From Posidonia oceanica (lineage: Eukaryota; Streptophyta; Magnoliopsida; Alismatales; Posidoniaceae), in the NCBI GenBank assembly GCA_037176725.1, contig JAZBRS010000013.1, forward strand, positions 6,885,001-6,949,000: a stretch of DNA of 64,000 bases, read 5' to 3'. Shown one piece after another: positions 1-64,000 of the stretch. Both the position numbers and the translations under genes were made by a program. The notes below the pieces were generated by a model. That model ran no database searches and was not told the origin of the DNA. It saw only the letters and a list, made by a program, of their open reading frames with translations. Within the stretch, counting starts at the first letter, position 1. Every line of letters begins with the position of its first letter.

Positions 1-480
1 GTTGAAAGTGGAAGGTGAGGGTGTGGCAGATTGTTGGGAGGTACAAGGAGTAGGAGAAGAGCAATGATGAGCAAGGAAGTCACTGGCGGATACGACCTTC
101 TCGAGGTACTTCCAAGCGGCAGGGACATCATTGTGGTTCCAGCAGACGTGATTGACGAGAAGCCCAACGAGGTCGAAGGAGGGGATCTCGACTTTCACGT
201 TTTAGGAGGATGGAGGACACCTAGACGGCCCACGCCATCGTGTCCACCCCCTTCTCCTGAGCCGCGATCGTGAAGCTCACAAACTCCTACTCCCATTGCA
301 GTTGCGACCGTGGTGGCAGAGGATCCATCAAAACCCTAGTGCGTTGGAGGGAGGCGGGAAGGAGTGGTGCTTTGTCTGGTCTCCTCAACTGACATTGACT
401 GAGATGAAGGAGGAGAAGAAGTAGAAGGAGGAGGAGGAGGACAGATGGACATTTTCGTTTCAAAATATTGTAAAACTATA
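1..480. other. Unrecognised GC-richer stretch at window edge
   Basis: No family is recognised. The plus strand has a short open frame at 31-273 (80 codons). The minus strand over about 60-205 is also open and at least as protein-like (it contains a NHVCWNHNDVPAAW-type string). This may be the edge of a gene or pseudogene that begins outside the window, and neither reading is supported well enough to call a CDS. From about 300 the sequence becomes GGAGGA-rich low complexity, and after 480 it turns AT-rich with no coding signal up to the FLS 3' end. Confidence 0.3.
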
Positions 481-852
481 AAAATATAATAGAAATATTA
501 AATTGTGAAATAGTGAAAATTGATATACTAAATTGAATCTTTTTAAAGTTGAAGATAGTAAAGTAAAAATCGACTATAGTTTAGAATATCAACATAAAAA
601 TAACTCTTAAAGTTATTGTGTCTTTTTAAAGTTTAGGTTATTGTTTACTTCAAAAAAAAAAAAAGTTTAGGTTATTGTGAGCTTGACTTTCTCCGAATAT
701 AAGAAAATCCTAATTCATTAGCTACCCATGTGCAAGTTGTTTGTCAAATCAAGATTCAGTAAACATCATCACGGTATTAAGCTTTGCCAATGAGAAGAAG
801 AACACTTCTGCCTTCTCAAGTAGCAAAACACACTTCATGTCAGGTACACGAA

Positions 853-858
853 TTTATT
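853..858 (-). terminator. Candidate poly(A) signal of FLS
   Basis: AATAAA on the minus strand lies about 45 bp past the FLS stop codon (904-906), a suitable place for the near-upstream element of a plant 3' UTR. It is a single short motif in AT-rich DNA, so it is only a candidate. Confidence 0.5.
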
Positions 859-903
859 GATGGTCCCAAACGGTAGGTAACAAACAACTCCATGAATCTC
901 TTC

Positions 904-3347
<2,444 letters not shown>

Positions 3348-3460
3348 TTTTTTTGGCTCCTTTCTTTCTACCTTTCGACTGAACTCGCACTCTCTTGCGT
3401 AGCAAAGAAAAGGGAGATGTAGTTGGCTTAGGCCAAAGAAGTGTGATGCTTATGTTTAGC

Positions 3461-3467
3461 ATTTATA
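3461..3467 (-). promoter_or_regulatory. TATA box of FLS
   Basis: On the minus strand CTATAAATGC lies about 115 bp upstream of the FLS start codon. This would place transcription initiation near 3430 and give a 5' UTR of about 85 bp. It is the only good TATA-like motif at a suitable distance. I saw no confident MYB or bHLH site cluster. Confidence 0.6.
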
Positions 3468-3529
3468 GAACTAGGAAGCTTGGGGTAGGCTTTTCAGATG
3501 ACAGAGAAGAACAAGGTGGAATACCCAGT

Positions 3530-3610
3530 CAAATGAATACCATGTCAAAATAATTTTAATAGGATGGAATCATTAGATTAAAATCTAGTGGTTGTAAATA
3601 TTCTTGTAAT
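3530..3610. repeat. Dispersed AT-rich repeat fragment in the FLS upstream region
   Basis: The stretch containing ATTAGATTAAAATCTA and TTGTAAATATTCT matches closely the repeats at about 8470-8530 and 8895-8945. It includes a short palindrome (TAGATTTTAATCTA type). It looks like a fragment of the same dispersed element, lying roughly 75-150 bp upstream of the FLS TATA box. Confidence 0.55.
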
Positions 3611-4065
3611 ATCTACGGTTTGTATGGGTCAGTCGTAGTTATCTACCATGGATTGCTACTGTATTTTATCACCGTGGATTGGATGTGTGTTTTGACCAGT
3701 TCAGAATCCAGAAATAATGTAAGACTTGTATCGGGAAATTGATTCCTGTTTGAGTGTAATCTAAATGAACTGGGATTTGATTATTTGTAATTGTTTGCAC
3801 ATTTATTAGGTAATCATAATGGATTTGTGTTTGTCCCCTCTTGATATGTTTGTGGTTTTCTCTGGCTCTTTGTGTTGTGTGGCCTGTGAATGTGTAGAAC
3901 CTTGGGAAGGGAAGAAGCGCCAAAACAACACAGTAGTATTCGAAATTTTCACGATTACGTCGCCACCATGCCATGCCAACGCCTGCATCCCATGTTTTCC
4001 GAGAAGATGTCAGTCGTGGGCGTCGATTTAAGGGAGGGTGAGCGGGCGTCGAGAGGTAGGGAAAC

Positions 4066-4118
4066 TAGAGCTAGAGAGAGAGGGAGGGAGAGAGAGAGAG
4101 AGGAGGAGGAGAACAGGG
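4066..4118 (+). repeat. GA-rich microsatellite
   Basis: Imperfect (GA)n/(GGA)n tract on the plus strand, within the space upstream of FLS. Such tracts are common in plant 5' regions. No protein-coding frame around it is convincing. Confidence 0.8.
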
Positions 4119-4199
4119 GTTGTAAGGAAGAAGAAGGAGGAGAGCTCGTCGGCGCATACAAGTATGCGTCCTACCCTTCCTTTTTTTTCCTGCCTTGTG

Positions 4200-5067
4200 T
4201 AAAATGATAGAAATGGATAGATTGGCATGAATTCGTGGTATGGTAGAGATTTCGTAATTTTTGGGAATATTTAGAAGTACTTGTCGAGATTTTTCGATGA
4301 TGAAGTCACTGTTTTCTCCATTGAGCTCTTTACCTTTGGATTTTTGTATCTTGAGCTACAAGTAACGGATTCTTATGATTTTTGTATTAAATCGTATAAT
4401 GCTTGGATGTCCTCGTTTTGGTGCTTTTTGAGGAATTTTTGGTGGCTCATGCTGAGATCGGTTTAAGTTCCCAAAAAGGACGAATTTTGGGTTCGCTGCG
4501 TGTTCTGGTTTTGGGTTGGCCACATGTAGCTACCGCGTTTTGGGTCTGTTCAGACCTTGTTTGCTGGTGATTTGGTTTACTTTTGATGATTCAAATGTTT
4601 GCATGTATTGTGTTAATCTCACAGATAATCTTGTGGTGGAAAAATGTTTTGAAAGCTGATACTCGTACCCGTGTGGTTACATATATATAGACATTGAGAG
4701 CTGAGTTCCTAGGATGAATGGACTCTTGCATGGGGTGGTCCTCTGTGGCAGTGCAGTAGGGACCAGGGTTCGAGTCCCTGGCGACTGCTTGTGGCTAGTC
4801 GGTCGCCTGTGGCCAGGGTGACTTGGCAGGTTTTGCGCAGTGTACGTGTATTGTGGTTTTGTGTTGATTATAGCCATGGTTTTGGCTTTTAGGAAATGCA
4901 TAAAGTGATTTTAAAGATGCATGAGGTTTCAAAGAAAATAGAGATTATGATTTGAAAAGCATGTTTTAAGAAAATGATTTTTTTTTGTTAATCGACAGTT
5001 GTGTTTCGTGAGATTTAGTGTTTCTTTTTTATTTAATTTTGGTACTGCCAAGAGTGGCAGCTGTGTG
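4200..5067 (+). other. T-rich, intron-like stretch upstream of FLS
   Basis: The plus strand is T-rich with long TTTT-rich runs and few ORFs, resembling a long plant 5'-UTR intron. The resemblance resumes after the solo LTR at 7989, where TTTGTTTGCAG reads as a possible 3' splice site near 8105-8115. I infer a possible divergent, perhaps non-coding, transcript interrupted by the LTR. No start codon or protein family supports it. Confidence 0.25.
4735..4800 (+). repeat. tRNA/SINE-like segment with B-box
   Basis: GGTTCGAGTCC at 4767-4777 is a perfect RNA polymerase III B-box. It sits in a T-arm-like hairpin with stem CCAGG/CCTGG. A convincing A-box at the right spacing and a full cloverleaf are not visible, so this is not called a tRNA gene. 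A tRNA-derived SINE fragment is the better reading. Confidence 0.35.
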
Positions 5068-7988
5068 TGTAGTAACCCAAAAAATCGGCACGTCCATGCA
5101 CGATGCCAAAGCTCACTTGCACCGACCGATAGTAGGCCACTATTAGCGGTTGGATCCGAGGAGGGATGTTTGACTTGAAAACACCGGAAAAGCAGAGGCG
5201 AACACAAAAGGAAAATTAAAGGAAAGAAAAGGAGTCGCCACCTAATTTTATTAAAACGGAAAAACTAGGAAAACCGTATAAGGAACGTGCAGGGAAAACT
5301 GATGCATTTCGAAAACATGCGAAATCCAATGCAAATGTGTGACGTAGTCAATGTGGTCCAGAGAACGGGTAAGGACTCCTGTTACGTGTGGGGAAGGTGT
5401 TAGGCACCCCCGACACGCCTGAGGAATCGGTCTTTCTTAACTGATCCGCTATTGTGTGGCAAATGTTGGCAAATGAATGCCGGTTTATATTTGCCCTAAG
5501 GTGGTATGTAAGATGCAATTATAAACCATGCGAAGCTTAGCAAATCTTGTTTAAAAGTAGTTAAGTAAAATTAAAGCATTGCAAATAGGCGATAAACAAG
5601 CAAGAGAAGCGAAACTAAAGCTAAAGGAGTCGGATAAAAACAAAGGGGCGGCAGCGTGAACGGCTATGCCCACTGCCTGGATTGCTGCTGGAGTCGCTGG
5701 CCTGAGGGGCGGCAGTGCTTGTCGCCGGTGGAACTGGCGACACAAAGCATGTCTCCTGCTACCAACACAGCGGCAATCATCACCAAGGAAGACCATGGAA
5801 ATCACGCAAGACAAGAAATCGGCAAGAAAGCAATAAAGACTGCATGCTCTGAGATGAAACTGGTATTAAAACAAATTGATCAACAAAGCGAGGAGGCGGC
5901 AAGTGAGCGGCGTAGCTCACTGCCTGGACTGCAACCAAGTCGCTACTGAGAGTAGCAACTGAGCAGGTCGCCACTATGAGTAGCGCCTGATCCAGTCGCC
6001 AAGCTCCCAGGCGACACGGCCATGCACAGTATTCCCAAGCAGGAGCTTTTGCTGCTGAAAACAAACCATGTAGACTATGCGAAATAAGAAACTAAGCATG
6101 CAATATTATAGATGGCATATCAACGATCGAAACCATGCAATCACTTTGAAAAATGGCAATATGGATTACGAGATACGGCGGCCCAAAGTCCAGCTGGTGG
6201 ACTGTTGAAAAACACAGTCGAGTCGCCAGTGTGAACGGCGGCTCAACTGGTAGTCCTGGACCAAACTTCATGGCCAAATCTCGCACCCAAACCCATGCAA
6301 GATTAAAACTAATGGTGCAAGCATGTAGAGCAATCAACCACGATGTCAAGGAAACAAAAATCACATGAAACGGAGGCTTAGGTAACGAGATACACCGGCT
6401 CAAAGTCCGTTCGGTGGATTGTTAAAGTTGCAGGTTAGTCGCCGCTTGGAGCGGCGTCACCTCTGCAACCAAACAGTCCAAACAGAGGACTTTGGAGCCA
6501 AATCTCGCTTCACACACGATGCAAAGCAAGCAACTAAGTATGTGAAATTAAAAAGCAAACATCCACAATCACAGAGGAACAAACATCAAGCAAAATGACG
6601 GCCTAGATCGCCCGGAGCGTCGACCCAAAGATCGGCCGACGGCAGTTTGAAGTTGCAGGTCAGTCGTCGCTTGGAGCGGCGCTTGACTGGCAGTCCAATG
6701 TACAAACTTCAACGGTGAACTGCTCGCTCCAGGCAAAGCGAAAAAGATCGGGGAGGATCGGAGAACGTCGATGACGTTCCCACAAACCCAGCCACACCTT
6801 CGGTGTGGAAAATGGCGGCTTGTGGCACTCCACCCACCTCTGCCTCTTTGCGCCACCGTAGCTTGCCGGAGGCCGGTCGTGTGAGCGGCCAATGACCCGA
6901 CAAACCAGCTAGGAAGCTTCGAGGGACCGAGGGGGATGCGAGGGAGCACTCGCGGGCTGAGAAAAGAGACAGGCGTCTCTTTCCCGCCTCTACCGGCCAA
7001 TGGCCGGCGTTGCCGCGCCTCCTCGGCCATTGGCACGGCCAAGAGCACAAGAAGGTAAGTGGCTAATCTAAAACTAAAGAGAAGAGGTCCGGGAAGCTTC
7101 CCGAACCCTTAAACAAGTAATGTGGTGAGGTATACTACCTCTGTGGCTTCGTCGGAGTTGGCGGACAGAAGTTGGAGGGGCTCGCCGAAGTGGAAGAAGA
7201 AGGTAGCGGCGAGGCGCGGAAAGGCTTGGAATCACTCTGGAACGCTCAAGGGAAGGTCCGGAATGCTCTGGGGGCTCTCAATTTCGCTCTGGAAGCAAGG
7301 GAGGAGCAAGTGTGTGTGTGTGAGAGCGATCAACGGTGGTGGGTTATGGCGGTGGCAATTGGGTTTTGTTCGATGAGTTCTTCTGTACACAAGGATGAAG
7401 GGGGCAGACAAGGCGTAGAGGCAGTCGTGTGAGAGACTGTAAGGAGGTTTGGAAGCCGAGGAAGTAAGTGGACCGCAGGTCGAGGACGGCGAAGGTCGTC
7501 GGTGGCAGAAGAGGTGGACGACTGTGGCAGTGAGGGGCTGTGAGTATGGGAAGGACGCTGGCAGAGAGGATGATCGGTGGCAAGGAGTAAATGGCGCTTG
7601 GCGTGTTGTGCGTGACGGTAGTGGCCGAGGGGACGGGTGGTAGGTGACCGACGACCGGCAGCGGCTGCGTGGGAAAGCTTGGGCGGTGGCCTGAGTTATA
7701 GTCCAGTCGCCGCTACACGTGGCGCCAAACTCAATCGCCACTAAACTTGGTGATAGAGTCCAGTCGCCTCTGCATGCAGTTCCTGAGTCTGCAACTCAAT
7801 AAACTGGACTGCTAATGGGCTTGACTTGGGTTAGGTTTGAGTTAGGAAATGGATTAGGTTTGGGAAATGGAATTGGATGGTTTTGGGTTGGTTTTTGGTA
7901 GGGTTTTGAAATGGATTCGCCGTACCCTCTTCTGAGCCAACTTCCAGAGATTCTCCAACTAAAAGTTTGTCAAAATGGAGTGTCTACA
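5068..7988 (-). mobile_element. Solo LTR (2921 bp) of the TGTAGACACC/ATTACTACA family, TSD GTGTG
   Basis: The plus strand begins TGTAGTAACCC and ends AATGGAGTGTCTACA, so the sense strand is minus. GTGTG at 5063-5067 and at 7989-7993 is a perfect 5-bp target duplication, which proves both ends. No internal region or second LTR is present, so this is a solo LTR left by LTR-LTR recombination. It carries the family block with GGTGTTAGGCACC (about 5371-5438). It also has at least six short inverted motifs built from GTCGCC/GGCGAC arms, and a GC-rich middle (about 6570-7700) that generates several meaningless ORFs. It lies upstream of FLS. Confidence 0.92.
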
Positions 7989-8400
7989 GTGTGTCTTTGG
8001 GAGCTGGTTAAGGCAGCTCCAGTTTTGTGATTCGAGGTCTTTTGTTTTCGGGAGGCGTGTACTGGGTGACAATGACTGTTACTCATGCGTATTTCTTTGT
8101 GGTTTTGTTTGCAGGTGCTTATTACGGAGTTGCAGTCATTTCTAGTGCACATAGTTAGAGCCACATAACCGCACACCACAGGTCCTGGGTAGAGTAGACT
8201 TTTGTTAATTTTATTGCGGCTATTAGCTTATTAGTTTAATTTCCTACGAGTGTTGTTTAGCTATTTATTTGATAATTGCGTTGGATAGTATTGATGCTAG
8301 TTTGCGGCGCCTGGGGTGTTACAATTCTCCTACAGTATTCTTGGTTACATGTCAAGCCCTCTGTAATTGCCTTTGAACAATATAAAAAATACTTTTGACA
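7989..8400. other. Intergenic stretch after the solo LTR
   Basis: This continues the sequence interrupted by the solo LTR. It is T-rich, with TTTGTTTGCAG followed by GTGCTTATTACG at about 8105-8125. It ends near 8325 in GGGGTGTTACA, which could be the edge of another LTR. No coding region is recognised. Confidence 0.3.
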
Positions 8401-8404
8401 TTAG

Positions 8405-9260
8405 ATGTCCCCATTTGATATTTTAACTAAAAAATAAAACATGAGAATCAATGACACAATTTAGCATTAAAATAATCTTAACAGGATGGAGCTATTAGAT
8501 TAAAATCTAATTGTTGTAAATATTCTCCTACAGCATTCTTGCCAAAAGTCAAGCCCTACATTTTAGAAGTCAAGCCCTCCATTCTTGCCAAAAGTCAAGC
8601 TCTCTATTTTAGATGTCAAGTCCACCATTTTTGACTTTGAACAATATAAAAATTACTTTTGACTTTAGATGTCGCCATTTGATATTTTCAAATCAGGTCG
8701 TTTTTTGTGTGGGCGTCTGCAGGGAAGAATCCCAGTAGGTGCAAAAACAACAATTGGGATTTTAACTTTCGCCCCTCTCCCCCCTCGATCTGCATCACGG
8801 TACACGAAAACGGCCCTCCATTCTTGCCCATTTGATATTTTAACTAAAAAATAAAACATGAGAATCAGTGACACAATTTAGCATTAAAATAATCTTAATA
8901 GGATGGAGCTATTAGATTAAAATCTAATTGTTGTAAACATTCTCCTACAGCATTCTTGCCAAAAGTCAAGCCCTCCATTTTAGATGTCAAGCCCTCCATT
9001 CTTGCCAAAAGTCAAGCCCTCCATTTTAGATGTCAAGCCCTCCATTCTTGCCAAAAGTAAAGCCCTCTATTTTAGATGTCAAGCCCACCATTTTTGACTT
9101 TGAACAATATAAAAAATACTTTTGACTTTAGATGTCGCCATTTGATATTTTCAAATCAGGCCGTTTTTGGTGTAGGCGTCTGCAGGGAAGAATCCCAGTA
9201 GGTGTAAAAACAACAATTGGGATTTTAACTTTCGCCCCTCTCCCCCCTCGATTTGCATCA
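8405..9260. repeat. Direct duplication of an AT-rich repeat with 46-bp minisatellite
   Basis: Two copies of a unit of about 420-460 bp lie head to tail. The segment with TTGATATTTTAACTAAAAAA occurs at about 8413 and 8830, and the segment with GCGTCTGCAGGGAAGAATCC at about 8710 and 9175. Inside, the phrase CTTGCCAAAAGTCAAGCCC recurs with a 46-bp period, about three times at 8955-9090 and fewer times at 8540-8620. No terminal inverted repeats or transposase were recognised. Confidence 0.75.
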
Positions 9261-9289
9261 CGGTACAAGAACGAGGTAGGCAGCATGGT

Positions 9290-9745
9290 ACGGGGGATGC
9301 CGTTGGTACACAGGGGAACCCGGAGGAGGCGTTGGTACACGGGGCAACGGTGAGGAGGAGGATGGAGGTGCCAAAGGAGGAGGAAGAGGAGTGTGTAGGG
9401 AGGGGCAGGGAGGCGACAACAGCGACAGTCGGAGGAGGGAGGAGGCTGGGGAAGGTCGACAACGGTGACGGCAGCAGGAGGAGGAGGGAGGGGAGGCAGT
9501 GGCGGCAACGGGAGTTGGAGGGAGGAGAGGTGGTGGCGACGGTGGGAGGAGCTGGGGACATAGTGGGTGGGAGGAGGCAGGGGGAGGTCGGCAACCAACA
9601 GCAGGAGGAGGAGGAGGGAGGGGAGGTAGCGGCAGCAGTGGGAGGAGGAAGGAGGGAAGGTGGTGGCGGCGATGGGGAGAAAGGGAGGGGAGGATCGTGC
9701 AAGGCAGAAAAGAAAGGAGAGGGAGAGGGAGAGGATTGGTTTAAT
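9290..9745. repeat. GGAGG-rich low-complexity tract
   Basis: The plus strand is strongly purine-rich (GGAGGAGG, GGCGGC), and the minus strand reads as proline/serine-rich ORFs of about 180-200 codons. The composition alone explains the open frames. It directly follows the second copy of the upstream repeat and may be part of the same element. Confidence 0.7.
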
Positions 9746-10090
9746 CATGGCCGTTAAAGAGGATGGACGACATGGATTTTATATACCTACAGGTATCTCC
9801 CTGTAGGTACCTACAAATACCTTTTTGTGTTTTCAAATTTATAAGTTGAGTCTTCTAGTCTCATTGTCACCATTTGATATTTTCAAATTTATAATTTGAG
9901 TCTTCTAGTTTTGGTTTCTACATATGTATGTATTTTTATTTTCTTGATCACGTATCATCTAGAGTGGTATTTTTCATGTCCAGATATTTGAATAATATGA
10001 AAAATACTTTTGACGTTAGATGTCACCATTTGATATTTTCATGTTTGCATGCACTAGATTCCCTATGGAATCAGGTCCTCTGGAAATGTG
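9746..10090. other. AT-rich spacer with small hairpin
   Basis: Contains CCTACAGG...CCTGTAGG near 9788-9810, a small hairpin, and repeated AATTTATAAGTTGAGTCTTC phrases at about 9835 and 9890. The TTTGATATTTTCA phrase shared with 8.4-9.2 kb also occurs. No gene is seen. Confidence 0.4.
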
Positions 10091-10097
10091 TATGCTG

Positions 10098-11613
10098 TGA
10101 ACTAGAAGAAAAATTCGAAATTGCGAGGACATATGTCCTCACACCTTACTAAAAGACTTTGCGAGGACAAGGACATTTTGTCCTCGCAATATGGTTCCTT
10201 GCTAAAACAAATTTGTGAAGATATTTTCTTGTAATGTGCACGTGATCACTTGTGCGAGAACATAGTGAGGATATATCTCCTCACCATACGGTCGCTATCT
10301 CCTCACCATATGCTTGCTATGTCCTCGTTAACGTTGTGAAAATATAATCGTCGTGCTAGAAGTCATGAGGACATTACCTCGCCATCTCTCCGCTAATTAT
10401 GCAAGAGACAACCAGCTTGTTGAGGGTATTGCAAGGTAAAGTCCTCGCAATGTTCTTGCAACTTTTTGGCAATTTAAAAAATAAACCAGCAACATATAAT
10501 TGATTGAAATTACCTAAATATACTTGCTGAAATCACATTCAAATGCAATCATAAATTTACTAAATCACACATACATTACACATCCACGTATTTCATAAAA
10601 AAGTACTAATTAATATTACATGAAATAGTTTTACTTATTCATAAAATACAATACCAAATATAAAGTAGAACATCTAGTTCAAGTTATACAATATAACACC
10701 AATCATAACAATATAATACAAGTCATCTTCTTTTTTTAGCAACTTGCTTTTCTTTACCTTTTGTAAAAGATCTATGAATGGAATGATGGCCGCATGTATA
10801 TTCCTCATAATGCTCGTTGTCGTCACTCGACAGATCAACCTCATGCCCGTCCTCATATCTTCTGATTATAAAAAACAAACTTACAATATGTTATGAATAA
10901 TAATCATTATATTATAAGGTTTAATTCAATATGACAAATGCATATTGAAAATTTCAAGACTATATATAACGTTACCTTACAAGTTGATCCTCCAAAGCAT
11001 TTATTTCATATCTTATTTCCTTCCTTATTTCTAAATGTATTTTGGTACGTATACCCTACTCTAATGTAGCTGCCATCTCTGACAGTTGGGAACAGAAAAA
11101 GTCTCGATCAAGTGGGGCGGAAGCCTGAGTCAAATATCCAAAATGTGCAGTAGAAGCCGTAGAGGCAAAATTGGTCACCCTTCTGTGTGAAAATCACAGT
11201 AAAAGCAAGCTGACATCGTATAAGTTGTAGAACCCGAAAGAGACGGCATAGTCGATAAAAAAGCTCACATGGTTAATACTTTTAAGCGAACACCATGTGT
11301 ATTATCCATACAAGCTAATGATGATCAATATGTTAGATGCATCCCTTCTAGCATATTACTGAGGATTGTAATCACTATTAGAAATTCTGCATTTTGCGAG
11401 GACACCTCGTGAGGACATCACGAGGACAAGTCCTTGCAAAATTTTACCGAGGACAAATAGCGAGGATATGTCCTTGCAATATTATGGCGAGGATTTATCG
11501 TAGAAATATCCTCGCTATATCCTCACTAAACAGCGTTTGTAGAATTTTTAGATTTAACGAGGACATAGCAAGGACATGTTCTCGTTAAGTCTGATCTAAA
11601 ATTTCTAGTCGTG
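10098..11613. mobile_element. CACTA-like element remnant with GAGGACA subterminal repeats
   Basis: Both flanks (10120-10450 and 11390-11585) are packed with GCGAGGACA/TGTCCTCGC in both orientations, as in subterminal regions of En/Spm (CACTA) transposons. CACTATTAGAAATT at 11373 and AAATTTCTAGTCGTG ending at 11613 resemble facing CACTA-type termini. ACTAGAAGAAAAATT near 10100 could be a degraded outer left end. The middle (10480-11340) is AT-rich without a transposase. No 3-bp TSD was found, so the borders are tentative. It may be one element or a larger remnant plus a 240-bp MITE-like copy at 11373-11613. Confidence 0.45.
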
Positions 11614-11931
11614 GGCCTTTTGCTCCCTTTCTTTCTTCCTTACTCCCTCTACAACACCCTCCTACTCCTCCTCTACAGCGCCTCCTCGTTGACGTCACCA
11701 CCCCCTCCTCCACCCTCTCCACCAGGTTGTCCTCCTCCTTGCCACCCTTCACCGACGTCACCACCCCCTTCTTCACCCTCTCCCTCCGGTTGTCCTCCAC
11801 CTCCTTGCTACCCCTCCTTCTTGATCTCCTTGGCTACTGACCCCTCTACGCCTCTAGCTGCACATCCTCTCTGTCTGCGCCTCCCCTTCGTTGTGTGCCT
11901 CCTCTCCGGCTATGCCTCCCCTCCACCATAG
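11614..11931. repeat. CT/CCN-rich low-complexity stretch
   Basis: The plus strand is dominated by CTCC and CACC runs and reads as a Pro/Ser-rich frame. No recognisable domain is seen, and composition explains the open frame. Confidence 0.6.
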
Positions 11932-12666
11932 GTAGTTGCTATGAATATATCTCGTGTATTTAGTGGCAAATATGTTTGACTTTTTGAAAAATTTCAAGCT
12001 GTAGTTACTTGAAATTCATATATCTCATTCATGGAAACATACAGAACTTGGCTGAAGGTCATATATGCATGAAATGTAAACCAAAATCTAGTTTCCCTTG
12101 TTTTTTTTTATGACCACAAAATCCAAACATATCAGTTCATGAAGAACTAAACAATAACCACACAATCCAACCTATTTGTTTAAAACTAATTCTGCTTGAG
12201 CCACGTGATATCCCAACAAACGCATGTCAGATAATCTATCCCACTAAATCCAAAAGAAGTCAAAGAACAATCGTATTTATCATCAAAGCACACATAGTAA
12301 TCTAAACACGTGTATGGAAAACTGCAAAATTTCAACAACACATCTTCAAAACTAGTATGAATAGAGTATTCAATTTATGGACTGAATCAAGACCATGTTA
12401 TATATGGTATACAAACGCAGAAGAACAAAAACCAACTTGCAGTTTAACTGCATGGATAATCAATAATAAAATCTGAATGGTGTTGGTGAGGGTTTAAAAA
12501 TGAAAAAAAATAACGCCATGACCTTATTCCTATCTATGATCCATGCCAAAAAAAAAAAACAAAAACAAAAAAAACTAGTGCCCAACTCACAGAATCCGTA
12601 AGGTAACCTTAAAATCATTGCAACCTTGATTTTTGCTAGTCAATCTCAATTGCTGAAGATAGTCGG
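11932..12666. other. AT-rich spacer without recognised genes
   Basis: AT-rich with several A-runs (for example 12548-12575). I see no coding region, TIR or LTR border in it. Confidence 0.4.
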
Positions 12667-12994
12667 TGTTGGGGAGCAAGAGGAGGCTAGGGTTTTCCCT
12701 TCAAAAGAAAAAAAAAAAGAGGAGGGACAGAGGCTACATGATTCTTATGTGCATGATGGATGGTGGGTTTTTATTTAGTTGTAGTTATGGTGTGAGTTTC
12801 AATCGAACTACGTAAGATCTTGTGTTTTCTTGGTGTGTTTTTTCTTTTTTTCTTTTTCTCTTGTCCTATTTTCTTCTCTCACGAATTTTGGTTGTTGGTT
12901 TGTGTGATTCTACACAATATCCACATGTTTTCAAACGATTTTCTGCATTACAATCTATATATTATGATCCTAGGTGCGTATTACACCTCCAACA
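12667..12994 (+). mobile_element. Candidate 5' LTR of a Ty1/copia element
   Basis: It begins TGTTGGGGAGC, ends ACACCTCCAACA and is followed two bases later by a primer binding site. The length, 328 bp, is normal for a copia LTR. The 3' border is well supported by the PBS. The 5' border is chosen by the TGTTGG start only, and no 3' LTR is available for comparison. Confidence 0.5.
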
Positions 12995-12996
12995 AG

Positions 12997-13008
12997 TGGT
13001 ATCAGAGC
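12997..13008 (+). promoter_or_regulatory. Primer binding site (initiator tRNA-Met)
   Basis: TGGTATCAGAGC is the standard plant retrotransposon PBS complementary to the 3' end of initiator tRNA-Met. It lies between the LTR and the gag start at 13045. Confidence 0.9.
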
Positions 13009-13044
13009 CTGGTTGCTTTGGGTTGTTTGTTTGTTCGTGTGAAG

Positions 13045-13409
13045 ATGCCACCAATAAAGTTCGAGATTGAGAAGTTCGACCGGGATGTGAACATTGATTT
13101 GTGGCAAGTAAAGATGCGAGGCTGTTTGATCCATAACAGGTTGAAGAAGGCCATCCTTGGGAAGAAGATGAAGCCCAGCACCATGTCAGAGGAACAGTGG
13201 GAGGAACTTGATAAAAAGGCATTAACCTTGATTCAGTTGTCCGTGTCTAATGAGGTGTTGTGCGAGATCGTTCATGAGGAAAGTGCAGCAAGTGCTGGGC
13301 GGAAACTTGAATCCTTGTATATGACAAAGTCTCTTGCAAGCCGTCTACATTTGAAGCAAAAGCTATTTCTACTTCGGATGGGTGAAGGTACGCCTATTAA
13401 ACAACACTT
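13045..13409 (+). pseudogene. Copia gag, 5' part, truncated
   Basis: The frame starts MPPIKFEIEKFDRD and contains the copia-type Gag region (W-x-VKM, EEQWEELDKKAL, then LxxLYMTKSLASRLHLKQKL). About 121 codons are present before the frame leaves gag at position 13410 and enters unrelated LTR sequence. The nucleocapsid zinc knuckle and all of pol are missing. The ATG follows the tRNA-Met PBS by 37 bp, as expected. The last 140 bp recur at 15473-15612. Confidence 0.85.
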
Positions 13410-15472
13410 ACCGCCTCTTGGTCTCCACAAACAGAAAACCAACGGAAAACACTTTCCAAAACCTTTACAAAACTTATACATTTCTTTTCCAAATTCTTTT
13501 GGAAACAATTTTCGAAAACTATTTCGAAAATCATCATGAGAGTACAACGAACACAACACAGGAAAACCATTCCCAAAGCATTCTTTATTTTTCCTCAAAA
13601 ACCATTTGAAAACCCCTTTTTAAACCACATACCAAAAATCGACTCAAAACATTTCCAAAACCCCATTCAGAACAAGAGCTGAGGAAAAAAGTACACCTTC
13701 TGGACACAAAACCCACCTAGAAGTAACTACAAATAAGCCAAACCAAGGGTTTTGAAGTCCTAAGAAACAACAAGACCAAACCCCATTAAAACTAACACCA
13801 GAACCTTAAGTCCTGGAAACCAAGTGTTGGACGCAGACTGATCTGCGTCCAACATGGGACGCTAGGACCCCTAGCGTCCAACACACTGAACTGTGCCTCT
13901 GAACAAATTCAGTGCAAGCCACACACACATTCAAATGCTAAGCTATAGAAATACCCCCTAGCCTATCTACAGATTATTATCTACACCATGGAGGTTAAGG
14001 GACAACCTAGTATCCTCTATGTCATTTGTTCTTATTTTATCCCTAAAATAATGGCAATCTATTTAAATTTATCAACCTGGGACATTGGACGCTGGGATCC
14101 TTGCATCTTACATAAGACACAGAGAATCCTGCGTCTAACAACCCAGGACACCATTTCTTAATTAAAATCATACTAAAACTAACCTACACTATAATCTTTT
14201 CATTAAAAGATCCTAACATGAATAAATATCATCAATAATACTACATGTAACCTATTATCAAGTCCCTAATCCATTCAAATCAATACTACCTAAGCATGCA
14301 TTCAGATGACTGCCTGGGGTGTAAGATGCGGCATTATGGGCGTCTAACATAGGATGCACCAAACTTTGCGTCCAACACACAGACAACACAAACTTCATTA
14401 AAACCCTTCCCAGATCATGCATGCCTACACCATAATCCATGCATCCATAAAAAATGACTAGAGCAGACATCTAGAACACTAGCATGCATCAAAATCCATC
14501 CATAAAACATTATAATCAACCTCTAATGGGTATGTATCTAGCACCTAAGAAAGAAGCCATTCGCCTCCTTGCATGCATTCTCCCAAAGCTCCCTCCAGCC
14601 TCCCATGAACCTCCATAGTCCCCAGCGACCATGCAACAGCCAAAAATCCCAGAATCAAAGCATGTATCCAAGGAAAGAAGAAAAGAAGAAGAAGAAAGAA
14701 GAAATAGAGCTTACACCCAAGTTTGCCTCTTTCTCCCCTTGAATTTTCTCCCTTGGAACCCTTGGAATCACCCTCACACACCCCAAGGACATAGAAGAAA
14801 GAGGAGAAAGGAAAACTACTGAGAAACCCCCTACATGCACATATATAGGTAGTAGAAGTTTCTGGACACAATTCAGAGCGTTATACGTGACTGTCCATGT
14901 GTCTAATGTAAGACACATGCATGCACATGCTTAACCATGAGAATCATAGATGTTAAATGTAGCCTTCCTTGCGTCCAACATAAGACGTGCCAAACTCTGC
15001 GTCCTACACCCTGAAATCTAGAAAGCACAATATTCCATGTGTTGAACGCAGGGTTCCTTGCGTTTAACATAAGATGCAAGAATATTAGCGTCTAACACTC
15101 CAGAAGCCAGAAATCAATATTCCAGGTGTAAGACGCGGGATTTCTTGCGTCTAACATAAGACACAAGCATACCAGCGTCTAACACCGCAAGGATTCCTTG
15201 CGTCTAACATAAGATGCAAGAATATTAATGTCTAACACTCCAGAAGCCAGAAATCAATATTCCAGGTGTAAGACACGGGATTTCTTGCGTCTAACATAAG
15301 ACACAAGCATACCAGCGTCTAACACCGCAAGACCAGAAATTTCAACATTCTAGGTGTTGAACGCTGGACCTCTTACGTCTAACATAAGACGTAGGCATAC
15401 TAGCGTCCGATAACCCAGAAATCCAGATTAAATATCTGATCTAAAATGCTGCCAAAGATCTAGGTCGTTACA
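13410..15472 (+). mobile_element. 5'-truncated LTR of the TGTAACGACC family
   Basis: Its right end, AGATCTAGGTCGTTACA, and the preceding CAGATTAAATATCTG match the right end of the LTR at 36180-45579. Its left part matches that LTR's interior (CTTTCCAAAACC region near 43700). The first ~1.1 kb of the LTR is absent, and the left border joins copia gag directly. It contains about ten copies of the TTGGACGC-type hairpin module between 13825 and 15413. It also contains a 140-bp direct duplication (15101 and 15241) that carries one module and part of the next. Confidence 0.75.
15101..15335 (+). repeat. 140-bp tandem duplication containing hairpin modules
   Basis: CAGAAGCCAGAAATCAATAT starts at 15101 and again at 15241. 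The sequence after each copy is nearly identical, including the hairpin module that starts GTGTAAGACGC or GTGTAAGACAC. This shows local amplification of the module by tandem duplication. Confidence 0.9.
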
Positions 15473-15656
15473 GTTCATGAGGAAAGTGTAGCAAGTGCCT
15501 GACGGAAACTCGAGTCCTTTTATATGACGAAGTCTCTTGCAAGCTGTCTACACTTGAAGCAAAAGCTATTTCTACTTCGGATGGGTGAAGGTACGCCTAT
15601 TAAACAACACTTGGATGAATTTACCTCTATTATTATGGATTTAGAGAATGTTGACA
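15473..15656 (+). pseudogene. Second copia gag fragment
   Basis: The first 140 bp repeat 13270-13409 at equal length with scattered transitions, and include an in-frame TGA where the first copy reads Gly. Beyond the repeat it continues the Gag frame (LDEFTSIIMDLENVDI) that the first copy lost. It ends near 15656, where the sequence changes to unrelated DNA. The copia element is therefore truncated at its 3' side, and no pol or 3' LTR follows. Confidence 0.8.
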
Positions 15657-16270
15657 TCATTCGGTCTCTCGCAGCAAAGATTAACACTGAGCTCATGGGC
15701 TACCTTATCCAGGCATACGCTAGCACAACAAACCAGGCACAGCTCTCAAATCAAGGACAGAGTTCCCCGGCAGGCACGTTAACTACCCAGCACATGATAG
15801 TCAACCTGTCGCATCAGTAGTCCTTTAGCAGAGGCAGATATCATGGGATCAGATCAGGAGCATTTGGGCTTAGACTACAGAAGCTCAGCAGGGAGTTAAC
15901 ACCCTGGAACCTACTAATTTTGGGCTCTAGCGCGCACAACCGGTGCATAGTTTAGTTGAACCAAACAGCTGACAAATATCAACGCTTCAAAGTGATATGC
16001 ATTCCAGGCGAGCTAACATCGCGTGAATATATGGTGCGGATCAGTGGCGTGCGGTTCTGCAGATTCAGAAACAGCATCCATTACAGTGAGCCAACCTGCC
16101 ATATCTCCTAAAGCATCCAGGACACCAACACAGGCACAAATTACGGGCAAACAGAAAACATGAACGCGGTTCATCATTAAAAACAGCTGGTTGCATTACG
16201 TGTTCAGTTACAGACACGGACCCCATCAATACTCTAATACAATCAGGACATACAACAAATTGACAGATTC
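15657..16270. other. Unassigned stretch beside the DUF7745-like pseudogene
   Basis: Rich in CAG/CAA on the plus strand. It probably belongs to the 3' side of the minus-strand pseudogene that ends at 16271. I see no other gene in it. Confidence 0.3.
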
Positions 16271-18840
16271 TCAGCTATCAGAACCGGTCTGTGCTCTCTT
16301 GGAACTCTTGACATCAGGAAACAAAGGTGGACCACGTGCAACCTCACGGATGGGCCATGATGTGAATTTTAATTAACTGCAAGTGCACGGTGTAATATGT
16401 AGTACGTATGCAAAATACGGGTCGATCCCACAGAGAATAGAGTTTAAAAACAAAGAGATTAATTATCAGTTATTGAAAAGGTGGTTGAGAGAGATGATGA
16501 TTAAGAACTAGAGAATTAAATAGATGGCAACTAAACTAGAAGATGTAATCACATTAATTAAAACAAACCTAGGGTTTTGAATCCATTTATGTAAAATCCA
16601 ATATGCATGATTAAATCCACTCTTGCCTCTCTTCATGATCTAAATAGTTTACTCAATGGTTCTTATCCTAACAAGCATAACCTATATGCAAAGCACCATA
16701 GATTATCAAGTCCTAAGATAAATCACACAAAATAAACTAAATTAAATGATATATGATAGATCTGCGATTATATACACAACCCCCAAGTATTCTTTCCCAA
16801 GCATAGATTAAAAATATGTTATCAATATTAATCTATTAAAGTTTATCGAATAATGAATGATCCATGTCATATACATCCAGTCTACATAATCATAGCATTT
16901 TAAGCAAGAGAAGACTATAAGAGACTTAATTACAACATATGAACATACATAAACTTCATCTAAGCCCTAGATCTAAAAACTTAGCCACACATGATTATGC
17001 AAAACATCAAAATAAAAGAGAGGGAAGGAGAAGAGAAAGACATAATTAATAAAAAGGAAATGAACTTCTATATTAATGAAATACCTTGATTACAGAAAAT
17101 AGCTTGAAGAGCTCTACAACAATGGAGGAAGAAAGCTTAAGCTTAATGTGGAAGATTAAGGATCCCCTAGGGTTTACACAATGGGTCTCTTTTATAGGTT
17201 TACAAGGCTTGGCCGTCACATAAACAAATCCGGATACAAATGAGGAAACTGAATTTCAATTACAAGATATTTCTGTGATTGCCAAAGACGGAGTTAACAT
17301 GATCTCCTCTGTGCGCCTGGGAGGCGCCAGTTGTGCACTTGGGCACCTCCCAGGCGCCAGCCTGGCCTGAGTTGGCTTCCACTTGGTTGATTCTGTTGCC
17401 TTATCTTCCTCTTTGTGTTCACACACGTGGAAAAAGTATATTTAATATATTGCACGGATTTGCATTTCTTGTATCATTGGATTTGCATTTCTTTTTGTCT
17501 TTTATCATTTTTTTCTTCATTCTTCTTCTCTTTTCTCTTCAGGTCCAAAGTTCTTGCACAAATTGCATAAAATACCTCGAGTAATATTATTTATGAACAA
17601 AAGAGATAAATATGGACATAAAACATGTAAGAATAATGTGCTAATCAGGCCATGTCTCCTATATGTGGGCCTCATACTCCGTAGTGTAGCTACAACCCTT
17701 CATCATGGCGATGCCAGTTGAATGGATACCGCACCGCAATAGGTGAGATAGCTCAGCGGTCATCACAGTGGAACTGAGCGGATACAACTGAAAGAAGTCT
17801 GGCATTGGACTCTGCTCAAAGGCATCCTGGCAGTACCTGAACTGCCGCATCACGCGGATTGGATGATACTCTACTCCCCCGGTGAGCCCAGGCAAGGCTA
17901 TCAATAAAGAAGACAGTGAAAGGCTCCGCATCAGAAGGAAGGATGCACCAGTTACTGTGTCTACAATTAGGCCTTTGAGCCTCTCATACATTGCACAGAT
18001 GCTAGGAATGGTCCGAGAGTGACCACCACTGCAGTAAACGTTAAAGGCAAAGCGCTGGGGACGCAAAATCTCTACCCCCATGTGAGCCGCGAGCCAAACC
18101 TGGCAAAAAAAAACCAAGTTAGCCATGTAGAGCATATAACAGAATGGCAAAACAGTTGCAGTAGTGGCAGCGTTCTACCTGTACCAAGGCCCCACAGCCA
18201 TAGAAGTGCCGACAGCAATGCAGTGAGCGGTCCAAACCACGGTACGTCTTGGCCAGTATGATCCGTGTTAGATCCACCTGCTTGGTAACCACTGCCAGAG
18301 TGATCTCCGCCACCTCAATGGCGACTATCATCCTGCCATGACTAAAAGCCAGCTCCCCCAGGAAGTGGACAATGAAGCCACGAAGCCACAGGTCATCGCC
18401 TAGCACGACGTGCCTTTGGGCTACCTCATCGAAGTACTCTAGGCACAGCATTGGTGATTCGCCATCCCTGCAGATGAGGCGACGCTCGCAATCGTCGGTT
18501 CGAAGGCCAGTCAGTTGATTCAGCACGGATGCGTCGCCATCACGCCGCATAAACAATGTAGGTCTGAGCAGCCTCGACAGACCACAGATCCGTTGAACTT
18601 CCTCCAGTGTCGGTGTCAACTCCACTTGACCAAAGTGGAAGACATAGTGGGCCGGTTTCTAGAACTGGGCAGCAGCGTACAGGAAATATAGGCTAACTTC
18701 CACGTTTGCAATACCAAGGAACTTCGTGGAAATGCCCCAAAGGTGCAACTTCTCGCGGTTGTCGGCAGTGAGCTCGTTGATCTAGGTCTGCAGAACGCCA
18801 AAGCAGTGGACAGGCGTCACCATGGTTGGAAAGCCCTATG
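16271..18840 (-). pseudogene. DUF7745-like (PMD-related) transposon-associated gene, broken by a solo LTR
   Basis: On the minus strand a conserved frame reads NELTADNREKLHLWGI, then HYVFHFGQVELTPTLEEVQRICG, then an all-helical stretch. This resembles the plant DUF7745/plant-mobile-domain proteins (FxFGxxELTPTLEE core). A second exon (about 18150-17662) contains VMRQFRYCQDAF, a motif frequent near the C-terminus of this family. Stops occur in the N-terminal part and at ATATAG just before the insertion. An Athila solo LTR at 16358-17647 (TSD GGCCA) splits the last exon. Across it the frame continues ETWPIREVARG and ends at 16271. The family call is from memory of motifs and the function is unknown. 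Confidence 0.6.
16358..17647 (-). mobile_element. Athila-type solo LTR, 1290 bp, TSD GGCCA
   Basis: The plus strand begins TGATGTGAATTTTAATTAAC, ends GTGCTAATCA and is flanked by perfect GGCCA duplications (16353-16357 and 17648-17652). Its start is nearly identical to both LTRs of the larger element at 20694-27729, including the GGGTCGATCCCACAGAGAAT block about 70 bp inside. No internal sequence remains. It lies inside the DUF7745-like pseudogene. Confidence 0.93.
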
Positions 18841-19540
18841 AACAAGTAGGAAAAGCATAAGAAATGCCTACAGTCACTACGACATCAACAAGAACAGGGG
18901 AGAGAAGGAAGAAGGCAAGCACTGATTTGGCCGTGCATCTAGCAAGGAGGAAGAAAGAAAAGCAGGCCTCACCATTTTTTCCAAGCTCGTGATCCAATAG
19001 CCATGGAGACAGAGCAGACCATCTTGGTGCGAGTAGGGAGAGAGCACAGGAAGGAAGGCAGGAGAGTGCAATGATAGCCTATGGATGCCTGGACAGCGCA
19101 GGGTGAAAGGAGGTAAAGAAGCCATCCCGTGCAGAGCATCGTTGGGCAGCAAGACAACGCCAGCAAAAGCCTCAGCGTCAATACCCGACGTGCAACAGCA
19201 GCGAGAATCGATGGTGTCATTTCGCAGCATCATGTATCCACATCAAATGAAGGCGGCAGACGCTACTCGCAATACTGGCGTAGAAAATGCAGGTTTCAGA
19301 ACACAGTCCAGCCTTGCTGAATGGCTCGCCTAACTGGAGCAAGGTCTTCCAAACACTTGCAAAAGAGCCAAACACACATGGATAGCATACAGATGCCTGC
19401 AATACATGCCCACACACACAACAAGCTGGGCCATGGCAAAATTTCATCCATTAATGGCTATTTGTTTAAGTTACAACCAGTTGCAATTACATATATATCA
19501 GAACTGAACAAATACAAAATGCTTTATCAATTAGTCAGGC
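18841..19540. other. Spacer between two PMD-type pseudogenes
   Basis: Probably the 5' end of the gene at 16271-18840 and the 3' end of the gene at 19541. Short frames exist on both strands without any recognised family. Confidence 0.35.
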
Positions 19541-20693
19541 CTAGTCCTCCCAGAAGCTGAACTCTGTATCCGAGCTTGGGTCTCTCCTCTGAGCAGCTAC
19601 GGCAACAGTGCGGGCGAGCTTGCGATTTAGCCGCCAGGAGATCATCGCAGACGCAGCTCGAGCATGCGAGGGGCCAGGTGTAGAAGTGCTGGCACCACCC
19701 AATCCCTCGTCCTCGGACTTGTCCTCCATCTCAAACTCCACAGAAAAGTCCTCCCTGCTAGCAATGTTGATCTCCGTGCTTGGGGCACCTCCCTGAAAGG
19801 CACACACAGAGGCAAGTCAGAACAGAAACATTAACAAGCAAAGCAGACATTGCAAATAAACAGACTTATATACCTCCAGGGCGGCCTTCCATCGCATTTC
19901 CTGTTCAAAGCAAAAGGAAAAGGAGAGTCAGATTCAGCTCAAACAAATATATGCAAATAAAAAAAACAACAATTGCTTTACCTCCTTGGCCCTCATATCC
20001 TGGTAAAAGGCCTCAAACCGCTCCTTGAAGCCCTGCAGAGAATGGTGGGAATGTGTCAGAAAGCTGCATATCTAAACAGAGCTAAATATAGCATATTGTG
20101 GCACGTCTTACCTTTGCCCAGTCCGTGCCAAATCACATGCCTCGTGCAGCTCCCGTAGCTCCTCCTCAAACAGGTGCGGCTTTCCAACCCGTTCAAACCA
20201 TCCCAAGTACTCATAATCTGCCTCACGAAGAGTGAACCTGCTTTGGCGAGCACAAGCCTCTGCCACAATAGATCGAGCCAACGCATGTGAGGACGCCTTG
20301 GACTCCATGTCAGCAGGAGGGGGAGCAGGAATGCAAAACTCGTCCGCAAACTAGTGATGGACGCGCCCCCGAGGTAGTAGGCCGATCTCTTCATGCAATA
20401 GAACTTTATTTGCTGCCTTCTCAGCTACCGGGCGGAGTTTAGGGGAGCCCAGTCAAAACCCTCATACTACTCAAGGGGCGAAGCCTGACCTGCAATCAAA
20501 ACAGCAATAGAATGTCAGATCGTGGCAATTATAACAATTTCTACAGAAAATAGAACTCACAACAGACTCACATCCTCTAAGCGTAGGAAGTCCAGTAGGT
20601 ATCTGTATGTCTAATAGCTAAAAATTCCTAAGGCGATCCTGTGATCTAGCTCGCACCACTGGCGTGGCAAAGGCAGCAACTCACCGCGCAGCT
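19541..20693 (-). pseudogene. C-terminal part of a plant-mobile-domain (PMD) gene
   Basis: Minus-strand exons read LPLPRQWCELDHRIALG...YRYLLDFLRLEDV, then YYLGGASIT, then ADYEYLGWFERVG, and end SSDTEFSFWED before the stop at 19541-19543. A YL-x-W-[FY]-x-x-V motif is typical of the region downstream of the PMD core. In-frame stops and a frameshift near 20330 show decay. The N-terminal and core exons lie at 27860-28764, and the 7-kb Athila element at 20694-27729 separates them. Confidence 0.6.
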
Positions 20694-23623
20694 GATGTAT
20701 AATTTTAATTTAACCTTAAGTGCACGGTGTACTATGTAGTACGTATGTAAGTATGGGTCGATCCCACAGAGAATAGAGTTATAGCATAGATTATTTGTCA
20801 GTTAATAATGCACGAGGAAGATGAAGTAGAGAAAACAAAGTTAATTGATTTTAAATACTTAAGAAAATTTCAGAATAAAAGAGAACTAGGGTTTTCGAAT
20901 CTATTTATGTAAAATACAGATGCATGATTAAATCTACTCTTTGTCTCTCTTCATGATCTAAATAGTTTAACTCAATGGTTTTTATCCTAATAAGCATAAT
21001 CTACATGCAATGCACCATAGATTATCAAGTCCTAGATAAAATCACACAAATCAAACTAAATCGAATGATATACTTTAGTTCTAAGATTATACACATGATC
21101 CCTAATTATTCTTCCCTAAGTATAGATTAAAAAGATATAATCAATATTAATCTATCAAAGTTTATCGAAATAATAGAGATTCATGAAATATACATCTAGC
21201 CTAAGTAATCATAGCATTTAAGAATGAGAAAACACAAAGAGACTTAATCACAACATCTGAAATTACATAAACTTCATCTAAACCCTAGATCTAGAAATTA
21301 GTTGCACATAGAGATAATAGAAGATAAAAACTTGAATAGAAAACTTGGAATAAAAGACATAAGTGAAGAAGAAAAAATGATTTTATTGATAAAAACTAAG
21401 ATTACACTAGAGGAACACTTGAAGATATCTACAACAAAAGAGAAAGAGAGTCTAAGCCTAGAAGATGGTAGAGGATCTAGATCTACACAAGGGATCCTTT
21501 TATATGCTTACAAAGACTTCATTATCTCAGAGACAAATCCGAGTAAAAAAGATAAAAATTAGGTTTTAAATACAAGATATTTCCAAGTGATAAATTTGAC
21601 AGCCAAAGACTGAGTTAGCATTATCTTGATCGGGCACCTGGGAGGCGCCGGATGCGCATTCGGGTGCTTGGAAGGCGTCCACGTCATCCCGGATGATCTC
21701 CAACTTAGTTAATCTGTTAGCTTATCTTTCTCTTAGTTTTTTTTTTTTTTGGCAATGAAAAATTTTATATTATTGAAGATAGAAGAAAGAGTGGAAGAAG
21801 AAATGATACACCTCAAATAGAGGATAAAGACTCATCAATCACCAGTCTTTGGGTTGTCTGAAAAAACTCTTCTCCAAAACCCATGCCCTTGGAAGAAAAG
21901 AAGAGGAGAAAAAGACTAACCCCTACTCTTTCTATTCCTAATCAAAGGAACACCCCATTTGTCAAGATTACAGATGCCTCTCAAAACTTTAGGGAGGTCA
22001 GAATAATTATGATAGATCACATTAGCACTAGTAGATCCACCACTTTTAGCTAAGAAATCCGCAGCTCCATTACACTCACGAAAGCAGTGGGTAAAATTGA
22101 CATTATTATACCTCTAAATACTTCTCCGCCACCAATTGCATTTCCAGTGGACATTGATTCTGCCTAGTAACATCTGAACAATTTGCAAAGAATCAGATTC
22201 AATCTCCCTAACTGTGATGTCATACCTGTCACAAAGCTGTAAAAGGTCTCAGATTGCTCTCATTTCCGCCTCATTATTGGTGATACGGCCATAATAGTTA
22301 GAAAAGGCAATGATAACCCTACCACAAGCATCTCTGACAATGCCACCACCCCGGGCAGAGGAAGAAGTCGAAGATCCATCAACATTTTCCTTAAGACCAT
22401 AAGTAGGGTGAGACCATCTCACAATCAAATAATGTTTGTTAAGGATCATAGGTACGTGAAATCCAGCCTTAGAAAAGGCCACAACGTCCCCACCTATAAC
22501 ATCAAATTTGATCCCCTCAAGAGTGAAGTTGCAATCAGCTATAATACCTGAAACAACCTAAGCCTAGCTAAGAAACCTGCTAGAAAATCTCCTGTTACAT
22601 CTTTCACGCCAGATGTGCCAACATATGAAAGCAGGAAGGATTCCAATAAGAGTACCCCCATAAGAGTGCCTTTTAACTCTACTGTGCCAAGAGAGAATAG
22701 TAGAAGCAATATCCACACGCAGATCTATGTGAAAAATAGAAGTAAAGAAAATCCAAACCTTTTTGCTTAGCTCTCCATGTAGAACTAAATGATCCAGGCT
22801 TTCCACATGATGCTCAACACAATAGTTGCACATCGAAACAAAAGGAACAGAACGGGATTGAATGTTCTCATCAACAGCCACACCATTCCAACTAATGTGC
22901 CAAAGAAATAACGACATTTTAAGAGGAATCAGTTTAGACCAGATCTACTTTCTAGAGGGAACAACAAATCTCTTAGTATAGATCAAATTCCATGTATCTT
23001 TGATAGAAAAATGACCATCAGGAGAAGGAGTCCAAATAAGAATGTCATTTTGCCCACAAGGATCCACATGGAGATTCTGAAGGGCATCCCACATATCGTG
23101 CAGGTCTCCCACATCCCTAATCACGTGTTCCTCAAACAAATCCTTGTTAAAATACACATCCACAGTCTTGACAGAAAGATCGGCAATAGGCAGGTGCTGA
23201 AAAATATTATGAATAATACCACTACTCTACCATTTGTCCATCCAAAAAGAATTATTACCTTTGTCTATCTGCCACAAAGAATTAGCAACAACCCACGGCA
23301 TCACAGTCATGAGGGACTTCCATCTAGCAGTGCAAAAGGACGGAACAGGAGAATACCTTTCTCTTAGTATTTACGCACGTGGAAAACGTGTATTTGACCT
23401 CTCTACATATCTAGAAAATTCTTTTCTCTTCTCCTTTAAAATATCCTTGACTGGATTTGAATTCCTTTTTATCTTTTATTCTTTTCTCTTCCTTCTTTTT
23501 CTCGATTCTTTTCAGGTCCTCAAGTTCCTACAAAATTTACACAAAACACTTTGAGTAGCATTATTTATATACATTAATCAATAAATATAGGGTATAAAAT
23601 ATGTATGAATTATGAGTTAATCA
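20694..23623 (-). mobile_element. 3' LTR of the Athila element, containing a LINE
   Basis: It begins (plus strand) TGATGTATAATTTTAATTTAAC and ends GAGTTAATCA, next to the PPT. Without the LINE insertion and its 12-bp duplication it would be about 1.3 kb, the same as the solo LTR at 16358-17647. Confidence 0.85.
21738..23356 (-). mobile_element. 5'-truncated LINE with poly(A) and 12-bp TSD
   Basis: CTTTCTCTTAGT occurs at 21726-21737 and again at 23357-23368, flanking a 1.62-kb insertion that ends in a run of T (poly(A) on the minus strand). The minus-strand frames give, in order, the RT C-terminal region (WTPSPDGHFSIKDTW), a zf-RVT-like segment (DENIQSRSVPF...CNYC...ESLDHLVLHG) and an RNase H domain (ENVDGSSTSSSARGGGIVRDA, TNNEAEMRA). 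Plant L1-type LINEs carry this order. The frames are interrupted and the RT catalytic region is missing, so it is dead on arrival. Confidence 0.9.
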
Positions 23624-23640
23624 AACACCCCCATACCTAT
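23624..23640 (-). promoter_or_regulatory. Polypurine tract of the Athila element
   Basis: On the minus strand GGTATGGGGGTGTT abuts the TG start of the 3' LTR. The primer for plus-strand DNA synthesis is expected here. It fixes the element's orientation as minus. Confidence 0.8.
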
Positions 23641-24235
23641 ATTTTGCTAGTCCTCGAGAAAAATTGACTCTAATCTAACATAAGAAAATCCTAACTCACT
23701 TTCGCAGGAATCACGATTGCACTTAGCATGTGCAACAAGTCTTTAAACCCCTAGGTTACCCTAGTGGAAGAGTGGTGTCTCGTGAGAGTTTGTAGCGGAT
23801 TTACCTACAAAATTCCAAAAGAAAAAGATCAAGGAATAAAGAAAGTGAAAAATAAAGAAAATGAAAAATCTAAATATCCACATTACCATATTCAATTAAA
23901 AAGATTCAAAATTCTCAAGTGTCTTAACCCTCTAGTATAACCATTGTTGAGAACCCTCATCTTGTCATCATAGAGACTCCGTCTTATTTTTTACATCATC
24001 TTCTTAAAAATTTTCTCATATGTACCTTGTGTTTGTGAAATAGACCTTAGTATGGGTTTTCAAATCCAATCTTACCACCTTAGCAATCTTATTTCATTGA
24101 ACTGTGTCTTGCTTTCTTAGACTTTATTCTTAGCTACCCATTTAACGAGCTTTAGGTCAGTAGATCCCAAACCAGACGGTTTTAGGTCACAAAATGTGAA
24201 GACACTGAGTAGCTAAGCCCTTAAAGACAATACTT

Positions 24236-24510
24236 TTTTTTTCTTTTTCTTTTATCCTCTAATCACCTTTTTACGTGAATATTAATGCTTACTGAGGCAC
24301 GATGCCCAATTACTCAGTGATTATTAGATTTTTTTTCTCTTTTATCCTCTAATTATCTTTTTACGTGAATATCAATGCTTACTGAGGCACGATACCCAAT
24401 TACTCAGTGATTATTAGATTTTTTTTCTCTTTTATCCTCTAATCACATTTTTACGTGAATATCAATGCTTACTGAAGCACGATACCCAGTTACTCAGTAA
24501 TTATTAGATG
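24236..24510. repeat. 90-bp tandem repeat, three copies
   Basis: ACGTGAATAT occurs at 24273, 24363 and 24453, with near-identical sequence between (TTTTATCCTCTAAT..., TACTCAGTGATTATTAGAT). It lies in the 3' non-coding part of the Athila internal region. Confidence 0.9.
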
Positions 24511-25124
24511 TTTTTAATTTTTAATTTTTTTTATTACTAAAGTGTTTCATATCTTCCTTTATTCTCCACAACTAAGGTCTAGAGTGATAGCAGTATAAGG
24601 TACATATAAGTTATAAATATTTCAGATGATGCTATTTTTCAGATTTTGTTTCTACTCTATAATCATATTGTTCCCAGTTACTCAGTCTTACCTTTGAACT
24701 TCAAACACTAGGTTACTAATTCACTCCTAATTGATTAGACTAATGTGGATAGTTCCTATTTTTTTCACAATTTTTTTTAAAAAAAAAACAAGTCAAATAA
24801 CCTACGAAAACTTCTTTTTTTTTTTGAAATAAGAAAATGAAAAGACATACAGAAGACTCTAACTAAAGAAAATGAAAAAGACACAGAGAAGACTCTAACT
24901 AAAGAAAATGAAAAAGACTCCCCCCACACCTAAACCATGCATTGTCCTCAATGTAAGCAATAAATGATATGATCAATGAAATACAATTAAAATTAGAACA
25001 ATGATATCTGATTCAGGATGGAGTGCTTTTACTGCTAAGAAAAGAAAAGTTATGTACATTTTATACATATTTACAATTAAAGTGCATGAAAATCCAAGAC
25101 CTCATCAATCTCTAGGGCACAATC

Positions 25125-25840
25125 TTAATCTGGCCAAGGAGGTGGTCTAACTTTTGCAAATTCTTTTTTAGCCTGTTCAAGCCACCATTGGACTTCTTCT
25201 AATTGGGCTTCATGAATTTCCCAAAAGGATGGAATTAGATCGAATAAACCCATGTAATTTAAATGAGCATGGAATGAGGGCTTGAGTTCATAATTGACTA
25301 GAGCTGAATGATATGGCTTGACATATAGCTCTAATGATCCTAAGGTAGATGGTAATGATGAGGGCTCAGGTGGGGACATGAGAACGATTGGTTGAGGTTT
25401 CTTCGCAATTGAATCACTTAAAAGGGAAACCTTTGTAATAAATTGGTCTACCTGGCCAACTGGTTCCTTAATGGGCTCATCTGCTTGGACTTGGGTTTCT
25501 AATTCATGCATTATTTGGACTATACAGGGTTGATTGGGGGAGTTCACGGTTTGAGTAGGAAAGTTCCATTCCTCTCTCACATGTATAACATTAGCTAGTT
25601 GACCTACTTGTGTTTCTAAACGAGCTATGGCTTGAGTGAAAGTTGCTAGGTTGATAGAGGTCTGTATAGTTGCTTCCACTAGCTCTTCTAGGCCTTTTTC
25701 TAGACTTGTTAGCCTATTTTCATGTTCTTGCTGATAATCCAAAGGAGGGAAGGGTGAGTTGTATTGTGGGTTTGAATATGGATAAGACTCAAAGTAATGA
25801 GACTGGACTTGAACTAAGCTAGACCCTCCATCATATGATC
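25125..25840 (-). pseudogene. Athila gag remnant
   Basis: A minus-strand frame of about 205 codons is open from the Met at 25742, and the upstream codons to about 25840 are also open (VQSHYFESYPYSNPQYN). It contains the Athila/gypsy Gag signature RLETQVGQLANVI followed by FPTQTVNSPNQ. The C-terminal zinc knuckle and pol do not follow. The sequence instead passes into non-coding AT-rich DNA. It is non-functional by itself. Confidence 0.75.
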
Positions 25841-27134
25841 TTTGACCTCATGAGAAATCAGGTTGACCCCATTTTAAATTGTAATTTGAGACATAAGAGT
25901 CAGTTGACTCATTCCAAGGTCTTTGGGCTACATAATTGAATTGTTCAAATCTATATCTAACTTGATTCATTGGATACTCCTTCAACATATGAATATCTAT
26001 CTCTTAGGGTTCAGGATGAGTATTTTAATTCTTCAGACATTTTTAAATTATTGGGTTCAAATTTGAAAGTGAAATTTCTAACCTAAATTAGTGTAACCGA
26101 CTGACACAGATTGGAGATGACGAAACCCTAAAGAAGATGAGAAAATTCTAAAATATGAGAAATGAAATCCTGATTCTATAGATAGGAGAGATGAAGAAAA
26201 CTAATCTAACACACAATTCAAAGAAGTCCTAGAAATAAGGTTGACCTAAAAAAATAGCTAGACAACTCCTAACTTCCAAGTTAACCTTCGAGATTCTCAA
26301 ATCAAAATTCTCTAACCTAATTGGCCAGATTAGTGGAGAAAAGTAGGAGACTCCCCGTGCTTGAGCAACAGATCTAATTAAATAACCACTTGCCTTTTAA
26401 GGTGTAACCTTATGAACCACTTTTCTAGACACCTAGTAGGAAAAGAATTTTTTATTTGATTCACCCTTAGACTCCCTTGTCCTATTGAGTTCGAATCATA
26501 GGAGCCAATGTCTACTTGATTTTAATTTAGACTTGGGTCAATGCTTTGTGCTTGATATTATTTTTTTGGGCTAAAGAAGGGTAATGAAATCCCCACCTTA
26601 TTTTGTATTATGAGTTATGTCCTTAGGTACTTTGGTATATGATATATAATCAATGATGCACAAACAAGTTGTTCTCTCCTACAAACTACGTGCTTTAATA
26701 TATAAGAAATTGAGATAAAAGCACATACCTTTCCTCTAGCAATCTCCAACAATAAAATTTAAATTTCAAAAATAGAAAATCTATATCTAGATGCACAAGA
26801 TATGATGCATGTCCTAGAAAGTAGGTTTCTATCTTATGAATTTTTGAATTTAAGTTCAACTTTAAATAACTCTTTTAAAAAAAATCAATATCAAGAAAAA
26901 TCCAACAAAATATATAAATCAGATAATAATTGGGATAATCTTGAAAAATTCAAGGAAATTTATCACAAATTTTGAGAAGTAATGAACTTACTTGGATTTT
27001 TTTTTTCACTCCTCCAATCCTTGTTTTATATACTTCAAACCCAAATAAAAAAGTATCTTTTTTTTTCAATTTTGTTTTAGATAAAACAAAAATAAAGAAA
27101 TAACTGACAATAAATCAATGTTATGAAACACTAT

Positions 27135-27152
27135 TCTCCGGCAACGGCGCCA
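27135..27152 (-). promoter_or_regulatory. Primer binding site, tRNA-Asp type
   Basis: The minus strand reads TGGCGCCGTTGCCGGAGA six bases after the end of the 5' LTR. This is the Athila-type PBS and the strongest lineage marker in the element. Confidence 0.9.
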
Positions 27153-27158
27153 AAAACT

Positions 27159-27729
27159 TGATGTGAAAAATTTTAATTAACCACAAGTACACGGTGTACT
27201 ATGTAGCACAAAGGCAAATACAGGTCGATCCCACAGAGAATAGAGTTTCAAAAACATTGATTGTTGGAGACAAATCCGAGTAAAAAAGATAAAAATTAGA
27301 TTTCAAATACAAGATATTTCCAAATGATAAATGTGACAGTCAAAGATTGGGTCAGTATTATCTTGATCGGGCGCCTAAGAGGTGCCGGATGCGCATTCGG
27401 GTGCCTGGAAGGCGTCCACGTCATTCCGGATGATCTCCAACTTAGTCAATCTATTAGCTTATCTTTCTCTTAGTATTTACGCATGTGGAAAACGTGTATT
27501 TGACCTCTCTACATATCTAGAAAATTCTTTTCTCTTCTCCTTTAAAATATCCTTGACTGGATTTGAATTCCTTTTTATCTTTTATTCTTTTCTCTTCCTT
27601 CTTTTTCTCAATTCTTTTCAGGTCCTCAGGTTCCTACAAAATTTACACAAAACACCTCGAATAACATTATTTATATACATTAATCAATAAATATAGGACA
27701 TAAAATATGTATGAATCATGAGTTAATCA
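27159..27729 (-). mobile_element. 5' LTR of the Athila element, internally deleted
   Basis: Same ends as the 3' LTR (TGATGTG and GAGTTAATCA on the plus strand) but only 571 bp long. The sequence jumps from the block near GATCCCACAGAGAATAGAG directly to GAGACAAATCCGAG. About 0.7 kb that is present in the 3' LTR is missing. Confidence 0.85.
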
Positions 27730-27859
27730 ACAGACGGTAAAAGTAATACCCATTCTGGACATGCACTATCGCCCAATACTGTCACAAATAGAAGAAGAAA
27801 CAGTCAGAATGGCATTTGAACAGGCAGTATTTATTAAATGAATAAATTAAAATTCTTAC

Positions 27860-28764
27860 CATGAATAGGGGGTATAAACCAACATAAAAGCGGCATGCCA
27901 GCCGCACAACGTCGTCCAGACCGTAGAGCAGCCAAGTGTAGCTGGCTCCACCCCAGTCGTAGAGGTCCAGCCACTCAAGGTCAGCTAGGTATATCAACCA
28001 GTCCACATGGACGCAATAGCCGGATGTGTCGCAAAAAATCAAGAAAATCAACTCCAGTAGAAAATGCTGCAGCACGAACTCGGCCTCCAGCGAACCGGGT
28101 GCCGGATCGGTCTAGATCTCTGTTCACTGTTGCAACCATGAAAACTGAAAGCTGTACTTTGATATGTTGTTCTTGGAAGGCTCCCTACCGAGCAAACTGG
28201 GAACCATGACGAAGCCCTGGGTCGTCTTCCCAACGATCGGCTCTCTGCCAAACCACAAACCAGTCAGCAAAGCCCAATGCTCTGGCAGCACGGTCATTTC
28301 CCCGTACGGGAAATGAAAGGTATGTGTCTCATGCCGCCAATGCTCTGTTAAGGCACGGAAAAATAAATAGTGCCCGTGGATAGCTAGAATGCGTAGCAAG
28401 TTGCCAAAAGGGGTGCGATGCAATAAGAACTCCCGCAGAAACTTGGGAAGACGGTGGAAATACTCCAACATGGGCGTCCAATGACACCACATTGTCCTCC
28501 CAGCATCTCTGGCCTGCAAACAAGACAGAGGACGTCAGAAATCTTGCAATTAACAGGAAAGCACAACTAATTGCTAGACATGGCAAGAACACCAACCTGG
28601 AAGCCATCCTGCTCGCAAATGTGCGTGGGATCAAGTAAACAGCCCCCAAAATTCCTCGCTTTCTGCAAAATAGCAATTTTGAAAGTCAGATCTGTCTCTC
28701 GCCGTGCATAAAAAGAAATTGGGATTTCAGAAACAAAACCGAGATGTACCTCCTCTGGAATCAC
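27860..28764 (-). pseudogene. Plant-mobile-domain (PMD) gene, N-terminal and core exons
   Basis: The minus-strand exons contain the PMD signature: HWRHETHTFHFPYGEMTVL followed by PEHWALLTGLWFGREP, and in the next exon DTSGYCVHVDWLIYLADL and YDWGGASYTWLLYGL. PMD proteins are plant-specific, related to MAIN/MAIL1 and frequently transposon-borne, and their biochemical role is uncertain. A donor GTAAG follows the core exon at 27859. The remaining exons lie at 19541-20693, beyond the Athila insertion. A frame shift or small intron separates the two exons near 28075-28135. The 5' end is not resolved. Confidence 0.7.
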
Positions 28765-30180
28765 TGGCAGAGTTGGCTAAGCAACGCTCGAAGTATCCCT
28801 CAATGCACGTTACCTCGAGGCACTCTAGGTCAGTGTCCTCGAGCCTGAAGAGCCACTCCCAGACGCACGAGAGCTAGAGGCATCCTGACTCAGTGTCCTC
28901 AAGCCAAAAGGACCACCCCTCGACACCTGGGAACCCTCACCAATAGAGCCGCGATCAGACTACAGAATAGAAAGCAGAATTCAGAATATATTACAGGCAC
29001 ATGGTGTAAACAAGTGTAAAGCACAGTCAAAGGGTATGCAGTGGCGATAATTAGACAAGCAGACATTACAGGCAAAGGCGCAGCAGGGATATTACACACA
29101 AACAGACATGCCAGAAATCACAACGCGGTACGGCCAATCCGGTAAAAGCACAATAACAGTCAATGTGGAGCACTATATTTCATGCCAACACTAAACAATG
29201 CTTCATGGAATACAGAATAATATTTTACACGGCATACAAGCAAAAGGCAGTGCTCCACGTGGCATGCAAGCACAGGTGTATTGCAAAAAAAAGAAATCAC
29301 TGTAAATTGCAAGAATGTGCTTAAATCAGGCATTACCACTGTTAGTCAGGCAAGAAACAGGGAATTTTATACAAACCCAGCCATTTACAGTGCAAAAACA
29401 AAAAAACAAAAACAAAGAAAAGATTCGGCTGAGAATATCGTGCAAATTCAATCAGTGCAATTTTGTTATGCAAACTCAGTCGATGCAAAGTCATTATGCT
29501 AATACAGTGTTAAATCAGGACAGAGCAAGCAAACGACCATTCCGGTCGTCCCACTCCGGCCGAGCCACCCACACCGCCGGAGCCCGCACTATCGAAGCCC
29601 CACGGCGGCGTTTCCACGCCACCACCGGCCTCCCTGCGCGCAGGCTCAGACCAGCCATCACCGGCAGGCTCGCAGCCGCTGACAAGCGCACCGCTCTCGC
29701 CGTCGACACTCGACTACGACCAGAGCACGAGAGACAGGAGAAAAACTTGCGGAGGAAGGGGAGGAGAGCATACCATTTCGCACTGTCACCGGAATCAACC
29801 GCCGCTGCCTCACGCACCCGAGCCCTTCCGCCACACACCGCCGCACGCACTCGAGCCCTTTCGCCGTTGCACGCCGCCACCTCTTCACGTCGCCGCCTCG
29901 CACCTGCTTCTCAGAGCAACTGCCGCCGCCAAGACGAGGAGGAAGGAGGAGAGATGAGAAGGGGCACAGGGGAGAAGAAACAGAGACAGAGGGGCATGTA
30001 GGGTTTTATTTGCCCAAATGTTAGTTTGAATGAAAATGTGAAACGCATGAAGCAATTGACGCAATAAAGTATGCAAAAAAATCAAAGGAAGGAGGAAGGA
30101 GGTGAACATTTGCAAGCCGTTACATATATGGGGCCCACCTGTGGTGTTAAGCTCCTCCATCATTCCGAGACAACAACTCC
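28765..30180. other. 5' region of the PMD pseudogene, GC-rich in part
   Basis: Between 29520 and 29960 the sequence is GC-rich and gives Arg/Ala-rich open frames on both strands that match nothing. Read on the minus strand, about 30000-29880 resembles a CT-rich 5' UTR. This is most likely the promoter and leader of the PMD-type element gene. Confidence 0.35.
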
Positions 30181-30455
30181 CGCCTCAGGTTGAATTCGTA
30201 TCTACGGTTTAAAGTGTAATTTATCTAGTAAAATTGTAGTAGCACTCTTGACTTTTGCAATATGACACTAATGTTCCTCTACTCGACAGAAATTGTTGTG
30301 AGCTCCCCAAGTCTATTGATATTGTCAGAAAACAACTCAGGTCGGCAGAATTGCTCCAAAGTCCTTACAGTTCCGCAAAATTGCGCACAAGCCCCTTACT
30401 TTTGCAGGAACGTCGGAATCACCTCTCGTATTCAGCAGAGTTCCAGTTATGCCTG
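30181..30455. other. Left half of a repeat split by the solo LTR
   Basis: Phrases of the type GCAGAATTGC...AAGTCC, TTCCGCAAAATTGCGC and AAGCCCCTTAC recur. The same texture resumes at 33811 after the solo LTR. A host repeat of unknown class was interrupted. Confidence 0.5.
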
Positions 30456-33400
30456 TGTAGACATCCTATTTTAACAACCTGGAAGTTGGTGGTTTCTCCT
30501 GTAGGTTTGCTTATACTCTGGGATGGCTCTCTTTTTCAGACTAACCCATTTCAACCCAAAATCAAATCTAAAACCCCACCTAAACCCCAAAACCATCATC
30601 CAAGCCTTTTACACTACTTTAAACCCTTCTTAAGCCCAAGCTCAAGTCCATTTCGGCCTTTGGCCTCCTGGACATGTTGAACGCTGGCACGGGCAGCGTC
30701 CAACGTTGGACGCGCTCTGTGCTAGCGTACAACGTTGGACGCGTTCTGTACCAGCGTCCAACGACCCGGGAGCTGCAGCGGCTGCTCCGCCACCCTCGGC
30801 TCACCTCCCGTCCACTCCACCGCCCGCACGCACTTACTACCCGTCCTCTCATCCACTCCAAGCCATCCATTACCTTCCAAGCCGAAGTAACTCCACTTAC
30901 TAGCCGTCTTCTCCGCCCTAGCCCCTTTCCCGCTCACTCCACCCTCACTGCCACCGCCACTGGATTCTCTGCCACCAGCGACTTCGGCGACCTTTTGGCA
31001 AGCCCATGCCCTTCGCCTGCCATGCCTCATGGCCTCCCCTCACACCCAAGCCTGCCACAGCCTTGCCACGACCTGCCAAAGTCTCTGGAACCACCCATGC
31101 AATCCAAACAAAACCATTGCCAAACAGCCTTCTTCCCAGGAACACCCAGCACACCAGAGCGATTCCCTTCACAATTCAACCATTCCCGGAGCTAGAGCAA
31201 ACTCCCACGACCCCTCTCGACCTTCCAACAACCTCTCCCAAGCCCCCAGCATGCCAAGCAAGCTTGCCGCAGCAGCCTCGCCGCTATCTTCCGCAACGCC
31301 GGTCGCAAGCGCAAACACGCCGTTCCAGGCCACAACCAGGTAGGTTCTCACTTCCCTTAGCTAGTGCACGTATGTAGTAGCATGATAGGATAGCTAGCAC
31401 ACATGCACGCCACCTTGATTGGCCGGAATTAGCCCGGCCTCTGGCAGTGAGGTGGAGGAGATGGGTGGCCCGATCTGGCCATCCATTTCTAGCTCCGAAC
31501 ACATGGGCATGTTCGTCTCGTCCCCCTCTTGCTTCTTGGATCCTTAAGTTCTAGTTTTGGATCGATCTTAGCATCGATTGGGCTGGAGGTTTGCTCGACT
31601 CGTTGGACGTCTCATCTGGAGCGTCCAACGTTGGACTTGCCCTGAGGCAGCATCCAACGACCTGCAGTTCTATTTGCTTGCCTTCCCCTTTTATTTTGCT
31701 TCTGTGATGCTTTAGCTTGCATGCTTGGCTGCTGCTTTGTTCTAGCATGTTCTCTTCATGTTTCTAGATGCCATGCTAGGTTTGGATTCATGTTTCTTGC
31801 CCTAGTTTAGCCTGCCGTTTTCTTGGGTGTTGGATGCTTGAATGCACGCGTTCAACGTTGGCCGTTGTGCTTTCAGCGTCTAACACCCTGTATGCATGCT
31901 TGCCCCTTTTTGCTAAGCCTTGCTCCTATTTCACTGTAGTTTGATTGTTCCTTCTTGTGCATGACTGTTTCAAGCTTGCTTTCATGCCTCTAGATGCCAT
32001 GCCATGCTTAATATAATGCTCTGATCTTTGGTTTAAATTCGTACTTGATCTGCTATCTGTCTGTGTTGAACGCTGGGGGCTTCAGCGTCCTACGTTGGAC
32101 GCTGCTGCTACCAGCGTCTAACGTCGCTACTCATTTACTTTGGTTTTAAGTGTTTGCATGATGCTCTGATTCATATGTTTGCATGATTTCTATGCTTGTA
32201 TGCTTGTTTAGCCTTCATAGCAATTGCTCCTCAGCTTTTATAGATCATATGCCAGTTTTATGCAGAGTTTTTGCTTGTTTGTGCCTCCCAGTGCGTTGGA
32301 CGCTGGTTCAGCTCGTGTCCAATGCTCTGGTTGAGCTTTCTTCTTTGCATGCCTTGCAGATGTTGTTTTTCTTGGATTTTCTCATATCCTATGCTTGCAT
32401 GTTTAGCCTATGCCTGCTTACAGTAGTCCAAATGCATGCTTACATATTTTGTTCATCATCTGTATGCCGATTGCCTTGCTGTCCTTTGGCCTGTGTTGGA
32501 CGCCAGTCTCTCTGGCGTCTAACGTTGGATGCCATGCCTTCGGGCGTCCAACACCCTGCTTGTTTAGAATGCTGATCTTTGCTTGCATCTTGCTCTGAAT
32601 CTGCTTCTGGTTTGTTGTCCTGTTTGCCCTGCATGTCATGCACCTATTCTACTGCATTTCTGCATCTACATCGCATTCATATAGCTAGAATGCATCTTTT
32701 TTTAAAAAACTGCATGCTGTCTGCCTCCAGCCGGTGTTGGACGCCAACAATGCCAGCGTCCAACGTTGGACGTAGCTATTGCAGCGTCCAACGCTTGCAG
32801 TTGGCTGAACCTGATTTTAAGACGCCGATTTGGTTTCATTCGCCGTTTTCCGTGTTTTGTTGCTTCTTATACGTACTGCTACCCCCATGCATGCTACTTG
32901 ACCCCTGTTTTGGTTTTGCACCTTGCCTTGCACGCTTTCTCTTGGTTTTCGCCCCAGATTCGCTTTCACTTTCTCTTTTGCATGTTGCTCACTTGCATTG
33001 TTTCCGCGCTTTTGCATCGTTTCCCACACTCTCGCATCGTTTTCCACGCTCTCACATCGTTTCTCGTGCTTGCATCGATTTCCGCGCTTTTGCATCATTT
33101 CTCGTGCTTGCGTCGTTTTCCGCGCTTTATCATTGTTTTCCGCACTCGCACCGTTTTCTGCGCTCGCTTTGATTTATCCCTTGTATGTCACTTGCATTGC
33201 CTGGTTTTCCCCGCAGTTTTGTTTTATCGCCTGCATTTGCATTAGGGCTATGATGCTTACTGCTTGGGAGTTCTCACGAATTAGGGTTCGCCCAGTTCGG
33301 AACACTAGCAGCGCTGCTGAGCACATAGATAACACGTTTATTTTCCATGCATAGCAATCAGTCATTCATTGCATTTATGCATTAGGCAAGCATCTTCCTG

Positions 33401-33810
33401 CATTAGCGAGCGAGATTGCCTAAGAAAGACCGACTCTCGGACGTATCGGGGGTGCCTAACACCTTCTCCGTGCGTAATAGGAGTCCTTGCCCTTTCTCTT
33501 GGCCCGCAATGACCTTTTCCTTCATCCTAGGCACGAGTCATAGCATAGCATCGCATTGTATTGCATCGCATCTCTTTGCATCCGGTTTTGCATGTCTTTT
33601 CATGCATTATCCTCGGTTTTCCTTGTCTCCGAACTTAATAGACCTGGTGGCAACTCCGATTTGTCTTATCATTTCTTTTTCTTCTTTTTGCTAGCATTTT
33701 CGAGTTAAGTTTCTTTCCTCGGATCTTGCCGCATATAGTGAGCATATTTTGATCGGTGCACGCGAGCTTTGGCATCGTGCATGGACGATAAGAATTTCAG
33801 GATTACTACA
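30456..33810 (+). mobile_element. Solo LTR (3355 bp) of the TGTAGACACC/ATTACTACA family, TSD GCCTG
   Basis: It begins TGTAGACATCC, ends AGGATTACTACA and is flanked by perfect GCCTG pentamers (30451-30455, 33811-33815). It carries the family block GGGTGCCTAACACC (33424-33488) and seven hairpin modules of the TTGGACGC type between 30675 and 32793. A degenerate array of about 20-22 bp period with TTGCATCGTTTTCC lies at 33000-33170. The terminal 200 bp match the ends of the other family LTRs (GTGCATGGACGAT..., GGCAACTCCGATTTGTC). No internal sequence remains. Confidence 0.93.
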
Positions 33811-34884
33811 GCCTGTCACGAATGCGAGGAATACCCATCAGCACTCACCGCACTGCAAATGCCCCAGAGTAGGCAGCAAAGCAGCAGAACTTAGTAGAAT
33901 TGCAGAATATTCCCACTAGTCCAAGGAAACTGCAAATAAGCTCCTAACTTTTGCAGAAGCATCAAATCTGCCCCAATCTCGGGCAGAACCTTAGCAAAGC
34001 ACCTCAAAGTCATGAGGATGCTTCCGTAAGGCCTCGCCAGGTTGCAAAAGTAATGAACAACAAGAAGAAACCGCAGTGCAAGGAAAATTGTAGAAAAGCC
34101 CCTATAGTTTTTAGAATACCAGAGCCACCTCAGATTGATGCCAGAATTGCTCAGAATGTTTTCCAAGCAGAGGACTCAACCACAGCATCCATCAATTGCC
34201 CCCAAGTTAGGCAGAGCTGCCATGCACCCCTAGTTGGGAAAATTACACTAATGCCCCTATCTTTCCGTGAAGCTGCGGAATGCCCCCTTCAGCGCTCTAC
34301 GCAATTGCAAGCATACTCATAAAGTGACCCTCAGCCTGGTGCATCCTTCAGAGCGTGCTGCAATCAAGCAGAAGCGCTATGAGCACTGTAGCAAGGTAAA
34401 TTGCAAATGCACCCCTCCAAAGCAATTACGGATTCCTTGGAGCAATAGGCGAGCTACTGAGCAGCCAGGCAGAAATCCGCAACACCCCTATGGAACTACA
34501 GCATGCCTCATCACCTTGCCAGCTTAGCGGAATGGCCAACTGCCCCCCATGATCCTACAGAAGCCGCAAAATGCTCCTTTGGGTGATGTGATTGCAGCAA
34601 ACAAACAACTGGCAGATCTGTCGTATGCCTCTCCTAAGAACCATGACAAGACATACACCCCCGGCAAAGTCATGAATCCAGCACATAGCATAGCGGAAGC
34701 AAACCCTAGCCAGGAATAGAATCATGGCAAACGACAGCCTGCCCCCAACACATAGCTTAGCAACAGGACACTCCCTGCGAGTGCCACAACGCATCTGCTT
34801 GCTCACTGGCTCTAGAGGCAGAGCAGAAGTCCAAAGATGCCCCCACATTCAACCAGGTATGATATTCAACCTACTTTCGAGTTT
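33811..34884. other. Right half of the split repeat
   Basis: A degenerate succession of phrases such as TTGCAGAA, GCCCC and TTTTGCAGAAGC, continuing the sequence interrupted at 30455. No gene is seen. It passes into the 77-bp array, so it may be part of the 3' untranslated region of a plus-oriented retroelement. Confidence 0.4.
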
Positions 34885-35700
34885 GCCTTCCTCGCGACTT
34901 CGTCCAGGCAGACGAAGTTCCGCTTGCTTGTTTCCTCATGCCAAGTGGTCGAGGACAAGTTTGTCTTCTCGCGACTTCATTTGGGTGAACGAAGTCCCGC
35001 TTGCTTGTTTTCTCGTGCCGGTTGGTCAAGGACAAGTTTGTCTTCTTGCAACTTCGTCCAGGCGGACAAAGTCCCGCTTGCTTTTTTCCTCGTACTAGGT
35101 GGTCGAGGACAAGTTTGCCTTCCTTGCGACTTCGTCTAGGTGAACAAAGTCCCGCTAGCTTGTTTCCTCATGTCGGGCGGTCGAGGACAAGTATACCTTT
35201 CTCGCGACTTCGTCCCGGTGGACGAAGTCCCGCTTGCTTGTTTCCTTGTGCCGGGCGGTTGAGGTCAAGTTTGCCTTCTCGTGACTTCATCCGGGTAGAC
35301 GAAGTCCCGCTTGCTTGTTTCCTCGTGTCGAGCAGTCGAGGACAAGTTTGTCTTCTTGCAACTTCATCCGGACGGACAAAGTCCTGCTTCCTTGTTTCCT
35401 CGTGCTGGACGATCGAGGACAAGTTTGTCTTCTTGCGACCTCGTCAGGGTGAACGAAGTCTTGCTTCCTTGTTTCCTCGTGCCGGGCGGTCGAGGACAGG
35501 TTTGCCTTCTCGCGAGAACAAGTCGAGGACAAGTCTTGCTTTTCCCGCGACTTCATTTAGGCAGACGAAGTCCCGTTGGTTTGGTGCCTCGTGCTGGACG
35601 GACGAGGACCGGCTTGCCTCCTTTCGCGCGACCTCGCTCCGAGCGAGCGAAGTCCTACTTGCTTGGTGTCTCGATCTGGGCAGACGAGGACCAATTTTCC
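34885..35700 (+). repeat. 77-bp tandem array, about 10 copies, each with a hairpin
   Basis: The anchor CGCGACTTC recurs at 34893, 34970 and 35047 and onward, a 77-bp period. Each monomer contains GACTTCGTC, a spacer of about six bases, and GACGAAGTC, a clear inverted repeat, followed by CCGCTTGCTTGTTTCCTCGTG and GTCGAGGACAAG. Because 77 is not a multiple of three, the long open frames across it are accidental. Plant Tat/Ogre elements are known for such arrays in their 3' untranslated regions. Confidence 0.93.
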
Positions 35701-36179
35701 TCTTTTGCTCGGGCTAGCAGTCCTAACTACTCGGTTGACCACCGTCAAAGTGTCTACTCGGGCTGGCAGCCCTAACTGCCTAGTTGATACCCGTCAAACT
35801 GTCTAGCCCTCTTCTCGATGCTAGGAGCGTTTCACCTACCCCCTGGTATCTTTCTCTCGATACGAGGGGCATCTTATTCACTGCCCTATAGTATCACCCC
35901 CTTCCTTCTGGACTGGTATCCCTAACTACCCCGATGTCATCCGTTATAATGTCTGCTGGCGCCTATTTTCCGAGTTGATAGTCCAAACTATCCGGTGATG
36001 AGCCCGTCAACTTATCAAGCCCCTCATCATTGCATAGCATTTTGTTGCATGTCATCGCATCCCATTGCACTCCTGCATCCAGCATCACATGCTAGGCAGC
36101 CGCATCAATATCGCACACTCCGCTTGTGTCCCCAGCAGAGCATCAGCATGCATTACATTAGCATTGCTTAGAGCCGCGT
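35701..36179 (+). mobile_element. 3' untranslated part of a plus-oriented Tat/Ogre-like internal region
   Basis: Phrases such as CAGCCCTAACTGCC, TTGATACCCGTCAAACTGTC and CTATCCGGTGATGAGCCCGTC are reverse complements of those in the minus-oriented internal regions at 57060-57200 and 63240-63400. The segment continues after the nested insertion at 45580 and runs to a PPT at 45736-45752. Confidence 0.6.
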
Positions 36180-37285
36180 TGTAACGACCTGTCCAGTCGC
36201 TACCTCTCAACCTAACCAGACTTTTTTTTTCATTTTTATCTTTTATTAGCATTTATGAACTACAAAGCTAAATTCTCACGATGCAATAAGCAACAATAAA
36301 TAAACTAACTTACTTACCCAGAAACCTCGATGTGTGGTAGCATGACTTCTCCTATGTGCACTAGCAAGCGAACAACACCTATCCTGCACCTGCGAAAACA
36401 CGCAAACCAAAGCACACGTGAGTGACCAGACAAAACGGTCATCCAGCACACACCCCACCTAAACCACTCAACCAACAATGCTGAGGGAGTCGGCGTAATC
36501 ACACCACAGCAAACAAACACGGGCATCCCACCTGGATGCCACCACAGCACAACAGGGCAGCACAATAATACCCGGTGTAGTAATCCCGCTGTTCAGATCG
36601 TCCATGCACACTGCCAAAAGCTCGTGTGCACCAATCGGAATCAGGCTCACTATAAGCGGCCATGTCCGAGGAGGAAAGCTCAACTCGAAAACACTTGAAA
36701 CAGAGGAGAAAAGATAATAAGAGAAGAAGATAAGACAATTCAGAGTCGCCACCGTGTCTATTATCGAGAGACAAGGAAAATCGAGGAAATGCATGGATTA
36801 ACACGCAAAACCAAGCAAAGGATGCAATGCAAAGCATTGCAAAGGAAAACAAATGCAAATGAATGCAAATGATATGACTCATGCCTAGGATAAGGGCAAT
36901 ATGGTCATTACGGGCCAAAAGACTGGGCAAGGACTCCTGTTACGTGCAAGGAAGGTGTTAGGCACCCCCGACACGCCCGAGAATCGGTCTTTCTAGGCTT
37001 ACACTCGCATACGCAGGGAAATGCAGGTTTGAATGCCTAAGTGCCAATGAATGCCTGAATGAATGCTCAAAGGTGTGCTCTAAGTGATGGGATGCAATGC
37101 AGGGAAGTAAACGTGCAATCTAAGTGCTCAGTAACGCTGTCTGTGTTCCGAACTGGTCGAAACCTGGCTCGTGAGAACTCCAGAGAGTAAGCATCACTGC
37201 CCTATATGCAAATGTAAGCGAAAAAAGCAAAACGGCGGTAAAACCAAGCAATGCGGGTGACATGCAAGAGAAAATAGCATAAAAC

Positions 37286-37820
37286 ACGCAAAACAATGCG
37301 AGAAACGGGAGCGGCACGCGAAACGATGCAAGAAAACAGGATCGGCACGCAAAATAGTGCTAGAAAACAAAGCGGCACGTGGAACGGTGCAAGAAACAAG
37401 AGCGGCATGCGAAATGGTGCAAAAAACAGAAGCGGCACGCGAAACGGTGTAAAAAACAAGAGCGACACGCAAAACGGTGCGAGAAAACAAAGCCAACATG
37501 CGAAGCGGTGCAAGAAACAGAAATGGCACACGAAACAGTGCAGAAAACAAAGCGAGCACGCGAAGCGGTGCCAAAGACAGAGCGGGCACGCAAAACGGTG
37601 CGAAAAAACAGAAGTGGCACGCGAAACGGTACGAGAAACAGAAGCGGCACGCGAAACGGTGCAAGAAAGCAAAGCGGGCACGCAAAACGGTGCCAAAGAC
37701 AGAGTTGGGCACGCAAAACGGTGCTAAAAGGAATGCGGGCACGCAAAACGGTGTAAGAACAAAGCAGGCACGCAAAACGGTGCCAAAACAAAGCGGGCAC
37801 GCAAAACGGTGCCAAAGCAG
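37286..37820 (-). repeat. 30-bp tandem array inside the LTR
   Basis: About 17 units of GCACGCAAAACGGTGCAAGA type, period about 30 bp with small length changes. The sense strand (minus) stays open for 346 codons over 38234-37194, giving a ten-residue repeat rich in Phe, Cys, Leu and Pro (FACPLCF..HR). The homologous array in the LTR at 50141-56004 lies at 55015-55314 in the sense orientation. Confidence 0.92.
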
Positions 37821-40800
37821 GCGAAATAAAACATTGATAAAGCCATGCAAATGCAGATGCAAAGAGGAAGAGTAGGAGAAGCAAAGGGGAGGCAAACGAT
37901 GCAAGTGTAAGAACAAGCGCCGCTTAAAGACCACGCAATGTAGGTGTGAAGACCTACAAAGGGGAAAGGAAGCAAGTGAAGGGATTACCACTGTCTTGTG
38001 ACTGTTTCCCACCAAAGTGTCCCACGATATGTCTCGCACGCTGCCAAAAGCTCGCAATACGATCGATCGTGGAAAAGGGGGAAGAAAGTCGCAATTAGTA
38101 GTGAATCCAGGGGAAACACAACACATGACACTGAGAGTACGCGAAAAGAGGAGACAGAGTTGATAGATAGGAAGAGGGAGTCCTAGTCTATATGCTCGAG
38201 GAAACAGAAAGCAAAAACCATGCATGTAATGCAAATGGTGTGCAAATGTATGCTGTGCAGGGGTTCAGGAGGACTTACCTTGGAAATCTGAAGCCTGATC
38301 TGAGAAATGCTTGGTCCATGTGGAAGAACGCTCCGCCGGGGTCGTCTAGGTAGCTTGGTTGAGAAGATCTAGCGGCCAGATCTGAAGATATGCTGGCTTC
38401 AAGGCAGAGGGGCCAGAACAGGGGAGAAGAAGGGATCTAAGTGTAAAGGAGGTCCTAGGGGTGTACAAAACAGGTCCTCCCATGTAAATGGGAGTTAAGC
38501 GTGCTTAAGTGTGTGCAAAAATGCAAAATGCAAAGATGCATGGGTGCAATGCATGCAAAAATGTAGAAAAGGACCCAAGAATGACTTTTCAGAAAACTTA
38601 GGAACCTATATGCAAGTTTTGAAAAAGTAAGGGACCTAAATGCAAGAATTTTGAAAAGTTAGGGGCTTATATGCAAGGTTTTTGAAAACTTGGGGGTCTA
38701 CATGCAATTTTACAAAATGTAGGGTTTAAAATGCAATTTAATAAGGTAAATATGCATTTGAATAAGTTTTGAAATCATGTGGATGACTAACATGCAATTT
38801 TGAAACATGTAGGGGTTGAAATGCAATTTTGTAAGGTAAAAAGCAAAAAAAATGGGTTCTGTGAATTAAACAGAGGACTTATGTGCAATTTTTAAATATA
38901 CAGGGTCTAAAATGTAATTTTATAAACAAAAATATGCATTTAAATGAGTTTTATAAACATGTAGAGGATCTATGTGCAATTTTGAAACATGCAGGGTCTA
39001 AAATGCAATTTTATAAGGTAAAATGTTGAAAAACAGATGCTATGCATGCAAATGAAGGACCTATGTGCAAAAATCAAAATGCATGGGGAAAAAAATGCAA
39101 TGCAGTAAGAAAAGATGAAAAATAAATACTTTGATTAACAGATCAGAGGACTAAAACGTAAACAAAGAAAAAGACAGGATTAAAAATGCAGTTTACTAAT
39201 GTAAAATCAGAGTATTAAATGAAATTATCAACTAAAGGACTGAAATGCAAAAATAAAAAACTACAGGGCCTGAACTAAAATAAATCTAAAAGGAAAACAC
39301 AGCAGGAGGATTGGAAAGCAATTAGACAAATTTTTAGATTTTTCATGCAATTTCATATGATTTAAATTCAAACTTAAATGAATCTTAAACGATGACAGGA
39401 CTAGAATGCAATAAAATAAAAACAGAAGCCAGAAATGCAATACGTGGTAAAATATGCTTAGTTAAGAGAAATAAATGCACAGTGATTTGCAACGGCCATG
39501 GACACTGTAGTACAGAGCTACCAGCGGCTATGAACGGCGGAGGAGGGATGCTGGGGAAGTGTTGAACGGCGAGCGATGTTCACCGGAGCTAGGCGGAGAC
39601 TGGAGCGACGTTGGCGAGGCGTGACGTTGCCCGAAGATGGCCGGAGATGATGACGGAGGTCTGCAGTCCTGCTCAGAGGCAGAGCAGACGAAAACAGCGA
39701 CGAGGGATCGATCTGAAGGCAACGGCGCGCTCCTGGAGGTCGTGCGGTCCTCAGGCGACAATCGGAAGTCCTTTCTGCTAACCGGAGCGGCGAGGCGAGC
39801 TTAGAGCTCGCCGGAGAAGAAGGAGTTGACGGCGGCGTTGACTCGGCGAGAAAGGGAGCAGAAACCTAATCTAAGGGGCTAGGAAGCATGCAGGAGAGAA
39901 ATTTAAGCTAAGGGGAAGAAGTGGCACCTGTTCTGGTGTCTGGAGCGCTCCCCCGACATGGGCTGCTTCTGCAGATGCTGGCGAGGCTCGTCTGGCAGTT
40001 GCGGACGTCTCCAGTGGCTCGCAAAGATCGGAATCAGTTCCGTGGAGTCCTCCGGTTCTTCCTGGACGCTCGGAGTGAAGCTCTGATGCCGGAGGAAGAA
40101 GATGGGATTTTTGGGTGCTGCAGGAGTCGCCTGAGGTGGGGGTGGTGATGTACTGCTCATCGGGCTGAACAGGAGCTACTGGTGGGTTTCTGGAGGTTGG
40201 GTGATGGAGTGGAAGGGTTTAAATTGGGCTTTGGAAGCTTGGTTCGGGAGATAGCTGGTGAGTAGATTTCTGGATAGAAAACGGTACAACTGTTTGTTGT
40301 GGATTGTCGGAGATGTGGTGAGCTGTTGGGCTAAAGGCTGGGTGGACTGAGAAGATGGGGTTCAGGTGAGTGGCTGGGAGGATTTTGGGGAGGTTCAGTG
40401 GTCTGTGCAGATGGGAATTTCTGGGAGAAGGAGTTGGGTTCTGGTGTTGGAAAATGGAGGAGTTGGGGATGTTTCTGGATTGGCTTAGGTCGTGGAATGA
40501 AAGGGAGGTGATTGCTGGATGCTGGTTGAGTTCGGGGGTGGATTTGGGAATGATTTGTTGTGGAGGAATGGGTCTAGTTCAGAGGGAAGGATGAGGGAAG
40601 GAAGATGCAAAATTTCAGAGGAGGAAGGAGGAGGATTGCTCTGGGCTTCTCACATGCTCTGGCTGCTCTCTCTGGGTGACAAAAGGTGGTGAAGGAGGAG
40701 TGGAGTGTTGGTTTTAATGGGGGCTGGATGCTGCAAGGCGCGGGCTGAGGATTTGAAATCCCACCGGCACGATCACTGCAGCTTGATTGGAGAGGCGGCT

Positions 40801-40924
40801 GGCGAGGGTGACTGGCAATAAATGCCCCCGGAGAAGCCGCTGAGAGCTAAGAGAAGAGGAGTGAGCTGGAGCTGAGGTGATCGAGAGGGAAGAGAGGAAA
40901 TTGAATTTGAAGAGGAGAGGGAGA

Positions 40925-42060
40925 TGGCTGGCGGGAGACTGAAGCTGAGGAAGAAGAAGAAGGAGAAGGAGGGAAGAAGGGGAGGAAGAGTGCGGGCGTG
41001 GGCCGGGCCACGTGAAAAAAAGAAAAAAAGAAAGATAGAAGGGGGAGAAGGCCAGCAGCTGGGCCGGACCAAGGAAGTAAAAAAAGAAATGGAAAAGAAA
41101 GGAAGAAAGGAAGAAAAAGAAAGGAAGAAGAGAAAGAAGAAGAAAATAGAAATAGAAATAAAAATAAAAATAAAAATAGAAAAGGATGGGAAAAAGTTTT
41201 TAGAGTAGTTGTGTTTAAGTTAGGATTTTAATTAGGTTTTTTAATGGTTGTTTTTAATTGGTTAATTAGGGTTAGAAATAGTTTTAGTTTTGATTTAAGT
41301 TAGGATTTAAGTTTTCTTTTAATTTGTTTTTGATTTTGTTTTAAATGTTTGTTAAAATTTTTAATTGTTTTTTAGTTATGTTTTTCTTGTTAAGTCTTTG
41401 GGATTTTTTATTAGGCTTTTTAAAGATTGTTTTTAAATCGATTAGGGTGAGTTTTAGCTTTTGATTTTAATCTTTTTTCTTAAGTCTTTTTTATTTTTGA
41501 TGTTGTTTGTTAAGTTCTTTTAATATTTTTTAGTTAAGTTTTTCCTTGTTAAGTTTTTTTTTAATTAAGTGTTTTTAGATTGTTGATTGTTTCTCTTTTT
41601 TTTTTCTTTCTTTTTAGTTAAGCTTTCAAATTGTTTCATTTAGATTTGTTGGGTTAAGTCTTTTCTTAATTAATTGCCTTAGTATTTTAAATTGTTTTCT
41701 TTCTTTTTAGGATTTGTTTTTTGATTGTTTTTAGTAGGGTTTCTACTTTTGCTTGTTTTGATTATATTTTGGTTTTTGCTTGATTTTATAGTATTTTCTT
41801 TTTGTTTGTTTTACATTTTTTAGATTGCATTCATGGTTTTTAGTTTTAGTTGGTTTTAGTTAGGTTTTTGTTTTTACTTGCTTGTTTAAGTTTTAAATTT
41901 TTTCTTTTTAGGATTTCGATTTGTTTTCCTTTTGTTTTTAGAGTTTTAAATGTTTTTAAGGGTTTTTTTAGAGATTTAGTGAAAGAAAGGAAAAGAAAAG
42001 GAAAAGGAAGAAGAAAAGGGGGAAATGAAGGAGTAAAGAAGAAAGAGAGGAGTTGAAGGA
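40925..42060 (-). repeat. Purine/pyrimidine-biased zone of the LTR
   Basis: Long GAAGAA/AAAGAAA runs alternate with T-rich DNA (41220-41960). Lysine-rich or Phe/Leu-rich ORFs here reflect composition. The same zone occurs in the sister LTRs at 50500-51660 and 61100-61960. Confidence 0.7.
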
Positions 42061-45000
42061 TAATAAATATTAGAAAATCAAGAAATAAGCTAAAAATAAA
42101 ATAAAAATATAAATAAAATGCAGAAGTGATAGATACATAGGGTGGGCCCACAGCCAGGCAAGAAGAAGAGAGAGAAGGGAGTGAAAAGACGGAGAATAAT
42201 CAGGAGAGAGAGGAGAGAGAAAAGAATAATCTAGGAGAGAGAAAAGGATAATTTGGATAAAGGATGAGGTTAGAGGTTTAGAAAAGAGGTGAAATTTGGG
42301 GAGTGTGTAGCCTAGGGTCTCTAGTGTTGGACCTAGGGTTTGGGTTTGGATTTGGGAAGGTTTTGGAAGGGTTTTGAGGTGTAGAAAAATGGTAGTTTTA
42401 CCTAGGTTTTCTAGGATTTTTGAGAGTGATTTTGGTTTGAAATTTCTAAGGATTTTTGGTAGGTTTGCTAAGTTGGGGATGGTGAGTTTTCCTATGATTT
42501 TTGGGTAGTTTTTGGGCTTGGGAAAGAGGTGTGATTTTAGGTTAAGTTTGGGCTTGTTTTGGAGAGGAGGATGAAAAGGAATGTGTAGGTTTGGACCTAG
42601 ATTTGGATCCAGAAGCCATTAGAAGATTCCAATTGATTCAGCCTGTCAAAATGGGGTGTCAACACCCGACCAACAACAAAAACCAATAAAACGTGCCTTT
42701 GAAATCATTTATCTCTTTTCGTTTCAAATCATATGCATGCTCTTTCAAAATCTTAAAAGCATACTTGAAATGGCCAATCTAGCCAAATCAAGCCTAAAAC
42801 ACAAAACCAACTCGCAGCCTGGTCCCACGCCCTCATTGGGCGGACCAGACGGCCAACAGCGCCTGAATGCCTCAATCGCATTCAGAACGCACAGCACAAC
42901 AAACACAAAGCCAACCAAACACAGGGCCTCAATGGCCAAACAATAACGTCTTAAACAGGTGGAAAACTCTAGACCCAATATGGCCAAAACTTGGCAAAAG
43001 CCATCAAGCCACAAAAACAGGCAAAGCTCGAGGCCCAATACAGCCAAAACAAACCAAGCACGGCCCAAACGAGTACAAAATAAAACCAACTAGTCGTGTT
43101 GCCTAGCGCCCCAGCAACTGACCTGGCTTCAAGCAGTAGCCAGGGGCTAACCCCTGCAACTCACTGCACTGCCAAGGACACTCGCCATGTGGGGGAGTGT
43201 GCCCGTCACGGCATCTCACACCAGAGACGCCTCAAAAAGCTATCCCCAACTGGGAAGGCGGTCCACACTCGAGAGAAACCAGAGGGCACGCCTAATACGA
43301 CGCCCACAAGCTCAGTGCTTCGAACCACTAGAGGCTCCTCACCCTTAGGCTCAGCCAGCACCCACAAGTCTCGGTCCACGTAACAACTAAGGTATCATGC
43401 CCAGCTACAAAAAAGTATCATACCTCCCGAGTCCGCTGCCACGATACCATTAGGTACGACCGGCACCTCGACCCTACAGACCTCAACCCTGGTGACGTGT
43501 CTGACGCACCGCAGAGTGTAGTTGCATTCCCGAGGAATGTAGTCACACCCACGGGTCCAGGCTACACTCACCTCGAAGTCTTGGCCCGCAACAAGCACTT
43601 GGACCTTACCTTGGCAATAGCTCACAACCCCAGGGGTATCAGTCATCCCTGTAAGGCCGGTCAATGCCTCAGTCTCGGTCCACAACCAAAGGCACAGTAA
43701 AATCCTTTCCAAAACCTTTTCAAAACTAATGCATTTTCTTTTAAAACTCCTTTCAAAGACTATTTCGAAATCCTTAATTGACAACTCAAAAACACTACAA
43801 AACACAGTACAGAACACAGCACGAAAACTACGAACAGAAACCACAGCTTAAAACACAGCCAAAACACAGCCTCGGCAGCTCCTTTGTCAGGCCCAAGAAC
43901 CACACTACAAAACGCAGCACAACAGAGAAACAAAGGCACCTCCTAGGCAAAAAGTTTACCTAGGAGACACCACCCAGAAGCACAACACCAATCTCGAAGT
44001 CCCAATGTACTTACGAGACCGAGCACCCATACAAACTGCACTCAGAACACTAAGTCCTGGTGCCAAGGTCTAATCCTAAGGTTATCATGTTCCCTAATGT
44101 CCATCTAGACCAATTAGGGAAAACCTTAGCATTACTAGGTTGTTTAGTCTTTTAATTCCAACCCTAGTACATGTGGGATCTTGCTAATTCATTTTAGGCA
44201 ATTCTTAACCTATCTCTAATGATTTGTCTAATTATCATCTTGCCATAACTACCTACAATGTCCATTTAGCATTACTCACATTAGAATTATCAAAAACAAG
44301 TCCCTAAGGACTTAAAAGTAACTAAATCCCAAAAGTCAGGGACTAAAAAGCAATCCCCATAAAGCTTAGGGACTAAAGGGCAATATCCACTGAACTCAAG
44401 GACTAAAAAGTAATATAAAACTAGGGAACTACATGCAATTAAATGGAAAATTAAGGACTGGAAAGTAATCCAGGCGTTGGTGCTGGGAAACCCTGCGTCC
44501 AACGTTGGACGTAGAGAACCCTGCGTTCAACACCTTGGGTTCCCAAAATCCTGAATTCTCCTCCTACTTACTAACCTGCATGTTCATTAATTAAACCATA
44601 ATTAACTAGTATGGAAAACACCACGAAATCTACTGCATGCAACCTACCATCCAACCATTAACCCAAGTCATGCCCCTCTAAACAGAAAACATGAAAAACA
44701 GGAGCAGGGGTGTTAGACGCAGCTTCAGCCAGCTTCTAATGTTGGACGCACCAGGGTGTGCGTCCAACACCCTACAGCCAGAGGTTCAACTAGAACCTCC
44801 AACATAGGCGTGCAAACACCCTACAAATCACAACCATACAAGAACATATGCATATAAACAGATTCAAGGCATTAATGAACTAAACTACCTCCTTAAACAT
44901 GCAAATAAATCTCTAAAGGGGCGTGTACCTTGCACCCAAGAGGCGAGCCAACACAACGAGCTCCACCGCGATCCAAGGCTCCCTGCAAGCTCCCAGCCAC

Positions 45001-45579
45001 GCCCCAAACCTCCTCTGGCCATCCGCCAAGCCCACAGCAACCCTCGCAGCATCAACACCCCAAAATCAGTGGGTGGAACCAAGAAAAAGAGGGAAGAAAG
45101 AGGAGAAAGGATACCAAGGCCTATACATACCTCTCTCTCTCTCTCTCTCCCAAGCTCCCAGGCAGCCAAGGATCACTAGAGAACACCCCCCATGCCGCCG
45201 GAGAAGAAAGGGAGGAAGTGGGGAAGAAAATACCCCCAAGGAGCCACTGACTTACTCCTTATATAGGCAACTGGTGCACTCAAAGCGTTAGACGCTATCT
45301 GTCCATGCGTCTTACATAAGACGCACCACATTCTGCATCTTACACTCAGAAATCCAGGAGTACTGACACACAGGTGTTGAACGCAGGATTCCTTGCGTCT
45401 AACATAAGACACAAGCCCACTAGCGTCTAACACCTTGAGACAAGAAAATCCACATTCCAGGTTTTGGAAGCGGGATTTCTTGCGTCTAACATAAGACGCA
45501 GCATTTCCAGTGTCTAACACCCTCATATTCCAGATTAAATATCTGGTCTAAAATTCCACCAAAAAATCTGGGTCTTACA

Positions 45580-45752
45580 TGCGCAGAGCTCAACGCAGCA
45601 TGCATTACCCGTACACTCTCCCAACATAGCATCAGCATTCGCATCCGCATTTGCTTTCCGATTGTGTTGCTCTCCTACTGATTCGGGCAGGGTGTCTTGT
45701 CAACCCTAAGCATCGGTCTCGGTTCCCTTGACCTCGCTCGGGGAGGGGCATC
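45580..45752 (+). mobile_element. End of a plus-oriented internal region with polypurine tract
   Basis: It continues the sequence interrupted at 36179 (CAGCATGCATTAC..., AACATAGCATCAGCATTCG). It ends GCTCGGGGAGGGGCATC at 45736-45752, the reverse complement of the GATGCCCCTCCC that follows the minus-oriented LTRs at 56657 and 62012. Its position fits a PPT directly before a 3' LTR. Confidence 0.7.
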
Positions 45753-47258
45753 GGTAGACACCCCGATTTTGTTCATCAGTGGACTCCTCCGGAGAAGCAT
45801 GCTCGATTGCGGCGGACCAAACCCATAACCCAGAAACCTACCAAACACCTTAAAACCCACCTAAACCCTAAACACACCAAAGCCAAAAGGCCTAAAGCCC
45901 AGGATGGCCCGGTATCCTTGGAAACATGCTCAAGATCCAGCCCATAGACTCTAACATGGTTCTAGCACGTCTAGAAGGCGTCATTTCCAGGCGTCAATAG
46001 ACAGCGTAAATAACCAACGGTACCACACATCGTAACATTGTAGCGCACCTAACCGATGCAGATTGCTAGCGCGATGCCCTGTGTCGGATTAATATTAGTA
46101 AAGGGTTCATTAGCCATTTCACTGGTGGCACACTAAATCCCGGCACCTCATTGGCTCTTGTGGATCTGAGTGCGGATAATAGGATATCAGGACCATCCTC
46201 CCCCATCTCAATCCAAATTCCCATCAAATCCACTCCACTTAAATCCAAACCATGCATTTGAATTCTCTTTACCATCAACGACGCCCATGCAACGTCCCGG
46301 GCTATATAACGGTGCTCAACCTCTACGAGATTTCTCTCTTGGCTGGCTTGACACTCCTGAGCTCTCGGCACTCATCTCCTGATTGCTCTTGCCTCAGCTG
46401 AGCTCTCCACCACCCTTGCTCCGTAAATTCCCCAACTCCGGCGAGCCACCGACACAAGCCAACCCACTCCGAGAGCCACCCATCCAGAGCCTTCACCCTC
46501 CACTCCTCCTCCATACCAGACCCTTCCAGAGTGAGAGAGAAAGAGAGCCCATAGGAGCACACCTCGCAACCAGTAACTAGCCACCACAACCGACGTCGAC
46601 GCTTCCGCGCAACCACCGCGAGTCGCTGCACCGGGAGAGCACGCGTCGAGTCTCGTGCAGGTAAGCCTCGCCTCCTGTAGCAATGTAGCTTAATTTTTGC
46701 TACCTGGATGTCTGTTGAATGCCATTTTGCATCGTCTTCTCTTAGTTTTTCATCGCCGGTATCCACTTGCATTCGAGATGGGGTCCTGGTTTCATGCTCG
46801 GCCTGAGGCCGGTGAGCCCAAACGGTCCTCACCCCCACATCTGTGCATCATTCCTTCAATCCCCCATGATGCAGCATCGCCTCCTCTGACTGTGCAAACG
46901 GCCGACCGTCCACCCCATGACGGACGGAGTCGACATTCCTGAGCGAAGATAGGGGACACCCATACTCTTTGTTTTCCATCATGCATTGCATCCTCGATGG
47001 CCCTCTTGCCTTCCTCCACCTCCGTCGTAAGCCACGACTGCGCCTCGTTAGGTTTCAGCCTCGTCCATGGCCGTCGAACCCAACATTTCCCTGCGTCGTG
47101 CAAGGGAGGTGGGGAGGACAAACCATGCATTGGCATCTCGTTTTCTTTGCTCTAGATTGTTCCTTGTTATGCTCATATGCTTCACTGATCTTTGCTTGTT
47201 TGATTTCAATCGCATTCAATCCGTAATTGTGCAAGGAAGTTCAGTGTCTGTGACTACA
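45753..47258 (+). mobile_element. 3' LTR of a plus-oriented Tat/Ogre-like element, borders tentative
   Basis: It starts GGTAGACACCCCGATTTTG right after the PPT, where TG has become GG. A TATA-like GGGCTATATAACGG at about 46309-46322 is followed by a CT-rich leader, and GTGCAGGTAAGCC near 46655-46667 could be a splice donor. GACTACA at 47252-47258 is the best candidate end. The conserved GGTGCCTAACACC block is missing, so this is a divergent or partial LTR. Its 5' partner is not in the window. Confidence 0.45.
46311..46319 (+). promoter_or_regulatory. TATA box of the LTR promoter
   Basis: CTATATAAC within GGGCTATATAACGG is a strong plant TATA motif, located about 560 bp into the LTR and followed by a CT-rich leader. 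It probably served as the retroelement promoter. Confidence 0.5.
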
Positions 47259-47380
47259 AAACCTGGTGCACGCAGATCATCTAGCGAGCTATAACGGCAA
47301 GTAGATCTGGCGTACTGTCCTAACGGACAATACTGACACGCATATCTGGCGCGAGAAACCTAATTCAAAGCATAGCCACT
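47259..47380. other. Short spacer between opposing LTRs
   Basis: About 120 bp with repeated AGATCTGGCG-type phrases. It could belong to either neighbouring LTR. Nothing else is recognised. Confidence 0.3.
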
Positions 47381-50300
47381 TGGACATAACTTGGTCCCAC
47401 TGCGGTCCTTGCAACGCTGCCATAACTCGCGATGCGATCGTGCCATAAGAGAGGGAGGGAAGTCGCGATCAGCAGTGAATCTGAGGAGAAACTCAACTCG
47501 AAAACACCGGGAAAACGCGAAATAAAACAAAGATAAGACAAAAGGGAGTCACCACCTAGTCTATTATCAGGAAGACGAGGAAAACCAAGGAAAAGCATAG
47601 AAAACAAGCAAATGAATGCAATGCTATGCAAAATGTATGACTCATGCTAAGGATAAGGGCAAAATAGTCATTATGGGCTAGAGAAAGGGTAAGGACTCCT
47701 GTTACGTGCGGGAAAGGTGTTAGGCTCCCCCGACACACTCGAGAAGTTGGTCTTTCTTGGCTAAACGCTCACATATGCCAGATGTTGGCAATTGCTTGCC
47801 TTTGCTATACGCCCGTAGGTGATAGATGCCATGCTATGAATGCTTTAACTGCTTAAAGTGCCTAAATGCCATGTATGGGAATTAAACGTGCTGTTTACGC
47901 GCTCAGCAGCGTTGCCAGTGTTCCGAACCGGACGACCCTTGGTTCGTAAGAACTCCAGGCAGTAAGCATCACTGCTCTAATGCAAATGCAGGCGATAAAG
48001 CAAAACATCGATAAACCACGCAATGCATGCGACATGCAAAGGGGAAAGCGAACAAGGGCGAGAAAACCAAATAAAACCGCACAATGCAAGCGACATGCAA
48101 AAGGGAAAGAAAGCTGACATAGAAAACTATGGGAAAGCATGCAATGCAAGGCACAAAACCAAAACAGGAATCTGGCAGCATGCACAGGTGTTATAGCATG
48201 TATCAGAGGCAATAAAACAAGGGAAACAGCGAGCGAAACAAAAGCGACGACTTAAAACTGAGTTCAGCCATCTGTAAGTGTTGGACGCATCCATGACCTG
48301 CGTCCAATGTTGGACGCAGGAAAAGCTGGCATCCAACACAGACAGAAGGTAAAAAAGCATGCAATCTAACTATATGAATGTGATGCCAATGTAAGGATGC
48401 AGTAGAATATGTGTATGACATGTAGATCAATCAAGACAACAAATCAGAAATGATTTCAGAGCAAGATGCAAGCATAGAACTGAATTTAAGCAGAATAGGG
48501 TGTTGGACGCCAGAGATCATAGTGTCCAACGTTGGACGCAAGAAGGCTCTGCATCCAACACAGGGCAAGCAGCAGCACAGCAAGATAGCATGCAAATGAT
48601 AAATAAAGCATTAAAGCATGTATTTGAATTGCTGTAAACAGGTTAGGGCTAAGCATGCATACAAGTATTGAATAAAAAGTCCAAAAAGAAGGGCATCTGC
48701 AAAGCATGCAAGGGAGAAAGCACAACCAGAGTGTAAGACGCAAGCTACACCTGCGTCCAATGTAGGACGCAAGGAATGCCAGCGTCCAACACAAGGGAAG
48801 GCAGAGATAAAAAATAACCTGCAAGAAACCTTGATAAAAACCAAGCAAGCTTGACTACAGCCACTGAGAGGGCCAAACACTCACATGCAAGCATGGATCA
48901 AGCCAACATAAAATATCAGAGCATCATGGAAGCATTTAGGCAATAGCAGATGAGCAGCAAAATAGGAAGCAGAGCATATCGACATCCAACATAGGATGCA
49001 GACAAACCCTACGTCCAACACATAAAAGTGGCAAATCATTCTGCAAGAAGAAACTGAGCTTGGAAATCACTTAAACATGCATGCAAGCTATGGAAAACAG
49101 TCCAAACAAGATCATGCATCATAGATCGAGCAAGTATTCTATATAGAACACTAAGAGAAACATGCATAAGGAGAAAAGGGAACAAAACCCATACAAATCC
49201 ACATGCAACCTTAAAAGGGACTTGCATACCTGGAGAACAGCAGCCACAGGGCCCAAACACCATTAAGCATGCATAGAGCAAGTTTAAAACTCAAAAGGAA
49301 GTAAGACTCAAGCATGGCAGCAAGTACAAGCATGCAGATAGATAGGACGCTGGACACACCAGCGTCCAACATTGGACGCAGAGTGTACCAGCATCCAACA
49401 CAGGCAGGAGGCACACTAAGCTAAAGCAAGAAAGAAAAGTCCAAGTAAGGATCCATACTTGGCATAAATCATGCAATAACATTCATAAGCATCAAGGGAA
49501 GCATTTAAAGCAAGCTCACAGAGTTGCAACTAAAACATGCTAACATAAATGCAAAATAAAACAAAATGAAACAAATAGCCAGCAGAGGTGTTGGACGCTG
49601 CCTCATGGCAGGTCCAACGTTGGATGCACCAGCTGGTGCGTCCAACAAGTCGGGAACTTTCCCAGCCAAGATCAGTGGCCAAGGTGGCCAAAAATCGCCA
49701 AGTGACTTGCTAGGAAGCAAGAGTGGCCGACGACGAGCATGTCCATATGCTCGAAGCCAGAAATAGGTGGGTGGATTGCTCCACCCACCTCCTCCTCTTC
49801 GTGGCCGGAAAGGCAAGGTGGGGAGGGGTGTGTGTTGTGCTAAAAAGCAGGGAAACTAGCTAGGAACGTTACCACATGCATGCACGAGCTAAAGGGATCG
49901 AAGGCCTACCTTGGTGCGGCCTAAAACGGCATGTCCACTCTCGGCTAGTCGGCGTGGAAGGTGGCGGCAAGCCAACTCCGGCGAGCTTCCTTGGCGTGTA
50001 GGAGGCACGGGAGAGGGAGCTGGAGGTCTGGGAGTGGTCGTGGGTAATCGCTCTGGGTCGCTCAAGCTCTGAATCCTCACGAGAGTTGGTGTGGTGATCT
50101 CTGGAAGAGGGAGAAGTGGGCTGTTTTGTTGGGTTCATGGTGTAGACACCCCATTCTGACAGACTGAACTAGTGGAATCCTTCTGGTGGCTTCTGAACCA
50201 AACACCTTAACCTAAACCAAACCTAGAATCACACCCATATTCTAACCCAAAAAACCACCCAAAAACCATAGGAAAACCCATCCTTTCAACCTAGAAAACT

Positions 50301-53300
50301 CTCCAAAAAACCCTTAGAATCTCCCACCAAAACTACTCCCAAAAATCCTAGAAAACCTAGGTAAAACCCCCCTCTTCCTAGACCCAAAATCCTTCCAAAA
50401 ATCTTCCAAAATCCCACTTCAAACCCTAGGTCAAACCTTAGAAATCCTAGGTCACACACTCACCCAATCCCACTCCAAATCCAAGCCTTTATAATCCTCA
50501 TCTCTCCAAATTATCTTTTTCTCTCTCCAAATTATTTTTCTCTCTCTCCTGTCTATCCTCCTTCTCATTCTCTTTCTTTTTCTTTCCTTCTTTCTCCTAT
50601 TCTTGCTTTCCAGTGGGCCCACCTTATGCTTCTTTCCTTCTTTTATTTTATCTGTATTTTTATTTCATTTTATTTTATCTATTGATTATTTAATATTTAT
50701 TTTTTTTCCTCCCCTCCCTTCCTTTCTTTCTTTCTTCCTTTTCTTCTTCCTCTCCTTTTTCTTTTCCTTTCTTCCACATTAAACCTTTAAAACTCTAATT
50801 AAAAAAGGAAAACACAAGGAGAAACAAATCAAAACCTTAAAAAGAAATAATTAAAAAACTTGGACAAACAATTAGAAGAAAAATCCAACTAAAAAGCAAC
50901 TAAAAACTAAGAATGCAATCCAAAAATATAAAACAAACAAGAGGAAAATGCTATTAAAAAACAAACAAAAGAAAAATATAATCCAAACAAACAAAAAGAA
51001 AGAACCCTTTTAAAAAATAATAACAATCAAAAGCAGATCCTAGAAAAGAAGAAACAATCAAAGAACCTAGAATGAGTAATTAAAAATCAACAGCAAACAA
51101 TTAACAAATCTAAAGAAACAATTAAAAACACAAACTTAAAACAATTTAAAAGGCTTAATTAAAAAGAAAAAAGAGGAAAAACTTGATAAGTAAAACTTAA
51201 CTTAAAAATAATTAAAAAACTTAACAAACCTTTAAAACAAACTTAAAAAACAATTTAAAGAAAAACTTAAGAAAAATTATAAAAACTTAAACTAAAACCC
51301 TTCTTAACCCTAATTTAAAAAAATTAAAAACAATCCTTTAAACCCTAACTAAAAATCTTAACCTAAAAATAACTACTCTAAAATATTTCCAAATCCCCTT
51401 TTTTATTTCGATCTTTCTTTTGCTTTTTTTCCCTTTCTTTTCTTCTTCACCATTTTCTCTCTTTTTTTCTTTTCCCTTTCTCTTTCTTTTTTCGCCGGCC
51501 CGACCCATTGCAGCCTCTCCCTCCTTTCCTTTTTTCTTTTCTTTTCCCCGCAGCCCAGCCCACCTACAGCCTGCACCTCCTCCTTCCCTTCTTTTCCTTT
51601 CTTCCTTCTCCTTCCTCCTTCTCTTCTCTCCCGCGAGCGCCAGCAGCAACCTTCCCTCTCTTTTCAAAAATCCGAATTTCCCCCTCCATCGCCATCAAAC
51701 CTCCTGCCACCTCTGCTCTCACACCCTCTCTCAGCCCTCTTGTCCTTGGCAGCGCATCTTCAGTGGCAGCATTTACTCTGGGCTGTCGCGCGTCGCCTTA
51801 CTGGCAGCACTCCTATCAGCTGCAGTCTCCCCGTGTCCGTGGAATTCGAATCCACTGCTCGCACTCAACTCTCCAGCCTCCTAATAAAACCAGCCCTTCG
51901 CTTCCTCCTTCTTCACCTTTTGCCAATTGAGAGAATCAGAGAGAGAGCGTGAGCAACCCAGAATTCTCCTCCTCCTTCCTCTGAAAAAAATCCCAATTCC
52001 CCTCTCCCAGCATCAGACCTCCTCAGACCTCCAAACTCCTGCATCTTCCTCCCCAATCCACACCCAACATCCAGCATCCACCTCCACTCCTTCAACGCCC
52101 AGCCTCCTCCCAGAATCAATCCCAAACACCCGAACCTCCATTCACAGAACCAACTCCCCTCCACCTCAAAATTCCCAGCGCCACTGTCCACAGAACCATC
52201 CCAAAATCCTCCACCCAACTCATTGAAACACCACCTTCCCAGACCACCCGACCTTTCACCTCCAGACCCACCACAATCCCCACACTCCACAGCAAACACC
52301 TGCACCCATTTCTGTCCAAAATCCACCAAATCTGCAAACACCCAGCACATCCTCCACCAACCCAATCCGACCCCTTCTTCACCTTCACCAAGCTCACAGC
52401 AATCCACTGGAAGCCTCCACCCAGCCCAGGGAGCGGCAGAACACCACCCCCAGCTCCGGTTGAACTAGCTGAACCCAAATTTGCATTTTCTTTCCTCCGG
52501 TGCGTAAGCTCGCGGCTGTGCTGCCTTTGAGCTCCGGAGCACCACCAGGATCGAACCAGATCTTCACGTGCCGCCGGGAGCACCTGCAGCAGCCGCACCG
52601 TCACCAGCATCCTCTGCTCAACCCACCGACGTCGGGGGAGCACACCAGTTGCGGAAAAAGGTAGCCTTCTTCACCATTAGGCTAGTTTCTTCCTCCTCTT
52701 GCTTCCCAGCCCATTAGAAGTAGGTTCTGGTCTCTGTCGTGCCGAGTCGTCGCCGCCGCTGACCCTTCTTCTCCGGCGAGCTCTCTGCGCGCGAATCTGC
52801 CTCCGACCCGCTCAGCCCTCACCGATCGTCCTCCGAGAACCGTGGAGGTCCCAGGAACCTCCCTCTGCCCTCCGCTTCTGTCGGGAACGCCTCCAGCTCC
52901 GGGCCTGGCTCCAGCACCTCCTGCAGAGCTCCGCTGCCTCCTTTGGTCCGCTCAAGCCCCCGTCATGGCTCGCCGACCAACCCACTGCCTTCGGGGACGT
53001 CCCGCGCAGCTTGCCAGCCCTCCAGCTCCACGGGATCACGCTCCCTTCTCCGGCACAGGCGTTTGCAAGTTTAGCTACAGTGTTTTGTTTTTTTAATGCT
53101 GTACGTTTGCTTTCGTTTTATTTTTCTGTTAACTTAGAAATTTTACCATCATATTGCATCTCTGCATTGTAGTTTTGTCTATTTACTTTCGAGTCCAACT
53201 ACAGTTTAAGTTTGATTTAATTCTAAATAAAAACTATATAACATTGCATGAAAAATCTGTAGTTTCTTTTATTTGCATGTTAGTTCTGCTGTAGTTCAAA

Positions 53301-53939
53301 GCTTTTTATTTTCTTTTAGTTTTAGTCCTGCCATTTATTTTTATTGCATGTTAGTCCTCTGTAGTTCAAAGCTTTTTAGTTTTCTTTAGTTTCAGCTCAA
53401 TTATTTCTTTTATTTGCATGCTAGTCCTGCTATAGTTTAAAATACTTTCTGTTTCTTAGTTTTTAGCCCAGTAGTTTATTTATTTTACATCTAAGTCCTC
53501 TAGTTGATAAATGTCATTTAAATACCTATTTTTACCTTATTGCATTACTCTTAACTCCTGCTGTTTATTTTATTTGCAAATCAGTCCTCTACTCAGTTGT
53601 TAAACTTATTTAATTTCGTATTTTACCATATTGCATTGCACTTTTATCCAGTTTTATTTTATTATTGCTTTCCAGTCCTCTGCATGTTAGGAAAATCATT
53701 TAATCGCATACTTTACCATATTAAATTGCATTTTAGCCCCTGCATGTTTTTAATTTGCATTTTAGTCCACTGTATGCATGCACAGCATTCATTTAAATTG
53801 CATTTTTTCCATATTGCATTGCATTTCAGACCCTGCATTTCTTTGCATTTGCATTTAGGTCCTCAGTCCATTCAGATTTCATTTGATCCCTGTTTTAAAA
53901 CCTTATTGCATTATTAAAAAACCCAAAAACTTGTTTTTA

Positions 53940-54230
53940 TTGCATCCAGACCTCCAGGTTTTCAAAAGCATTGCATTTAGGTCCCCAAGTTTTCAAAAAC
54001 ATTGCATTTAGGTCCCCAGGTTTTCAAAAATATTGCATTTAGGTCCCTGGTTTTGCATTTAGTTGCACTCAGGTCCCTAACTTTTCAAAATCATTGCATA
54101 TAGGTCCCTAACTTTTCAAAATCATTGCATATAGGTCCCTAACTTTTCAAAATCATTGCATATAGGTCCCTAACTTTTCAAAATCATTGCATATAGGTCC
54201 CTAGGTTTTCATTTTAATCACATTTAGGTC
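53940..54230 (+). repeat. 31-bp tandem repeat in the giant LTR
   Basis: GGTCCCTAACTTTTCAAAAT followed by CATTGCATATA repeats exactly with a 31-bp period about four times (54060-54215). More degenerate copies (AGGTCCCCAGGTTTTC) precede it. The counterpart in the LTR at 57704-62012 is a 31-bp repeat at 59110-59440 in reverse orientation. Confidence 0.93.
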
Positions 54231-55014
54231 ATTTTCTTGCATTTTTGCATGCATTGCACCCATACATCATTGCACTTAGCATCTTAGCACACTTTTAAGC
54301 ATCTTTAGCTCCCATGTATGTGGGAGGACCTGTTCTACACACTCCTAGGACTTTTTTACACTTAGATCCCTTCTCCTCCCTGGTTCTTGGGTCTTCTGAT
54401 CTTAAGGCTTGTGCAACTCCCGATCGGACCGCCGGATCTTCGCGACCAAGTTACCTAGACCACCTTAGTGGAGCGGACTCCCATGCTGACCAAGTTTATC
54501 TCTGATCAAGCCTCAGATCTCCAAGGTAAGTCCTTCTGAACCACTGCATAGCACTTTGTTGCATATCACTTGCATTGCATGCATTGTTTTCGCCCCGCGT
54601 TTTCCATGCATGTAGATTAGGCCTCCTCCCTTGTCTATCTACTCTACTTCCTCTTTTCGCGTACTCTTAGTGTCTTTGGGTTGAGTTTCCCTTGGACTCA
54701 CTACTGATCGCGACTTTCTTCCCCCTTTTCCACGATCTGATTGCACCGCGAGCTTTTGGAAGCGTGCGAGACACATCGTGGGACGGTTTAGTGGGAAACA
54801 GTCACAGGATGGTGGTGATCCCTCTGCTTGCTCTCTTTCCCCCTTGTAGGTCTTTACACCTGCATTGCGTGGTCCTTAAGCAGTGTTTGTTTTCACACTT
54901 ACACCGCTTGCCTCTCTTTACTTGTTTTATTCTTCCCCTTTGCATGTTTTCACATCTGCATTGCGTGGCTTTTACGATGTTTTGTTTCCGCACTTGCATC
55001 GCTTGTTTTCCTTC

Positions 55015-55314
55015 GTTTCTTGCACCGTTTTGCATGCCCACTTTGTTTCTTGCACTGTTTTGCATGCCTGCTTTGTTTCTTACACCGTTTTGCGTGCTCG
55101 CTTTGTTTGTTGCACCGTTTTGCGTGCCTGCTTTGTTTCTTGCACCGTTTTGCATGCCCGCTTTGTTGTTTGCACCGTTTTAGGTGTCTGCTTTGTTTCT
55201 TGCATCGTTTTGCATGTCCACTTTGTTTCTTGTACCGTTTTGCGTGCCTACTTTATTTATTGCATGGTTTTGCACGCCTGCTTTTGTTTCTTGCACCGTT
55301 TTACGTGTTTGACG
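55015..55314 (+). repeat. 30-bp tandem array in the giant LTR
   Basis: Ten units of TGCACCGTTTTGCATGCCCA followed by CTTTGTTTCT, exact 30-bp period for most copies. A plus-strand frame is open through it (54828-55397, 189 codons), with a second open in another frame (54692-55183). Homologous to the array at 37286-37820. Confidence 0.95.
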
Positions 55315-56657
55315 TTGTTTTCCTTTGCATATCGCTTGCATTGCCTGGTTTTACCGCTGTTTTACTTTATTGCCTGCATTTGCACTTAGGGCAGTGATGC
55401 TTACTGCCTGGAGTTCTCACGGACAAGGGTTCGCCCGGTTCGGAACACAGACAGCGTTGCTGAGCGCTTAGATTGCACGTTTAATTCCTTGCACGCATTC
55501 CATCACTTAGAGCACACCTATGGGCATCTAATTAGGCATTCATGGCACTTAGGCATTCAAAGTATGCATTTCCCTGCGTATGCGAGCGTAAGCCTAGAAA
55601 GATCGATTCTCGGGCGTGTCGGGGGTGCCTAACACCTTCCCCGCACGTAACAAGAGTCCTTGCCCTTTCTCTTGGCCTGCAATGACCATATTGCCCTTAT
55701 CCTAGGCACGAGTCACATCATTTGCATCTCATTTCTTTTGCATTGCATCGCATTGCATCTTTTGCTTGGTTTTGCGTGTTTATTCACGCATTTCCCCGAT
55801 TTTCCTTGTCTCCCGACTTAATAGACACGGTGGCGACTCTGATTTGTCTTATCTTCTTCTTTTCTTTCCTTTTTTCCCTTTTTTAAGTGTTTTCGAGTTA
55901 AGTCTTCCTTCTCGGACACAGCCGCTAATAGTGAACCTGATTCCGATCGGTGCATGCGAGCTTTGGCATTGTGCATGGACAATCCGACCACCGGGATTAC
56001 TACACATGGGTTTGTTTTCAACGGTGGCAAGGGCTTTTGGGTTGTGTTTGGTAGGCAATGGCAGGCATGGCAGGGGTCGCTGAGTGTGGGGAGTCCAAGA
56101 GGGATGTCAGGGAGTTAGTGTGGAAGGTCCGGATGGTCACCGAAGTCGTTGTGGTGGCAGAGATTGGGTGGCAATGGCAGTGAGGGCGGAGGTGAGCGAG
56201 AAACGCGCTGGGGCGGAAAAGAGGCGATGGCAGGCTGTCACCCGACCTTGGCGGCTAGTGGGTGGCTGTAGTGAGGTGAGGGGATGGGTAGTAAGTGTGT
56301 ACGGGTGGTGGAGGGGACGGGAGGTGAGCCAAAGGTGGCGGAGTAGCCGCTGCAACTCCCGGCGCATTGGACGCCAGCACAGGTTGCGTCCAACATTGGA
56401 CGCAACCCATGTCTGCGCCCAATGAGCGCAGGAGGCCAAAGGCTAAAATGGGCTTGGGCCTTAGTTTAAAAAAGGTTTAAAAAGTTGGTTAAGGCTTAGG
56501 TTGAGTTGTGGTTTGGGATTTGGATAGTTTTGGAATGGGATTTGATTTTAGGTAAAATTAGGTCAGTTTGAAAAAAAAAAAGGAGCCGTCCGAGAGTCCA
56601 AGCAAACTTCCAAGAGAGGTCGACCATCTTCCAGGCGGTCAAAATGGGGTGTCAACA

Positions 56658-57703
56658 GATGCCCCTCCCTGAGCTAGGTCAAGGGGACTGAAGCCGCTGC
56701 TAAGGGTAGACTAGACACCCCTCCTGACGCCGGCAGGAGTGCAAAGTTGCTATAGGTTTGAGTCATTTATTCGGCGGATGCACCGAAAATCATGACCCAT
56801 CGCCGCATTGTGAATACAAATGCGAATGCAGATGCAGTGCAATGCAATGCTGATAATGCTAAACTGATGCTAAAATAATCCTGCGTTAGTGCTTGCCGCG
56901 CCGAACTCCGTGGGGGAGATGCAGGCGATGCATGCTGATATGATGTGAGATGCGACCCTGCTGGGGAAAGCATGCGATGATTGTGTGTATGATGTTGATG
57001 CTGCTATCTAGCATGTAATGCTGGTACTGTTACCTAATATGCAATGCTGATGCAATGAATAATGACTTGACGAACTCATTGCCGGATAGTTTGGGTTATC
57101 GGCCGGAGGAGTTAACGGACTCGCCACCGGATAGTTAGGGTTATCAGCCCGAGGAGTTGACGGACTCTTCACCGGATAGTTAGGGTTATCAGCCCAAGGA
57201 AAAGGACACCAAACAAGGTGACGGGTGTCATCCGGGCAGTTTGGGCTGCCAGTCTAGAGAAGATACCGAGTGCGGCAAAATAAGATGCCCCTGGTATCAG
57301 GGATGATACCAGGGGACAGCCGAAGCGCCTGTGGCATCGAAAGAAGGGTTGGACAGTTATGATGGGTGTCAACCGAGCAGTTTAGCCTGCTAGCCCGGAG
57401 AAAGAAAGATAGCTTATCCTCGCCCGAGGAAGCAAGCAGACAACTAAAGCGGCGCGAAACAAAAGGGGCAAAATTCCCACGCGAAAGAAAAGGGGTATTC
57501 TTTTCTACTGAGAAAGCAAGCAAGAAAAGGGGACGCACGATAGATGATAGGTTTCGGACCCATCGACCGCAAAGGACGAGCTGATGATGAGTGATAGGTT
57601 TCGAACCCATCGACCGCAAGGAAGTGATATGATAAGCTTCGGGCTTATCGACAGCAAAGGATAGGTTTCGGACCCATCGACAGCAAGGAAGTGATATGAT
57701 AAG
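56658..57703 (-). mobile_element. 3' end of the internal region of the minus element, with 45-bp repeats
   Basis: It begins with the PPT complement GATGCCCCTCCCTGAGC and runs parallel to 62013-63400 (AGGTCAAGGGGAC..., TTATTCGGCGGATG..., AATCATGAC). CCGGATAGTT recurs at 57082, 57127 and 57172, a 45-bp period. GATAGGTTTCGGACCCATCGAC repeats occur near 57550-57690. It is cut at 57703 by the next LTR, within the phrase GATAAG that elsewhere continues CTTCGGG. No coding sequence is seen. Confidence 0.75.
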
Positions 57704-60700
57704 TGTAGTAATCCCGGTGTTCGGATTGTCCATGCACGATGCCAAAGCTCATGTGCACCGATCGGAATCAGGTTCACTATTAGCAGGTGTATCCGAGAAG
57801 GAAGACTTGACTCGAAAACACTTAAGAAAAGGACAAAAAATGAAAGAAAAGGAGAAGATAAGACAAATCAGAGTCGCCATCGTGTCTATTAAGTCAGGAG
57901 ACAAGGAAAATCGGGGGAAGTGCGTGAATAAACACGCAAAACCAAGCAAAAGGCGCAATGCAATGCAAAGCTAAAGAAATGATATGCAATGGGATGCAAA
58001 TGATGTGACTCGTGCCTAGGATAAGGGCAATATGGTCATTACGGGCAATGAGAAAGGGCAAAGACTCCTATTACGTGCGGGGAAGGTGTTAGGCACCCCC
58101 GACATGCCCGAGAATCGGTCTTTCTAAGCTTACGGTCGCATACGCAGGGAAATGCATACTTTGAATGCCTAAGTGCCATGAATGCCTAATTAGATACTCA
58201 AAGGTGTGTTCTAAGTGATGAAATGCGTGCAAGGAATTAAACGTGTAATCTAAGTACTCAACAGCGCTGTCTGTGTTCCGAACAGGGCGAACCCTGATTC
58301 GTGAGAACTCCAAGCAGTAAGCATCACTGCCTTAAATGCAAATGCAAGCGATAAAACAAAACAACGGTAAAACCATACACATGCAAGCGACATGCAAAGG
58401 AAAACAACAGCAAACACGCAAAACGGTGCGAGAAACTAAAGCAGGCATGCAAAACAGTGCAAAGGCAAAGGAAAACAAGAGCGGGCACGCGAAACAATGC
58501 AAATGCAAGCAAGAGCGGATGCGGGTACGCAAAACAATGCAAATGCGAGCAAAACAGGTGCGGGCACGCAAAACAATGCAAATGATGCTATGTTGTGTTT
58601 CAGATGGATTTATCTTGAGAATCTGAGGCCTGATCGGAGATAACTTTGGTTAGAATGAAAGATCATTCAACCAGGAAGACCTGGACAGTTAGATCGTGAA
58701 AATCCAACAGTCCGATCAAAAGCTATTCAGATTTCAAGTCAGAAGGCTCAAGGGCCAAAAAAGGTAGGGGCCTAAGTGTAAATAATCCCTAAGGGTGTGC
58801 AAAACAGGGCAAATGCATGCAGAAGTGCTGAGGATGCTTGAGTGCAAGGATGCAAGGTGCCATAATATGGGAATGCAAATGCATACAAAAATGCAATGCA
58901 TGGACCTAAGTGTAATTTAGGAAAACTACAGGGGTCTACATGCAAAATGTCCCTATGTGTGTGTAAAACAGGGCAAATGCAAGCAAGAATGATGATGCAA
59001 CAATACATATGCTGAATGCAAAGCTAATTAGGAGTTATGCATGCAAAAATGCAAGAAAAGGACCTAAATGTAATTAGGAGAGACTGTAGGGGGCCAAATG
59101 CAATTAAATGCAAACCTAGGGGCCTAGATGCAATGCAAATGCAAACTCAGGGGCCTAGATGCAATGCGAATGCAAACTCAGGGGCCTAGATGCAACTAAA
59201 TGCAAACCTAGGGACCTGTATGAAATGCAAATGCAAACTCAGGGGCCTAGATGCAATGCAAATGCAAACTCAAGGGCCTTGATGTGATGCAAATGCAAAC
59301 TCAGGGGTCTAGATGCAACTAAATGCAAACCTAGGGACCTGTATGAAATGCAAATGCAAACTCAGGGGCCTAGATGCAACTAAATGCAAACCTAGGGACC
59401 TGTATGAAATGCAAATGCAAACTTAGGGGCCTAGATGTAATTATTTAAAATGCTAGGGATGCAAATGCAAATAGAAAAAAACAAAATGCAGTGAATGTGT
59501 ACTGTGCCAGGATCCATGTGCCAATAAAATAAGCTGCAGGAGTTATGAGCAATGCAATAAAGTTAGAAAAATAAAATTAAATGACAGCAGTTGATATTGG
59601 ACCTGAACGCAAATAAGAATAATCTGAGGGCTTTGCTGCAATTTAAAAAAACTAAATCAAACAGACGTTTAACTATGGCAGGACCTACTTGCAAATATTT
59701 AAAACTTAAGGAATTAACAGTAATGCATGCATTTAAACTATACAAAACTTAAATCAAAGAAAAATAAAAGCACAGTGCTACAGTGCCCCCGACGGCCTCC
59801 GACGAGCTGCGGCGAATCGCGGGTGGAGGCTGCTCTGCAGGCGGCGGCGAAGGGCAGGCGGAGCTCGACGGGGCTTCTGGACGTCCGGCGGAGTGATCTG
59901 GAGGCGAGCGGGGGGCAGCGGAGTGGTCTGGAGCGAGCTCGGCTGGTTGCATCGGCGATCGACGCTGGGGAAGAAGGAGGCTCCGGCGAGTTGGGGAGGG
60001 CACACCAGGGGCCGAAACGCACGAAATAAAAGCAGAAAAGCATGAGATGGTCACGAACCTTTGGGAAGAGAGAGTTACCTGTGGGCGCACGTGGAGACTC
60101 CTGACGACCTCGAGCTTGACTGGCCTGCGGCGTCGCGAGCGGAGGGGGTGCCAGAGGCGGTGAAACGCATGTGGTTGGAGTGCAGCAGGTTCGTGCGCAA
60201 CCTCTGGAGCTCTAAGAAGTGTCGGATCTCCCTCTCTCCGCCTGGCTTTCTCTTTGGCTTTTTTGGGTGATTCTCTGCAGGTGGGTCTTCCTCAGTTCTT
60301 TGTGGCTCTCCAGGGCTTCGGGCGGTTGCAGGTGGGTTCGTGGGGGAGTGCTGGAGTGTGGTGGAGTGCTGGAAGGTGGGTGGAAGGTCTGTGAGTGTTG
60401 AGAGTGTTGTGGGTTCTCTGTGGGTGCGCGTGGGTGTGTTGGCTCTCTTCTTCCTCCTTCTCTATGTGTGATTGAATGTGTGTATGTCTGTGTGTGTTGT
60501 GCAGGTGAAGAAGGTCTGGAGGAGGAGGTTGAAGGGCTGAGGGTTCTCTGTTTTTCAGAGGGTGGAGATGTTGGTCTGTAGGAGTGTTGGCTGAGGAGTT
60601 GGTCAGGAATGGAGTTCTGGTGGAGGAGTTGGTCGTGGAGGAGGAAGTGAAGAAGATCTCGGGGTGTTGGAGGGCTGGAGGAGTTGGTCTGTTATGGTGG

Positions 60701-62012
60701 TTTCTGTTTTTTTCAGAGGGTGGAGGTGAAGAGAAGTGAAGTGGAAGTGAAGAGGAGATGAAGAGGAGATGGTCTGCGTGGAGGGCTGAGGGTGTTTTGG
60801 TGGAGTTAGGGAATGGTCTGCGTGGAGGGGATAAAGAGGAGATGAAGAGGAGATGCAGAAGATCTGGGGGAGGAGATGAAGAGGTCTAGTGGAGTCTTTT
60901 TTTGGCAGAGGGTGGTGGTGCTGAAGAGATGAAGAGGATCTCGAGGAGGAGTTGAAGAGGTCTGGCGGAAGTGAAGTGTTGGTGAAGGAGAGGAGGTAAG
61001 GAGGAAGTGATGGAGGTGATCAAGTTTTTGAAAATTGGGGGGAGATGCAGTGGTTTGAAAAAATGGGGGGAGAAAAAAAAATGGAAGGAGAGAGTGGCTG
61101 TGCTGTAGGTGGAGTGCTCAAAAAAGGAAGAAAAGAAGAGGAGGAAGGAGAGTGGACCATGGGCTGAGGAGAAAAGAAAAAAGGCAGTGGGCTTGGGCCA
61201 GAGGGAAAGGAGAAAAAGAAAAGAAATGGAAATGAAGAAAAGAAAAATAAGAAGAAAAGGAAAGGGAAAGAGGATTTAAGTTTTGAGGATTTCTAAGTGG
61301 TTGTTTGTTAGGGTTTTTTAATTAAGTTTTTGTTAAGAATTTTAAGTTTTTCTTTTTGATTTTGATTGTTGATTGTTTTTAAGTTTGTTAATTTGTTTAA
61401 GTTTTTAAATTGTTTTAGTTTTTTTGATTGGTTTTATCCTTATGTGTTTTTTCCTTTTTTTTTTCTTTGATTAATTGTTTTCTTGTTAAAAATCTTTTTA
61501 ATTAGGGTTTTTGATTGTTTTTCTTATTCTTTTCTTTTTTTTATTGTTTTTGTTTGTTCTTTTTTCCTAATTGTTCTCTAAGTTTTTTAATTGTTTCTCT
61601 TAAAGTTTTGATTTGTTTTCCTTAATTGTTTTCTTAATGTTTTTTAATTGTTTTTCTTGAATTGTTTTCCTTAATTGTTTTCTTAAAGTTTTTAATTGTT
61701 TTTCCTATACTTTCTTACTATGTTTTCTTAGGTTTTGAATTTGTTTTCTTAGATTTTTAATTTGTTTTCTTAGATTTTTAAGTGGGATTTTCTAAGTTTT
61801 TGTGAGTGATTTTTCCTAGGTTTTTGAAATGGATTTAGGTTTAGGGTTTAGGTTTGAAGGGTTTAGGTTTGGGTTTAGGGTTTAGTTTTGGGTTTAGGGT
61901 TTAGATTGGATTTTGGTTTGAAAAGAAGGGTTTTGGGTTTGAAAAGATTTAGGGTTTTGAAGCCACCAGAGAGAGATTCACTAATTCAGCCTGTCAAAAT
62001 GGGGTGTCTACA
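57704..62012 (-). mobile_element. 3' LTR (4309 bp) of a minus-oriented element
   Basis: The plus strand begins TGTAGTAATCCCGG and ends TCAAAATGGGGTGTCTACA, followed by the PPT complement. The left flank is ATAAG. The right side is internal sequence, so this is the 3' LTR of an element that extends beyond the window. It carries the family block (58061-58127), a short 30-bp-type array (58400-58570), 31-bp repeats (59110-59440) and a purine/T-rich zone (61100-61960). It appears to have inserted into the internal region at 56658-57703. Confidence 0.85.
59100..59450 (-). repeat. 31-bp tandem repeat in the 3' LTR
   Basis: AGGGGCCTAGATGCAA recurs at 59118, 59149 and 59180 and onward at 31-bp spacing, alternating two variants (ATGCAATGCAAATGC and ATGCAACTAAATGC). 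It is homologous in position and sense to the repeat at 54060-54215. Confidence 0.88.
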
Positions 62013-62029
62013 GATGCCCCTCCCTGAGC
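62013..62029 (-). promoter_or_regulatory. Polypurine tract
   Basis: The minus strand reads GCTCAGGGAGGGGCATC directly before the LTR start TGTAGACACC. An equivalent tract occurs at 56658-56674 (minus) and 45736-45752 (plus). These three agree on the sense strand of the family. Confidence 0.8.
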
Positions 62030-64000
62030 GAGGTCAAGGGGACCGAGGCCGCTGCTCAGGGTTGACAAGACACCCCATTTGACCGAAGAGAGCCAGACGT
62101 TGCTATCGACGTGAGTCACTTATTCGGTGGATGTACCAAAAATCATGACTCGTCGCCGAATGCAGATGAATGCGAACACTAGGATGCAGTGCTAATGCAA
62201 AGGTTAGTGTACGGTGCTAATGCAAATGTGATGCCTACGCTAATGCTTATTGCGCTGTACTCCTCTAGGGGAAAGCGGGTGAAGCATGCACACGGAAAAG
62301 GCGGAAAATGCAATGCAATGGTCGTCGGGCAGTACTTCGGGAAAGCCGGACGACCAGGTGCGCTGAGCGGTGTACAACTCTAGCACGGGGTTGCCGTTTG
62401 CCAAGCTTCTGCTGTAGGCATAGGCGATGCAAGTGCAGAAAGTAAAGGCTGAAAGTAAAGATGCTGAAAGTAAGGGTACAGTGGATGTGTATGCGATGAC
62501 GGGCCTATAACGCCCGCGAAATGGAGTGTGGAAGTTGGTATGATGACTACAAAGGAGTAATAGTGCAATAAGAGTGCAAATGTTATGCAATGGGGCACGC
62601 GAGACCGAGAAAACGATCCGAGGCCGCACATCACTGCGAGTACCATCCAAAGCCGGCAAGCTGCGAAAGTCTTGCGGGTGCTGAGGATGGTACCTTAGGC
62701 AATACGCAAACCGGGGATTCGAATCCTAAGCGCGCGATGCTATGCAGTGAAATGCAGTGTATAAACAAAGGAACGCTGGGCATGCGGAACCGAGAAAACA
62801 ATCCCAAGGCCGCGAACTGCTGCGAGTCTCATCCAAAGCGGGCAAGCTGCGAAAGTCTTGCGGGCACTGAGGATGCTACCTTAGGCAGTATGCGAACCAA
62901 GGGTTCGAATCCTAAGCACGCGATGTCCGTGTGATGATGAGATGCGATACTAGGACTGACTCTATGGAGGATACAAGGAAGCTATATGATGCCATGCAAT
63001 GAAGATGCAGTGGAATGCAGTGTATAGACAGTGGAACACCGAGCACGCAGAACCGAGAAGACGATCCCAAGGCCGCGCCCTACTGCGAGTATCATCCAAA
63101 GCCGGCAAGCTGCGAAAGTCTTGTGAGTGCCGTGGATGATACCTTAGGCAATACACGAGCCAGAGGTTCGAATCCTAAGTGCGCGATGTCCAGGTGATGA
63201 TGAAATGCTAATGCCATGCAACAGAATGCTATTACACTAAGACGAAAGGGTGATAAGTTAACGGACCTATCGCCGGATAGTTAAGGAGTATCGGTCCATG
63301 AGGAGTTAACGAACTCATCACTGAATAAATAGGGTTATCAGCCCGATGAGGAGTTAACGGACTCATCGCCAGATAGTTAAGGCTATCAGCTCGATGAGGG
63401 TGGAAAGGGGGCAGGGATACCGAACCAGAAGGTGCGGCAAAGGTCCGAAGATGCTCCCGCGACAGTTGGGGATGTCAGCCCAAAGGAAGGTGAGGCGATA
63501 CCAAAGGGCAGTAAAAAGAGATGCCCCAGGTATCAAGGATGATACTAGGAGACAGCTGAAGCGGCCTTGGCATCGAAGGCAGTGACAGGCCAGCGAGTCT
63601 GTCTGGCAAGAGAGGTGGTGACAAGTGGGATGACTTGTGACCACGAATGCAACGGGAATACCATACCCTAAAGTGTGGTAGAGGTCCGTAGACGCTCCCG
63701 TAATAGTTGGGGATGTCAACCTGATGCAGATGGAAATGAAATACCATGGGGTAGTAAAAAAGATGCCTCTGGTATCGGTGAACGATACCAGGGGACAGCC
63801 GAAGCGCCCATGGCATCAAATGCAAGGTGGAGACAACACTAACGGGTTTGTCAGCCGAGTAGTTAGGGGTACCAGCCCGAATGCAGTGGAATGAATGCAG
63901 GGGCTCACCGTGCGAAGTGCAATGACAGTGGGGGATGCGGTGGAATGATGAATGCGAGGTGATAGGTTGACGGACCCGTCGCCGAGTAGTTTAAGGCTGC
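62030..64000 (-). mobile_element. Hypervariable 3' untranslated region of a Tat/Ogre-like element
   Basis: Non-coding and built of repeats. A core of about 155 bp with ACCGAGAAAACGATCC and CCTTAGGCAATACG starts at 62604, 62789 and 63052. From 63240 the CCGGATAGTTAAGG and GAGTTAACGGACTCATCGCC phrases repeat, followed by blocks with GATGCCCCAGGTATCAAGGATGATAC at about 63520 and 63770. The rest of the element lies beyond the window. Confidence 0.7.

What the first reader, a model, noticed from the sequence alone, without database searches (positions are those of the whole stretch)
30675..32793. Dispersed ~60-bp double-hairpin module (TTGGACGC/GCGTCCAA) repeated throughout LTRs
The phrase GTGTTGGACGC, ~10 variable bases, GCGTCCAACGTTGGACGC, ~10 variable bases, GCGTCCAACAC occurs again and again. 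It forms two back-to-back hairpins joined by the palindrome GTCCAACGTTGGAC. Copies here start at about 30675 (a triple version), 31601, 31827, 32063, 32493 and 32734, with a half copy at 32291. Others start at 13825, 14093, 14320, 14949, 15039, 15126, 15256, 15354, 44474, 44710, 45374, 45459, 48279, 48500, 48731, 49341, 49589 and 56363. The arms are conserved and often covary, while loops differ completely. That pattern suggests selection on structure, or a very small mobile or recombining unit. I know of no named plant element with this layout.
Basis: seen in the sequence. Interest (0 to 1): 0.87.

Follow-up and report, generated by a model that had tools for sequence, protein, structure and literature searches.

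The report
Retrotransposon four-arm DNA docking array
A short inverted-repeat motif whose basic unit occurs 96,873 times with perfect arms in this likely plant genome, and which several retrotransposon families carry, is predicted to be a docking array for a DNA-binding protein rather than an RNA hairpin.

Summary
The repeat is real: 26 modules lie in the window, and the genome holds 47,725 exact 18-bp cores and 96,873 exact-arm units against 0 for the reversed patterns. A unit is a 9-bp arm, a spacer and the inverted arm; units mostly come in abutting pairs. Spacing is rigid: 187 of 194 units have a 10 or 11 bp spacer, and 86 of 86 joints have no gap.

The hairpin reading fails its own test. 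Arms do co-vary, but equally well when paired so that no double hairpin can form (85.7% against 85.9% paired cells, score 0.245 against 0.242). 18 of 27 independent modules are predicted to fold into one long hairpin instead. Between subfamilies arms are 85% identical, flanks 64%, spacers 50%.

I read it as an array of DNA-binding sites, in gypsy-type LTRs at about 230 bp intervals, working like Sirevirus LTR repeated motifs and Arabidopsis VANC-target arrays. Binding is inferred and the protein is unknown. It is a new variant of a known kind; nothing seen supports a new RNA element or a tiny transposon.

The parts
30676..30762 (+). triple run of units, upstream of the splice-donor-like site
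31602..31658 (+). module (two abutting units)
31829..31884 (+). module
32065..32122 (+). module
32295..32323 (+). single unit (half copy); related loci L008 and W48 have a full module here
32495..32552 (+). module
32736..32792 (+). module
13826..14376 (-). group IV, three modules (13826, 14084, 14321) on the low-coordinate side of the TATA-like site
   Evidence: TATA-like site at about 14843 seen by eye
14952..15411 (-). [quoted passage not shown]
44476..44768 (-). group IV, two modules (44476, 44712)
45287..45518 (-). group IV, three modules (45287, 45376, 45463) beyond a TATA-like site at about 45259
   Evidence: TATA-like site seen by eye
48280..49646 (-). group I (subfamily Ib), six modules (48280, 48502, 48733, 48962, 49342, 49590)
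56366..56423 (-). module; the stretch around it matches the 30.5-31.1 kb part of the group I LTR in reverse

Best explanation
The module is two abutting 28-29 bp inverted repeats carried by retrotransposons, and its four 9-bp arms are likely binding sites for a sequence-specific DNA-binding protein that would activate or de-silence the element. Shown: arms at fixed spacing (10-11 bp inside a unit, 0 bp between units), arms conserved far above spacers and flanks, arms varying together as a set of four, and arrays with a preferred period of about 230 bp. Inferred: a 10-11 bp spacer is about one turn of B-DNA, so the two arms of a unit would face the same side of the helix; a protein dimer or tetramer would bind a unit pair; many modules on either side of the promoter would recruit it densely. 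Family differences (TTGGAC, TAAGAC, TTATCC arm types) would reflect a change in what the protein recognises, or different proteins. Growth of the array by tandem duplication of ~230 bp units has weak support from in-register similarity. The identity of the protein, host or element-encoded, is untested, and so is binding itself.
For: Rigid spacing: 187 of 194 units have 10 or 11 bp, 86 of 86 joints 0 bp; genome-wide 96,873 exact-arm units with spacers of 3-17 but only 728 with 12-30. Arms conserved, spacers free in sequence (85.1, 64.3 and 50.3% for arms, flanks, spacers). Arm position 2 is T in 327 of 328 arms, which pairing alone would not require. All four arms vary together, same-sense arms included (192 and 201 of 243 against 189, 189, 194, 189 for the complementary pairings). 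At a shared module of L024 and L033 the spacers are nearly alike while TAAG-type arms stand against TTGG-type arms in all four. Modules on both sides of a TATA-like site in group IV. At least four groups with unrelated flanks share it.
Against: No binding, expression or chromatin data. The spacer bases next to the arms show some extra symmetry (pair 1, 26 of 49 against 17.3; pair 4, 24 against 14.5; pair 5, 19 against 12.8; pairs 2 and 3 not significant), which a simple arm-only site does not predict; in the 27 independent modules it is not consistent. The second L033 module has TAAG-like arms in one unit and TTGG-like arms in the other, and L024-L033 shows slightly more compensated pairs in the hairpin pairing than in the other (6 against 4). 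G.T mismatches exceed A.C in the hairpin pairing (89 against 59), as RNA pairing would predict, but also in the core pairing (48 against 27). Group II arms differ within one module, so one protein need not fit all. The sites match no factor that I could name; no motif library was at hand.
Confidence: 0.6

Rival explanations
1. RNA double hairpin under selection: the transcript folds into two stem-loops used for packaging, export or as a small-RNA source.
For: Modules fold far better than shuffles (z -3.9 to -7.6 in 6 of 6 tested); co-variation exceeds shuffles on three of five measures; palindromic clusters in maize Sirevirus LTRs attract small RNAs (passages of PMC10760457).
Against: The excluding pairing does as well. 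18 of 27 independent modules prefer outer plus core pairing on the strand as read, 21 of 27 on the other strand. Compensated changes do not exceed one-sided ones. Group II keeps the layout with stems that mismatch. Loop length is fixed at 10-11, which a hairpin would not need.
Confidence: 0.12
2. Neutral palindrome correction: template switching during reverse transcription or replication copies one arm onto another, so the arms stay alike without function, and LTR amplification spreads them.
For: All four arms change together; whole 29-bp units are lost or gained.
Against: Arms are conserved above flanks between subfamilies and recur in groups with unrelated flanks; a copying process keeps arms alike but does not hold them to one sequence, nor fix spacer length and position 2.
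Confidence: 0.1
3. Cruciform or other DNA structure formed by the palindromes, for example as a recombination or replication signal.
For: Symmetry at several levels: unit, core and whole module.
Against: Position 2 is more constrained than symmetry demands, and group II keeps the layout with asymmetric arms.
Confidence: 0.06
4. A very small mobile unit that inserts into LTRs.
For: Same module in groups with unrelated flanks.
Against: In one alignment of eight loci modules are at matching places and no clean empty site was seen; a common ~230 bp period and in-register similarity point to tandem growth.
Confidence: 0.04

Closest known systems
Sirevirus (Ty1/copia) LTR repeated motif (RM) boxes, such as those of Usier, HOPIE and OPIE-2 (PMC2829016; passages and sections 9 and 19 seen)
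   Same: Short palindromic motifs in high copy in LTRs, flanks diverged, no known binding factor; consensus words such as GTCGGACGTCCGAC share GGAC/GTCC with this motif.
   Different: There a single palindrome with 0-3 intervening bases and a CGG-CCG core (12 of 13 elements), mostly in the upper half of the LTR before the TATA box, and called Sirevirus-specific. Here a double inverted repeat with 10-11 bp spacers, TGGAC instead of CGGAC, in gypsy-type elements, on both sides of the promoter.
VANC-target motif arrays of Arabidopsis VANDAL DNA transposons (PMC5735166, passages; PMC10398659, abstract)
   Same: Nine-base motifs in arrays in non-coding element DNA, growing by tandem repeats and diverging together; motif type differs between subgroups.
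   Different: No reader protein is known here.
Palindrome clusters of maize Sirevirus LTRs as small-RNA hotspots (Bousios 2016, not held; seen through passages of PMC5311732 and PMC10760457)
   Same: Clustered palindromes in LTR regulatory regions that fold strongly on paper.
   Different: Copia elements; small-RNA data exist there, none here; PMC10760457 reports no obvious structure peak for maize Ty3 elements.
Tnt1 BII boxes (PMC3316501, passages)
   Same: Repeated boxes in a plant LTR that bind host factors.
   Different: Copia element; the passages seen say only that BII boxes bind defence-induced factors, and their layout is recalled, not seen.
Double-hairpin elements of fungal mitochondrial DNA (recalled, no call)
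   Same: Two adjacent hairpin-forming repeats.
   Different: Organelle DNA and, as I recall, mobile; no mobility seen here.

Membership tests
Sirevirus RM boxes | Many palindromic copies in LTRs | tested here: met
   Group I and IV arrays; LTR status shown for group I only
Sirevirus RM boxes | CGG-CCG core | tested here: not met
   Commonest arm is GTTGGACGC; CGG occurs only in minority arms such as GCGGATAAC of L022
Sirevirus RM boxes | Carrier is a Ty1/copia Sirevirus | tested here: not met
   Group I has gag PF03732, taken as gypsy-type; RT and integrase not tested; groups III and IV not tested
Sirevirus RM boxes | Boxes cluster upstream of the TATA box | tested here: inconclusive
   In group IV modules lie on both sides of a TATA-like site seen by eye
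VANC-target arrays | Element encodes the anti-silencing reader of the motif | not tested
VANC-target arrays | Motifs in one orientation | tested here: not met
   Arms alternate in orientation
VANC-target arrays | Array grown by tandem repeats | tested here: inconclusive
   36 of 62 distances at 218-258 bp, weak in-register similarity
Structured RNA element | Compensatory changes specific to the proposed helices | tested here: not met
   Same values for the excluding pairing
Structured RNA element | Match to a known RNA family | tested here: not met
   0 Rfam matches at gathering threshold in the window
Mobile mini-element | Precise presence or absence with intact flanks, or target duplication | tested here: inconclusive
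   Only whole-unit differences noted in one alignment of 8 loci

The most novel reading that the evidence does not exclude
Ty3/gypsy retrotransposons of this plant run a sequence-specific activation or anti-silencing system of their own: a trans-acting protein, possibly the plant mobile domain protein encoded between modules in group II, reads a four-site operator with one-turn spacing, and its target word is rewritten in all arms at once when families split (TTGGAC, TAAGAC, TTATCC), leaving over 96,000 docking units in the genome.
Probability: 0.15. Interest if true: 0.82.

Novelty: new variant of a known kind. Interest (0 to 1): 0.52.

Why it matters
If the sites are bound, one plant genome carries about 10^5 near-identical operator units dispersed by retrotransposons, so one protein could wire or de-silence a large part of the genome at once. 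It would extend the repeated-motif design of Sireviruses to gypsy elements and offer a case where motif and reader might co-evolve in LTR elements as VANC and VANDAL do. It also gives a caution: symmetric protein sites can look like co-varying RNA hairpins, and pairing the arms the other way is a cheap control that tells them apart.

Tried and rejected
RNA hairpin covariance: tested and rejected as specific. I built no covariance model, because the alternative pairing scored the same. Rfam: no match in the window at the gathering threshold. Motif in papers: the 18-mer is in 0 papers; the 9-mer together with 'retrotransposon' gives 4 papers with unrelated titles and abstracts. I recalled a similar GGCGTTNAACGCC motif in peanut; the three strings searched are in 0 papers, so it stays a recollection. 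Holocentromere satellites of Chionographis (PMC10264360, passages) have 23/28-bp monomers with dyad symmetry but form megabase arrays; rejected. Protein homologues of the L022 PMD ORF: 1 hit, unnamed. Pfam on ten of the 48 window ORFs of 150 aa or more: nothing. Random sampling: of ten 10-kb stretches taken by place, 2 hold a unit within 3 mismatches of the TTGG type; that scan misses TAAG-type arrays such as L024. Rows dropped: overlapping registers (90 to 82 modules); 95 modules collapsed to 27 clusters; 26 of 27 aligned, the one with a 9-bp spacer left out. Bousios 2016 is not held and is known here only as cited in others.

Not answered: genome-wide counts of one-sided and two-sided arm changes, a count of the TAAG-type core, and a genome-wide PF10536 search; the machine was busy at every try.

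Full report
What is there. The window lies in an unnamed assembly of 2.96 Gb in 80 contigs. The repeated unit is an arm, GTTGGACGC in its commonest form, a spacer of 10 or 11 bases, and the inverted arm. Two units usually abut, giving a module of 56-58 bp. With a 9-position arm profile and spacers of 3-20 allowed, 194 units were found in the window and loci (overlapping L005 and L009 left out) against 1 in the same sequences reversed; 187 have a spacer of 10 (75) or 11 (112); runs are 78 doubles, 26 singles and 4 triples; all 86 joints have no gap.

Scale. The exact 18-bp core occurs 47,725 times in the genome, the exact-arm unit with a spacer of 3-17 bases 96,873 times, and with a spacer of 12-30 only 728 times. 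The reversed patterns occur 0 times. All 54 plus-strand places listed, the first of the genome, have spacers of 10 (18) or 11 (36).

Where it sits. Group I (window 30.6-32.8 kb plus and 48.2-49.6 kb minus, L002, L004, L005, L007-L009, L027, L029) matches places that come in same-strand pairs: five pairs are 10.9-11.4 kb apart (C56, C75, C4, C19, C74), others farther. In the C56 pair a gag domain (PF03732, E 1.4e-5) lies in the same direction about 3.2 kb inside. I therefore call it a Ty3/gypsy LTR; RT and integrase were not tested for this group. Most of its array (31.6-32.8 kb) follows a splice-donor-like CAG|GTAGGT at 31340, about 260 bp before the first module, while the triple at 30676 lies before it. 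The sense strand is T-rich (AT skew -0.23 to -0.35 in eight of nine group I stretches, 0.01 in L009). That the array lies in a leader intron is inferred. Group IV (13.8-15.4 and 44.4-45.5 kb) has modules on both sides of a TATA-like site (by eye). Group II modules lie by an ORF with a plant mobile domain (PF10536, E 3.4e-9 in L006, above the cut-off; below the cut-off in L003 and L022). In L022 units lie on both sides of it, at 5501-5571 and 7317-7448 around the ORF at 5850-6935. For group III (L012-L015, L026, L031) two ORFs were scanned, without a domain.

Arms against the rest. In an alignment of eight group I loci, subfamilies Ia and Ib agree at 85.1% of arm positions (1685 of 1981), 64.3% of flank positions (9746 of 15167) and 50.3% of spacer positions (598 of 1189), summed over pairs. 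Arms were picked by likeness to the motif in one partner only. Within Ib the contrast is small (86.5, 81.5, 79.8%). Spacers thus change fastest between subfamilies yet keep their length. Arm position 2 is T in 327 of 328 arms.

Is it a hairpin? If the double hairpin were selected, arms should match their stem partner better than other arms. They do not. In 26 modules from separate clusters the hairpin pairing gives 85.7% paired cells, 28 cells changed on both sides and a score of 0.245; pairing first arm with fourth and second with third, which excludes the double hairpin, gives 85.9%, 29 and 0.242. In both, these three measures exceed all 500 shuffles, while the number of pairs with two-sided change and of further pair types do not; so there is co-variation, but it concerns all four arms. 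In 27 clusters agreement is 189, 189, 194 and 189 of 243 for first unit, second unit, core and outer pairing, and 192 and 201 for same-sense arms. In 62 sense-oriented modules 80.4, 80.6 and 80.1% of cells are Watson-Crick in hairpin, core and outer pairing. In eight group I locus pairs, compensated changes number 0-2 in the hairpin pairing and 0-3 in the other, one-sided changes 12-22 and 10-22. Predicted folds: 18 of 27 independent modules prefer one long hairpin on the strand as read, 21 of 27 on the other; 61 and 64 of all 95.

Signs for pairing. Spacers have some symmetry (pairs 1, 4 and 5 of 49 distinct spacers, p 0.003, 0.002, 0.03; pairs 2 and 3 not), not consistent over independent modules (second unit z 2.3, first unit z 0.0). 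Symmetry at pair 5, whose bases are adjacent or one base apart, cannot be a hairpin stem, so I lean to dyad DNA. G.T mismatches exceed A.C in the hairpin pairing (89 against 59) but also in the core (48 against 27) and outer pairing (42 against 33). L024-L033 shows 6 compensated pairs against 11 one-sided in the hairpin pairing and 4 against 14 in the other, from two modules; in their second module one unit is TAAG-like and the other TTGG-like in L033.

Arm types. Besides TTGGACGC there are TAAGACGC (L024, group IV), TTATACGC (group II) and TTATCCGC (L022) arms. L024 and L033 are about 68% alike. At one shared module the spacers TGAGACTGGT and TGAGTCTGGT match at 9 of 10 bases while TAAG-type arm bases in L024 stand against TTGG-type in L033 in all four arms (one L024 arm is degraded, GCATTTTAC). 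The direction of change is unknown.

Array. Of 62 neighbouring distances under 1 kb, 36 lie at 218-258 bp, in groups whose flanks do not match each other. Inter-module stretches of one locus align a little better than those of different groups (mean 22.5 of 39 against 17.8 of 496, the latter including Ia-Ib pairs), and several best alignments are in register (L002 offsets 12/12 and 4/4), others not. I take the arrays as old tandem repeats of about 230 bp in which the arms were kept; this is weakly supported.

Reading. Fixed spacing near one helical turn, a nearly invariant base, conserved arms with free spacers and joint variation of all arms are what a DNA-bound protein multimer would impose. 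The design works like the Sirevirus repeated motifs (PMC2829016) and VANC-target arrays (PMC5735166), but fails defining features of both, so I file it as a new variant of repeated cis-motifs in transposable elements. Passages of PMC10760457 say that maize Ty3 elements generally lack an obvious peak of miRNA-like structure while Copia LTRs have one. PMD proteins of the host are linked to a promoter DNA motif (PMC7156037, passages), which makes the group II ORF a lead and no more.

Limits. One genome; modules sampled mostly from the start of one contig and the window; several loci were chosen by an exact core, which biases the core towards the consensus; group labels rest on BLAST; sense direction outside group I rests on TATA-like and donor-like sites and T-richness; the genome-wide two-sided count did not complete.

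Noticed in passing
window 34880-35622: Nine copies of a ~77-bp tandem repeat with GACTTCGTC..GACGAAGTC-like dyads, another dyad-rich array.
   Followed up: no
window 33011-33182 and 37285-37486: Short tandem arrays of 38 and 30 bp; inverted copies lie near them (33267-33346 with 37102-37181, 33423-33514 with 36903-36994).
   Followed up: no
window 13270-15620: The module-bearing block at about 13411-15469 sits between two ~140-bp copies of copia-gag-like sequence, much longer than a normal target duplication (by eye).
   Followed up: no
L002, L004, L007, L008: CATGCATG (an RY-like word) 0.83 per kb against 0.04 per kb in 100 kb of random loci.
   Followed up: no
L022:5850-6935 minus; L006:45-857 plus: Plant mobile domain ORFs beside modules; in L022 modules lie on both sides.
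   Followed up: partly
62 sense-oriented modules: At arm position 3 the two arms of a unit fail to pair in 42 of 124 cells; the sense strand often has T in both arms, which fits a T-rich strand bias overriding pairing.
   Followed up: partly
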